The position numbers and the translations under genes are program-made. From the NCBI RefSeq assembly GCF_900114315.1, contig NZ_FOSQ01000001.1, positions 846,202 through 910,201 of the forward strand: DNA of 64,000 nucleotides. The letters run 5' to 3'. Shown here one piece after another: positions 1 to 64,000 of this stretch; position 1 is the first letter of the stretch; each line of letters opens with the position of its first letter. Source of the DNA: Falsiroseomonas stagni DSM 19981. GTDB lineage: Bacteria > Pseudomonadota > Alphaproteobacteria > Acetobacterales > Acetobacteraceae. Under the pieces are notes generated by a model. That model was given only the letters and a program-made list of their open reading frames with translations. It did no database searches and had not been told where the DNA came from.

Positions 1-1
1 C

Positions 2-1045
2 GCACTGAAGACCTATCTCGGCCCGCTGAGCCTGCTGCACTGGATCAATGACGGGCTGATGGCGGTGTTCTTCCTGTTCGTCGGCCTCGAGATCAAGCGG
101 GAGGTGCTGGACGGGCAGCTGGCCACCTGGTCCCGCCGCGCCCTGCCGGGCCTGGCGGCGGCGGGGGGCATGGCGGTGCCGGCGGCGATCTACCTGTCCT
201 TCACCTGGCAGGATCCGGTGCTGCGGGCGGGCTGGGCGATTCCGGCGGCGACGGACATCGCCTTCGCGCTCGGCGTGCTGTCGCTGCTGGGGAAGCGGGT
301 GCCGGCGTCGCTGAAGGTGTTCCTGGCGGCGCTGGCGATCCTGGACGACCTCGGCGCGGTGACGATCATCGCGCTGTTCTACACGGCGTCGCTGTCGCTG
401 GTGGATCTGGCCCTGGCGGCGGCGGTGCTGGCCGGGCTGGCCGTGATGAACCGGATGGGGGTGCTGCGGCTGCTGCCCTATCTGCTGCTGGGGGCGCTGC
501 TGTGGTTCTTCGTGCTGCGATCCGGGGTGCATGCCACCATCGCGGGCGTGCTGCTGGCGCTGACCATCCCGCTGCGCATGAAGCCGGGGGCGACGGAGGA
601 CCTGGCGCAGTCGCCGCTGCACCGGCTGGAACACGGGCTGCACCATGCCGTCGCCTTCGTCGTCGTGCCCATCTTCGGCTTCGCCAATGCGGGCGTGGCG
701 CTGACGGGGCTGGGCTGGGGGGTGCTGGCGGAGCCGCTGACGCTGGGCGTCTCGCTCGGCCTGGTGGTGGGCAAGGTGGTGGGGGTGCTGGGCGCTTCGG
801 TGATCGCCATCCGGCTGGGGCTGGCGACGCTGCCGGCGGGCGCGACCTGGCCTCAGATGGCCGGGATCGCGCTGATCTGCGGCATCGGCTTCACGATGAG
901 CCTGTTCATCGGGATGCTGGCCTTCCCCGGCAACGCCGCGCTGCAGGATGGCGTGAAGATCGGCATCCTGCTGGGGTCGCTGGTGGCGGGGGTGCTGGGC
1001 TGGCTGGTGCTGCGGGTCGCGCCCGGACGGGCGCGCGGGGCATAG
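2..1045 (+). CDS. nhaA: Na+/H+ antiporter NhaA (5' end outside window)
   Basis: Inner-membrane Na+/H+ antiporter that exports sodium in exchange for protons. The open frame runs in from the left edge (codon 1 at base 2), so the first tens of residues are missing and the ATG at 59 is internal. Hallmarks are the stretch [21 protein letters not shown], the unwound-helix signature [17 protein letters not shown], and the paired aspartates in [17 protein letters not shown] that bind the ion. About ten hydrophobic segments follow to the C-terminus, with the late signature [12 protein letters not shown]. The stop codon lies inside the first unit of a 28-bp tandem repeat, so the last residues (GRARGA) are encoded by repeat DNA. 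The next gene converges from the minus strand. Confidence 0.95.
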
Positions 1046-1120
1046 CCCGCCCGGACGGGCGCGCGGGGCATAGCCCGCCCGGACGGGCGCGCGGGGCGTA
1101 GTCGCGCCCGGTCGGGCGCG
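1020..1120. repeat. 28-bp GC-rich tandem repeat at nhaA 3' end, with hairpins
   Basis: Three near-identical 28-bp units (1020-1047, 1048-1075, 1076-1103; the third has two changes near its end) and a partial, diverged fourth unit. Each unit carries the self-complementary core GCCCGGACGGGC. The terminal piece, around 1103-1120, is an 8-bp-arm palindrome with a 2-nt centre (CGCGCCCG and CGGGCGCG). The array lies between convergent nhaA and the chemoreceptor gene, so it may act as a factor-dependent bidirectional terminator. No T-run is present. The nhaA stop codon TAG belongs to the repeat unit. Confidence 0.85.
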
Positions 1121-1134
1121 ACCCGCCTGAGGGG

Positions 1135-3213
1135 TCACGCCGCCCGGCGGATTTCCGCCAGGAAGCCATCGACCTTGGCGCGCAGCACATCGGCCTGGCG
1201 GGACAGGCCGGCGGAGGCGTCGCGCAGCCCGGCGCTGGCGGCGTAGGACGCTTCCGCCCCCTCCCGCGCCTGCGCGGTCTGGCTGGTGAGTTCCTGCGTG
1301 CTGGCGGCGGTTTCCGCGATGGCGCGGCCGATTTCCTGCGTGGCCGCGGACTGCTGTTCGGCGGCGGCGGCCACCTGGGTGGCGATCGAGGAGAGTTCCT
1401 CGATCGTCTGGCCGATGCCGCGAATGGCGGCGACGGCGCGGCTGGTTTCCGCCTGCATGGCGGCGATCTGGGTGCTGATCTGCTCCGTCGCCGTCGCGGT
1501 CTGGGCGGCCAGCGCCTTCACTTCCCCGGCCACCACGGCGAAGCCCTTGCCGGCATCGCCGGCGCGCGCGGCCTCGATCGTCGCATTGAGGGCGAGCAGG
1601 TTGGTCTGGCCGGCGATGGAGTTGATCAGGCCGATCACGTCGCCGATGCGGCTGGCGACATCGGCCAGGCCGGCGACCGCCTGGTTGCTCTCCTGCGCGT
1701 CGCGGGAGGCCTGCTGGGCGAGCCTGGCGGATTGCGTCACCTGCTGAGCGACCTCCGCGATGCTGGCGGAGAGTTCCTCCGCGGAGTTGGCGACGGTCTG
1801 GGTGTGGCTGGCGGTGGTGTCCACGGCGCGGGTCATGGCATCGGCCTGGGCGCGGGCGCCGGAGGCCGCTTCGCTCATCCGTCCCGCCGTCTCATCGAGT
1901 GGCGCGGCGGCACCGGCGACGGCGCCGAGCACATCGGCCACCTCCGCCTCGAACCGCCGGACCAGGGCGGCGGTGGCGTCGGCGCGGGCGGCCTTGGCCT
2001 GCTGTTCGGCGGCGGCCTCCGCGGCGATGCGGACGGATTCCAGGGCGTTGCGGCGCAGCACCTCCACCGCCCCGGCCATGGCGCCGATCTCATCCGCGCG
2101 GGCCTGGTCGGGGACGGTGATGTCGTTCTCCCCCTGCGCCAGGCGCTGGACCACGCCGGTCAGGCGCTCCACCGGCACCACCACGCGGCGCACCAGCAGC
2201 AGGCCCAGCGCCGCCAGGACCAGGCCGACGAAGAGCGCGGTGGACAGCACGATGGCGAGCAGCGTGTCGGCGCGGCTTTCCGCCGCCACGGCCTGGGCCG
2301 TGGCTTCCGCCAGCGCGGCGTCGCGCACCTGCAGCAGGACCTGGAGGCCGGGGGTGGCGAATTCCGTGAACTGCGCGGGGGTCATGGGGTAGGCGGCGCC
2401 GGCACGACCGGCATCGATCAGCACCTGGGTCTGGCGCGTGATGTCGCCGAAGTAGCGGGCCTCCACCGCCGTGATGGCGGCGGTCAGGCGGGGCGTGTCG
2501 TCGATCAGCCCGGCCACCATCTTCACCCGCGCCCAGGTCGCATCGACCAGGCGCGATGCGCCGGAGACGGTATCGAGCTCGGCCGGCGTCATGGCGCGGC
2601 CGCTGTTCAGCGCGGTGGCGATGGCGACGATGCGGCGGCTGGCCTGGTCCCGCAGGTCCCAGGTGAGTCGAGCCACCAGCATCAGGTCGCCGAGCGAGCC
2701 GTCGGTGCGGGTCAGCGCGCGGTGGCTGTCATCCAGTGCGGCGGTGACCAGGCCCAGCACCTGGTCATAGACCGCCTGCGGCCGACCGCGGATGGCGGGG
2801 TCCCGCTGCGCCAGCGGCAACACCGCGGCCGGATCCATCGCCTGGCGGAGTTGCCGCAGGGTCGGGATGGCGGCTTCCAGGCGCTCCGCATGGGCGCCGC
2901 CGGTGCCGGAGGCGCGCAGGCTGGCGATGGTTGTCGCGAGCGCCGCATCGGTATCCGCCTTGATGACCGTCAGGCGGGCGATCGTGTCGGCCTCCGCGGC
3001 GTTGGAGGCATTCATGCGGATCACATAGTTGCCGCGCTCGATCACCAGGCGCTCCGTCAGGCGCATCAGGGTGGCGGCGGCTTCGGTGGTGCGGACGGCG
3101 TCGGCCGCGGCGCTGCTGGTCCGCCACTGCTCCAGCCCGGCGATGGTGGCAATGCCGCCGCCAAGGCCGGCGATCCCGAGCATGACGAGCGAGAAGAGGA
3201 CCTTGATGCGCAT
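1135..3213 (-). CDS. Methyl-accepting chemotaxis protein
   Basis: Transmembrane chemoreceptor of 692 aa that controls CheA kinase activity. The start is the ATG at 3213 followed by a positively charged residue and a hydrophobic helix (residues 4-26); the longer frame upstream is not protein-like. A mostly helical periplasmic sensor region fills residues 27-316, with TM2 at about 317-341, HAMP at 342-395, and a coiled-coil signalling domain at about 440-690. The signalling tip reads [19 protein letters not shown], preceded by [20 protein letters not shown]. No che genes are adjacent, so it is an orphan receptor. The ligand cannot be deduced. The C-terminus lacks a CheR-binding pentapeptide. 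Confidence 0.93.
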
Positions 3214-3310
3214 GGGACATCCATCGGTAGCCGAGGACACGTCTCTACCGGTGGTGGCATTGCCGAATTCATAATCGCGGCCAGCGTAGGCCCCGCGCGG
3301 GGGCCGGGCA

Positions 3311-3763
3311 TCAGCCGCCGGACATCCGCCGCACCATTTCCTCCACCGATACCTCCTCCACCCGGCTGGCCAGGTGCCAGCGATGGCCGAAGGGGTCGAG
3401 CAGCGTGCCCACGCGGTCGCCAAAGGGCTGGTCGGCGGGGGGCCGTTCCTCCCGCGCCCCGGCGTCGAGCGCGCGGGCGAAGGCGGCGTCCACATCCCCG
3501 ACATAGAGCATGAGGGAGACGGCGGTGCCGCCGAAATGGCCGGGGGCGAAGGCGCCGTAATCCGCCGCTTCCTCCCCCACCATCACCACGCTGCCGCCGA
3601 TCCTGATCTCCCCATGCATCACGGCGCCGTCGTCGCGGGGGATGCGCATGATCTCCTCCGCCCCCAGCACCGCCACGTACCAGGCCAGCGCGCGCGCCGC
3701 GTCCTTGACGCAGAGATAGGGGGAGATGCGGGGATAGTCGGCGGGGATGGGCTGCACGGACAT
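3311..3763 (-). CDS. VOC-family (glyoxalase/bleomycin-resistance-like) protein
   Basis: Protein of 150 aa with the beta-alpha-beta-beta-beta VOC fold of the PhnB/YdcJ type: an N-terminal half starting [19 protein letters not shown], and a C-terminal half ending [14 protein letters not shown]. The ATG at 3763 is chosen because AGGAGGAA stands 4-5 nt before it; the frame extends upstream without a better signal. Such proteins bind metals or small hydrophobic ligands, or confer drug binding, and substrate cannot be inferred. The motif with DPFGHRW near the C-terminus is typical of the PhnB-like subgroup. It stands alone between the chemoreceptor and smc, all on the minus strand. Confidence 0.85.
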
Positions 3764-3848
3764 GGCGGTTCCTCCTGGCGTCGTCGGAGGATGCGCGCCT
3801 GCGAGGCGGCATTTCAAGAACAATAAGGGAACATAATCGCGAGGCCGC

Positions 3849-6800
3849 TCAGGCCGGCGCGGCGCCGTCCACCAGCTCCACCGCCCGCTGCAGATCGACG
3901 CTCAGCAGGCGCGACACGCCGCGTTCCTGCATGGTCACGCCATAGAGGCGGTGCATCCGAGCCATCGTCAGGGGGTGGTGCGTCACGATCAGGAAGCGCG
4001 TGCCGCCGCCGCCTTCCTCCACGGGCTTCGCCATGATCTCCAGCAGGTCACACAGGCGCTCCACATTGGCGTCGTCCAGCGGCGCATCCACCTCGTCCAG
4101 CACGCAGACGGGGGCGGGGTTGCAGCGGAAGACGGCGAAGACGAGGGAGAGCGCCGTCAGCGCCTGTTCCCCGCCCGAGAGCAGGGCGAGGGAGGACAGC
4201 TTCTTGCCCGGCGGCTCCGCATAGATCTCAAGCCCCGCCTCCAGCGGATCGTCCGAGCCGACGAGGGCGAGATGCGCGCGGCCGCCGCCGAAGAGGCGGG
4301 TGAAGAGGCCGCGGAATTCGGAATCCACCTTGTCGAAGACCACGCGAAGGCGTTCCCGGCCCTCCCGGTTCAGATGGCCGATGGAGCCGCGGAGCTTGGC
4401 GATGGCGGTGGCGACTTCCTGCCGGTCCTGCTCGATCTTGGCGCGGGCGGCGTCGAGTTCGTTCAGCTCCACCTCGGCCCGCAGGTTCACGGGCCCCATC
4501 TCCTCCCGTTCCTTGGTCAGGCGATCGACCTTGCGGCGCGCCTTCTCCTCCGCCTGGTCGGTCAGCTCGCCGACCTCCTCCGGCAGATCGGGGTGGCCTT
4601 CGCCGAGGCGTTCGACGATCCGTTCCTCGACGGCGAGCGCGGCGGCCTCGGCCTGGGAGGCGGCGCCTTCGGTGCGGAGCTGCGCCTCTCGCGCCTGGGC
4701 GAAGGCGGCGTCGGCGGTGCGGCGGGCGAGGGCGGCTTCCCGGTCCTCGCGCTCGGCGGCCGTCAGGGTGGTGGCGGCGGCGGCGTGGGTGGCCTCGGCC
4801 TCCGCCAGGATACGGCCGGCGGCGGCGCGGCGGGCGGCGGCGGCTTCGGGGGCGTCGGACAGGGCTTCGCGTTCGGCCGCGGCTTCCGCGGCGCGGGCGG
4901 CGAGTTCGGCGCGGCGGGCGGCGGCTTCCGCGCGGCGGCGGGCCCATTCCTCCCGCTCCGGGCCGATGGCGGCCTGGCGGGTGGTGATGCGCGTGGCCTC
5001 GGCGGCCAGCATGGCGCGGGTGTCGCGGCAGCCGGCTTCGTTGGCCCGGGCATCCGCGAGCGCCGCGCGGGCCTGGTCCACGGCGGCCCGCAGCGCGGCG
5101 AGGTCCGGGGCGGCGGCGCGGGCTTCCTGCGCCTGGGCCAGCGCCTGGTCCGCCGCCTCCCGCTCCGCCGTCACGCGGGCGAGTTCGGGTTCCAGCGCGG
5201 CGAGGCGCGCGGCGGCTTCCGCCGCGCGGGCCTCCAGGCGGCGGGCGGCGTCGCGGGCGGCGGCCAGGCGCTGTTCGGCGCCACGGCGGGCATCGCGGGC
5301 GGCGGATTCGGCGCGGATGCGGGCCTGTTCGTCATTGGCGGCCAGCGTCCGCGCCTGGCGGGCGGCGGCGGCATCGGGGGCGGCGGCGCGGGCTTCCCGC
5401 GCGGCGGCCAGCGCCGCATTCGCGGCCTCCCGCTCCCGGTCCAGCCGCTCGATCTCCGGCGCCAGGGCGGCCAGGCGCTGCTCTGCCTGCTGGGCGCGGG
5501 CGGTGATGCGGTCGAGCGTCGTGGCGGCGGCGGCCTGGGCGCGTTCGGCCTGGGCGCGCGTCTCCCGCCGGGCGGCTTCCTCCGCGCGGGCATGGGTCTC
5601 GTCGGTGGCGGCCTGTTTGCGGGCCTCGGCGGCGGCGGCGGCGGCGGCCTCCGCCCGGTCCTGCCGGATGCCGGCGGCGCGGAGCGCGTTGCGCTGGGCG
5701 AGGCGGACGGCGCCGGGGGTGGGGGCGCCCGCCCGCAGGCAATGGCCATCCCAGCGCCAGACCGCGCCTTCCTCCGTCACCAGCGCCTGGCCCGGCTTGA
5801 GCAGCGCCATCAGCGCCGCGCCATCCAGCCCCTTGGGCAGCAGGCCGACCTGGGACAGGGCGCGGCCCAGCGCGGGTGGCGCCTCCACCAGGCGGGAGAG
5901 GGGGGTGGCGCCGGCGGGCAAAGCGGGCAGGGGATCGAGCGGCGGGAGGGCGCGCCAATGCTTCGGCGCCTCCTCCTCCAGCGCGGAGTCCAGCGCCTCC
6001 CCGATCGCGGCGCCCAGCGCGGCTTCCAGGCCGGGAGGGACGGTGATGCTGTCCAGCACGGGCGGCAGGGCGCTGCCGGCCTCCCGCGCGCGGAGCACTT
6101 CGGTCAGGGCCGCGGCCTCGGCGGCGGCGCGGGCGCGGGTGCCCTCGGCCTCGCTGGCGGCGGCGCGGGCCTGTTCGTGGCGGGACTGGGCGTTGGTGCG
6201 GGCGGCCTCCGCCCCTTCCAGCGCGCGGCGTGCGTCGGTGAGGGCGGCGGCGGTGCGCGCGGCCTCGGCGCGGGCGGCGTCGAGTTCCGCGGCGGGCACG
6301 GCGCTGGCGCGGGCCTGGTCGCGTTCGGCGGAGAGCCGGGCGTGCTGGTCGGCAGTGCGGCGCGCGGTCTGTTCCGCGGCCTGGAGGGCGTTGGTGGCGC
6401 GGGATTCCGCGGTTTCCGCTTCTGCCGCCGCGCGGCGGGCGGCTTCATGGGCGGCCTGGGCCTGCGCGCGGGCGGATTCGGCCGCCGCGAGGGCCTGCTC
6501 GGCCTCCGCCAGGGCCGATTCGGCTGATGTCACGGCAGTGGCGGCGGCGGCGCGGTCGGCATCCGGCACCATGGCGGCGCGGGCGGCGCGCGTGTCCTGG
6601 TCCAGCTTCGCCTGCGCCTGGGCGAGGCGGCTGGCGCGGGTGGCGGCTTCCTGCTCCGCCGTGGCCAGCGCGCCCGCGGCGGCGGCGGCCTCCGCGGCGG
6701 CTTCGGTGGCGCGGTCGGCGGCCTCGGCCGCGGCGGCGACGGCGGCAGTCGCCTGGGCTTCCAGGCTTTCCGCTTCCGCCGCGCGGGCGGGAAGGGCGGC

Positions 6801-7952
6801 CGCCATGGCGGCCAGTTCCTCGGCCTCCGCCAGCAGCCGGCTTTCGGCGGCGCCGGCATCGGCATCGACCCGGGCGGCGTGGTCCAGGTCCCGGGCCAGG
6901 GCGGCGTGGCGGGCCTCGGCGGCGGCCAGGGCTTCCCTTGCCCGGGCTTCCTCGGCGCCCAGCGTCTCCGCCTCCACGCGGCGGCGTTCGAGGGCGGTGC
7001 GGGCGGCGCCCTCGGCCTCCCGCGGGCCGGGCATGCCCTGTTCGGCGGCGAAGGCGCGGCGGGCGGCGGCCTCGGCCTGCGCTTCCGCATCGCCCGTCGC
7101 GCGCCTGGCATTGGCGAAGGCGTCGCGGGCGTGGGTGAGGGCGGCCTGGGCGCGGGCGCGGAGGATGGCGAGCCATTCGACCTCCGCCTGCCGCACCAGG
7201 CCGGAGATGTTGCGATAGCGCGCGGCCTGGCGGGCCTGGCGCTGCAGGTTCTGGCGGCCGGATTCCATCTGCCCGATCAGATCCTCGGCCCGGGCCAGAT
7301 TGTTCTCGGCCTGGCGGAGCTTGAGCTCGGCCTCGTGCTTGCGGGCGCGCAGCCCGGCGATTCCCGCCGCTTCCTCCAGCACGGCGCGGCGATCCTCGGG
7401 CTTCGCCTGGATCAGGGAGGAGACGCGGCCCTGGCTGACCATGGCGGAGGAGCGGGCGCCGGAGCCGATATCGGCGAACATGGTCTGCACGTCGCGGGCG
7501 CGCAGTTCGCGGCCATTGACGCGGAAGGAGGAGCCTTCGCCGCGCGCGATCTTGCGGACGATCTCAAGCTCCGCCGCTTCGGCGTTGGGCGGCGGCGCGA
7601 GGCCGGCGGCTTCCTCCAGGGAGAGGGTGACTTCCGCCAAATTGCGGCCCGGGCGGGTGGCGGTGCCAGCGAAGATGACGTCGTCCATCTCCCCGCCCCG
7701 CATGGAGCGGGCATTGGTCTCGCCCATCGCCCAGCGGAGGGCCTCGACCACATTGGACTTGCCGCAGCCATTGGGGCCGACGATGCCGGTCAGGCCGGGC
7801 ATCACCTCCACCACCGTGGGCTCCGCGAAGGATTTGAAGCCGGCGATGCGCAGCCGAGTCAGCCGCGCATGGCGCGCGGCCTCGGCCTGCGCCTCGGTCC
7901 GCGCGGGGTCCTCCGGCGGGGTGCCCTCCGCCTCGGGGGTCACGGCCTCCAT
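3849..7952 (-). CDS. smc: Chromosome segregation protein SMC
   Basis: Structural maintenance of chromosomes ATPase, 1367 aa, which forms the long-armed dimer that organises replicated DNA with ScpA/ScpB. The N-terminal head has Walker A GPNGCGKSN at residues 59-67 and KSFAEPTVVEV just before it. Long alanine-rich coiled coils flank a hinge near the middle of the protein (about residues 620-740, where the sequence returns to a mixed globular composition). The C-terminal head has the signature LLSGGEQALTALSLVFAVF and Walker B CVLDEVDAPLDDANVERL. It is longer than the usual 1150-1200 aa, apparently through expansion of the Ala/Arg/Glu arms and an acidic N-terminal tail of about 30 residues. The ATG at 7952 is the only reasonable start. 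The DsbA-like gene lies 21 bp upstream on the same strand. Confidence 0.97.
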   Translation of the reverse strand: MEAVTPEAEGTPPEDPARTEAQAEAARHARLTRLRIAGFKSFAEPTVVEVMPGLTGIVGPNGCGKSNVVEALRWAMGETNARSMRGGEMDDVIFAGTATRPGRNLAEVTLSLEEAAGLAPPPNAEAAELEIVRKIARGEGSSFRVNGRELRARDVQTMFADIGSGARSSAMVSQGRVSSLIQAKPEDRRAVLEEAAGIAGLRARKHEAELKLRQAENNLARAEDLIGQMESGRQNLQRQARQAARYRNISGLVRQAEVEWLAILRARAQAALTHARDAFANARRATGDAEAQAEAAARRAFAAEQGMPGPREAEGAARTALERRRVEAETLGAEEARAREALAAAEARHAALARDLDHAARVDADAGAAESRLLAEAEELAAMAAALPARAAEAESLEAQATAAVAAAAEAADRATEAAAEAAAAAGALATAEQEAATRASRLAQAQAKLDQDTRAARAAMVPDADRAAAATAVTSAESALAEAEQALAAAESARAQAQAAHEAARRAAAEAETAESRATNALQAAEQTARRTADQHARLSAERDQARASAVPAAELDAARAEAARTAAALTDARRALEGAEAARTNAQSRHEQARAAASEAEGTRARAAAEAAALTEVLRAREAGSALPPVLDSITVPPGLEAALGAAIGEALDSALEEEAPKHWRALPPLDPLPALPAGATPLSRLVEAPPALGRALSQVGLLPKGLDGAALMALLKPGQALVTEEGAVWRWDGHCLRAGAPTPGAVRLAQRNALRAAGIRQDRAEAAAAAAAEARKQAATDETHARAEEAARRETRAQAERAQAAAATTLDRITARAQQAEQRLAALAPEIERLDREREAANAALAAAREARAAAPDAAAARQARTLAANDEQARIRAESAARDARRGAEQRLAAARDAARRLEARAAEAAARLAALEPELARVTAEREAADQALAQAQEARAAAPDLAALRAAVDQARAALADARANEAGCRDTRAMLAAEATRITTRQAAIGPEREEWARRRAEAAARRAELAARAAEAAAEREALSDAPEAAAARRAAAGRILAEAEATHAAAATTLTAAEREDREAALARRTADAAFAQAREAQLRTEGAASQAEAAALAVEERIVERLGEGHPDLPEEVGELTDQAEEKARRKVDRLTKEREEMGPVNLRAEVELNELDAARAKIEQDRQEVATAIAKLRGSIGHLNREGRERLRVVFDKVDSEFRGLFTRLFGGGRAHLALVGSDDPLEAGLEIYAEPPGKKLSSLALLSGGEQALTALSLVFAVFRCNPAPVCVLDEVDAPLDDANVERLCDLLEIMAKPVEEGGGGTRFLIVTHHPLTMARMHRLYGVTMQERGVSRLLSVDLQRAVELVDGAAPA

Positions 7953-7973
7953 GCGCTGTGGCCCCGGCCGGCC

Positions 7974-8609
7974 TTACCGGATCTCGGCGACCAGGGCGGC
8001 GAAGCGGTCGAAGGCCATGTTGCCGGGGACCGTGCGGTTCCCGAAGACGAAGGTCGGCGTGGAGTTCACATTGTGCTGCTGCTGGCCGGCGACGCGCTGT
8101 TCCAGGATGCCGCGCGCCAGGGCCTGGTTGCCGATGGCCTCGTCGAACTGGGCGCGGGTCATGCCGGCGATGGCGGCGATCTTGAACAGTTCCTCCTGCG
8201 TGTTGGCGCCGCGGGCGAAGGCCCAGCGATCCTGCTGCTGCAACAGGGTGGAGACAAAGGGCTCGTAGCGTTCCGCCGGCAGGCTGCGGGCGACCTGGGC
8301 GGCGGCCAGCGCCACGGCATCGAGGGGGAAGTCGCGGAAGACGATGCGGACGCGGCCGGTATCCACCAGTTCGCGCTTCACGCGCGGCATGGTGTCCTTG
8401 TGGAAGGACGCGCAATGGCCGCAGGTCAGGGAGAAGTATTCGATGACGGTGGGCGCGCCGGCGCGGCCGATGCTGCGTTCCGTCATGCGGGGATCATCGG
8501 CGGCCAGCGGTGCCGGGGCGGCGGGGGCCTGGGCCAGGGCGGCGCCCGCGAAGGGCAGGCCGAGGGGGAGGCCAGCGGCGAAGGCGAGGAGCGAACGGCG
8601 GTCGGTCAT
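7974..8609 (-). CDS. DsbA-family thioredoxin-fold protein, periplasmic
   Basis: Secreted thiol-disulfide oxidoreductase of 211 aa. The ATG at 8609 has CGGAG 9 nt upstream and starts an RR-containing signal peptide (TDRRSLLAFAAGLP, cleavage near ALAQA). The active site is FSLTCGHCASFH, with cysteines 63 and 66 in a CGHC arrangement. A cis-Pro loop reads VNSTPTFVFGN near residue 185. The inserted helical domain between them places it with the DsbA/DSBA-like Com1 group rather than plain thioredoxins. It lies between dciA and smc, an order I recall from other alphaproteobacteria, and probably shares their transcript. Partner proteins are unknown; a DsbD/ScsB-like reductase is encoded at 41.0-43.1 kb. 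Confidence 0.9.
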   Translation of the reverse strand: MTDRRSLLAFAAGLPLGLPFAGAALAQAPAAPAPLAADDPRMTERSIGRAGAPTVIEYFSLTCGHCASFHKDTMPRVKRELVDTGRVRIVFRDFPLDAVALAAAQVARSLPAERYEPFVSTLLQQQDRWAFARGANTQEELFKIAAIAGMTRAQFDEAIGNQALARGILEQRVAGQQQHNVNSTPTFVFGNRTVPGNMAFDRFAALVAEIR

Positions 8610-8670
8610 CCGGGCAGACTCCGAGGACAGGCCCTGAAAGCGGGCGGGGGGCCGGGAATCCCCCGGCCAG

Positions 8671-9132
8671 TCATCGCTTCCGATAGACGCCAAGCGCCAG
8701 CTTTGCCAGTGCATCCCGCAACTCGCCCTCCGGCATGGCGGCGATGCGGGCTTCCAGCTCCGGCGGCAGGGCGACGGGTTTCGGGCGGGGGCGGGCGGGG
8801 GCGGCGCCGGCGGGGGCCTGCTGGACGAAGCGCAGGCGCTCCACCGCCGTCTTGCCGAGATGGGCGTTGATCCGGCCGATCAGTTCGGGGGCCAGGTGCT
8901 GCAATTCCATGGCCACCGGGCCGGAACAGCCGATCGTCAGGCTGCCGGCGGACAGGCGCAGCGGCTGCGTCACGGCGGACAGGGCCGGGCCGACCACATC
9001 GGGCCAGTCGGCCATCAACTGCGCGCCGGCGGGGCTGCGCTTGCGGAAGACGGGGCGCGCCAGGCGCGCGATCATGGAGCCCACGGGCAGGGGGCCTGTC
9101 GGGAATCGGCGGTCGCCCCCATCCTTCGCCAC
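8671..9132 (-). CDS. dciA: DciA-like DUF721 protein
   Basis: Protein of 153 aa related to DciA, the ancestral loader of the replicative helicase DnaB in bacteria that lack DnaC/DnaI. The DUF721 core begins at GPLPVGSMIARLARPVFRKR and continues through WPDVVGPALSAVTQPLRLS to a strand-helix section ending in LRFVQQ. A Pro/Arg linker and a short C-terminal helix follow. The GTG at 9132 is taken as start because the conserved N-terminal block begins upstream of the alternative ATG at 9075, and a GGGGG Shine-Dalgarno-like run sits 8 nt before it. The start codon is only 2 bp from the divergent mutY start. The symbol reflects family membership only. Confidence 0.85.
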   Translation of the reverse strand: MAKDGGDRRFPTGPLPVGSMIARLARPVFRKRSPAGAQLMADWPDVVGPALSAVTQPLRLSAGSLTIGCSGPVAMELQHLAPELIGRINAHLGKTAVERLRFVQQAPAGAAPARPRPKPVALPPELEARIAAMPEGELRDALAKLALGVYRKR

Positions 9133-9134
9133 GC

Positions 9135-10181
9135 ATGACCCCCTTTCCCGATCCCGCGCTGCTGCTGGCCTGGTATGACCGGCACAAGCGCACCCTGCCC
9201 TGGCGGATGCCGTCAGGTGCCGCCGATCCTTACCGCGTCTGGCTGTCGGAGGTCATGCTCCAGCAGACGACCGTCGCGACGGTCGGCCCGCGCTATGCCC
9301 GGTTCCTGGCCCGCTTCCCGGATGTGGCAAGCTTGGCCGCCGCATCCTGGGAGGAGGTGGCGGAGGAATGGGCCGGGCTCGGCTACTATGCCCGCGCGCG
9401 GAACCTGCATGCCGGGGCGAAGGCGCTGGCGGCGGGCGGATTCCCGACCACGGTGGAGGGGCTGCGCGCGATGCCCGGCATCGGCGCCTATACCGCGGCG
9501 GCGGTCGCAGCGATCGCCTTCAACCGGCCGGTGGTGCCGGCGGACGGGAATGTGGAGCGGGTGACAGCCCGCATCCATGCGGTGGATGCCCCCCTGCCGG
9601 CGGCCAAGCCGCGCCTGGCGGCACTCGCCCAGGGCTGGATGGAAAACCCGGCCGCCCGCGCCCGGCCGGGGGATTTCGCGCAGGCGCTGTTCGACCTGGG
9701 CGCCACGGTCTGCACGCCCCGCAACCCCGCCTGCGCGATCTGCCCCTGGCGGGATGGCTGCGCGGCGCAGAAGGCCGGCATCCAGGCCGGCCTGCCGCGC
9801 AAGGCCGCGAAGAAGGCGAGGCCGACGCGATTCGGCGTGCATTTCCTGCTGCGCGACCGCGACGGGCGGCTGCTGCTGCGGCGGCGGCCCGATTCCGGGC
9901 TACTCGGCGGGATGCTGGAGGTGCCGGGGACGCCGTGGCGGGAGGAAGGGTGGGGCGCCGCGGAGGCCGCGACCCATGCGCCGCTGCCTGGGATGGACTG
10001 GCAGCCGCTGAACGGGGAGGCGACGCATGGCTTCACCCATTTCGAGCTGCGGATGGCGCTGTGGCGGGCTGAGGCGCCGGGGGGGCTGGCGCCGGAGGGC
10101 CTGGCCTGGTGGGACGCCGCCGCCGCCAGGGCCGCGATGCCCACCGCCATGAAGCGGCTGCTGGACCTGGCAGGCGTCTGA
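9135..10181 (+). CDS. mutY: A/G-specific adenine glycosylase MutY
   Basis: DNA repair glycosylase of 348 aa that removes adenine mispaired with 8-oxoguanine or G. Catalytic Glu39 lies in WLSEVMLQQTTVATV. The helix-hairpin-helix reads MPGIGAYTAAAVAAIAF, followed by Asp137 in VPADGNVERV. The [4Fe-4S] cluster cysteines are 193, 200, 203 and 209, with the exact C-X6-C-X2-C-X5-C spacing. Residues from about 225 form the Nudix-like 8-oxoG recognition domain. There is no clear Shine-Dalgarno before the ATG; its leader lies inside the oppositely oriented dciA start region, so it may be leaderless or weakly translated. Confidence 0.97.
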   Translation: MTPFPDPALLLAWYDRHKRTLPWRMPSGAADPYRVWLSEVMLQQTTVATVGPRYARFLARFPDVASLAAASWEEVAEEWAGLGYYARARNLHAGAKALAAGGFPTTVEGLRAMPGIGAYTAAAVAAIAFNRPVVPADGNVERVTARIHAVDAPLPAAKPRLAALAQGWMENPAARARPGDFAQALFDLGATVCTPRNPACAICPWRDGCAAQKAGIQAGLPRKAAKKARPTRFGVHFLLRDRDGRLLLRRRPDSGLLGGMLEVPGTPWREEGWGAAEAATHAPLPGMDWQPLNGEATHGFTHFELRMALWRAEAPGGLAPEGLAWWDAAAARAAMPTAMKRLLDLAGV

Positions 10182-10264
10182 AACCGGGGTGATCACCGGG
10201 CGTTCCTGGTGGCGCGCGCGTCACGAATCCTTCATCCCGGCCATGCTGCACCGCAGCCATCGCC

Positions 10265-10293
10265 TTGACACTGCTAACCCCACATCGTAGGGA
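10265..10293 (+). promoter_or_regulatory. Probable sigma70-type promoter of the F0 operon
   Basis: A perfect TTGACA hexamer at 10265-10270 is followed, after 17 bp, by TAGGGA at 10288-10293, a weak -10 element. It lies in the 153-bp gap between mutY and atpI, 42 bp before the atpI start codon, and is the only good -35 box there. Confidence 0.5.
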
Positions 10294-10334
10294 GCGCGCG
10301 CCTTCCGGGCGGGGCACCGCGGGGGAGAGCAGGC

Positions 10335-10631
10335 GTGACGAAACCAGACGGCTTCGAGGATCGGCTCCGGCAGGCCCGGTCGCGGCGAGGGATGGATCCC
10401 GAGCCCGGCAGAACGGGAAATCTGCCGCCGGGCAGCACCTGGGGCATCGGGTTTCGCGCGGGGGTCGAGGTCGTCTCGGCACTCGTCGTCGGCGTGGCGG
10501 CTGGCTGGTTCCTGGACCGCTGGCTCGGCACCTGGCCGTGGCTCTTCCTGCTGTTCTTCGTCTTCGGCAGCGTCGCGGGCGTGTTGAACGTCTACCGGCT
10601 GTTCAAGCCACGCGATGCGGCACGGAAATAG
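10335..10631 (+). CDS. atpI: ATP synthase protein I (AtpI)
   Basis: Small membrane protein of 98 aa encoded first in the F0 operon, thought to assist c-ring assembly or Mg2+ handling. A charged, disordered N-terminal 35 residues precedes two hydrophobic segments, about 42-62 (FRAGVEVVSALVVGVAAGWFL) and 67-87 (PWLFLLFFVFGSVAGVLNVY), joined by the short loop DRWLGT typical of AtpI. Start is GTG at 10335 with a GGGGGAGAG stretch upstream. atpB follows after 51 bp. Confidence 0.9.
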   Translation: MTKPDGFEDRLRQARSRRGMDPEPGRTGNLPPGSTWGIGFRAGVEVVSALVVGVAAGWFLDRWLGTWPWLFLLFFVFGSVAGVLNVYRLFKPRDAARK

Positions 10632-10682
10632 GCCCCGGGGACTTGTCCCTGGCGGGCTGGGTAGGGATCGAGGCTGCCGCGG

Positions 10683-11462
10683 ATGCGGCGACCGGGGGAA
10701 TCGAGAGTGGCCGCCGAAGGTAAGACGATCGACGCGCTGAGCCAGTTCGAGCTCGCGACCGTGCTGGGCCCGATCGGCTCCTCGGTCGGGTTCTCGCAGT
10801 CCAATGCGCATATGCTGCTGGCGGCGGGGCTGATCACGGCGCTGATCATGTTCGGCATGTCGGCGCGCGCGGTGGTGCCGGGCCGGCTGCAGAGCCTGGC
10901 GGAATCCTCTTACGAATTCGTGCATGACCTGGTGCTGGGGCAGGTGGGGGATGAGGGCAAGCGCTTCTTCCCCTTCGTCTTCACGCTGTTCATGTTCGTG
11001 CTGTTCGGCAACCTGCTGGGGCTGCTGCCCTACGCCTTCACCTTCACGAGCCACATCGCGGTGACCTTCGCGCTGGCCGCGGTGGTGTTCGTGCTGATCA
11101 CGGTCGTGGCGCTGATGCTGCATGGCCGGAAGTTCTTCGGATACTTCTTCCCGGAAGGCGCGCCGATCTGGCTGGCGCCGATCATCATCCCGGTCGAGAT
11201 CGTGTCCTACCTCTCGCGCCCGGTCAGCCTGTCCATCCGACTGTTCGCCAACATGGTCGCCGGCCACGTGATGCTGAAGGTGTTCGCCACCTTCATCGTC
11301 CTGCTCGGTGGCCTGGGCGCCGTCGGTCCCTTCGTGGCGGTGCTGCCGCTCGGGGTGAACATCGCGCTGGTCGGCTTCGAAGTGCTGGTGGCGTTCCTCC
11401 AGGCGTATGTCTTCGCCATCCTCACCAGCATCTACCTGCACGACGCCGTGCACCTGCACTGA
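10683..11462 (+). CDS. atpB: F0F1 ATP synthase subunit a
   Basis: Proton-channel subunit a of the membrane F0 sector, 259 aa from the ATG at 10683. It has five to six membrane helices. The essential stator arginine lies in VSLSIRLFANMVAGHVMLK, and the last helix contains VLVAFLQAYVFAILTSIYL. An in-frame GTG at 10707, with a GGGGGAA run before it, would give a 251-aa protein and is a real alternative: the residues after it (AAEGKTIDALSQFEL) look like the family's N-terminus. atpE follows after a 66-bp gap that contains an AGACGGAAGG ribosome-binding region. Confidence 0.95.
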   Translation: MRRPGESRVAAEGKTIDALSQFELATVLGPIGSSVGFSQSNAHMLLAAGLITALIMFGMSARAVVPGRLQSLAESSYEFVHDLVLGQVGDEGKRFFPFVFTLFMFVLFGNLLGLLPYAFTFTSHIAVTFALAAVVFVLITVVALMLHGRKFFGYFFPEGAPIWLAPIIIPVEIVSYLSRPVSLSIRLFANMVAGHVMLKVFATFIVLLGGLGAVGPFVAVLPLGVNIALVGFEVLVAFLQAYVFAILTSIYLHDAVHLH

Positions 11463-11528
11463 TCCGCAGGCCTGGCGTCCGTTCAGACCAATCCCACCCC
11501 AGTTCACACAAGACGGAAGGATACACAG

Positions 11529-11753
11529 ATGGAAGTGGCTGCCGCGAAGGCCCTCGGGGCTGGCATCGCCGTGATCGCGCTGTTCGGCGTTGGCCTCGGC
11601 ATCGGCAACATCTTCTCCGCGATGATCACCAGCGTGGCCCGCAATCCGGCGGCTCGCGATGCGGTGTTCCCGATCGGCATCCTGGGCTTCGCGCTCACGG
11701 AAGCCGTCGCGCTCTTCGCGCTGCTGATCGCGTTCCTCATCCTGTTCACCTGA
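11529..11753 (+). CDS. atpE: F0F1 ATP synthase subunit c
   Basis: Proteolipid of the rotating c-ring, 74 aa. Two membrane helices form a hairpin around the polar loop ARNPAARD, with the glycine-rich packing motif [12 protein letters not shown] in helix 1. The proton-binding carboxylate is Glu58 in [12 protein letters not shown] strong ribosome-binding site (GGAAGG, about 7 nt upstream) fits the high stoichiometry required. It is followed by an 18-bp palindrome before atpF'. Confidence 0.97.
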
Positions 11754-11771
11754 TCCCGCCTGCCGGGGCGC

Positions 11772-11789
11772 GGGTGGCCATGGCCACCC
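11772..11789 (+). other. Intercistronic hairpin between atpE and atpF'
   Basis: Perfect 18-bp palindrome GGGTGGCCATGGCCACCC 19 bp after the atpE stop, without a T-run. In other bacteria a structure at this point stabilises the atpE message or lets some transcripts end, giving more subunit c than b; here that role is inferred from position only. Confidence 0.5.
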
Positions 11790-11884
11790 CGCCTGCGGCC
11801 TGAGGGATTACAGCGCGCCATCATCCTAGCCAGTGGCCTTGCCGGTGGCGCGCCGGCGGACAGACCGAGGAGACCCGACACACC

Positions 11885-12385
11885 ATGCCGCAGCTCGAGT
11901 TCGGCAATCCGCTGATCATCGCCCAGATCGTCTGGCTGCTGATCATCTTCGGGGTGCTCTACTTCGTGCTTTCCAACTACGCGCTGCCGCGCGTGGCGGA
12001 AGTGCTGGAGGATCGCCGCCAGCGGATCGAGGGTGACCTCGAAGCCGCGCGCGCCGCCAAGGCGGAAGCCGATGCGGCCACCGCCGCCTATCGCGAAGCC
12101 TCGGCCAAGGCCCGGGCGGAAGCGCAGGCCGCGATCGCGGAAGCGATGCAATCGGCCCAGGCGGAAACGACGGCCCGCGCCGATGCGCTGGCTGCCCGGC
12201 TGGCGAAGCAGATCGATGAGGCGGAAGCCCGCATCGGTCGTGCCCGCGACGCCGCCATGGGCGCGCTGCGCCAGGTCTCGACCGAGACGGCGGATGCGCT
12301 GATGGTCCGCCTGACCGGCCGCAGCGACCAGGCGGCGCTGGGTGCCGCCGTGGACCGTGCGCTCGCCGCGCGCGGCCAGGGCTGA
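11885..12385 (+). CDS. atpF': F0F1 ATP synthase subunit b' (peripheral stalk)
   Basis: Peripheral-stalk subunit of 166 aa. One N-terminal membrane helix (about residues 10-30, IIAQIVWLLIIFGVLYFVLS) is followed by a continuous alanine- and charge-rich helix that pairs with subunit b. Two unequal b-type genes in tandem (b' then b) are the pattern of photosynthetic and other alphaproteobacteria and of cyanobacteria, where the stalk is a b-b' heterodimer. It lies 14 bp before atpF, and the two are clearly co-transcribed. Confidence 0.93.
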   Translation: MPQLEFGNPLIIAQIVWLLIIFGVLYFVLSNYALPRVAEVLEDRRQRIEGDLEAARAAKAEADAATAAYREASAKARAEAQAAIAEAMQSAQAETTARADALAARLAKQIDEAEARIGRARDAAMGALRQVSTETADALMVRLTGRSDQAALGAAVDRALAARGQG

Positions 12386-12399
12386 GGAGACAGGGCGCC

Positions 12400-12909
12400 A
12401 TGGAACACCACTACGCGCATTTCTGGCTCGACCCGAAGTTCTGGGTCGCGGTCTCCTTCGTCCTCTTCGTCCTGCTGGTCGCCAAGACGGCCTGGGCGCA
12501 GATCACCACGCGCCTCGATGGCCGCGGTGAGCGGATCCGCGCCGAACTGGCGGAAGCCGCCCAGCTTCGCGCGGAAGCGGAGGCGATGCGCCAGCAGGCG
12601 ATCGCCGACCGCGCCGCCGCGCTGGCGGAAGCGGAGGACATGATCGCCCGTGCCCGTGCCGAGGCCGAGCGCCTGGCCCAGGCCGCGGCGGCCGACGCTG
12701 AGACCGCCGCCAGGCGGCGCGAGCGGATGGCGATGGACCGCATTGCGGCCGCCGAGGCCGGTGCCGTCGCGGAAGTCCGCAACGCCGCCGCCGAGATCGC
12801 CGTGGTCGCGGCGCGGGAAGTGCTGGCCCAGACGGTGGACGCCCAGGCCGACGCCACGCTGATCGACGCCGCGGTTGCGGATCTGCCGCGGGCGCTGAAG
12901 GCGGCCTGA
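12400..12909 (+). CDS. atpF: F0F1 ATP synthase subunit b (peripheral stalk)
   Basis: Second stalk subunit, 169 aa. An N-terminal membrane helix (about residues 13-31, FWVAVSFVLFVLLVAKTAW) precedes a long coiled-coil-forming helix (RLDGRGERIRAELAEAAQL onward) and a C-terminal section that would contact subunit delta. RBS GAGGAGAC lies just upstream. It is the last gene of the F0 operon; the F1 genes (atpHAGDC) are not in the window, as expected for alphaproteobacteria where F0 and F1 are separate. Confidence 0.95.
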   Translation: MEHHYAHFWLDPKFWVAVSFVLFVLLVAKTAWAQITTRLDGRGERIRAELAEAAQLRAEAEAMRQQAIADRAAALAEAEDMIARARAEAERLAQAAAADAETAARRRERMAMDRIAAAEAGAVAEVRNAAAEIAVVAAREVLAQTVDAQADATLIDAAVADLPRALKAA

Positions 12910-12938
12910 CGGCCCCTTTCATCGACTGGTCATGACAG

Positions 12939-12964
12939 AAGGGGGCCGCAAGGCCCCCTTTTTT
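12939..12964 (+). terminator. Intrinsic terminator of the F0 operon
   Basis: A perfect 9-bp stem (AAGGGGGCC / GGCCCCCTT) with a GCAA tetraloop runs directly into six T residues (12959-12964), 29 bp after the atpF stop. This is a textbook rho-independent terminator. Confidence 0.93.
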
Positions 12965-13039
12965 CGTGCCCGCCGCTGGTCGTGCCCGCCGCTGGGGGCT
13001 CACATCGCTGCCCTTCCCCGGCGCACAGGCCGAAACGAT

Positions 13040-13061
13040 GAGGGGGCCTTTCGGCCCCCTC
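13040..13061 (-). terminator. Hairpin terminator of the RTX/VCBS gene
   Basis: Perfect 9-bp stem GAGGGGGCC / GGCCCCCTC with loop TTTC, 37 bp beyond the stop codon of the minus-strand RTX/VCBS gene. Its stem resembles the F0 terminator nearby but has no clean T-run on either strand, so it may need Rho. Confidence 0.6.
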
Positions 13062-13097
13062 CTCCCGCAGTTCCAGGATCGGCGGATACGCCTGGCG

Positions 13098-14666
13098 TCA
13101 GACCATCTGCCAATCGGTGCTGACATCCAGCACCACGCCGCCGCCGCGGACCGTCGCGCCATCCATGAACCAGTTCACCACCGTGCCGCCACCGCTGCGC
13201 CAGATCAGGTCCGCGCGGCCATCGCCGTTCACGTCGCCCACCGCGCGGATGTTCCAGGACGTCTCAACCTGCGCGACCGCGCCGCCACCGATGATGGAGG
13301 TGCCATTCATCAGCCAGACCACGACATCGCCCGTGGTGCTGTTGCGCCAGACCATGTCGGCGCGGCCATCGGCGTTGAAGTCGGCCAGGCCGCGGACCTG
13401 CCAGTCCAGCCCGACATTCGCCACCTGCCCGCCGCCGATGACAGTGTTGCCATCCATCGCCCAGACAACGACCTGCCCGGCCGCCCCGCGCCACAGGATG
13501 TCCGCGCGGCCATCGGCGTTGAAGTCGCCGAGGCCGGCGATGGTCCAGTCCGTCGTCACCGTGCCGACGCTGCGCGAGCCGCTGACGCCATAGACGCCGT
13601 CGAGGCGCTGCATGCTGACCGCACCCGTCGACAGGTCGCGCCACAGCAGGTCCGCGTTGCCGTCCCCGGTCATGTCGGCCATGCCCTGGAAGGTGGTGCC
13701 GAGAGGCCGCGATCCCGGGACGTTGGCGAGGCCGACGCTGGTGCCGTTCATGCTCCAGACCTGGATCGCGCCGGCGTTGGACAGCCACACGAGGTCGGCG
13801 CGGCCATTGCTGTCCGTCTCCGCCAGGCCCAGCAGCGTCCAGTCACTGCCGACCCGCGCGACCGTGCCGCCACCGGTGATCGACAGGTTGCTCATCGTCC
13901 AGAGCGCGACCGTGCCATCGGCGCCCCGCCACGCCAGGTCAGCCCGCCCGTCGCCATTCAGGTCCCGAGGACGGGCGGTGTTGCCCAGCATGACGGAGGT
14001 GCCGATGAAGTCGATCCGCTCGATCCCGCTGATGATGTCGGTGCCTTCGGTGCTGGCGGTGACGCGCCAGGATCCATCGGCGAGCAGCGCCCACTCCGCA
14101 CTGGCACGGCCGACGACGAAGCGCGCGACGTCGAAGCCTGCCTCCCCCAGCACCAGATCATTGCCCGTGCCGCCGGTCAGGACGTCATCGCCATCGCCGC
14201 CCCAGAGGCTGTCGTTTTCCGAATCGCCCTGCAGCGTGTCGTTGCCCCCGTAGCCGAACATGCTGTCGTGGCCTTCGCGGCCGCCCTGGGCCTCACTGAA
14301 GTCCGACAGGCGCACCTCCGACGGTCCCGACATGATGGCGGCGTCGAAGGCGTTGCCGTCGCCCAGCGCCAGCCATCGATAGAGGTTGTTGCCATTGATG
14401 CTGACATCGCTGATGTCGACCAGCCGGACCCCGTCGACGACCACATAGACCCTGGTGACGATGGCGCCGCCATTGGGCTGGAGGAGGTTCTGCCCGTTGG
14501 CCCCGAAGCCGATGCCATAGATCTCGATGCTCCCCGGGCGTCCGCCCAGCGTGCCGTCCACGATGAAGGTGCCGGTGTTCAACGTGCGGAGCGACGTATT
14601 CTCCATGCTGCTCAGCGCGGTCAGCGGGTTGATCGCGCTGTTGCGGGCGATGATGAAACGACCCAT
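13098..14666 (-). CDS. RTX-motif and VCBS/FG-GAP repeat protein, probably type I secreted
   Basis: Protein of 522 aa from the ATG at 14666 (AAGGG upstream). There is no N-terminal signal peptide. Residues around 130-175 contain Ca2+-binding nonapeptide repeats (GYGGNDTLQGD, WGGDGDDVLTGGTGNDL), a mark of type I secretion substrates. The C-terminal half holds six repeats of about 40-45 aa, each centred on a Ca-loop such as DLNGDGRADLAWRG, DFNADGRADILWRG or DVNGDGRADLIWRS followed by a tryptophan-rich strand: VCBS/FG-GAP beta-propeller blades. The order is unusual because RTX blocks are normally nearest the C-terminus. It may be a surface or extracellular adhesin or S-layer-like protein. No HlyB/D transporter is adjacent. 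Confidence 0.85.
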   Translation of the reverse strand: MGRFIIARNSAINPLTALSSMENTSLRTLNTGTFIVDGTLGGRPGSIEIYGIGFGANGQNLLQPNGGAIVTRVYVVVDGVRLVDISDVSINGNNLYRWLALGDGNAFDAAIMSGPSEVRLSDFSEAQGGREGHDSMFGYGGNDTLQGDSENDSLWGGDGDDVLTGGTGNDLVLGEAGFDVARFVVGRASAEWALLADGSWRVTASTEGTDIISGIERIDFIGTSVMLGNTARPRDLNGDGRADLAWRGADGTVALWTMSNLSITGGGTVARVGSDWTLLGLAETDSNGRADLVWLSNAGAIQVWSMNGTSVGLANVPGSRPLGTTFQGMADMTGDGNADLLWRDLSTGAVSMQRLDGVYGVSGSRSVGTVTTDWTIAGLGDFNADGRADILWRGAAGQVVVWAMDGNTVIGGGQVANVGLDWQVRGLADFNADGRADMVWRNSTTGDVVVWLMNGTSIIGGGAVAQVETSWNIRAVGDVNGDGRADLIWRSGGGTVVNWFMDGATVRGGGVVLDVSTDWQMV

Positions 14667-14792
14667 GGCTTTGCCCTTACATAACGTTAACGACATTAAT
14701 GGCGTGGCGGTTTCGTCTCTTCAAGCCGTGCGCGCTGGTCGCCGGCCCTGGCGCGGGATAACTTAGCCGCAACATCATGTCGGAGAAGCAAC
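14667..14792. promoter_or_regulatory. AT-rich divergent promoter region
   Basis: The 126-bp gap between the divergent RTX/VCBS gene and the ABC binding-protein gene contains an AT-rich patch at 14679-14700 with overlapping palindromes (TAACGTTA, GTTAAC), rare in this genome. It probably carries the promoter or an operator for the minus-strand gene. The plus-strand gene has its own RBS (GGAGAAG). Confidence 0.4.
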
Positions 14793-16373
14793 ATGAAGCG
14801 CAGTTTCCTGGCGGCCGCCCTGTTTGCGGCGACCGCTTTCGCCGCGCCGCCGGCCCAGGCCAATCTGTTCCGCTGGGCCAATGACGGTGATGTGAACTCC
14901 ATGGATCCCTATGCCCGGCAGGAGACCTTCCTGCTGAGCTTCATGCAGAATGTGTATGAGCCGCTGGTCCGGCGGAACCGGCAGCTGCAGGTCGAAGCCT
15001 CGCTGGCCGAGCGCTGGGAGCAGACCGCGCCGACTGTGTGGCGCTTCCACCTCCGCCGCGGCGTTACCTTCACGGATGGCACGCCCTTCACGGCGGATGA
15101 TGTCGTGTTCTCCATCGTGCGGGCGAAGGCGCAGGGATCGAATGTGGGCGGGTCGCTCGCCAGCGTGAAGGAAGCGCGGCGCGTCGACGACCATACGGTG
15201 GATGTGGAAACCCATGCGCCGAACCCGATCTTCCTGGAGGAGATCACCGGCATCGGCATGATGTCCCGCCGCTGGGCGGAGGCGAACAACGCGACGCGCA
15301 GCGCCGACCTGACCACGGGCGCCGAGAATTTCGCGACCCGCAACGCCATGGGCACCGGCCCCTTCCGCCTGGTGTCGCGGGAGCCCGACCGCCGCACGGT
15401 GCTGGCGCCGAATCCGGGCTGGTGGGACCGGCCGGAACACAACCTGACCCGCGTCGAGTTCAACGTCATCGCCAATGACGCGACGCGCATCGCCGCCCTG
15501 CTGAGCGGGGAGGTGGACATGGTCTATACCGTGCCGCCGCAGGACACGGACCGCCTGTCCCGCACGCCCAACATCCGCGTGCACCAGCAGGCGGAACTGC
15601 GGACCATCTACCTCGGCTTCGACCAGATGCGGCCGGAACTGCTGAAATCCGATGTGCGGGGGCGCAACCCGTTCCAGGACATCCGCGTGCGGCAGGCCTT
15701 CAACCACGCGATCGACCGCGCGGCCATCGTGCGGACCGTGATGCGCGGCCAGGCGCGGCCGACGGGGCTGATGATCGGGCCGGGGGTGAACGGCCACACC
15801 ACGGCCGGCGACCAGGTGGCGGCCTACAACCCGGACCTGGCGCGGCGGCTGCTGGCGGAAGCCGGCTATCCCCAGGGCTTCGGCGTGACGCTGGACTGCC
15901 CGAACGACCGCTACGTGAATGATGAGGCGATCTGCACGGCCGTGGTCTCCATGCTGGCGCGCATCGGCGTGCGCGTCACGCTGAACGCGCAGACCCGCGC
16001 CCGCTACTTCGCGGAGATCCTGGGCCCGCGCTACAACACCAGCTTCTACATGCTGGGCTGGACACCCAACACCTATGACGCCCACAACGCCTTCTTCAAC
16101 CTGATGGCGTCGCGCCGGGGCGACCGCGGGCTGTTCAACGTGGGCGGCTTCAGCAATGCCCGCTTCGATGAACTGGTGACGAGCATGGCGGTGGAGACCA
16201 ACCCGCAGGCGCGCCAGGCGATGATCGAGGAAGCGCTGAAGATCCACACCGATGCGGTGGGCCACCTGCCGCTGCACCAGCAGACCGTGATCTGGGCGGC
16301 GCGGAGCAACATCCAGCTCCAGCAGCTGGCGGACAACTACTTCCCGCTGCGCTTCGTGCGCGTCGGCAACTGA
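14793..16373 (+). CDS. ABC transporter substrate-binding protein (peptide/SBP_bac_5 family)
   Basis: Periplasmic solute receptor of 526 aa, DppA/OppA class. A 23-residue signal peptide ends AAPPAQA before NLFRWANDGDVNSMDPY, the standard opening of family 5 binding proteins. The family signature RRGVTFTDGTPFTADDVVFS lies near residue 90, and the typical NHAIDRAAIVRTVM segment near 310. The C-terminal lobe ends FPLRFVRVGN. RBS is GGAGAAG. The permease and ATPase genes are not next to it: it is a solitary receptor, either using a shared transporter or with its partners elsewhere. Its ligand (peptide, glutathione, opine or nickel complex) cannot be told from sequence. Confidence 0.92.
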   Translation: MKRSFLAAALFAATAFAAPPAQANLFRWANDGDVNSMDPYARQETFLLSFMQNVYEPLVRRNRQLQVEASLAERWEQTAPTVWRFHLRRGVTFTDGTPFTADDVVFSIVRAKAQGSNVGGSLASVKEARRVDDHTVDVETHAPNPIFLEEITGIGMMSRRWAEANNATRSADLTTGAENFATRNAMGTGPFRLVSREPDRRTVLAPNPGWWDRPEHNLTRVEFNVIANDATRIAALLSGEVDMVYTVPPQDTDRLSRTPNIRVHQQAELRTIYLGFDQMRPELLKSDVRGRNPFQDIRVRQAFNHAIDRAAIVRTVMRGQARPTGLMIGPGVNGHTTAGDQVAAYNPDLARRLLAEAGYPQGFGVTLDCPNDRYVNDEAICTAVVSMLARIGVRVTLNAQTRARYFAEILGPRYNTSFYMLGWTPNTYDAHNAFFNLMASRRGDRGLFNVGGFSNARFDELVTSMAVETNPQARQAMIEEALKIHTDAVGHLPLHQQTVIWAARSNIQLQQLADNYFPLRFVRVGN

Positions 16374-16382
16374 GAGGCGCCG

Positions 16383-16408
16383 CCCTCTCCCGCATGCGCG
16401 GGGGAGGG
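16383..16408. terminator. Bidirectional hairpin between convergent genes
   Basis: 11-bp stem (CCCTCTCCCGC / GCGGGGGAGGG, one G-U/mismatch) with loop ATGC, filling the 42-bp gap between the convergent binding-protein gene and the GNAT gene. No T-run follows on either strand. Confidence 0.6.
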
Positions 16409-16415
16409 AGCGTTC

Positions 16416-16868
16416 TCAGCCCAGCTTGCGGTCGTAGGTGATCCACATCGTGCGCGTCGCCATGCGGTCATAGACGCCGCGGCCGCGATAGTTGTCGTCG
16501 GCCGTGATCCAGCGGATCACGGTCCAGCCGCGCTGGCGGCCTTCCTCCGCCACCGCGTCGATCAGCGCATCCGCCACGCGCTGGCCGCGCGCGGCGGGGT
16601 CCACGAACAGATCATCGAGGTAGCCGCCGACGCTGGCCGAAAGCGGCCGCGCGAAGGGGCGGTAATGGGCGAGGCCCAGCACCGCGCGGGACTCGTTCTC
16701 CGCCACCAGCGCCTTCACCTCATGCGCGGGGTCCATGATCCAGCCCCAGACGCGGGCGCGCATCTCCGGCGTCTGCTCCACCTTGTAGAAGGCGGCATAG
16801 CCGGCATAGAGGCGTTCCCACGCCTCCCGGTGGTGCGGCGCCAGGCGGACGACGTTCACGCTGCTCAT
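16416..16868 (-). CDS. GNAT-family N-acetyltransferase
   Basis: Acetyl-CoA-dependent acetyltransferase of 150 aa. The start (ATG, MSSVNVVRL) overlaps the stop of the Nudix gene by one base (TGATG), so translation is probably coupled. The acetyl-CoA-binding motif A is YLDDLFVDPAARGQRVADALI, with the R/Q-x-x-G/A loop as PAARGQRVADAL, and the C-terminal half shows NYRGRGVYDRMATRTMW. Length and the YDRMA pattern suggest the subgroup acting on small amines or protein N-termini. The substrate is unknown. It is the last gene of a two-gene minus-strand unit. Confidence 0.9.
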   Translation of the reverse strand: MSSVNVVRLAPHHREAWERLYAGYAAFYKVEQTPEMRARVWGWIMDPAHEVKALVAENESRAVLGLAHYRPFARPLSASVGGYLDDLFVDPAARGQRVADALIDAVAEEGRQRGWTVIRWITADDNYRGRGVYDRMATRTMWITYDRKLG

Positions 16869-17437
16869 CACGCGATCTCCTGCCGGATGCGCCCGGCGGC
16901 GGCGAGGGCGACGAGGATGCCGCCCACATGCATGGATTGCCCGATGCGGCCGCCGGCCACCGCGGCCAGCACCTCCTCCACCGTCATCAGCACCACGGCG
17001 ATCTCCTCCGTCGGCTCCGGCGTCGCGGCGGCGACGGGTACGGCGCCGGTGCCCAGCACGATATGCAGGCGGTTGGTCTGGATGGCGGGGTTGGCGTGGG
17101 CAGCGTACAGGAAGCGCCATTCGGGGGCGTCATAGCCCGTCTCCTCCCGCAATTCGCGGCGCGCGGCGGCGATGGCATCCGCATCCCCGGGGTCCATCAC
17201 GCCGCCTGGCAGTTCCAGCGACCAGGCCTGCGCACCATGGCGCCACTGGCGTACCATCACGACGCGGCCATCGGGGGTGATGGCCACGGCGCAGCACCAA
17301 TCGGCGTAGTCCAGCACGTACCAGGGCGCGATCTCCGTGCCGGCACGGGTGCGCAGGCGGTCCGCGCGCAGCTTGATCCAGCGATCCTCCACCAGCGTCT
17401 CCGACGCCGTGGTGGTCCAGGGGGGCGTTTCATTCAT
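16868..17437 (-). CDS. Nudix hydrolase
   Basis: Pyrophosphohydrolase of 189 aa of the ADP-ribose pyrophosphatase-like group. The Nudix box reads ELPGGVMDPGDADAIAAARR followed by ELREETGY: the catalytic REL-EE core is intact, but there is one extra residue and an Asp in the place of the first Glu (D-A-D before AIAAA). The N-terminal part (WTTTASETLVEDRWIKLRAD) and the conserved VRQWRHG beta-strand support the ADP-ribose/NDP-sugar group. The ATG at 17437 begins MNETPPW; the frame extends upstream without protein-like sequence. The downstream GNAT gene overlaps its stop codon. Substrate is inferred from family only. Confidence 0.9.
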   Translation of the reverse strand: MNETPPWTTTASETLVEDRWIKLRADRLRTRAGTEIAPWYVLDYADWCCAVAITPDGRVVMVRQWRHGAQAWSLELPGGVMDPGDADAIAAARRELREETGYDAPEWRFLYAAHANPAIQTNRLHIVLGTGAVPVAAATPEPTEEIAVVLMTVEEVLAAVAGGRIGQSMHVGGILVALAAAGRIRQEIA

Positions 17438-17539
17438 GCGGCAGCGTGGCGCTGGGATGCAGGGGCGCGCAAGGGGCCGTAACCAGGGGCCCGCGCCTGA
17501 CGAAGCGCCTGGCATCCTTGTCATTGGAAGATCCCCGCC

Positions 17540-17986
17540 ATGCTGCGCCGCAGCCTTTTCACCCTGGCCGTCATCCCCTTCGTGCAGCCGGCCCTCGCCA
17601 CGCCGCGGGTGCGCGCGGTGAACAACGCCGGCGGCGTGGCGCTGCGCGGCCATGACCCGGTCGCCTGGTTCACCGAGGGCCGGCCGCGCCGCGGCCAGGC
17701 GGCCTTCCAGGCGGACCACGCCGGCGTCGCCTGGCACTTCGCCTCCGCCGCCAACCTGGCGCGGTTCGAGGCCGATCCCGCCGCCTTCGCCCCCGCCTTC
17801 GGCGGCTACTGCGCCTTCGGCGTCGCCCGCGGCTACAAGGTGGATATCGACCCGGAGGCGTGGCACATCGAAGCCGGCGTGCTCTACCTCAACTACGATC
17901 GGGGCGTGCAACGGCAATGGCGGCGCGACATTCCCGGCCATATCGCGCGGGCAGCGGCGAACTGGCCCCGCCTGGCCGAGGCGTGA
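17540..17986 (+). CDS. YHS-domain secreted protein
   Basis: Exported protein of 148 aa with a signal peptide (MLRRSLFTLAVIPFVQPALA). The core matches the YHS-type domain that occurs alone in many proteobacteria: VALRGHDPVAWFTEGRPRRG near residues 33-52, a WHFASAANLARFEADPAAFAP segment, then the cysteine strand FGGYCAFGVARGYKVDIDPEAW. Such domains are thought to bind metal or act in oxidative stress; function is not proven. It is followed 1 bp later by the sigma-factor start, so the two are probably one transcript, and it may be part of the regulon's own operon. Confidence 0.85.
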   Translation: MLRRSLFTLAVIPFVQPALATPRVRAVNNAGGVALRGHDPVAWFTEGRPRRGQAAFQADHAGVAWHFASAANLARFEADPAAFAPAFGGYCAFGVARGYKVDIDPEAWHIEAGVLYLNYDRGVQRQWRRDIPGHIARAAANWPRLAEA

Positions 17987-17987
17987 C

Positions 17988-18599
17988 ATGCACGCTGCCA
18001 GCCTCTCGGCCGGCTACACCCCCATGAGCGACGCCGCCCCCACCCGCGCGACCCAGGAAGCCCGCTGGGGTGGCCTGCTGGCCGCCGCGCAGGCCGGCGA
18101 TGCCCGTGCCTATGACACGCTGCTGCGGGAGATCACGCCGCGGCTCCGCAGCCTGTGCCGCGCCCGCATCCGCGATACGGCGGAGGCCGAGGACGCGGTG
18201 CAGGACGCGCTGATGACCATCCACGCGCTGCGCCATACCTACGACCCGGAACGCCCCTTCGGCCCCTGGCTCACCACCATCGCGACGCGCCGGGCCGTGG
18301 ACCGGCTGCGCCGGCGGGGCCGTGGCGCGGGGCGCGAATCCAACATCGACGACCTGCCGGAAGGTGCTGCTTCCGTCGCGCCGGTGGCGGAGGAACGGAT
18401 CGCCGCGCGCAACCTGCGCGACGCGGTATCGTCGCTGCCGGAAAGCCAGCGCACGGCGCTGCGCCTGGCGAAGCTGGAGGATCTGTCGCTGGCAGAAGCC
18501 TCGGCGCGATCGGGCCTCAGCGTCGGTGCCTTGAAGGTCGCGACCCATCGCGCGATGCAGTCGCTGCGCAAGCGCTTCGGCGTGAAGGGGGATGAGTGA
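17988..18599 (+). CDS. ECF-type RNA polymerase sigma factor
   Basis: Extracytoplasmic-function sigma factor of 203 aa. Region 2 reads YDTLLREITPRLRSLCRARI, then AEDAVQDALMTIHALRHTY and PWLTTIATRRAVDRLRRRGR. Region 4 is the DNA-binding helix-turn-helix SLPESQRTALRLAKLEDLSL followed by AEASARSGLSVGALKVATHR. The ATG at 17988 has GAGG 7 nt upstream; an internal ATG at 18024 is an alternative. It overlaps the next gene, a NrsF-type anti-sigma factor, so the pair forms an envelope-stress module like SigF-NrsF of Caulobacter. I saw no matching promoter motif upstream of the YHS gene. Confidence 0.93.
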   Translation: MHAASLSAGYTPMSDAAPTRATQEARWGGLLAAAQAGDARAYDTLLREITPRLRSLCRARIRDTAEAEDAVQDALMTIHALRHTYDPERPFGPWLTTIATRRAVDRLRRRGRGAGRESNIDDLPEGAASVAPVAEERIAARNLRDAVSSLPESQRTALRLAKLEDLSLAEASARSGLSVGALKVATHRAMQSLRKRFGVKGDE

Positions 18600-19243
18600 T
18601 GCGGACCGATGACCTGATCAGCCGGCTTTCCGCCGGGCTGACGCCGGTGCGCCGCGTGGCCCCGCCGCTGCTGGCCGCACTCGGCTGGCTGGCGATGGCG
18701 ACGGCCGTGGTGGCACTCGGCGTCGCGGTCTCCGGCTTCCGGCACGACATCGAACAGCGCCTGATGCTGATGCATGAACAGGTGAATCTGGCGGCGGCGC
18801 TGCTGACCGGCACGGCGGCCGCCATCGCCGCCTTCCACCTGGCCCTGCCGGACCGCAGCGACCGCTGGGCGCTGCTGCCGCTGCCCTTCGCGGCCTTCTG
18901 GGTCTCGGGCCTCGGCTGGGGCTGCATCCAGGAATTCGTGGACCAGGGCTTCCCGGCACTCGGCACCAGCTTCGGCTGCATGCGCTTCATCATCGGCTTC
19001 GGCATCCCGCTGACCCTCGGCATGCTGTGGATGACGCGCCACGCCGCGCCGCTGCGACCCGGGCCCGTGGCGGCGCTGGCGGGCCTCGCCGCCGCCGCCA
19101 TCGCCTCCGTCGGGCTGTCCCTGGTGCACCACCTGGACGCGGCCGCGATGGTGCTGATCTGGCACGGCGGATCGGTGGCGCTGGTGACCTTCCTGGCGAA
19201 GCGCTGGGGCGCCCGCGCGATGCGCGCGATGGGGCCTTCGTAG
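18599..19243 (+). CDS. NrsF-type (DUF1109) membrane anti-sigma factor
   Basis: Integral membrane protein of 214 aa with six predicted helices, matching the NrsF/DUF1109 family of anti-ECF factors. The N-terminus DDLISRLSAGLTPVRRV is the typical cytosolic head, followed by helix 1 (PLLAALGWLAMATAVVALGV). The paired cysteines seen in many members appear here as LGWGCIQEF and SFGCMRF. Translation is coupled to the sigma gene (TGATG at 18597-18601; the GTG at 18596 is a weaker alternative). It would hold the sigma factor at the membrane until oxidative or metal stress. The downstream end meets the nested repeat element. Confidence 0.88.
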   Translation: MRTDDLISRLSAGLTPVRRVAPPLLAALGWLAMATAVVALGVAVSGFRHDIEQRLMLMHEQVNLAAALLTGTAAAIAAFHLALPDRSDRWALLPLPFAAFWVSGLGWGCIQEFVDQGFPALGTSFGCMRFIIGFGIPLTLGMLWMTRHAAPLRPGPVAALAGLAAAAIASVGLSLVHHLDAAAMVLIWHGGSVALVTFLAKRWGARAMRAMGPS

Positions 19244-19263
19244 GTCGTCGCGGGTTGCCTCGC

Positions 19264-19443
19264 AGGGGGGGCGCTGCCCCCCTGCACCCCCCGCCAGGGT
19301 CCAGCGGGACCCTGGACCGCGGGCATAACGACGAAGGGGGAGGGGGCCGAAGTGCCCCCTCCCCCTTCGTCGTTGTATCTCATGGGTTCCAAGGGCCCGC
19401 TGGCCCTTGGTGGGTGGGGTGCGGGGAGGGCAAAGCCCTCCCT
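19264..19443. repeat. Two inverted copies of a hairpin-pair intergenic repeat flanking a terminator
   Basis: Copy A, 19264-19315: hairpin CAGGGGGG...CCCCCCTG, a linker TGCACCCCCC, then hairpin CCAGGGTCC-agcg-GGACCCTGG. Copy B, 19389-19443: hairpin CCAAGGGCC-cgct-GGCCCTTGG, a linker reading GGGTGGGGTGC, then GGGAGGGC-aaa-GCCCTCCC. Copy B read backwards on the other strand aligns with copy A along its whole length. Between them stands a 21-bp-arm inverted repeat (next entry). The pattern resembles BIME/REP mosaics and likely belongs to a dispersed family in this genome. Confidence 0.8.
19327..19374. terminator. 21-bp-arm bidirectional hairpin between nrsF and gcvP
   Basis: Perfect inverted repeat with arms 19327-19347 and 19354-19374 (AACGACGAAGGGGGAGGGGG and one more base) and loop CGAAGT, the longest perfect stem in the window. 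It stands between two convergent genes, so it can terminate both transcripts. The outer part of the arm is AT-containing, giving a short U-containing tract on each strand. Confidence 0.8.
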
Positions 19444-19473
19444 GCGGCAACCGGCGCCGCCCCCGCGAAACCC

Positions 19474-22380
19474 CTATTCCGCCGCTTGCGCGTAGGCTTC
19501 CAGCGGTGCGCAGGTGCAGACCAGGTTGCGGTCGCCGTGGACGTTGTCCACGCGCTTGACCGGCGGCCAGTATTTCTGCCGGGCGACGTAGGGCAGGGGG
19601 AAGGCGGCCTGCTGGCGGCTGTAGGGGTGCGTCCATGCCTCCGCCGTGACTTCGGCGGCGGTGTGGGGCGCGTTCTTCAGCGGGTTGTCCTTCGCGTCCA
19701 TCCGGCCCTGTTCGATGGCGCGGATTTCGGCGCGGATCGAGACCATGGCTTCGATGAAGCGATCGAGTTCGCCCTTGGTCTCGGATTCCGTCGGCTCCAC
19801 CATGAGCGTGCCGGTGACGGGCCAGGACATTGTGGGGGCGTGGAAGCCGTAATCCTGCAGGCGCTTGGCGATGTCCTCGACCGAGGCGCCGCCATTCTGC
19901 TGGAAGCCGCGGCAATCCAGGATGCATTCATGCGCCACCATGCCCTGCCGGCCGCGGTAGAGCACGGGGTAGTGTTCCGCCAGCTTCACCGCCATGTAGT
20001 TGGCGTTGAGGATGGCGACTTCCGTCGCGCGCTTGAGGCCTTCCGGCCCCATCATGCGGATGTAGGCGTAGGAGATCGGCAGGATGGAGGCGCTGCCGAA
20101 GGGCGCGGCGCTGACCGGCCCGTGGGAGGTCGCCTGCGGCCCCGCTTCCGCGAGCAGCGGGTGGGAGGGCAGGTAGGGCGCCAGGTGCGCGGCGACGCCG
20201 ATCGGGCCGACGCCGGGACCGCCGCCGCCATGCGGGATGCAGAAGGTCTTGTGCAGGTTCAGGTGGCAGACATCGGCGCCGATCGCGGCCGGTGAGGTCA
20301 GGCCCACCTGCGCGTTCATGTTGGCGCCGTCCATGTAGACCTGGCCGCCCTTCTCATGGATCAGGGCGCAGATCTCCCGGATCGCTTCCTCGAAGACGCC
20401 ATGGGTCGAGGGGTAGGTGACCATCAGCGCGGAGAGGCGTTCCGCGTGCTGGTCCGCCTTGGCGCGGAGGTCGTCGAGATCGACATTGCCGTCCCGGTCG
20501 CAGCCGACGACGACGACCTTCATCCCCGCCATGACGGCGGAGGCGGGGTTGGTGCCATGGGCGGAGGAGGGGATCAGGCAGACATCGCGCTGCGTATCGC
20601 CACGGGCGCGGTGATAGGCGCGGATGGCGAGCAGCCCCGCATATTCACCGGCGCTGCCGGCATTGGGCTGGAGGGAGACGGCGGCGAAGCCGGTGACGGC
20701 GCAGAGCCATCCTTCCAGCCGCTTGATCATCTCCAGGTAGCCCGTCGCCTGGTCCACGGGCGCGAAGGGGTGGATGGCGCCGAAGCCGGGGAAGGTCACG
20801 GGGATCATCTCCGCCGTGGCGTTCAGCTTCATGGTGCAGGACCCCAGCGGGATCATGCTGCGGTTCAGCGCGACGTCCTTGTCCTCCAGCTTCTTGAGGT
20901 AGCGGAGCATCGCGTGTTCGGCGTGGTGGCTGCGGAAGACCTCCGCGGTCAGGAAGGCGCTGGCGCGGGTCAGCGAACCGGGGATGCCGCCTTCGGCATC
21001 CACCGCATCCAGCCTGGGCGCCGCGGTGCCGGCGGCTTCCGCGATGGCAGCAACGAGCGCGAGCAGGTCGTCGCGCGTCACCGTCTCATCGAGGGCGATG
21101 CCGATGCCCTGGTCCGCGTGGCGGGCCAGGTTGAAGCCGCGCTTGAGGGCGGCGGCCATCAGCGCATCGGCCTTCGCGCCGGCTTCGATCGTGATGGTGT
21201 CGAAGAAGTCGTGATGGCGCAGCTTGAAGCCCGCGCGCTTCGCGGCACCGGCGAGCAGGCGGGCCTGCAGCGCGATGCGCTTCGCGATGCGGGTCAGGCC
21301 TTCGGGGCCGTGCCAGACGGCGTACATGGAGGCCATGACGGCCAGCAGCACCTGCGCGGTGCAGATGTTGCTTGTCGCCTTCTCTCGCCGGATGTGCTGT
21401 TCGCGCGTCTGGAGGGCCAGGCGCATGGCGGGATGGCCGGCGGCGTCGAGGGAAACGCCGACCAGGCGGCCCGGCATCAGGCGCTTATGGGCGTCCTTCA
21501 CCGCCATGTAGGCGGCGTGCGGGCCGCCATAGCCCATCGGCACGCCGAAGCGCTGGGTGGAGCCGATGACGACGTCGGCGCCCATCTCCCCGGGCGGCTT
21601 CAGCAGCACGAGGGAGAGCGGATCGGCCGCCACGATGGCGAGGCCGCCGGCGCCATGGACCGCCGCGATTTCCCGCGTCAGGTCACGGGCTTCGCCGGTG
21701 GTGCCGGGATATTGCAGCAGCAGCGCGAAGGGCTTTTGCGCGGCTGCCGCGGCGACGATCTCGGCAGGGGTCGCGATGGTCACGCGAAAACCCAGCGGCT
21801 CCGCGCGCGCTTCCACCACCGCGCGGGTCTGCGGGTGGACGTCGGACGCGATGATCAGCGTGTCCGACTTGCCCTTGGTCGCGGCGTGGGCCAGCGCCAT
21901 GGCTTCCGCCGCCGCCGTCGCTTCATCGAGGAGCGAGGCGTTGGCGACGGGCAGGCCGGCGAGGTCTGTCACCAGCGTCTGGAAATTCAGCAGCGCTTCC
22001 AGACGGCCCTGGGCGAGTTCGGCCTGGTAGGGCGTGTAGGCGGTGTACCAGCCCGGATTCTCCAGCACGTTGCGCAGGATGACGGGCGGCGTCAGCGTGC
22101 CGTGGTAGCCCATGCCGATCAGGGACTTGATGTCGGCGCGGTTCTTCGCGGCCAGGCCACGCAGTTCCGCGATCACTTCCGCTTCCGTCGCCGGCGGCGG
22201 CAGGGGGAGCGCGGCGGTGCTGCGGATGGCCGCGGGCACGGTGCGGGCGGCGAGCGCTTCCAGGCTCTCCGCGCCAACCGTCTCCAGCATCGTGGCGATC
22301 TCGGCCTCGGAGGGGCCGATATGGCGCCGGGCGAATTCGCCCTTGTCCTCCAGCGCGGTCAGGTCGGAGAGGACGCTCAT
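19474..22380 (-). CDS. gcvP: Glycine dehydrogenase (decarboxylating), P-protein
   Basis: PLP enzyme of 968 aa that decarboxylates glycine and passes the aminomethyl group to lipoyl-GcvH. It is the single-chain (fused P1+P2) form: N-terminal half beginning [17 protein letters not shown], and C-terminal half with the PLP lysine in [18 protein letters not shown] (about residue 710), preceded by [12 protein letters not shown]. The C-terminal end has [12 protein letters not shown] and then [13 protein letters not shown], standard for the family. The start overlaps the gcvH stop (ATGA). Last gene of the gcvTHP operon, which ends at the large inverted repeat. Confidence 0.97.
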
Positions 22381-22754
22381 GCCAGCGTCTCCAGGAAGGC
22401 GGCGTAGGCGGCTTCGTCCATCAGGGCGGCGATGGCGGCTTCGTCCACGGCGGTCAGCTTGAAGAACCAGCCATCGCCGGTCGGGTCGCTGTTGATCAGC
22501 GCGGGATTCTCCGCGACGCCGGCATTGGATTCGACGACGCGGCCGGCGACGGGGGCATAGACGTCGGAGGCGGCCTTCACGCTCTCGACGACGGCGCAGG
22601 CCTCGCCTTCCGCGACCTCGCGGCCGGCCTCGGGCAGGTCCACGAAGACGACGTCACCCAGCGCGTTCTGCGCATGGTCGGTGATGCCGATGGTGGCGAC
22701 ATCGCCCTCCAGCCGCACCCATTCATGGTCCTTGGTGAAGCGCAGTTCGGCCAT
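22377..22754 (-). CDS. gcvH: Glycine cleavage system H-protein
   Basis: Lipoyl carrier of 125 aa that shuttles the aminomethyl arm between P, T and L proteins. The lipoylated lysine is Lys60 in [19 protein letters not shown]. The opening [18 protein letters not shown] and the stretch [11 protein letters not shown] are standard. It starts 14 bp after gcvT and overlaps gcvP. There is no dihydrolipoamide dehydrogenase here; L-protein is shared with other complexes. Confidence 0.97.
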
Positions 22755-22768
22755 TGTCCGGGTCCTTC

Positions 22769-23884
22769 TCAGCGGGCGTAGCGGTGGGGGGTGAAGGGCA
22801 GGGCGGCGACGCGGCCAGGCAGGGCCTTGCCGCGCACCATCAGGTCGAGCGGTGCATTGTCCGTGGCGGCGGCGCGGGCCAGGTAGCCCATGGCGACGGG
22901 GCCGTTGACGGAGGGGCCGAAGCCGCCGGAGGTGATCTCGCCCACCGCCTCGCCCCCACGTGCATGGACGGGGGTGTGGCCGCGGGCGGGCTGGCGGCCT
23001 TCCGGCAGGATGCCGACGCGAAGCCGCTTCGGGCCGTTGTCCAGCTCCTCCCGCACGCGTTCGGCGCCGAGGAAGTCGAACGCCATGCGGCGGCGCTTGC
23101 CGATGGACCAGACCAGATTGGCCTCGACCGGGCTCGTCGTCTCATCGAGGTCGTTGCCGTAGAGGCAGAGGCCGGCTTCCAGCCGCAGGGAATCCCGGGC
23201 GCCGAGGCCGGCGGGCTGCACGCCGGGCAGCGCCAGCAGGGCGCGGGCGAAGGCTTCCGCCTGGTCCGCGGGGACGGAGACTTCGACCCCATCCTCCCCG
23301 GTGTAGCCGCTGCGGCTGACGATGGCGGGGATGCCGGCGATGGTGAACTGGCCGATGCCCATGAAGGTGAGCTGCGCGATGCCGGGCGCGAGGGTCGCGA
23401 TGGCGGCGACGGCAGCCGGGCCCTGCAGGGCGATCAGCGCGCGGTCGGGCAGGGGGTTGAGCCGGACGCCCGTCGGCAGCACGGCCTCGATCGCGGGGAT
23501 GTCGAGGTGCTTGCGCGACGCGTTCAGCACCAGGAACAGCCGGTCGCCGAGATTGGCGACCATGAAATCATCCAGGATGCCGCCCGTTTCGGTCATCAGC
23601 ACGCCGTAGCGCTGGCGGCCAGGCTTCAGCGCCTGCACATCCGCCGGCGTCAGCTTTTCCAGCGCCGCAGCCGCGCCTTCCCCGACCAGCTCCGCCTGGC
23701 CCATATGGGAGACGTCGAACAGCCCGGCGGCGGCGCGGGTGTGCAGATGCTCCCCCATGATGCCGAGCGGATACTGCACGGGCATGGAATAGCCGGCGAA
23801 GGGGACCATGCGGCCGCCCAATTCGCGATGCAGCGATGCCAACGGAGTCTCGAGCAGCGTTTCGCTGCTTGTGTTTTCGGCCAC
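22769..23884 (-). CDS. gcvT: Aminomethyltransferase, T-protein
   Basis: Tetrahydrofolate-dependent T-protein of 371 aa that releases ammonia and makes 5,10-methylene-THF. The family marks are [17 protein letters not shown], the folate-binding stretch [14 protein letters not shown], and [15 protein letters not shown]. The C-terminal part has [15 protein letters not shown]. The start is a GTG (23884), with a GGGGG run 5-10 nt upstream. Alternative starts would cut into the conserved N-terminus. It is the first gene after the glycine riboswitch, so the three genes are induced by glycine together. Confidence 0.95.
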
Positions 23885-23936
23885 GGTGCCCCCACAGGCG
23901 TTGCCCCCGCCGAAGTGGCGTGGGTTGATCCGTGGC

Positions 23937-24162
23937 CCCCCTCTGTCCCGTGACCTGAGAGATTCGGCCCGACCCGTTCCGGGGGTGCCTTACTCCGTCG
24001 GTGCCACACCCCGTTCGGGATGCAGGCTTTCCAGAGGTCCCTTCTCCGCGCGGTTCCTTCTGCCTGAGCGTTTCCGGGGGCCGGTTGCGCCTTCGGCGGC
24101 GGTGATGATCGCGTCCGGGACATGACCCGGGGCGATTCGCCCGCTCTCTCCCGCGCGGTATC
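23937..24162 (-). promoter_or_regulatory. Tandem glycine riboswitch upstream of gcvT
   Basis: Read on the minus strand, two glycine aptamers follow one another. Aptamer 1 (about 24162-24045) opens GCGCGGGAGAGAGC, has the GCCGCCGAAGGCGCAACC core and closes CGCTCAGGCAGAAGGA and CCGCGCGG. Aptamer 2 (about 24045-23937) has a GAAGGGAC opening, the core CACCGACGGAGTAAGGC and closes AATCTCTCAGGTCACGGG followed by ACAGAGG. The CUCAGG-GGACAGAG ends are the best-conserved part of this family. The second aptamer ends about 50 nt before the GTG. Glycine binding is expected to turn on gcvTHP. Confidence 0.93.
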
Positions 24163-24176
24163 GACGGGATGGCCTG

Positions 24177-24205
24177 CGTATGCCCGACCGGGGGGCGGGG
24201 CGCAA
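24177..24205 (-). promoter_or_regulatory. Probable promoter of the gcv operon
   Basis: On the minus strand, TTGCGC (24205-24200) and CATACG (24182-24177) are 17 bp apart, ending about 15 nt before the first riboswitch aptamer. It lies between the apaG stop and the riboswitch. Confidence 0.5.
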
Positions 24206-24221
24206 CCGTGGGATGCGGGGT

Positions 24222-24629
24222 TCAGTGCACCCGGCTGGTGGGCTGGTGGGGGCTGTCCAGGCTGAAGGGGGGGATCGCCACGTCGAAGGCCTCTCCCGTC
24301 GCCGTCACGACCATGTGGTAGGCGCCGCGCATGAAGCCCGATGGCGTGGAGAGCGGCGTGCCGGAGGTGTATTCGAAGTTCTGCCCGGGCTCGAGCACCG
24401 GCTGTTCGCCGACCACGCCTTCGCCATGCACCTGCTGCGTGCGGCCCTGGGCATCCGTGATGCGCCAACTGCGCTTGAGCAGTTGCACGGTGTGCCGGCC
24501 GCGATTCTCGATGGTGACGCGATAGGCCCAGACGAAGTGGCTGCGATCCGGCTCCGACTGGTCCGCCAGGTAGAAGCTGCGGACGGAGACGCGGATATCC
24601 CGCGTGGTTTCGCTGTAATCGTCAGCCAT
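24222..24629 (-). CDS. apaG: ApaG-domain protein
   Basis: ApaG of 135 aa, a small fibronectin-III-like beta-sandwich protein linked to Co2+/Mg2+ sensitivity and dinucleoside polyphosphate levels; its biochemical role is unresolved. The family features are all present: FVWAYRVTIENRGRHTVQLL, then KRSWRITDAQG, VHGEGVVGEQPVLEPGQNF and the late TPSGFMRGAYHMV. Start ATG at 24629 (MADDYSETTRDIRVSVRSFY). Followed by the gcv promoter/riboswitch in the same direction, so read-through would make a leader for gcvT. Confidence 0.95.
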   Translation of the reverse strand: MADDYSETTRDIRVSVRSFYLADQSEPDRSHFVWAYRVTIENRGRHTVQLLKRSWRITDAQGRTQQVHGEGVVGEQPVLEPGQNFEYTSGTPLSTPSGFMRGAYHMVVTATGEAFDVAIPPFSLDSPHQPTSRVH

Positions 24630-24686
24630 GGCGTTGTTCCCCCGTGCCGAATCCTGGACGCGGCGCCGGGCGCTGTCCAGCCATGG

Positions 24687-25310
24687 TCAGGCCCGGCGGA
24701 GCGCCACCGCCAGCCCCGCCGCCACCAGCACCGAACCGCCCGCCCGGTTCAGCAGCCGCCGCACCGAAGGCCGGCGCACCGCGCCGGAGAGCTTGCCCGC
24801 CAGCATCGCGTAGGACAGGGCATTGATGGCGGCGATGGTGACGAAGGTCGCGACCAGGATCGCGGCCTGCGTCACGAAACCGCCCCGGGCATCGATGAAC
24901 TGCGGCACGAAGGCCACGAAGAAGACGATGCCCTTGGGGTTCAGCGCCGTGACGATGAAGGCCTGGCGGAAGGCGCGGGAGGGTGGCAGCGGTGGCGCTG
25001 CCTCCGCCGTCACCGGCGCCCGCCACATCTGGACGCCAAGCCAGACCAGATAGGCCGCGCCCCCCCATTTCACCGCGGTGAACAGCGTGGCGGAGGCCGC
25101 CAGCAGCGCGCCGAGCCCGGCCAGGGACAGCACCATGGCCACCAGGTCGCCCAGCGCCACCCCGGCCGCCAGTGGCAGCGCGTTGCGGAGCCCCCCACCC
25201 AGGCTACCTCCACCAAGACTTTGGCCGATGACCAGCAGGATGGTGGGGCCGGGGATCAGCACCATCACCGCCGCCGCGGCGCAGAAGGCGAGCCAGGTGG
25301 AAAGCTCCAC
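24687..25310 (-). CDS. LysE/RhtB-family amino acid exporter
   Basis: Membrane exporter of 207 aa with six hydrophobic helices, of the LysE/RhtB family that pumps out lysine, homoserine, threonine or related molecules. The family signature is MVLIPGPTILLVIGQSL near the N-terminus, then GVALGDLVAMVLSLAGLGAL; the middle segment ALNPKGIVFFVAFVPQFI is also standard. Substrate is not predictable. It starts only 4 bp after metZ, so the two may be one transcript; a methionine or homoserine link is possible but unproven. Confidence 0.9.
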   Translation of the reverse strand: MELSTWLAFCAAAAVMVLIPGPTILLVIGQSLGGGSLGGGLRNALPLAAGVALGDLVAMVLSLAGLGALLAASATLFTAVKWGGAAYLVWLGVQMWRAPVTAEAAPPLPPSRAFRQAFIVTALNPKGIVFFVAFVPQFIDARGGFVTQAAILVATFVTIAAINALSYAMLAGKLSGAVRRPSVRRLLNRAGGSVLVAAGLAVALRRA

Positions 25311-25314
25311 GGCG

Positions 25315-26709
25315 CTATCCGCCCTTGCGCTTCGGGGCTTCCGGCAGCGGCGCCGTCAGTTCGAACAGCGTCGCATCCGCGGGGGCCTCGGCCTTCGGCG
25401 CCGCCTTGGGCTTCGGGGCCTTCTTCGGCTTCGGCGCGGCTTCCGCAGCCGTTTCCGGCGCAGGCACCGGCTCGACCTCGACGATCGGCACACGGCGGGT
25501 CGGCGCGGGGGCTGGGGCGATGGCGTCCAGCGCCTCCGACACATCGGCGATCAGGTCGGCCACATCCTCCAGCCCCACGGAGAAGCGGATGGTGCCGTCG
25601 GTGATGCCGAGCTTGGCGCGTTCCTCCGCGCCCACGCGCATATGCGTCGTCGTTGCGGGATGCGTCACCAGCGACTTCGCATCGCCGAGGTTGTTGGAGA
25701 CGTCGACGAGCTTGAGGGCATCGAGGAACCGGAACGCCGCTTCCTTGCCGCCCTTCACGTCGAAGGTGACCAGGCTGCCGCCGGCCGCCATCTGCGCCTT
25801 GGCCAGCGCATGCTGCGGATGGTCCACGCGGAAGGGGTAGAGAACGCGCGAGATCTCGCTGCGCTCCGCCAGGAAATCGGCGATGGCGGCGGCGCTGCGG
25901 CACATCGCGGGCAGGCGCAGGTGCAGCGTCTCCAGCCCCTTCAGGATGACCCAGGCATTGAACGGGCTGATGGAGGGGCCGGTGTTGCGGATGAAGGGCT
26001 GCAGCACCTCATCCACCCACTTCTTGCGGCCGAGCACGGCGCCGCCCAGCACGCGGCCCTGGCCGTCCATGTGCTTGGTGCAGGAATAGACGACGACATC
26101 GGCGCCGAACTGCATGGGCTTCTGCAGCAGGGGCGTCGCGAAGACGTTGTCCACCACGACGATGGCGCCGGCTGCATGCGCCAGGTCGCAGACCGCGGCC
26201 ATGTCCACCAGTTCCAGCATCGGGTTGGACGGCGTTTCCAGCAGCACGAGGTTGGCCGGCTTCGACAGCGCGGCCTTCCACTGGCCGAGGTCCCCGCAAT
26301 CCACGAACTCGCAGGTGATGCCGTAGCGCGGCAGCAGGGTGGAACAGATCCAGTGGCAGGACCCGAACAGGGCGCGGGAGGCGACGACGCGGTCGCCCGC
26401 CTTCAGGTGCGACAGCATGGAGGCATGGACGGCGGCCATGCCGGTCGCCGTCAGCCGGCAGGCTTCCGCCCCCTCCAGCGCCGCCAGCCGGTCCTCCAGC
26501 ATGGTGGTGGTCGGGTTGCCGAAGCGGGAATACTGGTAGTGCTGGACGGTGCCGAGGAAGGTTTCCTCCGCCTGGCCGGCGCTTTCATAGACGAAGCCGG
26601 AGGTCAGGTAGAGCGCCTCCGACGTCTCGTCATGGTTGGAGCGCATCTGGCCGCCGCGGACCAGCAGGGTCGCGGGGCGGAGGGGACGGTCAGGCAGGGA
26701 CTTGGCCAT
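25315..26709 (-). CDS. metZ: O-succinylhomoserine sulfhydrylase with C-terminal extension
   Basis: PLP enzyme of 464 aa that makes homocysteine from O-succinylhomoserine and sulfide. The PLP lysine is Lys212 in VVVYSCTKHMDGQGRV. Other marks are NPTTTMLEDRLAALEGAEAC, the VVDNVFATP strand and NTGPSISPFNAWVILKGLETL. The catalytic domain ends near residue 397 (VSEALDAI). Residues 398-464 are a Pro/Ala/Lys-rich tail (PKPKKAPKPKAAPKAEAPAD) ending in a hydrophobic FELTAPLPEA patch; most MetZ proteins stop at about 400 aa. The ATG at 26709 is preceded by a possible SAM-II riboswitch; the longer frame is its leader. Confidence 0.9.
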   Translation of the reverse strand: MAKSLPDRPLRPATLLVRGGQMRSNHDETSEALYLTSGFVYESAGQAEETFLGTVQHYQYSRFGNPTTTMLEDRLAALEGAEACRLTATGMAAVHASMLSHLKAGDRVVASRALFGSCHWICSTLLPRYGITCEFVDCGDLGQWKAALSKPANLVLLETPSNPMLELVDMAAVCDLAHAAGAIVVVDNVFATPLLQKPMQFGADVVVYSCTKHMDGQGRVLGGAVLGRKKWVDEVLQPFIRNTGPSISPFNAWVILKGLETLHLRLPAMCRSAAAIADFLAERSEISRVLYPFRVDHPQHALAKAQMAAGGSLVTFDVKGGKEAAFRFLDALKLVDVSNNLGDAKSLVTHPATTTHMRVGAEERAKLGITDGTIRFSVGLEDVADLIADVSEALDAIAPAPAPTRRVPIVEVEPVPAPETAAEAAPKPKKAPKPKAAPKAEAPADATLFELTAPLPEAPKRKGG

Positions 26710-26790
26710 CGGAACACCTTCTGGGCAGCCTGGCTGCCGAAACGCGGCGTCCGGCCCCCCTTTCGGGGCACGTCGGGCGGCGCACGGCCC

Positions 26791-26856
26791 ACCCGGCGGC
26801 CCTTTAGCGCGCTTGTTTTCGGCGGAACGCCCGCCGCCCGCATCACCGGGACCTCG
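26791..26856 (-). promoter_or_regulatory. Probable SAM-II (SAM_alpha) riboswitch before metZ
   Basis: On the minus strand, 82-147 nt before the metZ ATG, the leader reads GGTCCCGGTGATGCGGGCGG, a GGCGGGCGTTCCGCC hairpin, then AAAACAAGCGCGCTAAAGGG and CCGCCGGG. The GGTGAT loop and the AAACAAG...GCTAAAG segment are the most conserved parts of SAM-II RNAs, and the 3' part can pair back to the 5' stem as in their pseudoknot. SAM-II switches commonly precede met genes in alphaproteobacteria. A hairpin with CCCC-tttc-GGGG (about 26755-26768) lies between it and the gene and could be the expression platform. Confidence 0.72.
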
Positions 26857-26942
26857 CCGCAATCAGGCCGGACAAATCGCGAGGGGCGCCAGGGCGCCGC
26901 CATGACGGATAGGCGCGGGGGCGGTGGGGGTCAAGGCATGGC

Positions 26943-26972
26943 TTGCGGGGTGTGCGGCGGGCGCGGTATGAA
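26943..26972 (+). promoter_or_regulatory. Probable tRNA-Gly promoter
   Basis: TTGCGG (26943-26948), 18-bp spacer, TATGAA (26967-26972), ending 18 bp before the mature tRNA 5' end. This spacing suits a short leader. It is a weak match to consensus but the only candidate upstream. Confidence 0.45.
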
Positions 26973-26990
26973 GGGGGACACCTCAGTGCT

Positions 26991-27065
26991 GCGGGCGTAG
27001 TTCAGAGGTAGAACGTCAGCTTCCCAAGCTGAATGTCGTGGGTTCGATTCCCATCGCCCGCTCCA
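26991..27065 (+). tRNA. tRNA-Gly (anticodon CCC)
   Basis: A complete cloverleaf: acceptor GCGGGCG / CGCCCGC, D arm GTTCAGAGGTAGAAC, anticodon stem TCAGC / GCTGA with loop TTCCCAA (anticodon CCC at positions 34-36), and T arm GTGGGTTCGATTCCCAT. The discriminator is T and CCA is encoded at 27063-27065. It decodes GGG, a rare-codon partner isoacceptor alongside GCC/TCC tRNAs elsewhere. Confidence 0.96.
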
Positions 27066-27104
27066 CCCTGTCCTCCTGCCATCGTGCCGTCCGGCCGCCG
27101 GCCG

Positions 27105-28184
27105 TCAGGCGATGCCGGCCGCGACGCGCTGGGTCACCTCGTTGAAGCCCCAGAAGCTGCGAAGCGAGAGCCGGATCTTGCTGGGGCCCAGGAAGCCGCG
27201 CGGGACGGCCCCGCCCGGCAGATGGCCGGCGAACAGGCGCTGCCAGAAGGCGACATGCAGGTATTCATGCGCCAGGGGGACATAGGCGCCGCCGCCCTGC
27301 GACCCGGGCCAGAATTCATAGGGGAAGCGGCCGAGATGGGTGCCGCGCTTGCCGAAATACCTCGCCTCTACCGAGACGCTGGAGGTGACGGAGACGATCT
27401 CGGCGATCTGGTCGCTCGACACGATCCGGTAGAAATTCTCCTCCACCGGGACAACGCGGTGGAAGGGCACCCGCGCGAAGATGCCGAAATCGTCGTGGTT
27501 GAAGGGGTGGGGCTTGAAGCCCGCCCGTTCGAAGGTCTGGAAGCGCCTGGTGTCGTAGGGCAGGGGCGCGGTGGCGAGGTCCACCAGCGCCCCGTCATGG
27601 ATCAGCACCTTGTCGTCGGCTGTCTGGCCGAAGAAGACCACCCTCACATCCTTCGGGATGCCGATCGTGTCCTTCATCAAGCCCCCGCGCAGCAGCGCGG
27701 CCTCGCGGAAGAACATCTCCTCCGCGATGGCGAATTCCGTCAGGCGGTGCTGCACATCGGGGTCGGAACTGCGGAAGCCCAGCACCACGTCTTCGAGGAA
27801 TCGCACGGGGTGCAGCACCACGTCGATGAACGGGATGCCGAGGAGATCGAGGCTGCGGAGCAGAAGCTGGTTACCCTCGAACAGCACGACGAAATCGGCA
27901 TCGCCGTAGATCGCCTGCACGTAGTCGAGGAAGGCGGGCGTCGGTTCCGCGTGGTAGAGCGCGGCCCAGCTTCGCACGCTGCATTCCCGGTCGAAGCGCG
28001 AATAGGCGTCCCACAGGGAGAAGTGCTCCGGCTGGCCGAGGATGGGCTCGACCGGCGCGCCCACGGCCTCCGCGATCGCCCAGCCGACGATGGTGTGCAG
28101 CCAGCGGATGTTGCCGTTCTGCTTGGCGGCGTTCCCGCCATGGTCATAGGGACGAAGGACGTCGCCGGAGATCGCGATCCTCAT
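27105..28184 (-). CDS. Polysaccharide-cluster protein, possibly Kdo-transferase-like (KpsC/GT99-type)
   Basis: Protein of 359 aa that I do not recognise with certainty. The N-terminal half (MRIAISGDVLRPYDHGGNAA, LFEGNQLLLRSLDLLGIPFI) looks like a nucleotide-fold domain. The C-terminal half shows VVFFGQTADDKVLIHDGALV followed about 40 residues on by AGFKPHPFNHDDFGIF, the GQ-D...KPHP pattern seen in KpsC-like and GT99 retaining Kdo transferases. There is no signal peptide or membrane helix, so it is cytosolic. Its start overlaps the stop of the GT4 gene by 4 bp (ATGA), so the two are coupled and probably act on the same surface glycan. Confidence 0.55.
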   Translation of the reverse strand: MRIAISGDVLRPYDHGGNAAKQNGNIRWLHTIVGWAIAEAVGAPVEPILGQPEHFSLWDAYSRFDRECSVRSWAALYHAEPTPAFLDYVQAIYGDADFVVLFEGNQLLLRSLDLLGIPFIDVVLHPVRFLEDVVLGFRSSDPDVQHRLTEFAIAEEMFFREAALLRGGLMKDTIGIPKDVRVVFFGQTADDKVLIHDGALVDLATAPLPYDTRRFQTFERAGFKPHPFNHDDFGIFARVPFHRVVPVEENFYRIVSSDQIAEIVSVTSSVSVEARYFGKRGTHLGRFPYEFWPGSQGGGAYVPLAHEYLHVAFWQRLFAGHLPGGAVPRGFLGPSKIRLSLRSFWGFNEVTQRVAAGIA

Positions 28185-29302
28185 GCCGCGACGCCGGTGA
28201 CGCAGGCGACGAGGCGCTGGATGGTCGTGGCGTGGCGCGTGCTGTAGCGCGCCTCGATGAAGGCGGGCGCGCGTTCCGCCAGTTCCAGCCGCGCGGTCGG
28301 ATCGTGCAGCAGGCGGCGCAGATGCAGGACGAATTCCTCCCGCGTCCGGGCCAGCAGGAAGGGCGCGGTGGCGGGATCGTGCGGGACGCCGCGCAGGGCT
28401 TCGCCGGTGACGACGGCCGGGATGCCGAAGCCGGCATATTCGATCGTCTTCACCTTGAGCCCGCCGCCGTAATAGACGGGGTTGATGGCGATGTCGGCGT
28501 CCAGATAGGCGGCTTCCAGCTGTTCCCGCTGCAGTCGGCCATGCCGCACCACGCCCTGCGCCTCCGCGGGGATGGAGGCGCCGACGGCGCCGACCACGTC
28601 GAGCCGCAGGTCGCCCTGCCGGACGAGGGGCCAGACCTCGCGGCAGAACCAGCGCATGCCGTCCGCATTCATCGGGCTGTTGCCGCCGACGAACAGGACG
28701 GAGACCGGGCGGCTGCGATAGCGGCGCGGCGGCGGCGGCGCGACCATGAGGGGGAGGTAGAGGACGCGGGCCCGCCCCAGCGCGCGGCCGAGATGGTCCA
28801 GATCCTCGCGCTGGATGGCCAGGATGCAGTCGAAGCGATGCAGGATGCGGAGTTCGTCCTGGCTGGTGATGGTGATGTGGTGCTTCTTGCCGAAGCGCGC
28901 GAAGGTCCTGGCGCGCTGGGACATCACGTCATGCGTGTCCAGCACCTTGAAGGGCGGCGCGCCGGAGCAGAGCGCGAGATAGGCGGTGGTGACGTATTCG
29001 TAGATGCCGAGCTGCGGGCGGTGTTCCTGGCAGAAGGCGGCGAAGGCGGACGCGGTGGCCGCATCGAAGCCGAATTCGATCCCCTTCGGCTGCTCCGGCT
29101 TCTGGGTGGGCGGGACCGCGATCGCGGTGGAGGAGAAGACCGGCACGGGCGTGCCCTTCGGCACCTCCCGCTGCGTCCTGTTGATGAAGAAGACGCCGAC
29201 GCTGGCGGAAGGGGCGAGGGCGGTGACGAGCTGGTGGATCCGCTCCTCGCTGCCCAGCGAGCGTTCCCAGAAGGCGACATCCGTGACGAAGACCACATCC
29301 AC
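28181..29302 (-). CDS. Glycosyltransferase, GT4-like
   Basis: Cytoplasmic or membrane-associated glycosyltransferase of 373 aa with a GT-B fold. The N-terminal domain ends near residue 190; the C-terminal donor-binding domain has VSVLFVGGNSPMNADGMRWF and the final acidic region AINPVYYGGGLKVKTIEYAG followed by FGIPAVVTGEALRGV, typical of family 4 enzymes (the usual E-x7-E is reduced here). Donor and acceptor are unknown. It lies 5 bp after the 29308-30216 gene and overlaps the next gene by 4 bp, forming one operon. Confidence 0.85.
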   Translation of the reverse strand: MDVVFVTDVAFWERSLGSEERIHQLVTALAPSASVGVFFINRTQREVPKGTPVPVFSSTAIAVPPTQKPEQPKGIEFGFDAATASAFAAFCQEHRPQLGIYEYVTTAYLALCSGAPPFKVLDTHDVMSQRARTFARFGKKHHITITSQDELRILHRFDCILAIQREDLDHLGRALGRARVLYLPLMVAPPPPRRYRSRPVSVLFVGGNSPMNADGMRWFCREVWPLVRQGDLRLDVVGAVGASIPAEAQGVVRHGRLQREQLEAAYLDADIAINPVYYGGGLKVKTIEYAGFGIPAVVTGEALRGVPHDPATAPFLLARTREEFVLHLRRLLHDPTARLELAERAPAFIEARYSTRHATTIQRLVACVTGVAA

Positions 29303-29307
29303 GGCGG

Positions 29308-30216
29308 TCAGGCCCTCGCGATCTCGATCCTGGACATCGCGATGCCGAGCTTCCGCGTATCGGCGCCTGTGCCCATGGAGGCCGGGGATTCCATCATCTT
29401 CAGGGTGAAGGAGAGGACTTCGTATTCCTCATCCGCCGTCTTCGGCAGATCGACCACGGCTTCCCACAGCCCGTCCTCCTGCCCCCGCGCCAGGTCGAGC
29501 GCGACGCGGCCCATGCGGGCGGAGAGGTGGAAGCGGATATCGATCCAGGGCGGCGACCACATCTGGAAGGTGAAGCGGAGGCGCCCGCCGCGGAGGTTCG
29601 GCACCAGCACGGTGGAGACCGGGCCGGGGCCGGACCAGCGCAGCGTCACCGCGCCCTGCTGCTCCCGCGGGTGCCAGTTGCGACCGATGAATTGGCGGTC
29701 GGAGGCGAAGAGCACGGCCAGCGGCTCCGGCTTCGCCGTCTCCTCGCCCGGCAGATGCGCCATGGGCAGGGGATCGATGCGCAGCACTTCGTGCAGCGGG
29801 CGGTGATGGGCGTTCAGCTGCCGGTCGAGCAGGTAGACGAGGCCCGTGAGGCTGGCGATCCTGCGGTTCTGCAGGTCGATCACGGCGCGCATGGCGTCGA
29901 GCATGGCAGCGGGCTCACCCGCTGCGGCCGCCGAGAGCCGGGCCAGGGCCGGGGCGGCGGCCTGCTCGATCTCCGCGAGGGCGCGGGCGCCGGCATGGGC
30001 CAGCAGGACGGAATCGAAGCTCGCCTCCGGCGGCTGCACCCCCTGCGCGGCGAGCTCCGCGAGCGAGATGTTGCGGAATCGCCCCGGGACGGGCGCCGCG
30101 CCGGGCCGCGCATCCTCGCCTGCGGGCGGGACCGGCGCCGGCGCGACGGCCCCCGTGCCTTCCGGCCGCTCCATGTCGTGGAGTTCGCTGGCGTGGTCGC
30201 GGAGAGGTCGCATCAT
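29308..30216 (-). CDS. Hypothetical protein of the polysaccharide cluster
   Basis: Protein of 302 aa with no firm family. The N-terminus is disordered (PVPPAGEDARPGAAPVPGR). The middle (about 65-150) is helical and includes a possible coiled-coil section (DLQNRRIASLTGLVYLLDRQL). The last 130 residues look like a beta-sandwich: LRWSGPGPVSTVLVPNLRGG, FTFQMWSPPWIDIRFHLSAR, then a DTRKLGIAMSRIEI ending. A similar WSGPG...LGIA ending is common on surface-polysaccharide enzymes of related bacteria and may bind carbohydrate; that is recall, not a search. The start is taken at the ATG at 30216; a second ATG follows directly. It is the first gene of the glycosyltransferase operon. Confidence 0.7.
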   Translation of the reverse strand: MMRPLRDHASELHDMERPEGTGAVAPAPVPPAGEDARPGAAPVPGRFRNISLAELAAQGVQPPEASFDSVLLAHAGARALAEIEQAAAPALARLSAAAAGEPAAMLDAMRAVIDLQNRRIASLTGLVYLLDRQLNAHHRPLHEVLRIDPLPMAHLPGEETAKPEPLAVLFASDRQFIGRNWHPREQQGAVTLRWSGPGPVSTVLVPNLRGGRLRFTFQMWSPPWIDIRFHLSARMGRVALDLARGQEDGLWEAVVDLPKTADEEYEVLSFTLKMMESPASMGTGADTRKLGIAMSRIEIARA

Positions 30217-30441
30217 GGCTCGCCCAGGCCGTTGCCGGGTCCGTTTACCATTCTTCCCTTGGGTTGCGAAAGGCAGCGACTGATCGCGCGGGGGATGAGC
30301 AGGGGGGTTCCGCCTTCCCTCCCGGTCAATGACGGCACCACGGCACGGCGTTTGCTGAACGCACCCCCAGCTTGAGGCATGGCCCGCTGGGATGCATGCT
30401 GCCCACCGCATTTGCGGTTAAGGCCAGCGAAGGGGTTGCAC

Positions 30442-31431
30442 ATGACAGTGGCAGAGGCTGCCGTGCTTCCGGACAGGCTTCCCCTGGTGGACCTCTCGGC
30501 GCTTGGTACGCCGGAGGGCGACCAGGCCATCGCGACGGAGCTGGACGCGGCCTTCGGTGGGATCGGCTTCGCCTATTTCGCCAATACGCCCATCACCCTC
30601 GCGCAGCAGGACGCCATCGTCGCGGCGTCCCGCGCCTTCCACGCCCTGCCCGATGCCGCCAAGCGCGCCATCGACATGAACGAATTCCACCGGGGCTACA
30701 TGGCGCCCAAGACCTCCGTCATCGCCACCTCCTCGGTCGCCAAGGTCACGAAGCCCAACTACTCCGAGAGCTTCATGTTCATGCATGAGGTGGCCCCGGA
30801 TGATCCGCGCTTCGGCCTGCCCTTGCAGGGGCCGAACCGGTGGCCGGCGGAACTGCCGGCATTCCGCGACGCGGTGCTGGCCTACCAGGCCGCCATGGAG
30901 GATTTCTGCCGCCGGCTGCTGCGGCCCGTCGCCATCGCGCTCGGCCTGGCGCCGGATTTCCTGCTGCCCTTCTTCGAGAAGCCGACCACCTTCCTGCGTC
31001 TGCTGCACTACCCGCCCCAGGCGCCGGACAGCGCGGATGACGAATTCGGATCGGCGCCGCACACCGACTACGGCTTCCTGACCATCCTGCTGCAGGACAT
31101 GTCGGGCGGGCTGGAGGTGCGGCGCAAGGATGGCGCCTGGCTGAAGGCCACGCCGATCCGCGGCACCTATGTGGTGAATGTGGCGGACATGCTGGCGCGC
31201 TGGACCAATGGCCGCTGGCAATCCACGCCGCACCGCGTGAAGAACCTGTCGGGCGGGGATCGCTATTCCTGCCCCTATTTCTTCGACATGGACATGGATG
31301 CGCGGGTGGAATGCCTGGCCACCTGCACCGATGCCGGGAACCCGCCGCGCTTCCCGCCCGTGCTCTATGGCGACTATCTGCTGGAACGGCTGAACAAGAA
31401 CTACGCTTATCGCCAGCCCCCCGCCGCCTGA
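30442..31431 (+). CDS. 2-oxoglutarate/Fe(II)-dependent oxygenase (isopenicillin-N-synthase-like)
   Basis: Oxygenase of 329 aa. The iron ligands are His207, Asp209 (SAPHTDYGFLTIL) and His264 (QSTPHRVKN), with Arg274 (GDRYSCPYF) for 2-oxoglutarate. The N-terminal domain (LPLVDLSALGTPEGDQAIAT ... GIGFAYFANT) is the DIOX_N domain of the isopenicillin-N-synthase/flavonol group. Start ATG 30442 with AAGGGG 6 nt upstream. It stands directly before a polyamine-type ABC importer and an isochorismatase-like amidohydrolase, so it may oxidise the imported substrate. The exact substrate is not visible in the sequence. Confidence 0.9.
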   Translation: MTVAEAAVLPDRLPLVDLSALGTPEGDQAIATELDAAFGGIGFAYFANTPITLAQQDAIVAASRAFHALPDAAKRAIDMNEFHRGYMAPKTSVIATSSVAKVTKPNYSESFMFMHEVAPDDPRFGLPLQGPNRWPAELPAFRDAVLAYQAAMEDFCRRLLRPVAIALGLAPDFLLPFFEKPTTFLRLLHYPPQAPDSADDEFGSAPHTDYGFLTILLQDMSGGLEVRRKDGAWLKATPIRGTYVVNVADMLARWTNGRWQSTPHRVKNLSGGDRYSCPYFFDMDMDARVECLATCTDAGNPPRFPPVLYGDYLLERLNKNYAYRQPPAA

Positions 31432-31492
31432 CGCCACGCCTGACATGCCCCGCCCCACCACGCCCCGTCACGACGCCCAAGGATCGCCCGCC

Positions 31493-32524
31493 ATGAACCT
31501 CACCCGACGCGCCGCCCTCGGCGGCATCGCGGCGCTGGCCGCAAGCCAGGGCGCGCAGGCGCAATCCGGCGCGCCCTTCGTCATCAACACCTATGGCGGG
31601 CGGTGGGAGCAGTTCTGGCGCAGCGCCATCGTGCCGCGGTTGACCCAGGCCATCGGCCGTCCCGTGCGGCTCGACATCGGGGTCGGCAGCGGCTGGGTGA
31701 CGAATTTCCGCGCCGCCGGCCGGGGCACGCCGCCCTTCCCGGGGCTGATGACGAATGAACGCTTCGCCGTGCTGCTGCGGCAGGAGGAATTCTTCTCCGC
31801 CCTGCCGGCGGCGGCCATCCCGAACCTGGCGAATGTGCTGCCCGTGGCGCGCACGGCGGGGGGGATGGGGGTGATCGGCATGATCTCCCCCATCGGGATC
31901 GCCTATCGCACGGACATGGTGCGCGTGCCGCCGAGGAGCTGGCGGGAGCTGTGGGACCCGCGCTACCGCGGGCAGCTCGGCCTCTATTCCATCACCAATT
32001 CCGCGGCGATCATGCTGCTGATGCAGGCGGGCACCATGTTCGGCCGCGGGCCGGACGACCTCGATACGGGCATCGCCAAGATGGCGGAGCTGAAGCCCTT
32101 CCCGCAGGTCGCCTTCTCCGGCCAGATCGCGCCGCTGCTGGCGCAGGGCCAGGTCGCCATCGCGCCGCTGGACTACGGGGAGGTCATTCCCCTGAAGCGC
32201 CGCGGCGTGCCGATCGAGATCATCCAGCCGGAGGACGGGCTGATGATGTTCGACCAGACCTTCAGCATCGCCGCCAGCGCGAATGCCGCCGACCGGGACG
32301 CGATGGCGAAGTATATCGACCTGATCCTCTCGCCCGAATTGCAGCTGCAGCTCGCGCGGGAGTTCTTCGTGGCGCCGGTGAATTCCACCGTCGCCATCCC
32401 GCAGGACCTGGCCGATGCCCTGCCCATCACGCAGGACGCGCTGCGCCGCACGCTGACCTTCGACTGGGGCCTGGCCGCGCGTATGGCGACGCAGATGAAT
32501 GAGCGCTGGGCGCGGGCGATCTGA
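31493..32524 (+). CDS. ABC transporter substrate-binding protein (polyamine/PotD-like)
   Basis: Periplasmic receptor of 343 aa. The Tat-like signal peptide MNLTRRAALGGIAALAASQG ends before AQAQSGAP. The mature part opens FVINTYGGRWEQFWRSAIVP and contains [20 protein letters not shown] and MMFDQTFSIAASA, typical of the family-1/PotD-like receptors of the spermidine/putrescine and iron(III) classes. It is the first of a complete importer: the ATPase begins 27 bp on and both permeases follow. RBS is AAGGATCG upstream of the ATG. The ligand is not known. Confidence 0.92.
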   Translation: MNLTRRAALGGIAALAASQGAQAQSGAPFVINTYGGRWEQFWRSAIVPRLTQAIGRPVRLDIGVGSGWVTNFRAAGRGTPPFPGLMTNERFAVLLRQEEFFSALPAAAIPNLANVLPVARTAGGMGVIGMISPIGIAYRTDMVRVPPRSWRELWDPRYRGQLGLYSITNSAAIMLLMQAGTMFGRGPDDLDTGIAKMAELKPFPQVAFSGQIAPLLAQGQVAIAPLDYGEVIPLKRRGVPIEIIQPEDGLMMFDQTFSIAASANAADRDAMAKYIDLILSPELQLQLAREFFVAPVNSTVAIPQDLADALPITQDALRRTLTFDWGLAARMATQMNERWARAI

Positions 32525-32551
32525 CGGCATCGCGGCGCGGGGGGCGCCGGC

Positions 32552-33619
32552 GTGACGCAGATCGATGTCGTCGGCCTCACCAAGCGCTACGGCACCACGC
32601 TGGCGCTGGATGGGGTCAGCCTGCAGGCGCGGGAGGGGGAACTCGTCTCCCTCCTCGGCCCGTCGGGCTGCGGGAAGACGACGACCTTGCGCTGCATGGC
32701 GGGGTTCATGGACCCCGATGCCGGGGACATCCTGGTGGATGGCACCAGTGTCACGCGCCTGCCGCCGCAGAAGCGCAATTTCGGCGTGGTGTTCCAGAAC
32801 TACGCGCTGTTCCCGCATCTCAGCGTCTTCGACAACGTCGCCTATGGCCTGGCGGTGCGGCGCCTGCCGAAGGCGGAACAGCGCGCCCGCGTGGCCGATG
32901 CGCTGGCGATGGTGCGCCTCCAGGGGCTGGAGGACCGGCTGCCGCGCGCCCTGTCCGGCGGCCAGCAGCAGCGCGTGGCACTCGCCCGCGCGCTGGTCAT
33001 CCGGCCGCGGCTGCTGCTGCTGGACGAACCGCTGGCGAACCTCGATGCCCGGCTGCGGGAGGAGGTGCGCTGGCTGATCCGCGACGTGCAGCAGCAATCC
33101 CGCATCACGGCGTTCTACGTCACGCATGACCAGGCTGAGGCGATGGCGCTGTCCGACCGCATCGCGGTGATGAAGGCCGGCCGCGTCGCGCAATTCGCCA
33201 CACCGCGGGAGATCTACCAGCGCCCCGCGGAAGCCTATGTCGCCCGCTTCACGGGGGATGCCAACATCATTCCCGCCCGCCCGCGGGACCGCACGGCGGA
33301 TGGCGGCTTCCACGTGCCCTTCGGCGGCGTCATGCTGCCCGTGCCGGGGGTGGATGGCATCCGCCCCGGCGATCCCGCCATGCTGATGCTGCGGCCGGAG
33401 GCACTCTCCCTCATCGATCCGGGGGCGGAGGGCGTCATCCCCGCGCTGGTGCTCGGCACCGCCTTCCTGGGCGCCGCCCTGGCCTGCGAGGTGTCGCTGG
33501 CCGATGGCACGCGGCTGCGCCTGCAGGCCAGCCCGCATGCGCCGGTGCAGCCGGGGATGACGGTGGGGCTGCGGGTGGATACCGCCCATGCCTGGCTGAT
33601 GCCGGATGTCCTGTCATGA
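32552..33619 (+). CDS. ABC transporter ATP-binding protein (PotA-like)
   Basis: ATPase of 355 aa, start GTG. Walker A is GPSGCGKTT (residues 36-44), the Q-loop VVFQNYALFPHLSVFDNVAY, the signature LSGGQQQRVALARAL, Walker B LLLLDEPLANLD and the switch VTHDQAEAMALSD. Residues from about 245 form a TOBE-type C-terminal domain (ANIIPARPRD ... AMLMLRPEALSLIDPG). It energises the two permeases downstream. The first permease starts within its last 14 bp. Confidence 0.95.
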   Translation: MTQIDVVGLTKRYGTTLALDGVSLQAREGELVSLLGPSGCGKTTTLRCMAGFMDPDAGDILVDGTSVTRLPPQKRNFGVVFQNYALFPHLSVFDNVAYGLAVRRLPKAEQRARVADALAMVRLQGLEDRLPRALSGGQQQRVALARALVIRPRLLLLDEPLANLDARLREEVRWLIRDVQQQSRITAFYVTHDQAEAMALSDRIAVMKAGRVAQFATPREIYQRPAEAYVARFTGDANIIPARPRDRTADGGFHVPFGGVMLPVPGVDGIRPGDPAMLMLRPEALSLIDPGAEGVIPALVLGTAFLGAALACEVSLADGTRLRLQASPHAPVQPGMTVGLRVDTAHAWLMPDVLS

Positions 33620-34499
33620 AGGGCGCGTTGCCGCGCGGGCCGCAGTGAGGCGGCTGCTGCCCCGCCTGCTGCTGGGCCTGCCCGCGGTGGCGCTGCTGAC
33701 GCTGTTCTTCGTGCTGCCCTATGTCGAGATGGTGGCGATGAGCTTCCGGGCCCCGGCCTTCGGCCAGCCCTTCGGCAGCGGCCATACGCTGATGCATTAC
33801 GGCCGCGCGCTGGGCGACCCGATCTATACCGGCGCCCTGTTGCGCAGCCTGCTGACGGGGGCGCTCATCACGGCGCTCTGCCTGGTGATCTCCTTCCCGC
33901 TGGCGCTGCATCTCTCCCGCCTCCAGGGGCGATGGCATGTGGTGTTCTATGCCTGCATCGTGTCGCCGCTGCTGATCGGCGTGCTGGTGCGCAATTTCGG
34001 CTGGATGGTACTGGTGGCGGTGGATGGGCCGTTCAACCGCTGGCTGCTGGCGGCGGGGCTGATCGAGCGCCCGTTCCGCGTGCTGTTCACCCAGGGCCTG
34101 GTGGTGATGGCGCTGGTGCATGTCTTCACGCCCTTCATGGTGCTGCCCATCGCGACGGCGCTGCGCAATGTCCGGCCGGAGTTGCGCGATGCCTCGGCCT
34201 CGCTCGGCGCGGGGGGGTGGGAGACGTTCCGGCGCGTGACGCTGCCGCTGTCCTTCCCCGGCGTGCAGGCGGGCGTCACGCTGGTCTTCGTGCTGTCCGT
34301 CGCCGCCTATGTGACGCCGGCGCTGCTGGGCGGGCAGGGCATCGCCTACATGCCGGCGGTGGTGGTGCGCGAATTGATCGGGTCCTTCGCCTGGCCCTTC
34401 GGCGCGGCGCTGGCCGTCATCATGGCAGCATCCACGCTGGCGGTCGTCACGGTCTTCACCCTGGCCACGCACCGGCTGGCGGAACGGACGCGCGGATGA
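33606..34499 (+). CDS. ABC transporter permease (PotB-like)
   Basis: Inner-membrane permease of 297 aa from the ATG at 33606, overlapping the ATPase gene by 14 bp. A GTG at 33645 (VRRLLPRLLLGLP...) is a plausible alternative and would start closer to the first membrane helix. Six helices are predicted. The EAA loop reads DASASLGAGGWETFRRVTLP, where the ATPase docks. The last helix is followed by a short polar tail. It pairs with the permease at 34496-35272, the stop/start overlapping. Confidence 0.92.
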   Translation: MSCHEGRVAARAAVRRLLPRLLLGLPAVALLTLFFVLPYVEMVAMSFRAPAFGQPFGSGHTLMHYGRALGDPIYTGALLRSLLTGALITALCLVISFPLALHLSRLQGRWHVVFYACIVSPLLIGVLVRNFGWMVLVAVDGPFNRWLLAAGLIERPFRVLFTQGLVVMALVHVFTPFMVLPIATALRNVRPELRDASASLGAGGWETFRRVTLPLSFPGVQAGVTLVFVLSVAAYVTPALLGGQGIAYMPAVVVRELIGSFAWPFGAALAVIMAASTLAVVTVFTLATHRLAERTRG

Positions 34500-35272
34500 T
34501 GCGGGCGCTTTCCGCCGCCGTGCTCGGCGTGATCTACGCCTTCCTGCTGCTGCCGCTGGTGGCGGTGGTGGCGGCGTCGCTGACGGCGGGCGAATTGATG
34601 CGCGTGCCGCCGCAGGGGCTGTCGCTGAAATGGTTCGCCCGCTTCCTGGCGAGCGAGACCTTCCGGGAGGCGCTGCTGCTGTCGCTGCAGGTCGCGGTGA
34701 CGACGGTGGTGGTGACGGTGGTGCTGGCGACGCTGGCGGCGCTGTGCCACCGCGCGCTGTCGCGCCGCCTGGCCGCCACCTACCGCGTGGCGATGACGCT
34801 GCCGCTGCTGCTGCCCGAATTGCTGACGGCGATCGGGCTGCTGTTCTTCCTGAACGGCCTGGGGCTGGGCAAGACGCTGACGGGGCTGCAGATCGCGCAT
34901 GTCGTCATCGCCTTCCCCTTCGCCTTCCTCGCCATCGTGGCGGCGCTGGAACAGGTGGACCCGGCGATGGAGGAGGCTTCCGCCAGCCTCGGCGCCGGCG
35001 GGTTCGGCACCTTCCGGCGCGTGCTGCTGCCGCTGATCCGCCCGGGGATGCTGACGGGGGGGCTCTTCGCCTTCATCGTCAGCTTCGACATGTTCACCAT
35101 TTCCCTGCTGCTGAAGCCGGTTGGCGGGAACACGCTGCCGCTCGCGCTGTTCGACTTCCTGACCTACGATTTCGACCCCACGGCGGCCGCGGCGGCGACG
35201 CTGTCCGTTATCGCGGCCGTGATCGGGGTGCTGGCGATCGAGCGCATGGTGGGGCTGAAGCGCGCCTTCTGA
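34496..35272 (+). CDS. ABC transporter permease (PotC-like)
   Basis: Second permease of the importer, 258 aa; six helices, starting at LSAAVLGVIYAFLLLPLVAV. The EAA loop is MEEASASLGAGGFGTFRRVL followed by LPLIRPGMLTG. The start (ATGATG) overlaps the stop of the previous gene by 4 bp. It completes the four-component importer. Next is the isochorismatase gene, 72 bp on, separated by a good ribosome-binding site. Confidence 0.92.
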   Translation: MMRALSAAVLGVIYAFLLLPLVAVVAASLTAGELMRVPPQGLSLKWFARFLASETFREALLLSLQVAVTTVVVTVVLATLAALCHRALSRRLAATYRVAMTLPLLLPELLTAIGLLFFLNGLGLGKTLTGLQIAHVVIAFPFAFLAIVAALEQVDPAMEEASASLGAGGFGTFRRVLLPLIRPGMLTGGLFAFIVSFDMFTISLLLKPVGGNTLPLALFDFLTYDFDPTAAAAATLSVIAAVIGVLAIERMVGLKRAF

Positions 35273-35344
35273 CGACCAAACCCACGACTTCACGCGCCGC
35301 CGCGCTGGGTTATGCTGTCCCCAATCAACCAAGGGGGACGTGCC

Positions 35345-36046
35345 ATGGCGGAAGACCTGGAAAAGCTCGCGAAATGGCGGGGCTTCGTGCCGGATGAGGA
35401 ACTGGAGACCTATCGCAAGGGCGGTTTCGCGCGGCGCATCGGGATCGGTCGCCGACCGGCGCTGCTGAACATCGATACCACCTACATGTTCGTCGATCCC
35501 GCCTATTCGCAATGCGGGCGGGAGATGCCGGAACTGCTGGCGTCCCTGACGCGGCTGACGGCACTGTTCCGCAAGCTGGACCTGCCGATCTACTATTCGC
35601 GGCGCGACGACCGCACCCATCCCAGCTATCGCGGCATCTGGAACCTCAAGCTCGGCACCGCCGGAGATTACCAATACAGCCGCGATCCCCGCGCCGATGA
35701 ATGGCCGGAGGCCTATGCACCGCGGGAGCAGGACCGGGTCGTGATGAAGAACAAGCCGTCCTGCTTCTTCGCGACGCCGCTGGAGGCGTTCCTGCGCTAC
35801 GACGAGGTCGATACCGTCATCATCTGCGGCATCAGCACCTCCGGCTGCGTCCGCGCGGGGGCGATGGACGCCTTCTCCCACAATTTCCGCACGGTGCTGG
35901 TGGAGGATGCCTGCGGGGATCGCAGCCCGAGCGCGCATCGCGCCAATCTTTTTGATCTCGACATGAAATTCGCGGATGTCGAGAGCCTGGACTATGTGGA
36001 GCGGGAGCTGACGGCGCGGTTCGCGCTGCCCCGCGCGGCGGAGTGA
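35345..36046 (+). CDS. Isochorismatase-family hydrolase (N-carbamoylsarcosine-amidase-like)
   Basis: Cysteine hydrolase of 233 aa. The likely catalytic triad is Asp44 (LLNIDTTYMFVDP), Lys137 (VMKNKPSCFFATPLEAFL) and Cys168 (ICGISTSGCVRAGAMDAFS). The spacing and STSGCVRA motif match the amidohydrolase branch that acts on N-carbamoyl compounds and ureides. The ATG at 35345 has AAGGGGGA 8-10 nt upstream. Its position after a polyamine-type importer and an Fe(II)/2OG oxygenase suggests breakdown of an imported nitrogen compound; the substrate is not defined. Confidence 0.88.
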   Translation: MAEDLEKLAKWRGFVPDEELETYRKGGFARRIGIGRRPALLNIDTTYMFVDPAYSQCGREMPELLASLTRLTALFRKLDLPIYYSRRDDRTHPSYRGIWNLKLGTAGDYQYSRDPRADEWPEAYAPREQDRVVMKNKPSCFFATPLEAFLRYDEVDTVIICGISTSGCVRAGAMDAFSHNFRTVLVEDACGDRSPSAHRANLFDLDMKFADVESLDYVERELTARFALPRAAE

Positions 36047-36077
36047 TGGCAGCGGGTGGCGCCGGGCCGCGCCGCTG

Positions 36078-36545
36078 ATGATGCCCCACGAGGGCGGCGG
36101 CGGCGGCCGCGGCGGGCTGTTCGCGCTGTCCTATGTCAGCCGCGCGGTGGAACCTGACAGCGGCAGTCTGCATCGCGTGGCGCGGGAGATCGCGGAACAT
36201 GCCGGCGCCCGCAACGGGAGTGTTTGCCTCACCGGGGCGCTCTGCCTTGGTGACGGATGCTTCGCGCAGGTGCTGGAAGGCCCGGGCCCCGCGGTGCTGG
36301 ACACTTTCGACCGCATCCTGCTGGACCCGCGGCACCGGGATGTGCGGCTGCTGGAATTCGTCCCCATCGCATCCCGCCGCTTCGCGGGACGGAGCATGGC
36401 GTTCTCCGGCGAATTGGCGCCCGGCATCCTGGCCGGTGCCGCGGTGGAGCACCGGTTGATGGAACGCCTGGGCCGCGGCAGCGTGGCGCACCAGGCGCAG
36501 GTGATCGCCACCGCGATGGAGGCAGGCCTGCGCCCGATCGCCTGA
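36078..36545 (+). CDS. BLUF-domain protein
   Basis: Protein of 155 aa with a BLUF (FAD blue-light sensor) domain. Residues aligned to the flavin network are Tyr19 (ALSYVSRA), Asn46 (ARNGSVCLTGAL), Gln64 (CFAQVLEGP) and Met107. Spacing from Asn46 to Gln64 (18) and to Met107 (61) equals that of AppA. At the position of the semi-conserved Trp, FAGRSMAF has Arg105. An N-terminal Gly-rich tail precedes the domain and a short helix follows from about 118. It is a stand-alone short BLUF without an output domain, so it would act through a partner. It converges with the nitrile hydratase gene, 2 bp apart. Confidence 0.85.
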   Translation: MMPHEGGGGGRGGLFALSYVSRAVEPDSGSLHRVAREIAEHAGARNGSVCLTGALCLGDGCFAQVLEGPGPAVLDTFDRILLDPRHRDVRLLEFVPIASRRFAGRSMAFSGELAPGILAGAAVEHRLMERLGRGSVAHQAQVIATAMEAGLRPIA

Positions 36546-36547
36546 TC

Positions 36548-37561
36548 TCAGGGCGCGCGCGCGGTGGTGACGCCGATCATCGAATCCCGGGTCACGAGCG
36601 TGGCGAGGCGCGTCTCCTCCCAGCCCTCCGTGCCCGCCGGACGGGCGGGGATGACGAGGTAGCGGAGCTCCGCATTGCTGTCATGGACGCGCAACTCCGT
36701 GCCCGGCGGCAGTTCCGTGCCGAATTCGCGGAGGATGCCGCGGGGGTCCCGCACCGCGCGGGCGCGGTAGGCGCGGCTTTTGTACCAGGCGGGCGGGCGG
36801 CCGATGATGGTGCGGGGGTAGCAGGAGCAGAGCGTGCAGACGACGAGGTGATGGCGATCCGCGGTGTTGAACAGCGCCGCCAGCTTCGTCCCCGCCGCGT
36901 CCAGCCCCAACTCCTTCACCGCCGCCGGCGCATCCGCCGCCAGCCGCGCGGCGAAATCCGCATCAACCCAGGCGCGCGCCACCACCGCGGCGCCGTCATG
37001 CGGGCTGCGGGCATCCATCCGCTCGATCTCCGCGCGGATTTCCTCCGGTGTCAGCACGCCCTTGGCGACGATGAGGTTGCGGACCGCCATGCCGCGGAGA
37101 CGCAGGGGGGAGAGCACCGTCTCCCCGGCATCGTGATCCGCCTGGTAGGGATGATCGTCGTCATGGTCATGGTCATGGTCGTGGTCATGGTCGTGGTCAT
37201 GACCATGGTGGTGCCCGGCGGCCTCGTCCTCCACGCGGTCGAGCCCCTCGGCGCGCAGCCGCGCCTCCTCCGCCTCCAGCGCCGCGATCGTCAGCGTGCC
37301 TTTCTCCAGCAGCAGGGATGAGAAGGCGAGGATCCAGCGTTCGTAGTATGGCATCGCCCAGTAGGTGGCGTCATCGAGCTGTTCCTGCACGCGCCGGCTC
37401 TCATCGGTGGTGAAGAGCCGCCGCCTGCCGTCGGCCAGCAGCATGCGGATGGCGTCCGCCTCGCGCTCCCAATGCGCGGCCTCATGCTCCTCCCGCTCCA
37501 CCGGGCCGTCGTAGCGGCCGCCGGCATCGTGCGGCGGATGGGTGGGGGGCAGGTCGTGCAT
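36548..37561 (-). CDS. Fused nitrile hydratase: beta N-terminal half plus cobalt-type alpha subunit
   Basis: Protein of 337 aa; start ATG 37561 with GAGGAA 8 nt upstream. Residues 1-115 resemble the N-terminal half of the nitrile hydratase beta subunit (EEHEAAHWEREADAIRMLLA, YYERWILAFSSLLLEKGTLT). Residues 117-144 are a His/Asp tract (HHHGHDHDHDHDHDHDHDDD, then HPYQADHD). Residues 150-337 are a complete alpha subunit with metal motif VVCTLCSCYP (Cys242, 245, 247) and C-terminal RPAGTEG...LVTRDSMIG. CTLCSC marks the cobalt-type. The C-terminal SH3-like half of beta, with its catalytic arginine, is absent from the window, as is an activator gene. It would hydrate nitriles to amides, or hydrolyse thiocyanate, if the missing half is supplied. 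Confidence 0.85.
   Translation of the reverse strand: MHDLPPTHPPHDAGGRYDGPVEREEHEAAHWEREADAIRMLLADGRRRLFTTDESRRVQEQLDDATYWAMPYYERWILAFSSLLLEKGTLTIAALEAEEARLRAEGLDRVEDEAAGHHHGHDHDHDHDHDHDHDDDHPYQADHDAGETVLSPLRLRGMAVRNLIVAKGVLTPEEIRAEIERMDARSPHDGAAVVARAWVDADFAARLAADAPAAVKELGLDAAGTKLAALFNTADRHHLVVCTLCSCYPRTIIGRPPAWYKSRAYRARAVRDPRGILREFGTELPPGTELRVHDSNAELRYLVIPARPAGTEGWEETRLATLVTRDSMIGVTTARAP
37160..37206 (-). repeat. 6-bp tandem repeat encoding the His-Asp linker
   Basis: On the plus strand CATGGT/CGTGGT units repeat about seven times, giving alternating His and Asp codons (CAT/CAC and GAC) on the minus strand. Such arrays can gain or lose units by slippage without frameshift. Third-base changes show it is not a single recent expansion. 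Confidence 0.8.
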
Positions 37562-37677
37562 GGCGGCGTTCCTCGGTGCTTGGGCGCAGGCTATCGGCGC
37601 GGACGCATCGCCGGAAGCCTCGACAGGCGGCGCGACACAGACGAGCATCCGGGCAACGACAACGGGAGAACGAACCA

Positions 37678-38655
37678 ATGCTTCGCCGCGTGCTGCTTGC
37701 CGCCCCCGCCCTGCTGGCCCTGCCGGGCATCGCCCGTGCCCAGGCCTGGCCGCAGCGCGACCTTCGCCTGATCGTGCCCTTTCCGCCGGGCGGCACCACG
37801 GATGTGGTCGCGCGCATGCTGGCGGGCGCGATGCGGGAGAGGATCGGCCGCGCCGTGGTGGTGGAGAACCAGCCGGGCGCGGGCAGCACCACGGCCGCCG
37901 GGCGATTCGCACGCGAAGCGGATGACCATGCGCTGTTCCTGTCGCAGATCGCGTCCCACGCGATCGGCCCCGCGCTGTTCCCCAACCTGCCCTACGACCC
38001 CGAGCGTGATTTCCGCGCGGTGACGCTGGTGGTGACGGTGCCGAATGTCTGGGTGGCGAATGCGCGCAACGTGCCGGGCGGCGATGTGCGCGCCCTGCTG
38101 CGCGATGCCCGCGCGCGGCCGATGATCCGCACCTTCGCCTCCGCCGGCAACGGCACCTCGACCCACCTGACCGGGGAGCTGATCGCGCAATTGGCGCGCG
38201 CGCCGATGCAGCATGTGCCCTATCGCGGCGCCGGGCCCGGCATGGCGGCGGTGATGGGCGGGGAGGTCGATACCTTCATCGACAACCTGCCCACCGCCAT
38301 CCCGCAGATCCGCGCCGGCACGGTGGTGGCGCTGGCGGTGACATCGCGGGCGCGGCTGCCGGACCTGCCCGATGTGCCGGCGCTGTCCGAACTGGGTGAG
38401 GAATTCGGCCTGGCGGGCTTCGAGGCGGAAGCCTGGTTCGGCCTGCACGCCCATCGCAGCGCGCCGGATGCGGTGGTGGACAGCATGGCGGATGCCGCCC
38501 GCGCGGCGCTGGCCGATCCGGGCTTCGTACGGCAACTGGCGGAGCGCGGCACGCAGGCCCGGGGCGGCCCGCCGGCCGACTATGCCGCGCTGGTGGCGGC
38601 GGAGCGCATCCGCTGGCGGGACGTGGTGCGCCAAGGGAACATCCGGGCCGATTGA
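37678..38655 (+). CDS. Bug/TctC-family tripartite tricarboxylate transporter receptor
   Basis: Periplasmic binding protein of 325 aa. The signal peptide MLRRVLLAAPALLALPGIARA precedes the standard opening WPQRDLRLIVPFPPGGTTDV followed by VARMLAGAMRERIG. Later marks are VVVENQPGAGSTTAAGRFAR and the PYDPERDFRAVTL loop, and the QHVPYRGAGPGMAAVMGGEV strand. This family is greatly expanded in Acetobacteraceae and betaproteobacteria; members bind carboxylates but most ligands are unknown. Start ATG 37678 with GGGAGAACG upstream. TctA/TctB membrane genes are not adjacent. Confidence 0.93.
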   Translation: MLRRVLLAAPALLALPGIARAQAWPQRDLRLIVPFPPGGTTDVVARMLAGAMRERIGRAVVVENQPGAGSTTAAGRFAREADDHALFLSQIASHAIGPALFPNLPYDPERDFRAVTLVVTVPNVWVANARNVPGGDVRALLRDARARPMIRTFASAGNGTSTHLTGELIAQLARAPMQHVPYRGAGPGMAAVMGGEVDTFIDNLPTAIPQIRAGTVVALAVTSRARLPDLPDVPALSELGEEFGLAGFEAEAWFGLHAHRSAPDAVVDSMADAARAALADPGFVRQLAERGTQARGGPPADYAALVAAERIRWRDVVRQGNIRAD

Positions 38656-38709
38656 CCGCGTGGGGCCGCGCGGCCCATGAGGGTGGTTCACCACCGGGGG
38701 CCGCGCGCC

Positions 38710-39036
38710 ATGACCAAGGAAGAACTCACGGCCTGGGCGCTGTCCAATGGCTGGACGATGATGGCGGGCATGCCGAGCCTGACCAAGCCGCGATCGCCCA
38801 AGGAAGCGATCGTGCGCCTCGTCCTCAAGGCGACGGTGGTGAATGTCGAGGTGAAGAAGCCCGCGGGTAAGTGGGAGAAGATGACGGGCGCCGCCTATGG
38901 CGACGTGCATCCGGACCCCGATACCGGCCTGCCGAAGGGCCTCGGCCTCGATACCATCACCGGCTTCACCATGCTGATGCAGGAGAACCGGGACCGGATG
39001 GTCTTCGCGAAGATGACCGGCAAGCCCGCTTTCTGA
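38710..39036 (+). CDS. Conserved small hypothetical protein
   Basis: Protein of 108 aa from the ATG at 38710; a longer frame begins at 38677. The sequence opens TKEELTAWALSNGWTMMAGM, a winged-helix-like start, followed by a basic patch (PRSPKEAIVRLVLKATVV), and a Gly-rich central part. It contains no signal peptide or membrane helix. I do not recognise the family. It sits between the Bug receptor and a DUF3126 gene on the same strand. Confidence 0.75.
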   Translation: MTKEELTAWALSNGWTMMAGMPSLTKPRSPKEAIVRLVLKATVVNVEVKKPAGKWEKMTGAAYGDVHPDPDTGLPKGLGLDTITGFTMLMQENRDRMVFAKMTGKPAF

Positions 39037-39132
39037 ACGCTGCTTAACCTTCCCGCGGCGGCGGCTGCCTCGACCGGCGGCGTTCGGCGGTGCATAGGGG
39101 CGCCCGATCGCTGTCATGGGAGTGTTACCGGG

Positions 39133-39381
39133 ATGAAGCCGACCGAAATCGCGCGCGTGCAGGCCTATCTGCGCCGCATCCTGGGTTCGGACCGGATCAC
39201 GCTGATCGCCCCGCCCCGGGCGGGCCTGACGGTGGAGGTCGCGGTGGAGGGCGAGGTGATCGGCACCGTCCACCGCGATGACGAGGAGGGCGAGGTCTCC
39301 TACGCCGTCACGCTGAGCATTCTTGAGGAAGACCTGCCGCCGGCGCCTGCCGCCGCGCCCGCGCCGCGCGGGCGCAAGTAG
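39133..39381 (+). CDS. DUF3126 family protein
   Basis: Small acidic cytosolic protein of 82 aa that matches DUF3126, a family found in alphaproteobacteria: KPTEIARVQAYLRRILGSD, then VEGEVIGTVHRDDEEGEVSY and the SILEEDLP end, followed by a Pro/Ala tail. Function is unknown. RBS is GGGAGTG upstream. The stop lies 7 bp from the converging MFS gene. Confidence 0.88.
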   Translation: MKPTEIARVQAYLRRILGSDRITLIAPPRAGLTVEVAVEGEVIGTVHRDDEEGEVSYAVTLSILEEDLPPAPAAAPAPRGRK

Positions 39382-39388
39382 TCGCCCT

Positions 39389-40621
39389 TCAGGCGGTGGC
39401 CCTGCTGGGCCACCGCCGGAGCGACCAGAAGCAGGCCGCGCCCGCCGCATAGGCGGCGATGGAAAGCAGGAAGGCGAGCCGGTAGCTGCCCGACAGGTCG
39501 AAGACCAGGCCGGCGCCCCAGGACCCCAGCGCCGCGCCCAGCCCCGACCCCACGGTGATGACGCCGAGGATGGTGCCGAGCCTCGGGCCCGGGAACAGGT
39601 CCGCCGTCTTGGCGGTGATGGCCGGGCCCCGCGCGCCCCAGGTCAGCCCGAACAGCACGGCGTGCAGCCAGAGCAGCGCATGGTCGCCCGGCCCGGTAAT
39701 GGCCAGCGCGCAGAGGCAGCCGATGATGGAAATGCCGTAGGCCAGCAGGGCCGACATCTCCCGCCCGATATGGTCGGACAGCGTGCCGGTCAGGATCACG
39801 CCGGGCAGCGCCAGGAAGGCGCCGGCACCCAGGACGCCCGCGGCATAAAGCGGGTCGAACCCCGCATCCACCGCGAAGGCGATCTGGTGGAGGGAGACGA
39901 GGAAGCTGCCGACGCTGGTCAGCATGTAGACCAGGAACAGCACCCAGAAGCGCCGCGTGCGCACGGCCGCGGCCAGGGTCCATTGCGGCCCGGTGGCGGC
40001 GGGCGGCGCCGGCGCTGCGCCATCCGTGGCGGGCGGCTTGCGGCGGAACAGCGCGGCCAGCGGCAGGGTGACGGCAGCCAGCGCCGCGGCCTCCACCAGC
40101 GTTGCCATCCGCCAGCCGATGCCGCTGATCAGCATCTGCGCGACGGGGGCGGAGACGGCGCGGCCGAAGGCATTGGCGGATTGCAGGACGGAGATGGACA
40201 TCCCTCGCCGCCCCGGGAACAGCCCGGCCACCAGGGGGACGAAGACCAGCAGGCCGAGGCAATTGGCGCCGACCGTCATCACCACGCCATACAGCAGCAC
40301 CACCTGCCACAGCGCCCCGGCCTGGGAGGTGCCGATGAGGCCCGTCATCAGCAGGCCCGATCCCAGCAGCACCATGCGGGACGGGCCGATCCGGTCCACC
40401 AGGTAGCCAACCAGGGGCGAACTGAGCCCGGCGACGAGCTGCGCGACGGAATAGGCCAGGCTGGCTTCCGCCCGCGTCCAGCCGAATTCCGCGATGAAGG
40501 CCAGCAGGAAGACGGTGTAGGCGTGCATCAGGCTGGCGCCGATGCTGAAGGCCAGGAAGGCGCCCCCCAGCATGATCCACGCGTGGTTGCTCGGTCGGTC
40601 GCGCGGCGCGGGGGATGGCAT
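39389..40621 (-). CDS. MFS transporter
   Basis: Major facilitator protein of 410 aa with 12 helices, of the oxalate/formate antiporter or monocarboxylate-like type. The A-motif between helices 2 and 3 is PLVGYLVDRIGPSRMV, and the second half repeats it as TLSDHIGREMSALLAYG. It starts at the ATG at 40621; the GTG directly before is an alternative. The C-terminal end RRWPSRATA is encoded by the stem of a perfect hairpin shared with the converging DUF3126 gene. The substrate is unknown. Confidence 0.9.
   Translation of the reverse strand: MPSPAPRDRPSNHAWIMLGGAFLAFSIGASLMHAYTVFLLAFIAEFGWTRAEASLAYSVAQLVAGLSSPLVGYLVDRIGPSRMVLLGSGLLMTGLIGTSQAGALWQVVLLYGVVMTVGANCLGLLVFVPLVAGLFPGRRGMSISVLQSANAFGRAVSAPVAQMLISGIGWRMATLVEAAALAAVTLPLAALFRRKPPATDGAAPAPPAATGPQWTLAAAVRTRRFWVLFLVYMLTSVGSFLVSLHQIAFAVDAGFDPLYAAGVLGAGAFLALPGVILTGTLSDHIGREMSALLAYGISIIGCLCALAITGPGDHALLWLHAVLFGLTWGARGPAITAKTADLFPGPRLGTILGVITVGSGLGAALGSWGAGLVFDLSGSYRLAFLLSIAAYAAGAACFWSLRRWPSRATA
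39392..39417. terminator. Hairpin overlapping the 3' end of the MFS gene
   Basis: Perfect 11-bp stem GGCGGTGGCCC / GGGCCACCGCC with loop TGCT. It starts 11 bp after the DUF3126 stop on the plus strand, but lies within the last codons of the minus-strand MFS gene. It can end plus-strand transcripts; it is not followed by a T-run. Confidence 0.65.
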
Positions 40622-40660
40622 CACCCCGGATGCTAGGGGTGCTCCGCGAGCCGGCGCAAT

Positions 40661-40984
40661 TCAGCGGTACGGGTAGCCGCCCCGCGGCTGGCGCGGGTCG
40701 ATCAGGATCTGCGGCTGGAAGGGCATGGGCGACATCTGCTGGTTGGGCAGGGTGGGCGCGGCCAGGGCCTCGCCGCAGGAGGGGCGGAGGATGCCGCAAT
40801 CCCAGCGGTGGCCGGATTGGACGCCGGTGATGCTGCCGCCACGCTCATACCGGCATTCGCACAGCTTGCCCGACATGCAGGCGACCGTGCCCGCGCGCTG
40901 CGGCCCGCAGGCCGGGGGCTGCTGGGCGATGGCGGGCAGGGACGACGCGGCCAGGGCGAGAAGCACGGACAATGCGCGGATCAT
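40661..40984 (-). CDS. Small secreted cysteine-rich hypothetical protein
   Basis: Secreted protein of 107 aa. The signal peptide MIRALSVLLALAASSLPAIA ends before QQPPACGPQ. Six cysteines fall between residues 27 and 71 (CGPQRAGTVACMSGKLCECR ... WDCGILRPSC), consistent with a small disulfide-rich fold. The C-terminal third is Pro-rich and probably disordered. I recognise no family. The ATG at 40984 is preferred to GTG at 40993. The gene lies 36 bp before the end of the DsbD/ScsB-like gene, which could assist its disulfides. Confidence 0.72.
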   Translation of the reverse strand: MIRALSVLLALAASSLPAIAQQPPACGPQRAGTVACMSGKLCECRYERGGSITGVQSGHRWDCGILRPSCGEALAAPTLPNQQMSPMPFQPQILIDPRQPRGGYPYR

Positions 40985-41020
40985 GCGCCGCACCCTGCGC
41001 GGGAGGCATGACCGGAGTGT

Positions 41021-43087
41021 TTACGCGCCCCCACCCAGTGCTTCGAGGACCACGCCCTCGGTCAGGATCTGCGGCAGCACCACGGGCGCGGCGGCGCCGG
41101 GCGCCCAGAACAGGTACAGCGGCACGCCATCCCGCCCCTGGTCGCGCAGCAGGGCCGTGATGGCGGGGTCGCCGCGCGTCCAATCCGCCTTGAGGTAGGC
41201 GACCCCCCGGGCCGCGAAGGCGTCCCGGACGGCGGAGGCCCGGAGCGCGACCCGTTCATTCACCTGGCAGGTGATGCACCAGGCGGCGGTGGCGTTGACG
41301 AAGACGGGGCGGCCTTCCGCGCGCAGGGCCTCCACCCGCGCGGCGGACCAGGGCTCGGCGCCCGGATCGGCGGCGGCGGCCGCGGCGGGGGCGGCGGAGA
41401 GGCGCGGCAGCAGGGCGACGGCGACGATGACGGCAAGGCCCATGCCGATGGCGCCCGCCACGCGTCCGCGCGGCGCGCCGGCCTGCTGCGCCAGGCCGAG
41501 GCCCCAGAGCCCGGCCGCCAGCACCACCGCGCCGCCGAGGCCGAACAGCACGCCATCCGGCCCCGCCTGCTGCGCCAGCACCCAGACCAGCCAGGCGCTC
41601 GCGCCATACATCGGGAAGGCGAGGCCCTGGCGCAGCCTTTCCATCCAGGGGCCGGGACGGGGCAGCCGCCGCGCCAGCCCGGGAAAGACGCCAAGCAGCG
41701 CATAGGGCAGCGCCAGGCCGAGGCCGAGGGCCAGGAACACCGCCATGGTCCCCGCCGGCGGCATGACCAGCGCGGCGCCGAGCGCCGCCGCCATGAAGGG
41801 CGCCGTGCAGGGCGTGGCCAGCAGCACCGCGAGGCCGCCCGTGGCGAAGGCGCCGAGATGCCCGCCGCGCCCCGCCACCGACTGGCCCGCGCCGACCGTG
41901 GCGCCCATGGCGAAGACGCCCGACAGGTTCAGACCCACCGCCAGCATCAGCCAGGCCATGACGGCGACGAAGGCGGGTTCGGTGAACTGGAAGCCCCAGC
42001 CGGCGGCGCTGCCGCCCGCCCGCAGCGCGATCAGCGCGCCGCCGACCAGCGCGAAGCACACCAGCACCCCCGCGGTGTAGCTGGCGGCATGCAGCCGCAC
42101 CTCCCGCGCCGCGCCGCCGGACAGGCGCGCGAGGCCGATGGCCTTCATCGCCAGCACGGGGAAGACGCAGGGCATCAGGTTCAGGATCAGCCCGCCGGCC
42201 AGGGCCAGCAGCATGGCGTGCCACAGCGCAAGGCCGCCCGCGGCCTCCGGCGGGCCGCCAACGCCGGTGGAGACATCGAAGCCCGCGCGCTGCCCGCCGC
42301 CATCGCGCAGCACGACCGTCCCGTCGATCGATCCGGGCGTGGCGACGCCTTGCGCCAGGGTCAGGCCGATGGTCAGCGACCCGTCCCGCACCGTCACGGC
42401 CTGGGGCGCGGTGTTGTCCAGCAGGCCGGGCTCCGCCGGGAAGAACAGCGCATCCTTCACCGCGGCCGGGCCGATGCCGGCGCCCGCCAGCGTCAGGCTC
42501 GCCCGCCCGCCACCCGCGCCGGCGCGGGCCTGCCAGGGGGAGGGGCGCGCCAGCCGCGCCTCCGCCGCCTCGAACCAGGGTGCCGCGATGGGAGAGGGCA
42601 CGGCACGCGGCGCGACCGGAATGGTGAGGGTGAAGACCCCCTCCTCCGGGATGCAGACATCGGCGCAGACCAGCCAGCTGGCCTCCGCCCGTAAGGCCAG
42701 CGAATCCCCGGTGAAGCCGGCGGGCAGGCTGACCGGCAGCGGCAGCAGGACCTCGTTCTTGTAGCCGTAGTTCACCAGCGGGCCGTAGGGGATGCGGTCC
42801 GGGATCGGCCACTGGATCGCGCCGGCGGAAACGCCTTCCGGCAGCGTGAGCGTGACTTCCGGCGGCGCGCCCGCATCGCCGGCATTGCGCCAGTAGGTGT
42901 GCCAGCCCTCCGCCAGGCGCAGCCGCAGGCCGAGGCGGAACGCCTCGCCCGGCGCCACGGCGGCGACATCCGCGGCGAGGGTGACGGTGGCGCGGGGGGA
43001 ACGGGCAGGCGCGCTTTCCACCGCCTGGGCGGCCAGGGGCAGGGCAGCCAGGGTCAGGCCGAGCAGGAGGGCCGGGAGGCGCGACAT
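41021..43087 (-). CDS. DsbD/ScsB-family thiol-disulfide interchange protein
   Basis: Membrane protein of 688 aa that carries electrons from cytosolic thioredoxin to periplasmic substrates. Order of domains: signal peptide (LPALLLGLTLAALPLAAQAV), N-terminal periplasmic immunoglobulin-like domain with Cys pair WLVCADVCIPEEG, eight-helix transmembrane domain with PCVFPVLAMK and ATPCTAPFMAAALG, and a C-terminal thioredoxin domain with AAWCITCQVNE (CITC). This three-part layout is that of DsbD, and the CITC with long N-terminal part fits the ScsB branch. Start ATG 43087; the longer frame has no signal. It may serve the DsbA-like protein and metal-stress proteins. Confidence 0.92.
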   Translation of the reverse strand: MSRLPALLLGLTLAALPLAAQAVESAPARSPRATVTLAADVAAVAPGEAFRLGLRLRLAEGWHTYWRNAGDAGAPPEVTLTLPEGVSAGAIQWPIPDRIPYGPLVNYGYKNEVLLPLPVSLPAGFTGDSLALRAEASWLVCADVCIPEEGVFTLTIPVAPRAVPSPIAAPWFEAAEARLARPSPWQARAGAGGGRASLTLAGAGIGPAAVKDALFFPAEPGLLDNTAPQAVTVRDGSLTIGLTLAQGVATPGSIDGTVVLRDGGGQRAGFDVSTGVGGPPEAAGGLALWHAMLLALAGGLILNLMPCVFPVLAMKAIGLARLSGGAAREVRLHAASYTAGVLVCFALVGGALIALRAGGSAAGWGFQFTEPAFVAVMAWLMLAVGLNLSGVFAMGATVGAGQSVAGRGGHLGAFATGGLAVLLATPCTAPFMAAALGAALVMPPAGTMAVFLALGLGLALPYALLGVFPGLARRLPRPGPWMERLRQGLAFPMYGASAWLVWVLAQQAGPDGVLFGLGGAVVLAAGLWGLGLAQQAGAPRGRVAGAIGMGLAVIVAVALLPRLSAAPAAAAAADPGAEPWSAARVEALRAEGRPVFVNATAAWCITCQVNERVALRASAVRDAFAARGVAYLKADWTRGDPAITALLRDQGRDGVPLYLFWAPGAAAPVVLPQILTEGVVLEALGGGA

Positions 43088-43196
43088 GGGGAGGTGTCTA
43101 GCATGGAATGCGCCCAGCGCAGCGCGAGGGAGCATTTCGGCGTGTAACGAGGCCGCACCCCCCGCCAGGGGCGTGACGCCCCAGGACCGTCAGCCG

Positions 43197-43871
43197 TCAG
43201 CCGCGCTGGCCGGCACAGGCGGCCGCCACGACGCGGCAATTCGCCTGGGGGTCGCGGGAGCGGCACTCCGCCAGCGCCGCACGCTCCGCCTGGTCCTGCC
43301 GCGGGCCCGCGCCGGCGGAGAGGCTGGTGACGACATAGGAATTGGGGTCGCTGCTGATGAACAGCGCCCATTGGCTGCGCTTGTAGCCTTGCGCCACCGC
43401 GCCGCAGGCCTCGGTGAACTCGGCCAGCACACGGCAGCCCGGGCCCGCGGTGGTGCAGGCGCGCTCCGCGCTGCGATGCGCGGCCAGGCGGTCGGCTTCA
43501 CCCACCACCATGCCGAAGGCCGGGGAAGGGGTGCGGGCGCCATAGACCACGCCATGCGTCGCGGCCGGGCGGGCGATGCGGGCGGTGGCCACGGGCTGCA
43601 CCACCGCATCCCGCCCGCGCCCCGTCGCCTCCGCCGTGCCGCGCTCCGCCTGGCTGCGGAGGTAGGAGACGGCGGCATCGCAGCGCACGGAACAGGCCTG
43701 GGCCGCATTCGGCGCCGCGCCGCCGGGGCGGGAGGCCGCGGTCGCGAGGCATTCGGCGCGGCACAGCGCGGCGGTGTCCCGGTGCGGGCCAGGCGCGCGG
43801 CTGGATTGCTGGGAGGCGAGGGCCGGCAGGGCCATCAGGCAGAAAGCGGCGGCGAGGCTGGCGATACGCAT
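43197..43871 (-). CDS. DUF4189-domain secreted protein
   Basis: Secreted protein of 224 aa. The signal peptide MRIASLAAAFCLMALPALA ends before SQQSS. The N-terminal part has paired cysteines (LCRAECLA, CSVRCDA). The second half matches DUF4189: YGARTPSPAFGMVVGEADRL, then ERACTTAGPGCRVLAEFTEA and CGAVAQGYKRSQWALFIS, a family of small secreted beta proteins of unknown function often carrying two such halves. It is the last member of a minus-strand run; hrpB diverges from it, with 166 bp between. Confidence 0.82.
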   Translation of the reverse strand: MRIASLAAAFCLMALPALASQQSSRAPGPHRDTAALCRAECLATAASRPGGAAPNAAQACSVRCDAAVSYLRSQAERGTAEATGRGRDAVVQPVATARIARPAATHGVVYGARTPSPAFGMVVGEADRLAAHRSAERACTTAGPGCRVLAEFTEACGAVAQGYKRSQWALFISSDPNSYVVTSLSAGAGPRQDQAERAALAECRSRDPQANCRVVAAACAGQRG

Positions 43872-44037
43872 GATCCTGGTCTTCCTGGTGGTGCGGCGGT
43901 CACGACCGCCTTCGTCGCGCCCTTCTGCACCAGGCCACGCACGGGGCGACTTCGCGCCATGCCGCGGGGTTGCGCCGCCGCTTCGTGCGTTTCATGCCAT
44001 GTGACATCTGTTTCGCGGGGCGTTACGCCCTGGCCCC

Positions 44038-46500
44038 ATGGACCTGCCCGATCTTCCCGTCACCGAGGCCCTGCCGCGGCTTACCGAGGCGCTGCGCGCC
44101 GGCAGCAACGCCGTGCTGGTCGCGCCACCAGGCGCGGGCAAGACGACGCTGGTGCCGATCGCGCTGATGGCGGAGCCCTGGGCGGAGGGTGGGAAGATCC
44201 TGGTGCTGGAACCCCGCCGCGTCGCCGCCCGCGCCGCCGCGCGCCGCATGGCGGATTTGATCGGGGAGGGGCAGCCCGGCGGGACCATCGGCCTCGCCAC
44301 GCGGCTCGACCGGCTGGTGTCGGACCGCACGCGGGTGGAGGTGGTGACGGAAGGGCTGCTGGTGCGGCGCCTGCAATCGGACCCGGGCCTTGATGGCGTC
44401 GCCGCCGTGCTGTTCGACGAGGCGCATGAGCGGAACCTGGATACCGACCTGGCGCTGGCCTTCTGCCTCGACCTGCAGAAGGAACTCAGGCCTGAATTGC
44501 GGCTGCTGGCGATGTCCGCGACGCTGGATGTGGGGCGCTTCGCGGCGCTGCTGGGCGATTGCCCCGTCGTCGAAAGCATGGGGCGGCAATACCCCGTCGC
44601 GACCGACTACCGGATGCGCGACATCACCGAGGCACGCGACCTGCCGGAGGCGATGGCAAGCGCCATCCGGGCCGCGCTGGCCGACCATCCCGGCGATGTG
44701 CTGGCCTTCCTGCCGGGCTGGGGTGAGATCCGCCGGACGGCCGAGCGCCTGTCCGGGATCGCGGCGGAGGTGCTGCCTTTGCACGGGGAGATGCCGCCGG
44801 CGGAGCAGGACCGGGCGCTGAACCCCTCCGACCGGCGGAAGGTGGTGCTCGCGACCTCGATCGCGGAGACCTCGTTGACCGTGCCCGGCGTGCGGATCGT
44901 GGTGGATGGGGGGTTCCGGCGGACGCCGCGGCTCGATCCGGCCTCGGGCCTCGCCAGGCTGGTGACGGTGCGGATCAGCCGCGCGGCGGCGGACCAGCGG
45001 GCGGGGCGCGCGGGGCGCACCGCGCCTGGTGTCGCGATTCGGCTGTGGACGGAGGCGCTGCATCGCGGCCTGCCGCTGCAGGACCGGCCGGAAATCCTGG
45101 AGGCCGAATTGTCCGGCCTAGCGCTGGATTGCGCGGCCTGGGGGGCGGAACCGGCGCAGCTCTCCTTCCCCGATCCGCCCCCGGCTGGCGCGCTGGCCGC
45201 CGGGCGGGCGCTGCTGCGGGACCTGGATGCGCTGGACGAGGCGGGGCGCATCACGGCGATGGGCCGGGCCATGGCGCGCATGGGCACCCACCCCCGGCTC
45301 GCCCGGATGCTGCTGGCCGCGACGGATGAGGGGGAGAAGGCGCTGGCGGCGGATCTGGCCGCGCTGCTGGAGGAACGCGACCCGATCCGGGGGCGGGAGG
45401 CGCCGGCGGACATCAACCTGCGCCTTGAATTGCTGCATGGCGGGGACCATCGGGATGCGGACCGCGCGACGATCCACCGCATCGCCCGTGCGGCCGCGCT
45501 GCATCGCCGCCGCCTGCGGCTGCATGGCAATGCCCTGCCGGGGGGAGAGGCCGGGCCGCTGCTGGCGGCGGGGTTCCCGGACCGGATCGCGGCGCGGCGC
45601 GGCACGATGGAGGGCGCCTTCCGCCTGGCCTCGGGCCAGGGCGCGAGGCTCCCCGCCACGGACCGGCTGGGCAAGGCACCGCTGCTGGCGGTGGCGGACC
45701 TGGAACTGCAAGGCACGGAGGCGCGAATCCGCATGGCGGCGCCGCTGGACCGCGCGGCGCTGGAGGCGCGCTTCCCCGACCGGCTGCGGTGGCGGGAGGA
45801 AGCGGCCTTCGACCAGCGGGCCGGCGCGGTGCTCGCCCGGCGCCGCCTGATGTTCGGGCCGCTGGTGCTGGAGGAACACATCCTCGCGACCCCCGATGCC
45901 GCGACCGTCGCGGCGGCGCTGGCCACGGCGATCGCGGAGCGGGGGTTCCGCGACCTCGACTGGTCGGAGGGCGCGAAGCAGTTGCGGGCGCGAATCGGCT
46001 GGATGGCGCGGGTGGAGCCGGGGGAGTGGCCGGACCTGTCCGATTCCGTGCTGGCGGCGACGGCGGGGGATTGGCTGGCGCCGCATCTGCATGGCCGGAC
46101 GAAGCTGTCGGAGGCCAAGGGGCTGGACCTCGTCGCCATCCTGCGCGGGATGTTGCCCCATGCGCAGGCGCGGCGGCTGGATGCGGCGCTGCCCGCCCGG
46201 CTCGATCTGCCGGCCGGCCGGAGTGCCGCGATCGATTATGACCGGGAGACGCCGACCCTGGAGGCGCGGGCGCAGCATCTGTTCGGGGTGGCCACCCTGC
46301 GGCCGCTGGCGGAGGGGCGGGTGAGGCTGAATGTCGCGCTGCTGTCGCCGGCTGGGCGGCCGGTGGCGGTGACGGCTGACCTGGCCGGCTTCTGGCGCGG
46401 CGGCTGGGCGGATGTGCGCAAGGACATGCGCGGGCGCTACCCGAAGCATCCCTGGCCGGAGGAGCCCTGGGCCGCGGAGCCGCCGGTGCCCAGGACCTGA
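44038..46500 (+). CDS. hrpB: ATP-dependent RNA helicase HrpB
   Basis: DEAH-box helicase of 820 aa. Motif I is APPGAGKTT, motif II FDEAHERN, motif III LLAMSATLD, motif V ATSIAETSLTVPGVRIVVD and motif VI QRAGRAGRTAPGVAIRLW. The HA2/ratchet region and the HrpB-specific C-terminal domain follow (RLRLHGNALPGGEAG ... KHPWPEEPW). The start ATG at 44038 gives the typical N-terminus LPDLPVTEALPRLTEALRAG. Its cellular role is not well known. It is a single-gene unit. Confidence 0.96.
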   Translation: MDLPDLPVTEALPRLTEALRAGSNAVLVAPPGAGKTTLVPIALMAEPWAEGGKILVLEPRRVAARAAARRMADLIGEGQPGGTIGLATRLDRLVSDRTRVEVVTEGLLVRRLQSDPGLDGVAAVLFDEAHERNLDTDLALAFCLDLQKELRPELRLLAMSATLDVGRFAALLGDCPVVESMGRQYPVATDYRMRDITEARDLPEAMASAIRAALADHPGDVLAFLPGWGEIRRTAERLSGIAAEVLPLHGEMPPAEQDRALNPSDRRKVVLATSIAETSLTVPGVRIVVDGGFRRTPRLDPASGLARLVTVRISRAAADQRAGRAGRTAPGVAIRLWTEALHRGLPLQDRPEILEAELSGLALDCAAWGAEPAQLSFPDPPPAGALAAGRALLRDLDALDEAGRITAMGRAMARMGTHPRLARMLLAATDEGEKALAADLAALLEERDPIRGREAPADINLRLELLHGGDHRDADRATIHRIARAAALHRRRLRLHGNALPGGEAGPLLAAGFPDRIAARRGTMEGAFRLASGQGARLPATDRLGKAPLLAVADLELQGTEARIRMAAPLDRAALEARFPDRLRWREEAAFDQRAGAVLARRRLMFGPLVLEEHILATPDAATVAAALATAIAERGFRDLDWSEGAKQLRARIGWMARVEPGEWPDLSDSVLAATAGDWLAPHLHGRTKLSEAKGLDLVAILRGMLPHAQARRLDAALPARLDLPAGRSAAIDYDRETPTLEARAQHLFGVATLRPLAEGRVRLNVALLSPAGRPVAVTADLAGFWRGGWADVRKDMRGRYPKHPWPEEPWAAEPPVPRT

Positions 46501-46579
46501 TCCCGCTGCCGGGCGGCATCGGGCCCTGGCACGCCTCGCCCGGCGCGGCCGGGCCTGACGCGGCCGGTGCCGGGGCCCG

Positions 46580-47518
46580 TCAGGGGGCGGGCGTCTTCCG
46601 GCCCAGCGCGGCCTGGATGAAGTCGCACACATCGGCCACGACGCCGTCGGGGCCGAACGGCGGCGGCATCATGATCGATGTGTGACTGGCAAGCGGATAG
46701 ATGATGCTGCGCGCCTGCCCGCCGACGTGGCGGACCCTCTCCGCCAGCTCCGTCGAATCGCTGGGCCTTACGATGACATCGAGGCCCGCCCCGATCAGCA
46801 GCAGCGGGGGCGCCGAGGCATGGGCCAGCGCGATCGGGGAGCTTTCCCGGCGCAGTTCCACCGGGAATACGCCGGAGACGAGGAAGTTCTCCTGAAACCA
46901 TGTGCCGTAGGGGCCGGCAATGCCGATCGCACCAGCCAGGCGGATGCCGTGGGCGGTGAGGAAGTGGTCATCCATGGCGAGCATGACCGCGATATGGCCG
47001 CCCGCGGAGTGACCGGCCGTGAAGATCGCGTCGCGGTTGCCGCCGAACTGCGCGACATTGCGGCTTGCCCATTCGACCGCGCGAGCACCGTCCTCGACAA
47101 AGCCGGGGAAGGTCACCTCCGGGTAAAGCCTGTAGTTGGCCAGGATCACGACCGTGCCGCGCTCCGCCAGTTGGCGGGCGCACAGGTGCATCTGCCATTC
47201 GTCGCGGCTGCCGGTCTGCCAGAAGCCGCCATGGAAGGCGACAATGACGGGCCAGCCCCCGACCGGTGGCGTATCGACGGGGTGATAGAGGCCGACCTGG
47301 TGCCGTTCGGCGGGCCCGTAGGACAGGTCGTCGATGAAGCGGACCCCTTCCCGCAGCGGCGCGACGTTCGGCTGGGTCGATGGACCCGACCAGCAGCCGG
47401 ACAGGCCCAGGGAGAGTGCGGCAAGGGCACCTGCCACGATTCCGCGGCGCGGGGAGGAAGGCATGCCCGGCACGCCGATTGGGGCGGCTGTCGGATAAGG
47501 GGGGGCGTGCAGATGCAT
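46580..47518 (-). CDS. Alpha/beta-hydrolase lipoprotein (carboxylesterase-like)
   Basis: Hydrolase of 312 aa from the ATG at 47518, which has GAGGA 6 nt upstream; an ATG at 47464 would start nearer the signal and give 294 aa. The signal ends in the lipobox LGLSGC. The oxyanion region is FHGGFWQTGSRDEW, the nucleophile elbow AGHSAGGHIAV, and the late His ASHTSIMMPPPFG; Asp is in GAGLDVIVRPSDS. The HGG motif puts it in the hormone-sensitive-lipase/kynurenine formamidase-like group. It is likely anchored to the outer or inner membrane. The upstream gap to the HtrA gene is 370 bp and partly AT-rich. Confidence 0.85.
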   Translation of the reverse strand: MHLHAPPYPTAAPIGVPGMPSSPRRGIVAGALAALSLGLSGCWSGPSTQPNVAPLREGVRFIDDLSYGPAERHQVGLYHPVDTPPVGGWPVIVAFHGGFWQTGSRDEWQMHLCARQLAERGTVVILANYRLYPEVTFPGFVEDGARAVEWASRNVAQFGGNRDAIFTAGHSAGGHIAVMLAMDDHFLTAHGIRLAGAIGIAGPYGTWFQENFLVSGVFPVELRRESSPIALAHASAPPLLLIGAGLDVIVRPSDSTELAERVRHVGGQARSIIYPLASHTSIMMPPPFGPDGVVADVCDFIQAALGRKTPAP

Positions 47519-47888
47519 CAGGGTCCTCAGGACCGCCACGCAATCCGCGTTGCGCCGCGTTCGCTTGGTTGCCGGCGGCGGGTCGCGGCGCTGTCTCGAC
47601 TGGATTCTGCGCGCTGCGGGCCAACGGGCTGCACGCCGCTACGCCTCGCAACTATGTGATACGGCTGGAAAATAAGTAGGCTTAGAACAGAAGACTATTG
47701 TGGAGTGGAACGAACTTCGGGAAGTGTCGGGACGCGTCGCCTGGTCCGCTGGAGCGCTGGTGTAACGCTGGGCAGCACTGCCAAATCGGCGTGCCGGCCC
47801 GCGCATGGGTCGGCCAGCATGGCGCGAGGCGGCAAAGTGCCTATATCGACGCTCGCCCTTGCTCGCGTCCTACCTAGCCGGAGCTCGC
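47519..47888. other. 370-bp intergenic region with AT-rich patch
   Basis: This gap separates the divergent hydrolase and HtrA-like genes and has no convincing ORF or RNA. Its centre (about 47648-47705) is much less GC-rich than the rest, with ATACGGCTGGAAAATAAGTA and similar stretches. It probably carries both promoters, but I could not assign clear boxes. The composition change may also mark an old insertion or deletion. Confidence 0.5.
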
Positions 47889-48995
47889 ATGCCCTCCTCG
47901 ATCAGCCGTCGTGCCCTGGCCGGCCTTGCCCTGGTTCCCGTGGTCGGCTGCGCCGTCCCGCCCGCCCGGGCGCAGCGGGGGGCGTTGTTGCCGGATTTCG
48001 CCGATCTGGCGGAACGCGTGCTGCCGGCGGTGGTGAACATCGCCGTCACCTCCGAACAGCGGGGCGAGATCCCGCAAGAGCTGCGCGGCACGCCCTTCGA
48101 GCGCTATTTCCGCGACCGCTTCCGTGGCCGCGGCCAGCCGGTGCAGGGGGCGGGGTCGGGCTTCATCATCGATCCCTCCGGCCTCGTCGTCACCAACAAC
48201 CACGTCATCGGCAACGCGACCCGCGTGGTGGTGGCGCTGCAGAATGGCCAGGAATACCAGGCGCGGCTGGTCGGGGTGGATGACCTGACGGATCTGGCGC
48301 TGCTGCGGGTGGAGGCGCGGGGCGCGCTGCCATCCGTGCCCTGGGGAAGCTCGGCGTCCATGCGCGTCGGGAATTGGGTGCTGGCCGCGGGCAATCCCTT
48401 CGGGCTCGGCGGTTCCATCACCTCCGGCATCGTCTCCGCGCGGGGGCGGGAGATCGGGGCGGGGCCCTTCGACGACTTCATCCAGACCGATGCGCCGATC
48501 AATCCCGGCAATTCCGGCGGCCCGCTGTTCAACACGGCGGGGGAGGTGATCGGCATCAACACGGCGATCTATTCACCCTCCGGCACCTCCGCCGGCATCG
48601 GCTTCGCGGTGCCGTCCGACCTGGCGCGGGGCGTGATCGACCAGCTGCGCACCAGCGGGCGGGTGGAACGCGGCTGGCTCGGCGTGTCGGTCCAGGATGT
48701 GGGCGGGCCGGAGGAGGCGCCGCGGCGAGCCGGCGCGCCCGCCGCGGCCGCCACGCCGCGTGGCGTGCTGGTGGCGGGGGTGGAGCGCGGGAGCCCGGCG
48801 GCGCGGGCGGGGCTCCGGCCCGGGGACCAGGTGCTGGCCATCAATGGCGACAAGGTCGAGACATCCCGGGCCCTGGTGCGCGGCATCGCGGCCATCCCGC
48901 CGGGCCAGACCGTGCGGCTGTCCATCCTGCGGGAGGGGCGGCCGAGCGAGCTGCCCGTGCAGGTCGGCCGCCGCCCTGCGCAGCCGCAGGGATGA
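47889..48995 (+). CDS. HtrA/DegP-like serine protease with one PDZ domain
   Basis: Periplasmic trypsin-like protease of 368 aa. Catalytic residues are His105 (TNNHVIGNA), Asp135 (DDLTDLALLRV) and Ser209 (INPGNSGGPLFN). One PDZ domain follows (about 250-365: GRVERGWLGVSVQDVGGPEE ... GLRPGDQVLAINGDKVETS). Bacterial DegP has two PDZ domains, so this is the DegS/HtrA short form. Its signal is RR-containing and ends VPVVGC, possibly a lipoprotein signal or a Tat/Sec one. The ATG at 47889 has GGAG 6 nt upstream. It would degrade or sense misfolded envelope proteins. Confidence 0.93.
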   Translation: MPSSISRRALAGLALVPVVGCAVPPARAQRGALLPDFADLAERVLPAVVNIAVTSEQRGEIPQELRGTPFERYFRDRFRGRGQPVQGAGSGFIIDPSGLVVTNNHVIGNATRVVVALQNGQEYQARLVGVDDLTDLALLRVEARGALPSVPWGSSASMRVGNWVLAAGNPFGLGGSITSGIVSARGREIGAGPFDDFIQTDAPINPGNSGGPLFNTAGEVIGINTAIYSPSGTSAGIGFAVPSDLARGVIDQLRTSGRVERGWLGVSVQDVGGPEEAPRRAGAPAAAATPRGVLVAGVERGSPAARAGLRPGDQVLAINGDKVETSRALVRGIAAIPPGQTVRLSILREGRPSELPVQVGRRPAQPQG

Positions 48996-49050
48996 TTTGA
49001 AGCGGCGCCGGTACCCTGGCAGGCTGCGGGTCCGGGATGAGAGGTGCCGC

Positions 49051-49851
49051 ATGAGGATGAGAGCCCTGTTGGCCCTGCTGGCCGTGCTGGCGATGTCCGG
49101 CCTGCCTGCGGCCGCCCAGCCGGCGGGGGCGCAGCAGGCGGGTATCCGCTGGCGGGCGGTGCTGGTGGCGGGCGATCCCACGCTGCCCGTCTGGGACAAT
49201 GCCGCGCGGGCCCTGGCGGAACGGCTGACCGCCGCGGGCATCGTCGTGCCCGGCCAGGTCACGCGGCTTTCCGCCCGGCCGCAGGAAGCGGCATCCGGCG
49301 CGCGGCCGGGCGGCCTTCCCGCCACGATCGAGGCCATCCAGTCGCTGCGCCCCGCCGCCGGGGAGGGATGCCTGGTGTTCCTGACCATGCATGGCGCGCA
49401 GGATGCGGGGCTGGTCTTCGTGCCGGGCAACCAGGTGCTGACGCCCAATCTGCTCGACAAGGTGCTGCAACTCGGCTGCGGGAACGCGCCGACGCTGGTG
49501 GTTGCCTCCGGCTGCTACACAGGGTCCTTCGCCACGGGGGCGATGGCGCGGGACAACCGGGTGGTGCTGACGGCGGCGCGGCCGGACCGGTCCTCCTTCG
49601 GTTGCGGGGCGGGGTTCGAGCTGACGGTCTTCGACGACTGCCTGCTGCAATCCCTGGCGCAGGGCGGGCCGGTGGCGGGCATCCGGGAACGCACGCGGGA
49701 TTGCGTGCAGGCGGAGGAGACGCGCCGCCGCGTCGCGCCGCCCTCCGAGCCCGCGGCGCATCTGGGCGCGGGGCTGCGGGACCTGGTGCTGCCGCCGCTG
49801 CCGGCGACGGCGGCGCCCGCGGTGCCGCCGCGGCGTTCCAAGACCGGGTGA
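49051..49851 (+). CDS. Legumain-like (peptidase C13) secreted protein
   Basis: Secreted protein of 266 aa with signal peptide ALLALLAVLAMSGLPAAA. The pattern of a caspase-like His-Cys dyad is present: His114 in LVFLTMHGAQ and Cys155 in VVASGCYTGSF, spaced 41 residues as in legumain/C13 and related clan CD proteases. Before it, RAVLVAGDPTLPVWDNAARA opens the fold. The C-terminus is Pro-rich. Activity and substrate are not known. A good RBS (AGAGG, 7 nt) supports the ATG at 49051. It lies between the HtrA-like protease (56 bp after) and a two-component system. Confidence 0.8.
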   Translation: MRMRALLALLAVLAMSGLPAAAQPAGAQQAGIRWRAVLVAGDPTLPVWDNAARALAERLTAAGIVVPGQVTRLSARPQEAASGARPGGLPATIEAIQSLRPAAGEGCLVFLTMHGAQDAGLVFVPGNQVLTPNLLDKVLQLGCGNAPTLVVASGCYTGSFATGAMARDNRVVLTAARPDRSSFGCGAGFELTVFDDCLLQSLAQGGPVAGIRERTRDCVQAEETRRRVAPPSEPAAHLGAGLRDLVLPPLPATAAPAVPPRRSKTG

Positions 49852-49942
49852 AAGCCCGGTGTAAGCTCTTGCTTTCGGGGGCGTTGCCGCTGGCCCGCCC
49901 CAGGACTAGTGTCCGCGATCTCTCTGGATTGGTGCGAACGGC

Positions 49943-50623
49943 ATGAGAATCCTTCTGGTGGAGGACGACGCCGAGGTGGCCCGCTTCGTGAAGAAGGGGC
50001 TGCAGGAGGCGGGGCATACGGTGGAACATGCGCCGAATGGCCGGGACGGGCTGTTCATGGCCGCGTCCGAGAGCTTCGACGTGCTGGTCCTCGACCGCAT
50101 GCTGCCCGGCGGCGTTGATGGCGTGCGCCTGGTGGAGACGCTGCGTGGCCAGGGCAACCGCACGCCCGTGCTGTTCCTTTCCGCCCTGAATGCGGTGGAT
50201 GAGCGGGTGAAGGGCCTCAAGGCCGGCGGCGACGACTACCTCACGAAGCCCTTCGCCTTCGCCGAATTGCTGGCGCGGGTGGAGGCGCTGGGCCGCCGCC
50301 CGGCGGCCGAGGTGCCGACCACGCGGCTGAAGGTGGCGGACCTGGAGCTCGACCTGCTGTCGCGCACCGTGACGCGGGGCGGGCGGAAGGTGGATGTGCA
50401 GCCGCGGGAGTTCCGGCTGCTGGAGCACCTGATGCGCCATGCCGGGCAGGTGGTGACGCGCACCATGCTGCTGGAGAAGGTCTGGGACTATCATTTCGAC
50501 CCGCAGACCAACGTGATCGACGTGCATGTCAGCCGGCTGCGGCACAAGCTGGACAAGGGCTTCGACAAGCCGCTGATCCATACGGTGCGCAACGCGGGCT
50601 ACATGATCCGCGCGGAAGCCTGA
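49943..50623 (+). CDS. OmpR-family response regulator
   Basis: Transcription factor of 226 aa. Receiver domain: acidic pocket LLVEDDAEV, phospho-acceptor Asp51 (VLVLDRMLPG), and Lys102 (DYLTKPFAF). The C-terminal winged-helix domain is VQPREFRLLEHLMRHAGQVV, then TNVIDVHVSRLRHKL and HTVRNAGYMIRAE, the typical end. It is followed 37 bp later by its histidine kinase. The closest groups are the QseB/TctD-like regulators. Target genes may include its own operon or the nearby proteases, but this is inference. Confidence 0.95.
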   Translation: MRILLVEDDAEVARFVKKGLQEAGHTVEHAPNGRDGLFMAASESFDVLVLDRMLPGGVDGVRLVETLRGQGNRTPVLFLSALNAVDERVKGLKAGGDDYLTKPFAFAELLARVEALGRRPAAEVPTTRLKVADLELDLLSRTVTRGGRKVDVQPREFRLLEHLMRHAGQVVTRTMLLEKVWDYHFDPQTNVIDVHVSRLRHKLDKGFDKPLIHTVRNAGYMIRAEA

Positions 50624-50660
50624 ACCGCCGGACGCCGGATCGCCGGCCGGGAATGGCGTG

Positions 50661-52061
50661 ATGCCGAATACGTCGCCGGCCAATCTGCCGCTGATCGGCC
50701 TGCTGCGCAGCGCATCGGGCCGCTTCGCGCTGCTGTTCACCGCCATGTTCGCCGCCGCCGCCACCGCGGCGGCCGTGGTGCTGTGGTGGAACACCGCGGG
50801 CGCGCTGGACCGGCAGACCGATGCCGCGATCCGCGCCGACGCCACCGCGCTGGTTGAACGCCAGCGGGATGCCGGGCTGACCGGCCTGGTCGCGGCCATC
50901 GAGGATCGCCTCGCCCTCGATGTGCAGAATGAGAGCCTGTACCTCCTGCTCGCCCCGGATCGTCGCGTGCTGGCGGGCAATCTGGCGGTCTGGCCGGGGG
51001 AGGCGGATGTCGATGCCCCCTGGATCCGCATGCCCCTGCTGCGCGACGGCACGGAAAGCGAGGCGCGGATGCTGCGCGTCGAACTCGCGGGGCAGCACAG
51101 GCTGCTGGTCGGGCGCGATGTGGCGGAGAAGCTGCGGCTTCGCGGGCTGCTGAGCGAGGGGATCGCCTGGGCGGCGTCATCCTCTGCCGCCATTGCGCTG
51201 CTGGGCGCCTGGCTGCTGCGCCGGTCGCTCGAACGGCGGCTGATGCCGGTCTACGGGACGGCGGCGGCGATCGGGGCGGGCGACCTGTCGCGCCGCGTGC
51301 CACTGTCCGACCGGCAGGATGAATTCGACCGGCTCGGCATGACGATGAACGCCATGCTGGACCGCATCGCGCAGTTGATGGAGGGCGTGCGTGGCGTGTC
51401 CGACGCCATCGCGCATGACCTCCGCACTCCCATCGCGCGGGCGCGCGCGAAGCTGGAGGAGGCACTGGGCGACGCGGCGGATGAGGAGGCGCTGCGCGCG
51501 GCGGTGGAGCAGGGGATCGCGGACCTCGACGGCATCGCGCGGGTCTTCAAGGCGGTGCTGCGCATCGCTGAGGTGGAGGCCGGCGCCCGGCGCGCCGCTT
51601 TCGCGCCGGTGGACATGGTGCCGACGCTGGCCGATGCCGCGGACCTCTACGGCGCCGCGGCGGAGGCGCGCGAGCAGGTGCTGGCGGTGGACCTGCCGGA
51701 GGCGCTGAACCTGGTGGGCGACCGCGACCTGCTGCTGCAGGCGGTGGCGAACCTGCTCGACAACGCCTTGAAGTTCACGCCGGATGGCGGGCGCGTCGCG
51801 CTGTCGGCGCGGGTGCTGGACGGGGTGGTGGAGATCGCCGTCGCGGATAGCGGACCCGGCCTGGCGCCGGATGATCGCGCCCGCGCCGGGGAACGGTTCT
51901 TCCGGGCCGATACCTCCCGCAACACGCCGGGTTCCGGCCTTGGGCTGTCGCTGGTGCGCGCCGTGGTGGCGCTGCATCGGGGGGATGTGGTGCTGGAGGA
52001 TACGGTGCGGGGGCGGGAGCCGCCGGGGCTGACGGTGCGGCTGCGCCTGCCGTCGGGATGA
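50661..52061 (+). CDS. Sensor histidine kinase
   Basis: Inner-membrane sensor kinase of 466 aa, start ATG 50661 (GTG 50658 is an alternative). TM1 is about 22-42, the periplasmic sensor 43-167, TM2 168-187 and HAMP 188-240. The phospho-accepting His252 is in VSDAIAHDLRTPIARARAKL. The ATP lid includes NLLDNALKFTPDGG, ADSGPGLAPDD and GSGLGLSLVRAVV. The signal recognised by the short periplasmic domain is unknown. Cognate regulator lies just upstream. Confidence 0.95.
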   Translation: MPNTSPANLPLIGLLRSASGRFALLFTAMFAAAATAAAVVLWWNTAGALDRQTDAAIRADATALVERQRDAGLTGLVAAIEDRLALDVQNESLYLLLAPDRRVLAGNLAVWPGEADVDAPWIRMPLLRDGTESEARMLRVELAGQHRLLVGRDVAEKLRLRGLLSEGIAWAASSSAAIALLGAWLLRRSLERRLMPVYGTAAAIGAGDLSRRVPLSDRQDEFDRLGMTMNAMLDRIAQLMEGVRGVSDAIAHDLRTPIARARAKLEEALGDAADEEALRAAVEQGIADLDGIARVFKAVLRIAEVEAGARRAAFAPVDMVPTLADAADLYGAAAEAREQVLAVDLPEALNLVGDRDLLLQAVANLLDNALKFTPDGGRVALSARVLDGVVEIAVADSGPGLAPDDRARAGERFFRADTSRNTPGSGLGLSLVRAVVALHRGDVVLEDTVRGREPPGLTVRLRLPSG

Positions 52062-52160
52062 TGCCAAGGGCCGGTTCGTTGCGCCTGCGAATTGCCGCAT
52101 GACGCCGGTTTCACGGGCAGGCCACGGGTTGGCCTGGGTGAGATTTGCCATGATCCGGGC

Positions 52161-52415
52161 ATGCGCTTGCCGTCCCTGCTCTTCGGTGTTGCCCTTGCCG
52201 CCCCCGCGATCGCGGACCAGCCCTTGCGCGTCACCACCGACAGTCCGGAGTATTGCGGGCTGCTCGCCGCCCGGCTTTCGGCCCAGCAGGGGGCGGACCA
52301 GCAGGCCATGGCCCTGGCGGCGGAGGGGCTTCGGCTCTGCGACAGCGGGCATATCCGGACTGGCATCGCCAAGCTGCGCCGTGCGCTGCGGGCGGCCCAC
52401 GCCCAGGGGGGATAG
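52161..52415 (+). CDS. Small secreted hypothetical protein
   Basis: Protein of 84 aa with a signal peptide (RLPSLLFGVALAAPAIADQ) and a helical mature part containing two cysteines (SPEYCGLL, LRLCDSGH). The same frame is open from 52092, but the ATG at 52161 starts the signal. I do not recognise a family. It may be co-transcribed with the kinase gene (100-bp gap) and is followed after 27 bp by an MFS gene. Confidence 0.65.
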   Translation: MRLPSLLFGVALAAPAIADQPLRVTTDSPEYCGLLAARLSAQQGADQQAMALAAEGLRLCDSGHIRTGIAKLRRALRAAHAQGG

Positions 52416-52442
52416 GGCCGGGGATAGGGCCCGCTTCTTCCC

Positions 52443-53567
52443 ATGAAGTGGTGGCGGCCGGCGGTCGCGGGCTGGGGGGCGATCTGCGCCAGCATCGGGC
52501 TTGCGCGCTTCGCCTATGTGCCGCTGTTCCCGGCCATGGTCGCCGCCGGCTGGGTGGATGGCGGGGGCGGCGGGCTGCTGGGGGCGGCCAATCTGGCGGG
52601 CTACCTGGCGGGTGTCCTGGCGGGGCGGGGGCTGGCGCGGCGCGTCGGCGTGCCGCGGGCGCTGGATGCGGGCATGGCGCTGGCGGCGCTGTCCTTCGCG
52701 GCCTGTGCCGTGCAGGGCGGGCTGGCCTGGTTCTGCCTCTGGCGGGCGCTGGCCGGCGTGGCGGGCGGGTTCCTGATGGCGCTGTCCGGGCCCTCGGTGC
52801 AGGCGAGCGTGCCGGCGGAGGCGCGGGGACTCGCGGGTGGCATGGTGATGGCCGGGGCGGGCACCGGGGTGATGCTGGCGGGGCTGCTGGTGCCGCTGCT
52901 GCTGCAGGGTGGGCTGGCGGTGGCCTGGCTTGGCCTGTCGGTCGCCGTGCTGGCCATCTGGCTGGCGGTGCGCCCCTGGTGGCCGAACCCCGCCGCCGTG
53001 CCCGCGCCGGGGGTGGGAGAGGCCGTGCCCCGGGCGGTGCGGCTGCTGCTGGCCTATGGGCTGTCCGGCGCGGGGATGGTGGCGCCGATGGTCTACCTGG
53101 CGGATCTGGCGGTGCGGGGCAGGGGCCTGGCGGTGATGTCGGGCAGCCTGGTCTGGGTGCTGTTCGGCGCGGGTGCGGTGGCGGGCACGCTGCTCGGCGG
53201 GCGGATCGCGGGGCGGATCGGCGGGCGGCGGGCGCTGCCGGCCTGGATGGTGGTGCAGGTGGCGGCGCTGTCGGCGGCGCTGGTGCCGTGGTGGCCGGCG
53301 CTGCTGCTGGCCGCGCCACTGGGCGGCTTTGCCGGTGTCGGCGCCACGGCGGTGACGCTGGCGGCGGCGCGGGAGGTTGCGGGCGTGCAGGCCACCATCG
53401 TCTGGGTGCGGGCGACGGCGGGCTATGCGATTGCCCAGGCGGGCACGGCCTTCGCGCTGGCGGCGCTGTTCGCGGCGACGGCGGAAAGCCACGCGGCGGT
53501 GTTCGGCGCGGGGCTGGCGCTGTCGGTGGCCGCGCTGCTGGTGGCCTGGATGGGCCGGAAGGGCTGA
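52443..53567 (+). CDS. YbfB/YjiJ-family MFS transporter
   Basis: Membrane protein of 374 aa with about 12 helices, matching the YbfB/YjiJ subgroup (opening WGAICASIGLARFAYVPLFP, then GGLLGAANLAGYLAGVLAGR). The next family mark is AALSFAACAVQGGLAWFCLWR and LAGGMVMAGAGTGVMLAGLL. Substrate is unknown; some family members export sugars or aromatic compounds. Start ATG 52443. Its transcript runs toward the hairpin at 53578. Confidence 0.88.
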   Translation: MKWWRPAVAGWGAICASIGLARFAYVPLFPAMVAAGWVDGGGGGLLGAANLAGYLAGVLAGRGLARRVGVPRALDAGMALAALSFAACAVQGGLAWFCLWRALAGVAGGFLMALSGPSVQASVPAEARGLAGGMVMAGAGTGVMLAGLLVPLLLQGGLAVAWLGLSVAVLAIWLAVRPWWPNPAAVPAPGVGEAVPRAVRLLLAYGLSGAGMVAPMVYLADLAVRGRGLAVMSGSLVWVLFGAGAVAGTLLGGRIAGRIGGRRALPAWMVVQVAALSAALVPWWPALLLAAPLGGFAGVGATAVTLAAAREVAGVQATIVWVRATAGYAIAQAGTAFALAALFAATAESHAAVFGAGLALSVAALLVAWMGRKG

Positions 53568-53577
53568 GAAAAAATCA

Positions 53578-53605
53578 GCCGGGGCCCCCTTTCGGAAGCC
53601 CCGGC
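53578..53605 (-). terminator. Hairpin with T-run facing the MFS gene from downstream
   Basis: An 8-bp stem GCCGGGGC / GCCCCGGC encloses a 12-nt loop. On the minus strand the stem is followed by TGATTTTTT, so as an intrinsic terminator it would stop transcription coming from the right, in antisense to the MFS gene. On the plus strand the T-run is missing. Between 53606 and 53838 nothing else is seen apart from the leader of the next gene. Confidence 0.5.
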
Positions 53606-53838
53606 CAAGTTGGTGGGTGCCGGCAAGATCGGGGGGAAGTGGCCAGCACCCGGGAGGGAGAGACGGGCTGCGAAGATCGGCAACCCATGGGTGTTATCGC
53701 GCAGCGAGGTTTCCCGATCCTTTCCGGGGGGCCAACTTTTCGCTTGCGGCCATCGAATTCGCGTGAGCGGCCCCTGGCTGGCGATCCGCCCGCTTTGCGG
53801 TAAGGGAGGGCCGGGACCACGCCGGGACGGGATACAGC

Positions 53839-55023
53839 ATGACGACGCCGCGGAACCTGCCGCTTGAGGGGCTGAAGGTGGTGGAACTCGGCCACTACAT
53901 CGCCGGGCCCTTCGCCACGCGCCTGCTGGCCGATCTGGGCGCCGAGGTCATCAAGGTGGAGCCGCCGGAAGGCGACCCGATCCGCGGCTGGGGCAGCCGG
54001 CACAATGGCCATCCCGTCTGGTTCAGCATCCATGGCCGCAACAAGCTGTCCGTCACGCTCGACCTGAAGAAGCCGGAGGGGCGGGAGCGGCTGCGCAAGC
54101 TCTGCGCGCGGGCCGATGCGCTGGTGGAGAATTTCCGGCCCGGCTACCTGGAGCGCGTCGGGCTGGGGCCGGCGGCGCTGCACCAGGCCAATCCGCGCCT
54201 GATCATCGCCCGCGTCTCCGGCTACGGGCAGGACGGCCCCTATCGCGACAAGCCCGCCTTCGGCGCGATCGGGGAGGCGATGGGCGGGCTGCGTCACCTG
54301 ACGGCGACGCCCGGCGTCACGGAACACGCGCCGCCGCGCTGCGGCGTTTCGATCAGCGATGACCTCGCGGGGATGTATGCGGCGCTGGCGGTGGCTTCCG
54401 CCTGCTGGGGCGTGAAGGGCGACCCGGCGGCGAAGGGGCGGGTGATCGATGTCGACCTCGTCTCCTCCGTCTTCTCCCTGATGGAGGGGATGCTGCCGGA
54501 ATACGGGCTGACGGGGGCGATCCGGCAGCCCGCGGGATCGGCGATCCTGACGGCGGCGCCGACCAACACCTATCTCTGCGCGGATGGGAAGTGGCTCTGC
54601 GTGGCAGGCAATTCGGACCTGATCTACCACCGGCTGATGACGCTGATCGGGCGGGAGGATCTGCGCGACGACCCGCGCATGGCCGATAATCGCGGCCGCT
54701 GTGCCAATGCGCGCGAACTCGACGCCGCCATCGGCGCCTGGACCCGCACTTTGCCGGCGGCGGAGGCGCAGGAGCGGCTGGAGGCGGTGGATGTCCCGTG
54801 CTCCCGCCTGTTCGACATGCGCGACTGCGCGGAGGATCCGCATTTCCGCGCGCGGCAGACGGTGATGGAGGTGGCGGACCCGCTGGTGGGGGAGACGCTG
54901 CTGCATCCCGCGGCACCCTTCCGCTTCGACGGTATCGCGCCGCGGGAGATGGTGCGCTGGACGGGGCCGGCGGTCGGCGCGCACAACGACCATGTCTTTC
55001 GTGAACTGCTCGGGGAGGAATGA
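53839..55023 (+). CDS. CaiB/BaiF class III CoA-transferase
   Basis: Formyl-CoA-transferase-like enzyme of 394 aa that moves CoA between carboxylic acids. Family marks: LEGLKVVELGHYIAGPFATR, AEVIKVEPPEGDPIRGWG, LKKPEGRERLRKLCARADAL and VENFRPGYLERVGLG. The catalytic Asp is in CGVSISDDLAGMYAAL (Asp174/175). The lyase gene starts within its stop (ATGA), so the two work on one pathway: CoA activation of a dicarboxylic or hydroxy acid followed by carbon-carbon cleavage. Confidence 0.92.
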   Translation: MTTPRNLPLEGLKVVELGHYIAGPFATRLLADLGAEVIKVEPPEGDPIRGWGSRHNGHPVWFSIHGRNKLSVTLDLKKPEGRERLRKLCARADALVENFRPGYLERVGLGPAALHQANPRLIIARVSGYGQDGPYRDKPAFGAIGEAMGGLRHLTATPGVTEHAPPRCGVSISDDLAGMYAALAVASACWGVKGDPAAKGRVIDVDLVSSVFSLMEGMLPEYGLTGAIRQPAGSAILTAAPTNTYLCADGKWLCVAGNSDLIYHRLMTLIGREDLRDDPRMADNRGRCANARELDAAIGAWTRTLPAAEAQERLEAVDVPCSRLFDMRDCAEDPHFRARQTVMEVADPLVGETLLHPAAPFRFDGIAPREMVRWTGPAVGAHNDHVFRELLGEE

Positions 55024-55937
55024 CCGCGATGGAAGCCATCATCAGCGAGGTCGCGCCGCGCGACGGGCTGCAATCCATCGGCCCCTTCGTGGCCACCGAG
55101 ACGAAGATCGAGCTGGTGCGGAAGCTCCACGCCGCCGGGCTGCGGCGGATGGAGATCGGCAGCTTCGTCAGCCCCCGGGCGATCCCGCAGATGGCGGATA
55201 CGGGCGCGGTGCTGAAGGCGGCGCTCGCCCTGCCGGGGCTGGAGAGCACCGTGCTCGCCCCCAACCGCCGCGGGTTCGAGATGGCGCGGGATGCCGGGGC
55301 GCATCGCGTCGGCGTCTTCATGTCCGTGACCGAGAGCCACAACAAGGCGAATGTGAACCGCACGCGGGAGGAAAGCTTCGCCGATCTCTCCGGCATCGTG
55401 CGGGATGCCGTGGCATCGGGGATGAAGGTGCGGTTCAACCTCTCCTGCGCCTTCCACTGCCCGTTCGAGGGCGTGGTGCCGGAGCATGACGCGCTGGACT
55501 GGGTGGAGCGCGTCGTGGCGCTGGACCCCACCATCGAGATCGCGATCTGCGACACCACCGGCAATGCGGCGCCGGACCAGGTCGGGCGGGTCTTCGGCCA
55601 TGCGATCCGGTCCTGGCCCGGCGCGGATGGCAAGCCGCGCATGGCCTTCCACGGGCATGACACCTACGGCCTGGGCGTCGCCAATTGCGCGGCGGCGTGG
55701 GAGGTGGGCTGCCGCGTGATCGACAGCGCGGCCGGTGGCCTGGGCGGCTGCCCCTTCGCGCCGGGCGCCACGGGCAATGTGGCGACGGAGGATGTGGCCT
55801 GGCTGATGCGCCGGATGGGCGTGGGCACGGGCATCGACTGGAAGGCGCTGCTGGAGGCTGCCGACTTCGCCGCCGCCATCCCGGGCGCGCTGCCGGGCGG
55901 GCGGATGCGGGCGGTGCCGGCGGCGCGCGCAGCCTGA
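55020..55937 (+). CDS. Hydroxymethylglutaryl-CoA lyase-like enzyme
   Basis: TIM-barrel aldol-cleaving enzyme of 305 aa of the HMG-CoA lyase family. The start VAPRDGLQS carries the catalytic Arg and Asp, the metal His pair is AFHGHDTYGLG, and the cysteine loop is GLGGCPFAPGATGNVATED. The N-terminus MTAMEAIISEVAPRDG begins at the ATG overlapping the transferase stop (an ATG at 55029 would also serve). It could cleave HMG-CoA (leucine catabolism) or a related 3-hydroxyacyl-CoA such as citramalyl-CoA. Confidence 0.9.
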   Translation: MTAMEAIISEVAPRDGLQSIGPFVATETKIELVRKLHAAGLRRMEIGSFVSPRAIPQMADTGAVLKAALALPGLESTVLAPNRRGFEMARDAGAHRVGVFMSVTESHNKANVNRTREESFADLSGIVRDAVASGMKVRFNLSCAFHCPFEGVVPEHDALDWVERVVALDPTIEIAICDTTGNAAPDQVGRVFGHAIRSWPGADGKPRMAFHGHDTYGLGVANCAAAWEVGCRVIDSAAGGLGGCPFAPGATGNVATEDVAWLMRRMGVGTGIDWKALLEAADFAAAIPGALPGGRMRAVPAARAA

Positions 55938-55947
55938 TTACGCCGTG

Positions 55948-55968
55948 GCGCCGCCATGATTGCGGCGC
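55948..55968 (+). terminator. Hairpin after the lyase gene
   Basis: 7-bp stem GCGCCGC / GCGGCGC with a 7-nt loop starting 10 bp after the stop codon and ending 12 bp before the CHAP gene start. There is no T-run, so termination would be weak or Rho-dependent. Confidence 0.4.
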
Positions 55969-55980
55969 TAGAACAAGCGC

Positions 55981-56490
55981 ATGCGTGCCGTCCTTGCCAT
56001 GCTGCTGCTCGGCCTGGCTGCCTGCGGGTCCTCCCGCCAGGCGGGCCCGGCGACGGGCGCGCTGGCGCCGCACCGGGGGGAACTCGGCGAGCCGATTTCC
56101 TGCGTGCCCTATGCGCGGGCCCGGTCGGGCATCAGCCTGGCGGGGGATGCCTGGCAGTGGTGGGACGCGGCGGCCGGGCGGTATGATCGGGGGCGGGCGC
56201 CGCGGCCGGGCAGCGTGCTGGTCATCAACCGCACCGCGCGGATGCCATCGGGGCATGTGGCCGTCGTCTCCCGCGTCGTGAACAGCCGGGAAGTGACGGT
56301 GGACCACGCCAATTGGGCGTCGGGCGCCGCGCGGGGGCGGATCGCGACGGATCAGCGCGTGGTCGATGTATCGCCGCGCAACGACTGGTCGCTGGTCCGG
56401 GTCTGGTATCCGCGGATCAACGACCTTGGCACCACGGCCTTTCCGGCGCGGGGTTTCGTGCATTCCCAGATGGCGATGGCCGGACGCTGA
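55981..56490 (+). CDS. CHAP-domain lipoprotein
   Basis: Protein of 169 aa of the CHAP (cysteine, His-dependent amidohydrolase/peptidase) family, which cuts peptidoglycan cross-links. The lipoprotein signal MRAVLAMLLLGLAAC ends in a lipobox LAAC at Cys15. The catalytic cysteine is in EPISCVPYARARSG (Cys41) and the His is in RMPSGHVAVVSRVV. The usual third residue is likely Asn/Asp in VDHANWAS. Its product would be in the periplasm or outer membrane. No lysis partner genes are adjacent. Confidence 0.85.
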   Translation: MRAVLAMLLLGLAACGSSRQAGPATGALAPHRGELGEPISCVPYARARSGISLAGDAWQWWDAAAGRYDRGRAPRPGSVLVINRTARMPSGHVAVVSRVVNSREVTVDHANWASGAARGRIATDQRVVDVSPRNDWSLVRVWYPRINDLGTTAFPARGFVHSQMAMAGR

Positions 56491-56559
56491 CACGGCGGCG
56501 CGTTGAGGCGGGGGCCGCAGTCAGGCATTCTCCCGCCCAACATCCCGGGAGGATTCTCC

Positions 56560-57552
56560 ATGCACCTGACCCGCCGCGGCCTGGCCGCCGCCTCCGCCGC
56601 CGCCCTGGTCGCCGCACCGCGATGGTCTGTCGCCCAAGGGGCCGCCCAGACTGCCTGGCCGGACCGGCCGGTGCGGGTCATCGTCTCCTTCCCCGGCGGG
56701 TCGACGCCGGACATGGCGGCCCGCGCCGTCACGGGGCATTTCGCCACCGTCTTCGGCCAGCCCTTCGTGGTGGACAACCGCGCCGGCGGCGGCGGCAATA
56801 TCGGCACGGAAGCGATCGTGCGCGCGACCGATGGCCACACGATCGGCGTGACGATCGGCGGCCCGGGCAGCACGGCCAAGGTGCTGAACCCGGCGCTGGG
56901 CTATGATCCCGCCACGGACCTGGCGCCCATCTCCCTCCTCGCCCGCCTGCCCTTCGTGCTGGTGGTGCATCCCTCGGTCCCCGCGCGGACGGTGCGGGAA
57001 TTGGCGGAATACGGCCGCGCCAATCCCGGCAAGCTCAACTACGGCTCCACCGGCCCCGGCACGCTGTCCCACCTGGCGACGGAGGACCTGGCGGCGTCGG
57101 AGCGGTTCCAGGCGGAGCATGTCTCCTACCGCGGTGTCGCGCAGGCGGTGCTGGACCTGGTGGCGGGGCGCATCCAGGTCTTCATGGCGCCGCTGGCCGG
57201 CGTGGCGGGCCATGTGCGGGAAGGGACGCTGCGCGCGCTGGCGGTGACCGGGCCGGCCCGCATGCCGCAACTGCCGGAGGTGCCGACGCTGCGGGAGGCC
57301 GGCGCGACCGGGGAGCCGGTGGTGGCCTGGATCGGCCTGTTCGGCCCCGCGGGCATGCCCACGGACCGCGTCGCCCGCCTGGCGGCGGAGGCGCGCATCG
57401 CGCTGGAGAATCCGGACCAGCGCCGCATCCTGGAAACCGCGGGGTTCGAGCCGGTGGGCAGCAGCCCGGCCGACTTCGCCGCCTTGCAGAAGGCGGAGAT
57501 CGAGCGCTGGGGCGGGTTGATCCGCCGCCTGGGCGTGCGCCCGGAAAGCTGA
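56560..57552 (+). CDS. Bug/TctC-family tripartite tricarboxylate transporter receptor
   Basis: Binding protein of 330 aa with an RR signal peptide (MHLTRRGLAAASAAALVAAP, cleaved near SVAQ). Family marks: WPDRPVRVIVSFPGGSTPDM, VVDNRAGGGGNIGTEAIVRA, GYDPATDLAPISLLARLPFV and LAVTGPARMPQLPEVPTLRE. Very strong RBS (GGGAGGA, 6-7 nt). Next to the CoA-transferase/lyase genes it could deliver their carboxylate substrate, an inference from position. It converges with the GT4 gene 3 bp away. Confidence 0.93.
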   Translation: MHLTRRGLAAASAAALVAAPRWSVAQGAAQTAWPDRPVRVIVSFPGGSTPDMAARAVTGHFATVFGQPFVVDNRAGGGGNIGTEAIVRATDGHTIGVTIGGPGSTAKVLNPALGYDPATDLAPISLLARLPFVLVVHPSVPARTVRELAEYGRANPGKLNYGSTGPGTLSHLATEDLAASERFQAEHVSYRGVAQAVLDLVAGRIQVFMAPLAGVAGHVREGTLRALAVTGPARMPQLPEVPTLREAGATGEPVVAWIGLFGPAGMPTDRVARLAAEARIALENPDQRRILETAGFEPVGSSPADFAALQKAEIERWGGLIRRLGVRPES

Positions 57553-57555
57553 GCG

Positions 57556-58665
57556 CTACAGCCCGACCAGTTCCAGGTAGCGCGGCAGGGTGCGGTCCCA
57601 GGCGAAGTCGGACCGGACCCGCGCCGCGGCCTGGGCGCCCATGTCCTTGAGGCGGTCGGGCGCCGCCAGGAGGTCAGCGATCGCGGCCTCCACCGCGGCG
57701 GGATCGGCGCCGTCGCACAGGGCGCCCGTCACCCCGTGCTCGACCGCATCGGCGGCGCCGCCATCGATCCCGGCCAGGGCGGGCAGGCCATGCCAGGCGG
57801 CTTCCAGGTAGACCAGGCCGAAGCCCTCCACCGAATCGCCCTCACGCCGCGTCGGCATGACGAAGAGGTCGGCGGCCCTGAAGAGCGCGGCCTTCATCGC
57901 CTCCTCCACCCGCCCCAGCCAATGCACGCGGTCGGCGACGCCGAGGGCCCGCGCCATCGCTTCCAGCCGGGGCCGGTCCGGTCCCTCTCCGGCGATCAGG
58001 TATTGCAGGCCGGGATGCCGGGCGACGAGGCCGGGGAGGGATCGCAGCACGGCGTCGATTCCCTTGCGGGGTTCGAGGCGGCCGATGGTCAGCAGCAGCG
58101 GGGCGCGCCCGCCGGCGAGATCGCGGAGATACAGCTGCTCGGCCCTGCCGGGGGCCGGCTGGGGCGGGATGGGCAGCCCGATCGGCACGCAGGCGGTGCC
58201 CGGGGAGAGGTAGGGCTGCACGAGACCGGCGGTGTAGCGGGAATTGGGGGCGACCGCGGTGGCGCGCGCCAGCGCGCGGCGAATCCGGCCTTCCTTGCGG
58301 GGCGAGGGGGAGGCCGGGAATTCCATGCCATGCGCCAGCGCCAGGATGGGCGTCGGGCTGCTGGGCAGGGTCTCGACGCTTTTCCAACTGTCGCAGAGGA
58401 TGACCTGCGGGCGGTGCCGCGCCACGGCGCGGGCGACGGCCAGGCGTTTCACGAGGCGGCGAAGGGGCCGCGGGCCGCCGAAGCGGCGGAGCGCGAAGTC
58501 CCGCGATTCGATATCGGCACCGTCACCGCGGATGCGGTCCGCGAAGACCTCCACGGGATGGCCGGACTGGACCAGCGCCTGGGTGAGGGCACCCATCAGG
58601 GCCTGGATGCCGCCCGTGTCTGGCGGGAAGTTCTGCGTCACCAGCAGGATCGGCGGTTTGGTCAT
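57556..58665 (-). CDS. Glycosyltransferase, GT4 family
   Basis: GT-B glycosyltransferase of 369 aa. The N-terminal domain has the acceptor-site opening LLVTQNFPPDTGGIQALMGA. The C-terminal domain has LLTIGRLEPRKGIDAVLRSL and the E-x7-E motif in EGFGLVYLEAAWHGLPALAG; the SRYTAGLVQ and LIAGEGPDRPRLEA strands are also typical. It would transfer a sugar to a polysaccharide or lipid acceptor in the cytoplasm. It is an orphan on the minus strand. The leader (58680-58725) is AT-rich. Confidence 0.92.
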   Translation of the reverse strand: MTKPPILLVTQNFPPDTGGIQALMGALTQALVQSGHPVEVFADRIRGDGADIESRDFALRRFGGPRPLRRLVKRLAVARAVARHRPQVILCDSWKSVETLPSSPTPILALAHGMEFPASPSPRKEGRIRRALARATAVAPNSRYTAGLVQPYLSPGTACVPIGLPIPPQPAPGRAEQLYLRDLAGGRAPLLLTIGRLEPRKGIDAVLRSLPGLVARHPGLQYLIAGEGPDRPRLEAMARALGVADRVHWLGRVEEAMKAALFRAADLFVMPTRREGDSVEGFGLVYLEAAWHGLPALAGIDGGAADAVEHGVTGALCDGADPAAVEAAIADLLAAPDRLKDMGAQAAARVRSDFAWDRTLPRYLELVGL

Positions 58666-58813
58666 GAGCTGCGTGTAACATTAAGGGGCGGTTTAATGAA
58701 GGAAAATTCATATCAATACCGAACGCGTCCGTCGCGTTGCCATCGTGCTGTCGCCGGCGGGCAGGAGGCGGCGCGGGCTTTCCTTGGCGGAACGCCAGGG
58801 GGTGGAATGCAGA

Positions 58814-58845
58814 GGGGCCGGCCGGCATTGCTGCCGGCCGGCCCC
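58814..58845 (-). terminator. Terminator of the TerC gene
   Basis: A perfect 14-bp stem (GGGGCCGGCCGGCA / TGCCGGCCGGCCCC) with loop TTGC lies 33 bp beyond the terC-like stop on the minus strand. No T-run, but a strong GC stem. The gap 58666-58813 otherwise holds the promoter of the GT4 gene. Confidence 0.75.
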
Positions 58846-58877
58846 CCGTGTCTCGGACCCTGCGGGGGTCCGCGCTA

Positions 58878-59885
58878 TCAGGCGGCCGGGGCGACCGGCG
58901 GATCGTTGCGGGTCTTCCACAGGCTGTAGAAGATGCCGCCCGCGATCATTGCCAGGGTGACGCCGAGCGAGATGGCCGGGTCCACCTTACCGAAGATCTG
59001 GTTCCAGAAGATCTTGCCGCCGATGAACACCAGCACCATCGCGAGCGCGAACTTCAGGTAGTGGAAGCGGTGCACCATGGCGGCCAGCGCGAAGTACAGG
59101 GCGCGCAGGCCGAGGATGGCCATGATGTTCGCGGTGTAGACGACGAAGGTGTCGGTCGTGATCGCGAAGATCGCCGGCACGCTGTCCACCGCGAAGACGA
59201 GGTCGGCGATGTTGATGACGACCAGCGCCAGGAAGAGCGGCGTCGCCCAGGCGACGACCTTGCCGGTCTTCGGGTCGGGCTGGCGGACGAAGAACTTCTC
59301 GCCATGCAGCTCGTCCGTCACCCGCATGCGCTTCTTGAGGAAGCGCACGACCGGGTTCTTGGACACGTCCTGGTCGCCTTCCGGCACCACCAGCATCTTG
59401 ATGCCGGTCGCGATCAGGAAGGCGCCGAAGACGTAGAGGATCCAGCTGTATTCCTGCACCAGGGCGGCACCGATGCCGATCATGATGCCGCGCAGCACGA
59501 TGACGGCGATGATGCCCCAGACGAGCGCGCGGTACTGGTACTTCCGCGGGATGGCGAAGAAGCCGAAGATCAGGCTGATGACGAAGACGTTGTCGATGGA
59601 CAGCGCCTTTTCGATGAAGAAGCCGGTGAAGTAGGTCAGGCCGGCATGGGTGCCGTCTTCCGTGGTGATGTAGCCGGCATCATAGGCCCACCAGATCGCG
59701 CCGCCGTACATCATGGCGAAGCCGATGTAGAAGGCGGAGAGCTTGAGGCTTTCCGCGATCCCCATCTCCTTGTCGTCCTTGTGCAGCACGCCCAGGTCGA
59801 AGGCGAGCAGCGTGAAGACGATGGTGAAGAAACCGGCCCACATCCAGACCGGCTTGCCGATCCACTCGGCCATCAGGAATTCCAT
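58878..59885 (-). CDS. TerC/Alx-family integral membrane protein
   Basis: Membrane protein of 335 aa of the TerC family (metal exporters or transporters of the Mn2+/tellurite-resistance group). About nine helices. The family metal-binding motifs are present: GFFIEKALSIDNVFVISLIF, with the aspartates in the helix, and IADLVFAVDSVPAIFAITTD followed by TFVVYTANIMAILGLRALYF. The ATG at 59885 has GGAG upstream. A Mn2+ riboswitch (yybP-ykoY) precedes some of these genes; I saw none here. Ends in the strong hairpin at 58814. Confidence 0.93.
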   Translation of the reverse strand: MEFLMAEWIGKPVWMWAGFFTIVFTLLAFDLGVLHKDDKEMGIAESLKLSAFYIGFAMMYGGAIWWAYDAGYITTEDGTHAGLTYFTGFFIEKALSIDNVFVISLIFGFFAIPRKYQYRALVWGIIAVIVLRGIMIGIGAALVQEYSWILYVFGAFLIATGIKMLVVPEGDQDVSKNPVVRFLKKRMRVTDELHGEKFFVRQPDPKTGKVVAWATPLFLALVVINIADLVFAVDSVPAIFAITTDTFVVYTANIMAILGLRALYFALAAMVHRFHYLKFALAMVLVFIGGKIFWNQIFGKVDPAISLGVTLAMIAGGIFYSLWKTRNDPPVAPAA

Positions 59886-60418
59886 GCTCTATCGCTCCGG
59901 ACCGATGGGGCCAACCCGTGGGGATGGCCGCAAGGCGTGATTGGGGTGTCCCGGCGCGGACACGATCCGGGCCGGGTCGTGCGTTGTTCTCTGGCGATCC
60001 GACATCGCGGCGGGCGCGGCGGGCCTAAGGCGCGCGGCGCCCGAACGCCAGAGGGGCCCGGATCGGCGCCGTGATAGGGGAGGCATTACGCGTAAGCAAT
60101 CCCTGATCCATCAAAATCGGCCTCGAACGCGGGTCACTTTTCGGATTCCGGCCCTATGCCGGCATCATGCGGGCAAAAGGTTAACCGCACCCCTATGCCG
60201 GGCGCTGCTGGGTGTGGCGGGCAGCGCGGCGTCGTGCCGGGCAGGAGAGGCCGGGGTTGCAGCGAAATGGCATCCCCCCCGTTGTGTGAAGATGACGGAC
60301 ACGCCATGTGTCTGTTTGCGCCGGGCGGGGACGCGCACTAGTCTCCCGCCTGGAAATTGTCCGGCCCGCCCCAGGGGTTCACCCTGGAGGCAGGCCCCTT
60401 TGGGATCGAGGCGTCACG
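59886..60418. other. 533-bp divergent intergenic region
   Basis: Between the TerC gene and tatA, read outward in both directions. No gene is convincing; the + frame from 59941 is open only by composition. It holds palindromic GC sequence around 59995-60060 and a small hairpin GACAC-gccat-GTGTC at about 60297-60311. The stretch 60100-60180 is less GC-rich and likely contains promoters. No standard promoter could be placed confidently. Confidence 0.4.
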
Positions 60419-60703
60419 ATGGGTTCCTTCAGCATCTGGCACTGGCTCGTGGTGCTGCTGGTCATCCTGCTGCTCTTCGGCAGCGGCAAGATCAGCGGCC
60501 TGATGGGCGACCTGGCCAAGGGCATTAAGTCCTTCAAGCAGAACATGAAGGAAGACGACGTGAAGGACGCCTCCATGGCGGCCGACCCGGCGGCGCAGAC
60601 CCCCGCGCAGCCGGCCGGCTCCATCGCCGCGCCGGGCGCCCCGCAAGGCGCGCAGACGACCGGCACGGCGCAGGCCGCCAACCCGTCCCGCCCCGCCGCC
60701 TGA
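60419..60703 (+). CDS. tatA: Sec-independent translocase TatA
   Basis: Twin-arginine translocase pore subunit of 94 aa. N-terminal helix [17 protein letters not shown], followed by the hinge and amphipathic helix [20 protein letters not shown]; the FGSGK motif is a close variant of FGxxKLP. An acidic patch (EDD) and an Ala/Pro tail follow. It stands alone; tatB and tatC are not in the window. Several proteins here have RR signals that could use it (binding protein 31493, Bug 56560, DsbA-like 7974). Confidence 0.93.
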
Positions 60704-60870
60704 TCGGCGGGCGCCCGGGCAACGCCCAGGCGCAGCCCCGGTCCGGGGCGTGGTTGATGATAGCCGCCGGCGGCCCTAGGGTGCCGGCGCAATGACGAGC
60801 CCCGTCCGATGGCGGGGCCGCGCGCCGACCCCGTCGCCGGGGCCGGCGCGTCGCGTTTGGGGGGTCTTCC

Positions 60871-62889
60871 ATGGTCAATCCGCCGGCAACGAACGGCCAA
60901 GGGCAGGCTGCGCCCGCTTCGGCGGAGGGTGTGGTCGCCATCGACGACATGGAATTCGCCTCCGCCCGCCGGGACCTGGCGGGCTGGCAGGGCCTGGCCT
61001 GGCGGGCGGCGGCGGCGGGCTTCGTGCTCTGGCACCTCTGGATCCTGCTGGTCGATCCGGTCGATCCCACCATCTCCCGCGCCGTGCATGTCTTCCTGGG
61101 CGCGGCGCTGGGCTTCGCGCTGTTCGCGCCGCGCGCCGTCGGTGCCGGCGAGGTCGAACGCCGGGTGCCCTGGTATGACTGGGCGCTGATGATCCCGTGC
61201 CTGCTGGTGCCCGCCCACTACATCCTGGACGCGGACGGGATCGAGATGCGGTCCTTCATGGGGCCCAACTGGCAGGACCTGCTGGCGAGTGGCGTCGGCA
61301 TGGCGCTGGTACTGGAATTCGCGCGCCGCACGGCGGGCGCGGTGATGCCGCTGATCGCCATCGTCTTCATCGCCTATTGCTTCGTCGGCCCCTGGATGCC
61401 CGGCATCCTCTACCACCGCGGCGTCGCCTGGGATCAGGTGCTGGTGGAGCTGTTCGGCAACAACGGCGTGCTGGGGACCATCATCCAGGTCTCGGCCAGC
61501 TTCATCATCCTCTTCGTCACCTTCGCCGCCTTCCTCCAGGCCTCCAAGGCCGGCGACTACTTCAACGACTTCGCGCTGGCCCTGGTGGGGCGCGCCCGCG
61601 GCGGGCCGGCCAAGGTCACGGTGGTGTCCGGCATCCTCTTCGGCACCATCTCCGGCAGCGCGGTGGCCAATGTCGTCGCCTCCGGCGCCTTCACCATCCC
61701 GATGATGCGGCGCGTGGGCTATGACCGGGAAACGGCGGCGGCGGTGGAAGCGACCAGCTCCACAGGTGGCCAGATCACGCCCCCCGTCATGGGGGCGGGC
61801 GCCTTCATTATGGCGGAGGTGCTGGGCCGCGCCTATGCCGACATCGCGCTGGCGGGGCTGATCCCGGCGCTGCTCTTCTACCTCGCCAACTACATCCATT
61901 GCGACCTGAACGCCCGCAAGGCCGGCATCCGCGGCCTGCCGCGGGAGGAGTTGCCGCGCTGGGTCGATCTCGGCCGCCGTGCCTACATGGCGGCGCCGCT
62001 GGTGCTGCTGATCGTCATCCTGCTGATGGGCTATTCGCCCTTCCGCGCCGCCGCCATCGGCATCGCCGCCACCATCGTCATCATGCTGGGCACCGCGCTG
62101 GTGCACCGCATGGCGCTGCGTGGCGAAGGGATCGGCGGCGCCATCGGCGGCGCGGCGTGGGAGACGCTGAAGGCCATCGAGGCCGCGCTGAGCGGTTCGG
62201 CGAAGGAGACGATGCAGCTGATTGCTGTCTGCGCCGCGGCGGGCATCGTCGCCGGCGTCATCGGCCTGACCGGCGTGGGCGGCCGCTTCGCCACCATGCT
62301 GCTCGACATCGCCGGCGCCTCCGTCTTCCTCGCCATGCTCTTCGCCATGGTGGTGGCGATCATCCTCGGCATGGGGGTGCCGACCACGGCGGCCTATGCC
62401 ATCGCCGCCGCCGTGGTGGCGCCGGGGCTGATCCGGATCGGCGTCGATCCGCTCGTCGCCCACATGTTCATCTTCTACTTCGCCATCCTGTCGGCCATCA
62501 CGCCGCCGGTGGCGCTTGCCAGCTTCGCCGCCGCCTCCATGGCGGGCGCCGACATGTGGCGTACCAGCGTCATCGCGGTGAAACTCGGGCTCGCCACCTT
62601 CATCGTGCCCTTCATGTTCTGGCTGTCCCCTGCGCTGCTGGCGCAGGGGGATCTGCTGCCCATCCTGCAATCCTTCGTCACCGCCGGCCTCGGCGTCTGG
62701 CTGCTGGCGTGCTCGACCGAGGGCTGGATGATGAACGGCCACCTGCCGCTGCCGCTCCGCCTGGCCGCCGCCGCCGGGGGGCTCGCGCTGATGATCCCGG
62801 AAGGCATCACGGATGTCGCGGGGCTTGCCATCTGCGCCGGCCTGGTCTTCTGGCAGCGCCGGACCTTCCCGGAGGAGCGGCTGGCTTGA
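60871..62889 (+). CDS. TRAP transporter fused permease (4TM/12TM), TAXI type
   Basis: Fused DctQ-DctM permease of 672 aa with about 16-17 helices. It opens with a soluble tail, then a small-subunit-like part (AVHVFLGAALGFALFAPRAV), and the large subunit with PPVMGAGAFIMAEVLGRAYA and the repeated SGSAVANVVASGAFTIPMMR. The middle and late signatures (VGLTGVGGRFATMLLD, ILGMGVPTTAAYAIAAAVVA, PLVAHMFIFYFAILSAITPP) are typical. The periplasmic receptor (TAXI) is not adjacent. Its stop overlaps the start of mtnB (TTGA), so its substrate probably relates to methylthioribulose salvage. Confidence 0.92.
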   Translation: MVNPPATNGQGQAAPASAEGVVAIDDMEFASARRDLAGWQGLAWRAAAAGFVLWHLWILLVDPVDPTISRAVHVFLGAALGFALFAPRAVGAGEVERRVPWYDWALMIPCLLVPAHYILDADGIEMRSFMGPNWQDLLASGVGMALVLEFARRTAGAVMPLIAIVFIAYCFVGPWMPGILYHRGVAWDQVLVELFGNNGVLGTIIQVSASFIILFVTFAAFLQASKAGDYFNDFALALVGRARGGPAKVTVVSGILFGTISGSAVANVVASGAFTIPMMRRVGYDRETAAAVEATSSTGGQITPPVMGAGAFIMAEVLGRAYADIALAGLIPALLFYLANYIHCDLNARKAGIRGLPREELPRWVDLGRRAYMAAPLVLLIVILLMGYSPFRAAAIGIAATIVIMLGTALVHRMALRGEGIGGAIGGAAWETLKAIEAALSGSAKETMQLIAVCAAAGIVAGVIGLTGVGGRFATMLLDIAGASVFLAMLFAMVVAIILGMGVPTTAAYAIAAAVVAPGLIRIGVDPLVAHMFIFYFAILSAITPPVALASFAAASMAGADMWRTSVIAVKLGLATFIVPFMFWLSPALLAQGDLLPILQSFVTAGLGVWLLACSTEGWMMNGHLPLPLRLAAAAGGLALMIPEGITDVAGLAICAGLVFWQRRTFPEERLA

Positions 62890-63497
62890 TTCCTGACCAT
62901 GTCGAGGTCGCCATCATCGAGGTCGGCCGCCGCCTGGACCGGCAGGGGCTGGTGCCGGCGACGGCGGGCAATTTCTCCATCCGGCTGGATGCGCGGACGC
63001 TCGCTGTCACCGTCTCCGGCCGCCACAAGGGGTTTCTGCGCCCCGGTGACGTCATGGTGGTGGACATCGACGGCCGCCCGCTGACGGCGGGCAAGCGCAG
63101 CTCCGCCGAGACCCTGCTCCATTGCGGCATCTACCGCCGTTTCCCGGAAGCGGGCGCCGTGCTGCACGGCCATTCCATCGCCAACACCGTCATGTCCCGC
63201 GCGGCGGAGGGTGAATCCATCACGCTGGCGGGATACGAGTTGCTGAAAGCCTTCCCCGGATTGCCGACGCATGAGGCGGAAATCGCTGTCCCGGTGGTGG
63301 AGAACGACCAGGATATTCCCCGCATGCAGCAGGGGCTGGACCTGCTGTGGGACGGCATGGCAGAGCCGCCCCCGGGCTACTTGATCCGCGGCCATGGCTC
63401 CTATGTCTGGGCCGCCGACATGCCGGGGGCGCTGGCGCGCCTCGAAGCCCTGGAATTCATGCTGGCCTGCGAGATGCAGGAAAGGAGGATGCGATGA
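62886..63497 (+). CDS. mtnB: Methylthioribulose-1-phosphate dehydratase (class II aldolase/adducin fold)
   Basis: Enzyme of 203 aa that dehydrates methylthioribulose-1-phosphate in methionine salvage. Zn ligands are His94, His96 (VLHGHSIAN) and His170 (YLIRGHGSYVWA), and the N-terminal TAGNFSIRLDARTLAVTVSG is standard for MtnB. No ATG is available before the conserved region; a TTG at 62886 overlaps the TRAP stop (TTGA) and is taken as start, so translation is probably coupled. The stop overlaps mtnD (ATGA), confirming one operon. Confidence 0.9.
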   Translation: MIPDHVEVAIIEVGRRLDRQGLVPATAGNFSIRLDARTLAVTVSGRHKGFLRPGDVMVVDIDGRPLTAGKRSSAETLLHCGIYRRFPEAGAVLHGHSIANTVMSRAAEGESITLAGYELLKAFPGLPTHEAEIAVPVVENDQDIPRMQQGLDLLWDGMAEPPPGYLIRGHGSYVWAADMPGALARLEALEFMLACEMQERRMR

Positions 63498-64000
63498 GCC
63501 GCCTGACCATCTGGGACGCCTCGTCCAACAGCCAGGTCCTGGTGACGGAGGACCCCGCCGAGATCGCCGGCAACCTCAAGGCGATCGGCGTGCGGTTCGA
63601 GCAATGGCCGAGGGCCGACCTGCCGGCGGATGCGGATGCGGACGCCATCCTGGCCGCCTACCGCCCGCAGCTGGATGCCTTCCTGTCCAGCACCGGCGCC
63701 GGCACGGCCGATGTCATCAAGCTGACGCCGGACCACCCGATGAAGGATGCGATGCGCGCCAAGTTCCTGTCGGAACACACGCATACCGAGGACGAGGTCC
63801 GCTTCTTCCACGCCGGTACCGGCAATTTCGTGCTGCATGTGGATGGGAAGGTCTTCGACGCGCATTGCGGCCCAGGCGACCTCATCAGCGTCCCCGCCAA
63901 TTCCAGGCACTGGTTCGATGCGGGGACGGAGCCGAACTTCGCCGTCGTCCGCGTCTTCACCGACACCACCGGCTGGACGCCGCACTACACCGGCACCGAC
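63494..64000 (+). CDS. mtnD: Acireductone dioxygenase (3' end outside window)
   Basis: ARD enzyme of which the first 169 residues are in the window with no stop reached. Metal ligands are His95, His97, Glu101 (SEHTHTEDEVRFFHAG) and His139 (PANSRHWFDAG). It converts the acireductone to the methionine precursor 2-keto-4-methylthiobutyrate (Fe2+ form) or to methylthiopropionate, formate and CO (Ni2+ form). It is coupled to mtnB by an ATGA overlap. Roughly ten or more C-terminal residues probably lie beyond the edge, possibly followed by mtnC. Confidence 0.94.
   Translation, partial: MSRLTIWDASSNSQVLVTEDPAEIAGNLKAIGVRFEQWPRADLPADADADAILAAYRPQLDAFLSSTGAGTADVIKLTPDHPMKDAMRAKFLSEHTHTEDEVRFFHAGTGNFVLHVDGKVFDAHCGPGDLISVPANSRHWFDAGTEPNFAVVRVFTDTTGWTPHYTGTD

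Follow-up and report, generated by a model that had tools for sequence, protein, structure and literature searches.

A bacterial nitrile hydratase-like gene joining the N-terminal half of the beta subunit to alpha, with the C-terminal half of beta encoded at a separate locus

The described systems closest to the gene analysed here include enzymes whose beta subunit is split in two. In the AnhD-AnhE-AnhA system of Streptomyces canus, AnhD corresponds to the N-terminal half of beta (betaN), AnhE to the C-terminal half (betaC) and AnhA to alpha, and the toyocamycin enzyme has a split beta as well; according to the accessible text of PMC7329996, the S. canus system has no activator gene and the AnhD-AnhA complex forms without AnhE. 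The thiocyanate hydrolase (SCNase) of Thiobacillus thioparus is made of three separate chains. One-chain proteins in which beta precedes alpha, with a His-rich stretch between them, are described from Monosiga brevicollis and other eukaryotes (PMC2603476, PMC3323583), and the available part of PMC3323583, from 2012, gives such fusion genes as absent from prokaryotic datasets. A one-chain beta-alpha nitrile hydratase of Pseudomonas putida has been engineered, with a complete beta and a Pro-Gly linker (PMC4709657, partial text). Solo-subunit enzymes, from Rhodococcus aff. qingshengii and strain THI201, have no full beta partner; the accessible portion of PMC7193024 describes these as solo-subunit only and does not mention a betaN half fused to alpha.

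The gene analysed here lies in a 64,000-nucleotide stretch of the Falsiroseomonas stagni DSM 19981 genome, called the window throughout. It resembles the split-beta enzymes of S. canus and of toyocamycin biosynthesis but differs from them in that betaN and alpha form one chain, with betaC outside the operon; it likewise differs from the eukaryotic fusions, which carry a complete beta, and from the artificial P. putida construct. No description of a bacterial betaN-alpha fusion was found in the titles and abstract openings searched, most subscription papers lying beyond reach, nor in the accessible text of PMC7193024, PMC3323583, PMC2603476, PMC4709657 and PMC7329996, and the words 'fusion' and 'fused' do not occur in the available text of PMC10098168. 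The features of the locus are as follows.

35312..36046, plus strand: isochorismatase-family hydrolase, possibly an amide hydrolase (PF00857, E 2.3e-30)
36548..37561, minus strand: betaN-alpha fusion gene, 337 residues plus stop, N-terminus MHDLPP (single frame, Pfam, relatives)
36566..37099, minus strand: alpha domain NHase_alpha, PF02979, residues 155-332 (E 2.7e-75, 252.2 bits, cut-off 27.2)
36821..36838, minus strand: CTLCSC metal-binding claw motif, residues 242-247 (sequence, relatives)
37130..37213, minus strand: His/Asp tract with HPYQADHD, residues 117-144, probably an inherited N-terminal tail of alpha
37229..37534, minus strand: betaN domain NHase_beta_N, PF21006, residues 10-111 (E 6.3e-20, 71.8 bits, cut-off 21.5)
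37346..37348, minus strand: codon of Tyr72, the equivalent of betaTyr72 (13-row alignment and partial text of PMC7193024)
37394..37396, minus strand: codon of Arg56, the equivalent of the catalytic betaArg56 (13-row alignment and partial text of PMC7193024)
37569..37574, minus strand: ribosome-binding-site-like GAGGAA, 7 nt upstream of the ATG (sequence)
37675..38655, plus strand: TctC/Bug-type substrate-binding protein, divergent neighbour (PF03401, E 1.7e-54)

An earlier note, made from the sequence alone, had described a single frame with a good ribosome-binding site that joins a beta-like N-terminus to a full alpha subunit, and the Pfam domains and the GAGGAA site bear this out on the minus strand, a strand that the note leaves unstated, the plus strand at 36548..37561 reading something different from the fusion protein. 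The CTLCSC motif and the His/Asp stretch were found at the residues given there. A GAGG- or AGGAG-like site precedes the gene in 7/8 fusion relatives inspected, L011 having no clear one. By its motif we take the CTLCSC claw to be of the cobalt type. NHase_beta_C (PF02211) is absent from the fusion protein in the Pfam search, and tblastn with two betaC queries (E 1e-3) gave no betaC match in the window; the absent half presumably holds the second claw-binding arginine of beta.

Equivalog models place the two halves of the protein without fixing its reaction. The fusion scores 241 with the nitrile hydratase alpha model TIGR01323, slightly under the cut-off of 249.85, and TIGR01323 thus does not assign the exact reaction. 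With the whole-beta model TIGR03888 it reaches 59.7 (cut-off 152.2) and covers only positions 4-109 of 226, and with the SCNase gamma model TIGR03887 it scores 185.5, below the cut-off of 291.45. With the P14K-type activator model TIGR03889 it scores 12.4 (cut-off 46); these scores, 59.7 bits for the beta model and 12.4 here, are what speaks against reading the N-terminal half as an activator. Among solved structures the N-terminal half matches, by sequence, beta chains both of SCNase (2dd4_B, E 6.9e-11) and of other solved beta subunits (3qz9_B, E 2e-8), and the earlier note's reservation that this half might align only to unrelated helical proteins therefore falls away. The alpha part resembles nitrile hydratases of the cobalt type and also 2dd4_C, the gamma chain of SCNase (E 7.3e-48). 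Both halves have counterparts in the T. thioparus enzyme, although the latter is three separate chains and the fusion stays under the SCNase gamma cut-off. An AlphaFold model built with the alpha-row alignment (pLDDT 79, pTM 0.73) has a helical N-terminal half, and its alpha domain matches 1ire_A in Foldseek (rmsd 1.5, TM by target 0.85); to beta chains this model gave only weak matches (E 0.02 and up, rmsd 8-13). The model from the betaN-row alignment reached pLDDT 64 and pTM 0.50. Confidence is low at residues 113-138 and 142-149, over the His/Asp tract.

The fusion gene is real. It is present as one frame in 10/15 genomes of the genus, the window's included, the other 5/15 having a three-gene operon and no fusion. 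Each of the nine relatives within the genus has the gene in one frame, with 74-93% identity to the window copy, and ten further single-frame fusions lie outside it (L059, from a Roseomonas MAG, and L082-L090); across the family sample the fusion was detected in 14/299 genomes from four genera (E 1e-85). The 20 family fusions (the window, 18 other genomes and the Roseomonas MAG) align end to end as single open frames, the sole exception in length being one copy, in the genus, that starts at a contig edge. Over 190 pairs, betaN and alpha have median dN/dS values of 0.30 and 0.25, and both halves are under similar purifying selection. Arg56 and Tyr72 are invariant in 13 aligned betaN halves, taken from two fusions and eleven non-fused loci that include two-gene and SCNase-type loci, and the claw reads CTLCSC in 19/20 family fusions, with CMLCSC in G083 (L088, L121) as the only exception. 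A frameshift in close relatives, which the earlier note had allowed for, was not seen in any of these nineteen, and a frameshift or assembly error was rejected since the relatives are all single open frames. That the gene is an artefact or is decaying has a negligible probability, given the open frames in 20/20 family sequences and in five from another family (f26, the window's own being f1), and dN/dS well below 1 in betaN and alpha alike.

The His/Asp tract has a different standing from that first proposed for it. The earlier note had suggested that it collects cobalt for the fusion, replacing a metallochaperone; however, His/Asp-rich tails stand on the free alpha subunits of 8/8 non-fused three-gene relatives (L060-L067, gene order betaN-betaC-alpha), with 6-16 His within up to 45 residues preceding the alpha domain, and the tails of L061 and L064 also carry HPYxxDxD, the motif found after the tract in the window fusion. 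The tract as a fusion-specific linker was therefore rejected; the tails and the shared motif suggest instead that it is the tail of alpha and that the fusion is the operon minus betaC. No such tail was seen in 15 three-gene alphas of the genus (0-4 His, in a span reaching into upstream DNA). In some fusions the tract is short or eroded, the linker stretch holding 5 His in L089 and 6 in L090. According to PMC7193024 (partial text, citing Yang 2018), the Monosiga enzyme does not need its (His)17 for metal incorporation. As for a dedicated metallochaperone, the search of the window's genome for the P14K-type activator that the earlier note had proposed to look for gave no gene over the TIGR03889 cut-off.

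The same note had supposed that the first half of a split beta is fused to alpha and that the second half is encoded elsewhere, and a search of the window's genome located that half. There is one betaC, at G000:C24:239810-240085 on another contig, within an intact betaN-betaC-alpha operon. The pattern is general among the genomes in which a betaN-alpha unit lacks betaC in cis: 24/24 (23 fused and one adjacent but unfused, tallied as 19 + 1 + 4) hold exactly one betaC over the cut-off elsewhere, meaning on a different contig or at a distant site, and in 22/24 it lies within a complete betaN-betaC-alpha operon. In the remaining two, the contig of G332 ends after betaC and the betaC of G083 stands without partners. 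The nearest case noticed is the Roseomonas MAG, in which the data suggest that fusion and betaC are about 76 kb apart on what is apparently one contig. betaC occurs in 181/299 family-sample genomes, and in 167/285 of those with no fusion hit (E 1e-85); thus betaC occurs without the fusion, and the fusion was never seen without betaC in the genomes checked. Since these genomes are related (four f1 genera, the Roseomonas MAG and two other families), the co-occurrence is given as a count and was not turned into a probability. The samples include incomplete genomes (G560 63%, G321 75%, G332 86%).

The fusion chain looks like a betaN-betaC-alpha operon from which the betaC gene is missing. Among the loci matched by the N-terminal half, at least 23, betaC adjoins betaN in 22 of those listed, only L059 being different. 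In the class sample of 385 genomes, fusions were found in G332 (two copies), G463 (two) and G560 (one), all f26, while in G515 betaN and alpha are adjacent and unfused with no betaC between them; ordinary three-gene operons are present in G413, G428, G491, G531, G622 and G685, other class-sample genomes over the limit. One fusion copy each in G332, G463 and G560 reads CSLCSC. We take this to be an iron-type motif. The genus g127 has fused paralogue pairs in G332 and G463, each of one CSLCSC and one CTLCSC copy. In G515 (L158, L131), betaN and a His-tailed alpha share a frame with a TAG between them, a possible unfused intermediate.

A concatenated betaN and alpha tree was built from 11/20 family fusions, all five f26 fusions and 33 others; L071 (a masked stretch) and L068 (alpha cut at a contig end) were left out of the trees. 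The f1 and f26 fusion groups are separate on it, and AU tests, with groups defined by gene order and family and tested after the tree was seen, rejected the f1 and f26 fusions as one clade (p 0.012) and f26 with G515 as one clade (p 0.0004). A single origin of all betaN-alpha units was thereby rejected, and the trees point to no fewer than two fusion events and three losses of betaC. The placement of the f1 fusion varies by tree: with the family's three-gene alphas, with two-gene alphas or, on the concatenated tree, outside all other three-gene rows. As a separate observation, the betaN, the betaC and the first part of alpha in L068, from a MAG labelled Bordetella parapertussis, closely resemble their counterparts in L066, from a Gammaproteobacteria MAG, and the L068 label is possibly a misclassification.

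G083 is the one genome in which betaC has outlived its operon partners. The region around it can be aligned, on either side of betaC, with the three-gene operon regions in the congeners G162 and G212, and by eye the remnants of its operon are the first residues of betaN and the last 34-39 or so codons of alpha. betaC itself is open across 97 aligned codons, with identities of 80% and 77% to the congeners, and the intact fusion lies on the same contig at a different site. Beyond the fusion, betaC and the alpha remnant, all tblastn matches had E above 0.01, in a search covering 2,028,502 bases of the 3,367,643-base contig, 2,500 of them N. For betaC, pN/pS is about 0.44 on the G083 branch versus 0.10 between the congeners, rates that rest on three sequences, G232 and G321 not being included; for the fusion the figures are about 0.34 versus 0.24. 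A betaC value that is below 1 yet raised means that early decay of this betaC is possible.

Among the neighbouring genes, an isochorismatase-family hydrolase recurs close to the fusion, being called there in 13/20 loci, and the TctC/Bug-type gene is a frequent divergent neighbour. A reasonable guess is that the locus combines a nitrile-to-amide-to-acid pair with an uptake protein. The 'conserved small genes' (cluster 3/14) upstream of the fusion were set aside, as they probably just mirror the TctC gene on its opposite strand. At 36078-36545 on the plus strand lies a gene for a BLUF-domain (blue-light sensor) protein, convergent with the fusion gene and ending 2 nt from its end; such a gene was called near the fusion in 4/20 loci, namely the window's and those of the three relatives closest to it. 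About 3.5 kb from the fusion, at 41024-43135 on the minus strand, is a gene for a DsbD-like thiol:disulfide interchange protein, which might have some connection with oxidation of the claw cysteines. Among L122-L129, genes of one cluster (a polysaccharide deacetylase by Pfam in L122) lie near the fusion in six loci of other genera, and an RraA-like cluster (by Pfam in L126) is near the fusion in three g126 loci, L126, L127 and L129.

We favour, at a probability of about 0.5, the reading that the gene encodes a split nitrile hydratase that betaC completes in trans. When a betaN-betaC-alpha arrangement lost its betaC gene, betaN would have come to run on into a His/Asp-tailed alpha; the cobalt claw would come from alpha, and Arg56 and Tyr72, in cis, from betaN, while the one betaC gene located elsewhere in the genome would provide in trans the SH3-like domain that bears the other active-site arginine. 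Such an enzyme would convert a nitrile, or a substrate resembling one, to the amide by hydration, and its betaN half may also help to load cobalt, as is reported for the homologue AnhD in S. canus. Alternatively, the fusion might be self-sufficient, alpha and betaN catalysing together, perhaps on a small or unusual substrate, with betaC dispensed with. We consider this rather unlikely, although the loss of cis betaC in three lineages and the similar selection on the two halves would suit it, as would the alpha subunit ToyJ, cited in the accessible text of PMC7329996 as active alone, and the solo-subunit nitrile hydratases cited in that of PMC7193024, one of them alphaproteobacterial (strain THI201). 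It has to be set against the retention of betaC in 24/24 such genomes and against the second arginine presumably lying in the missing half. The part of PMC4709657 available has both oxidised claw cysteines salt-bridged to two beta arginines, and states that P14K lacks 'the corresponding arginine', which of the two being left unspecified in that text; the roles of betaArg56 and betaTyr72 are given in PMC7193024 (partial text), the betaR56Y and betaR56E variants being reported inactive. In S. canus, betaN with alpha in the absence of betaC has 0.21% of full activity and 1.97% after in vitro loading (PMC7329996, Table 2), its holo form carrying 0.67 Co per protein, betaC with alpha has 4.17%, and alpha alone has none (all from the accessible part of that paper). 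These activities, the two-arginine claw and the conservation of Arg56 favour completion in trans over self-sufficiency, short of proof. The presence of betaC in 24/24 genomes, its separate losses from the cis locus and the case of G083 also count for completion in trans. Counterpoints are that in 22/24 genomes betaC belongs to a complete operon, which it would serve in any case, and that a duplication giving rise to the fusion, with the original retained, would by itself account for part of the co-occurrence.

That nearly constant presence of the three-gene enzyme (22/24) would also be explained if the fusion acted in maturation: as a covalently joined form of the betaN2-alpha intermediate, it would hand over cobalt, or the oxidised state of the claw, to the three-gene enzyme. 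The model has a precedent in AnhD, which the accessible text of PMC7329996 presents as a metal and subunit-swapping chaperone in the AnhD2A complex of S. canus, and it fits the window's genome in that no activator gene scored over the cut-off there. However, a fused alpha could presumably not be swapped out, although cobalt might still be transferred directly, the N-terminal half prefers the beta model to the activator model by the scores given above, and 5/15 genomes of the genus run a three-gene operon with no fusion. In G083, moreover, the fusion has been kept even with betaN and most of alpha gone from the operon, and overall we regard a maturation role as improbable. The earlier note's overall interpretation is partly supported: its half-beta reading holds, and the special role it gave to the His/Asp tract is not supported.

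A broader proposal, which we put forward tentatively and at somewhat short of even odds, is that in the Alphaproteobacteria betaC was lost at least three times, from fused or unfused units, and that each shortened enzyme shares and depends on one betaC at a separate locus, a single SH3-like domain completing two metalloenzymes or, in G083, the fusion alone. The gene described here would be a bacterial betaN-alpha nitrile hydratase fusion minus the domain thought to carry one active-site arginine, and it gives a natural setting in which to test what share of beta is required for nitrile hydratase function, as well as a good natural case for testing whether separate loci share a subunit. The data suggest that an active site may be assembled from parts encoded at two separate places. 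If betaC is indeed shared in trans, multi-subunit metalloenzymes can exchange parts between operons, and the arrangement would offer enzyme engineers a natural modular design.
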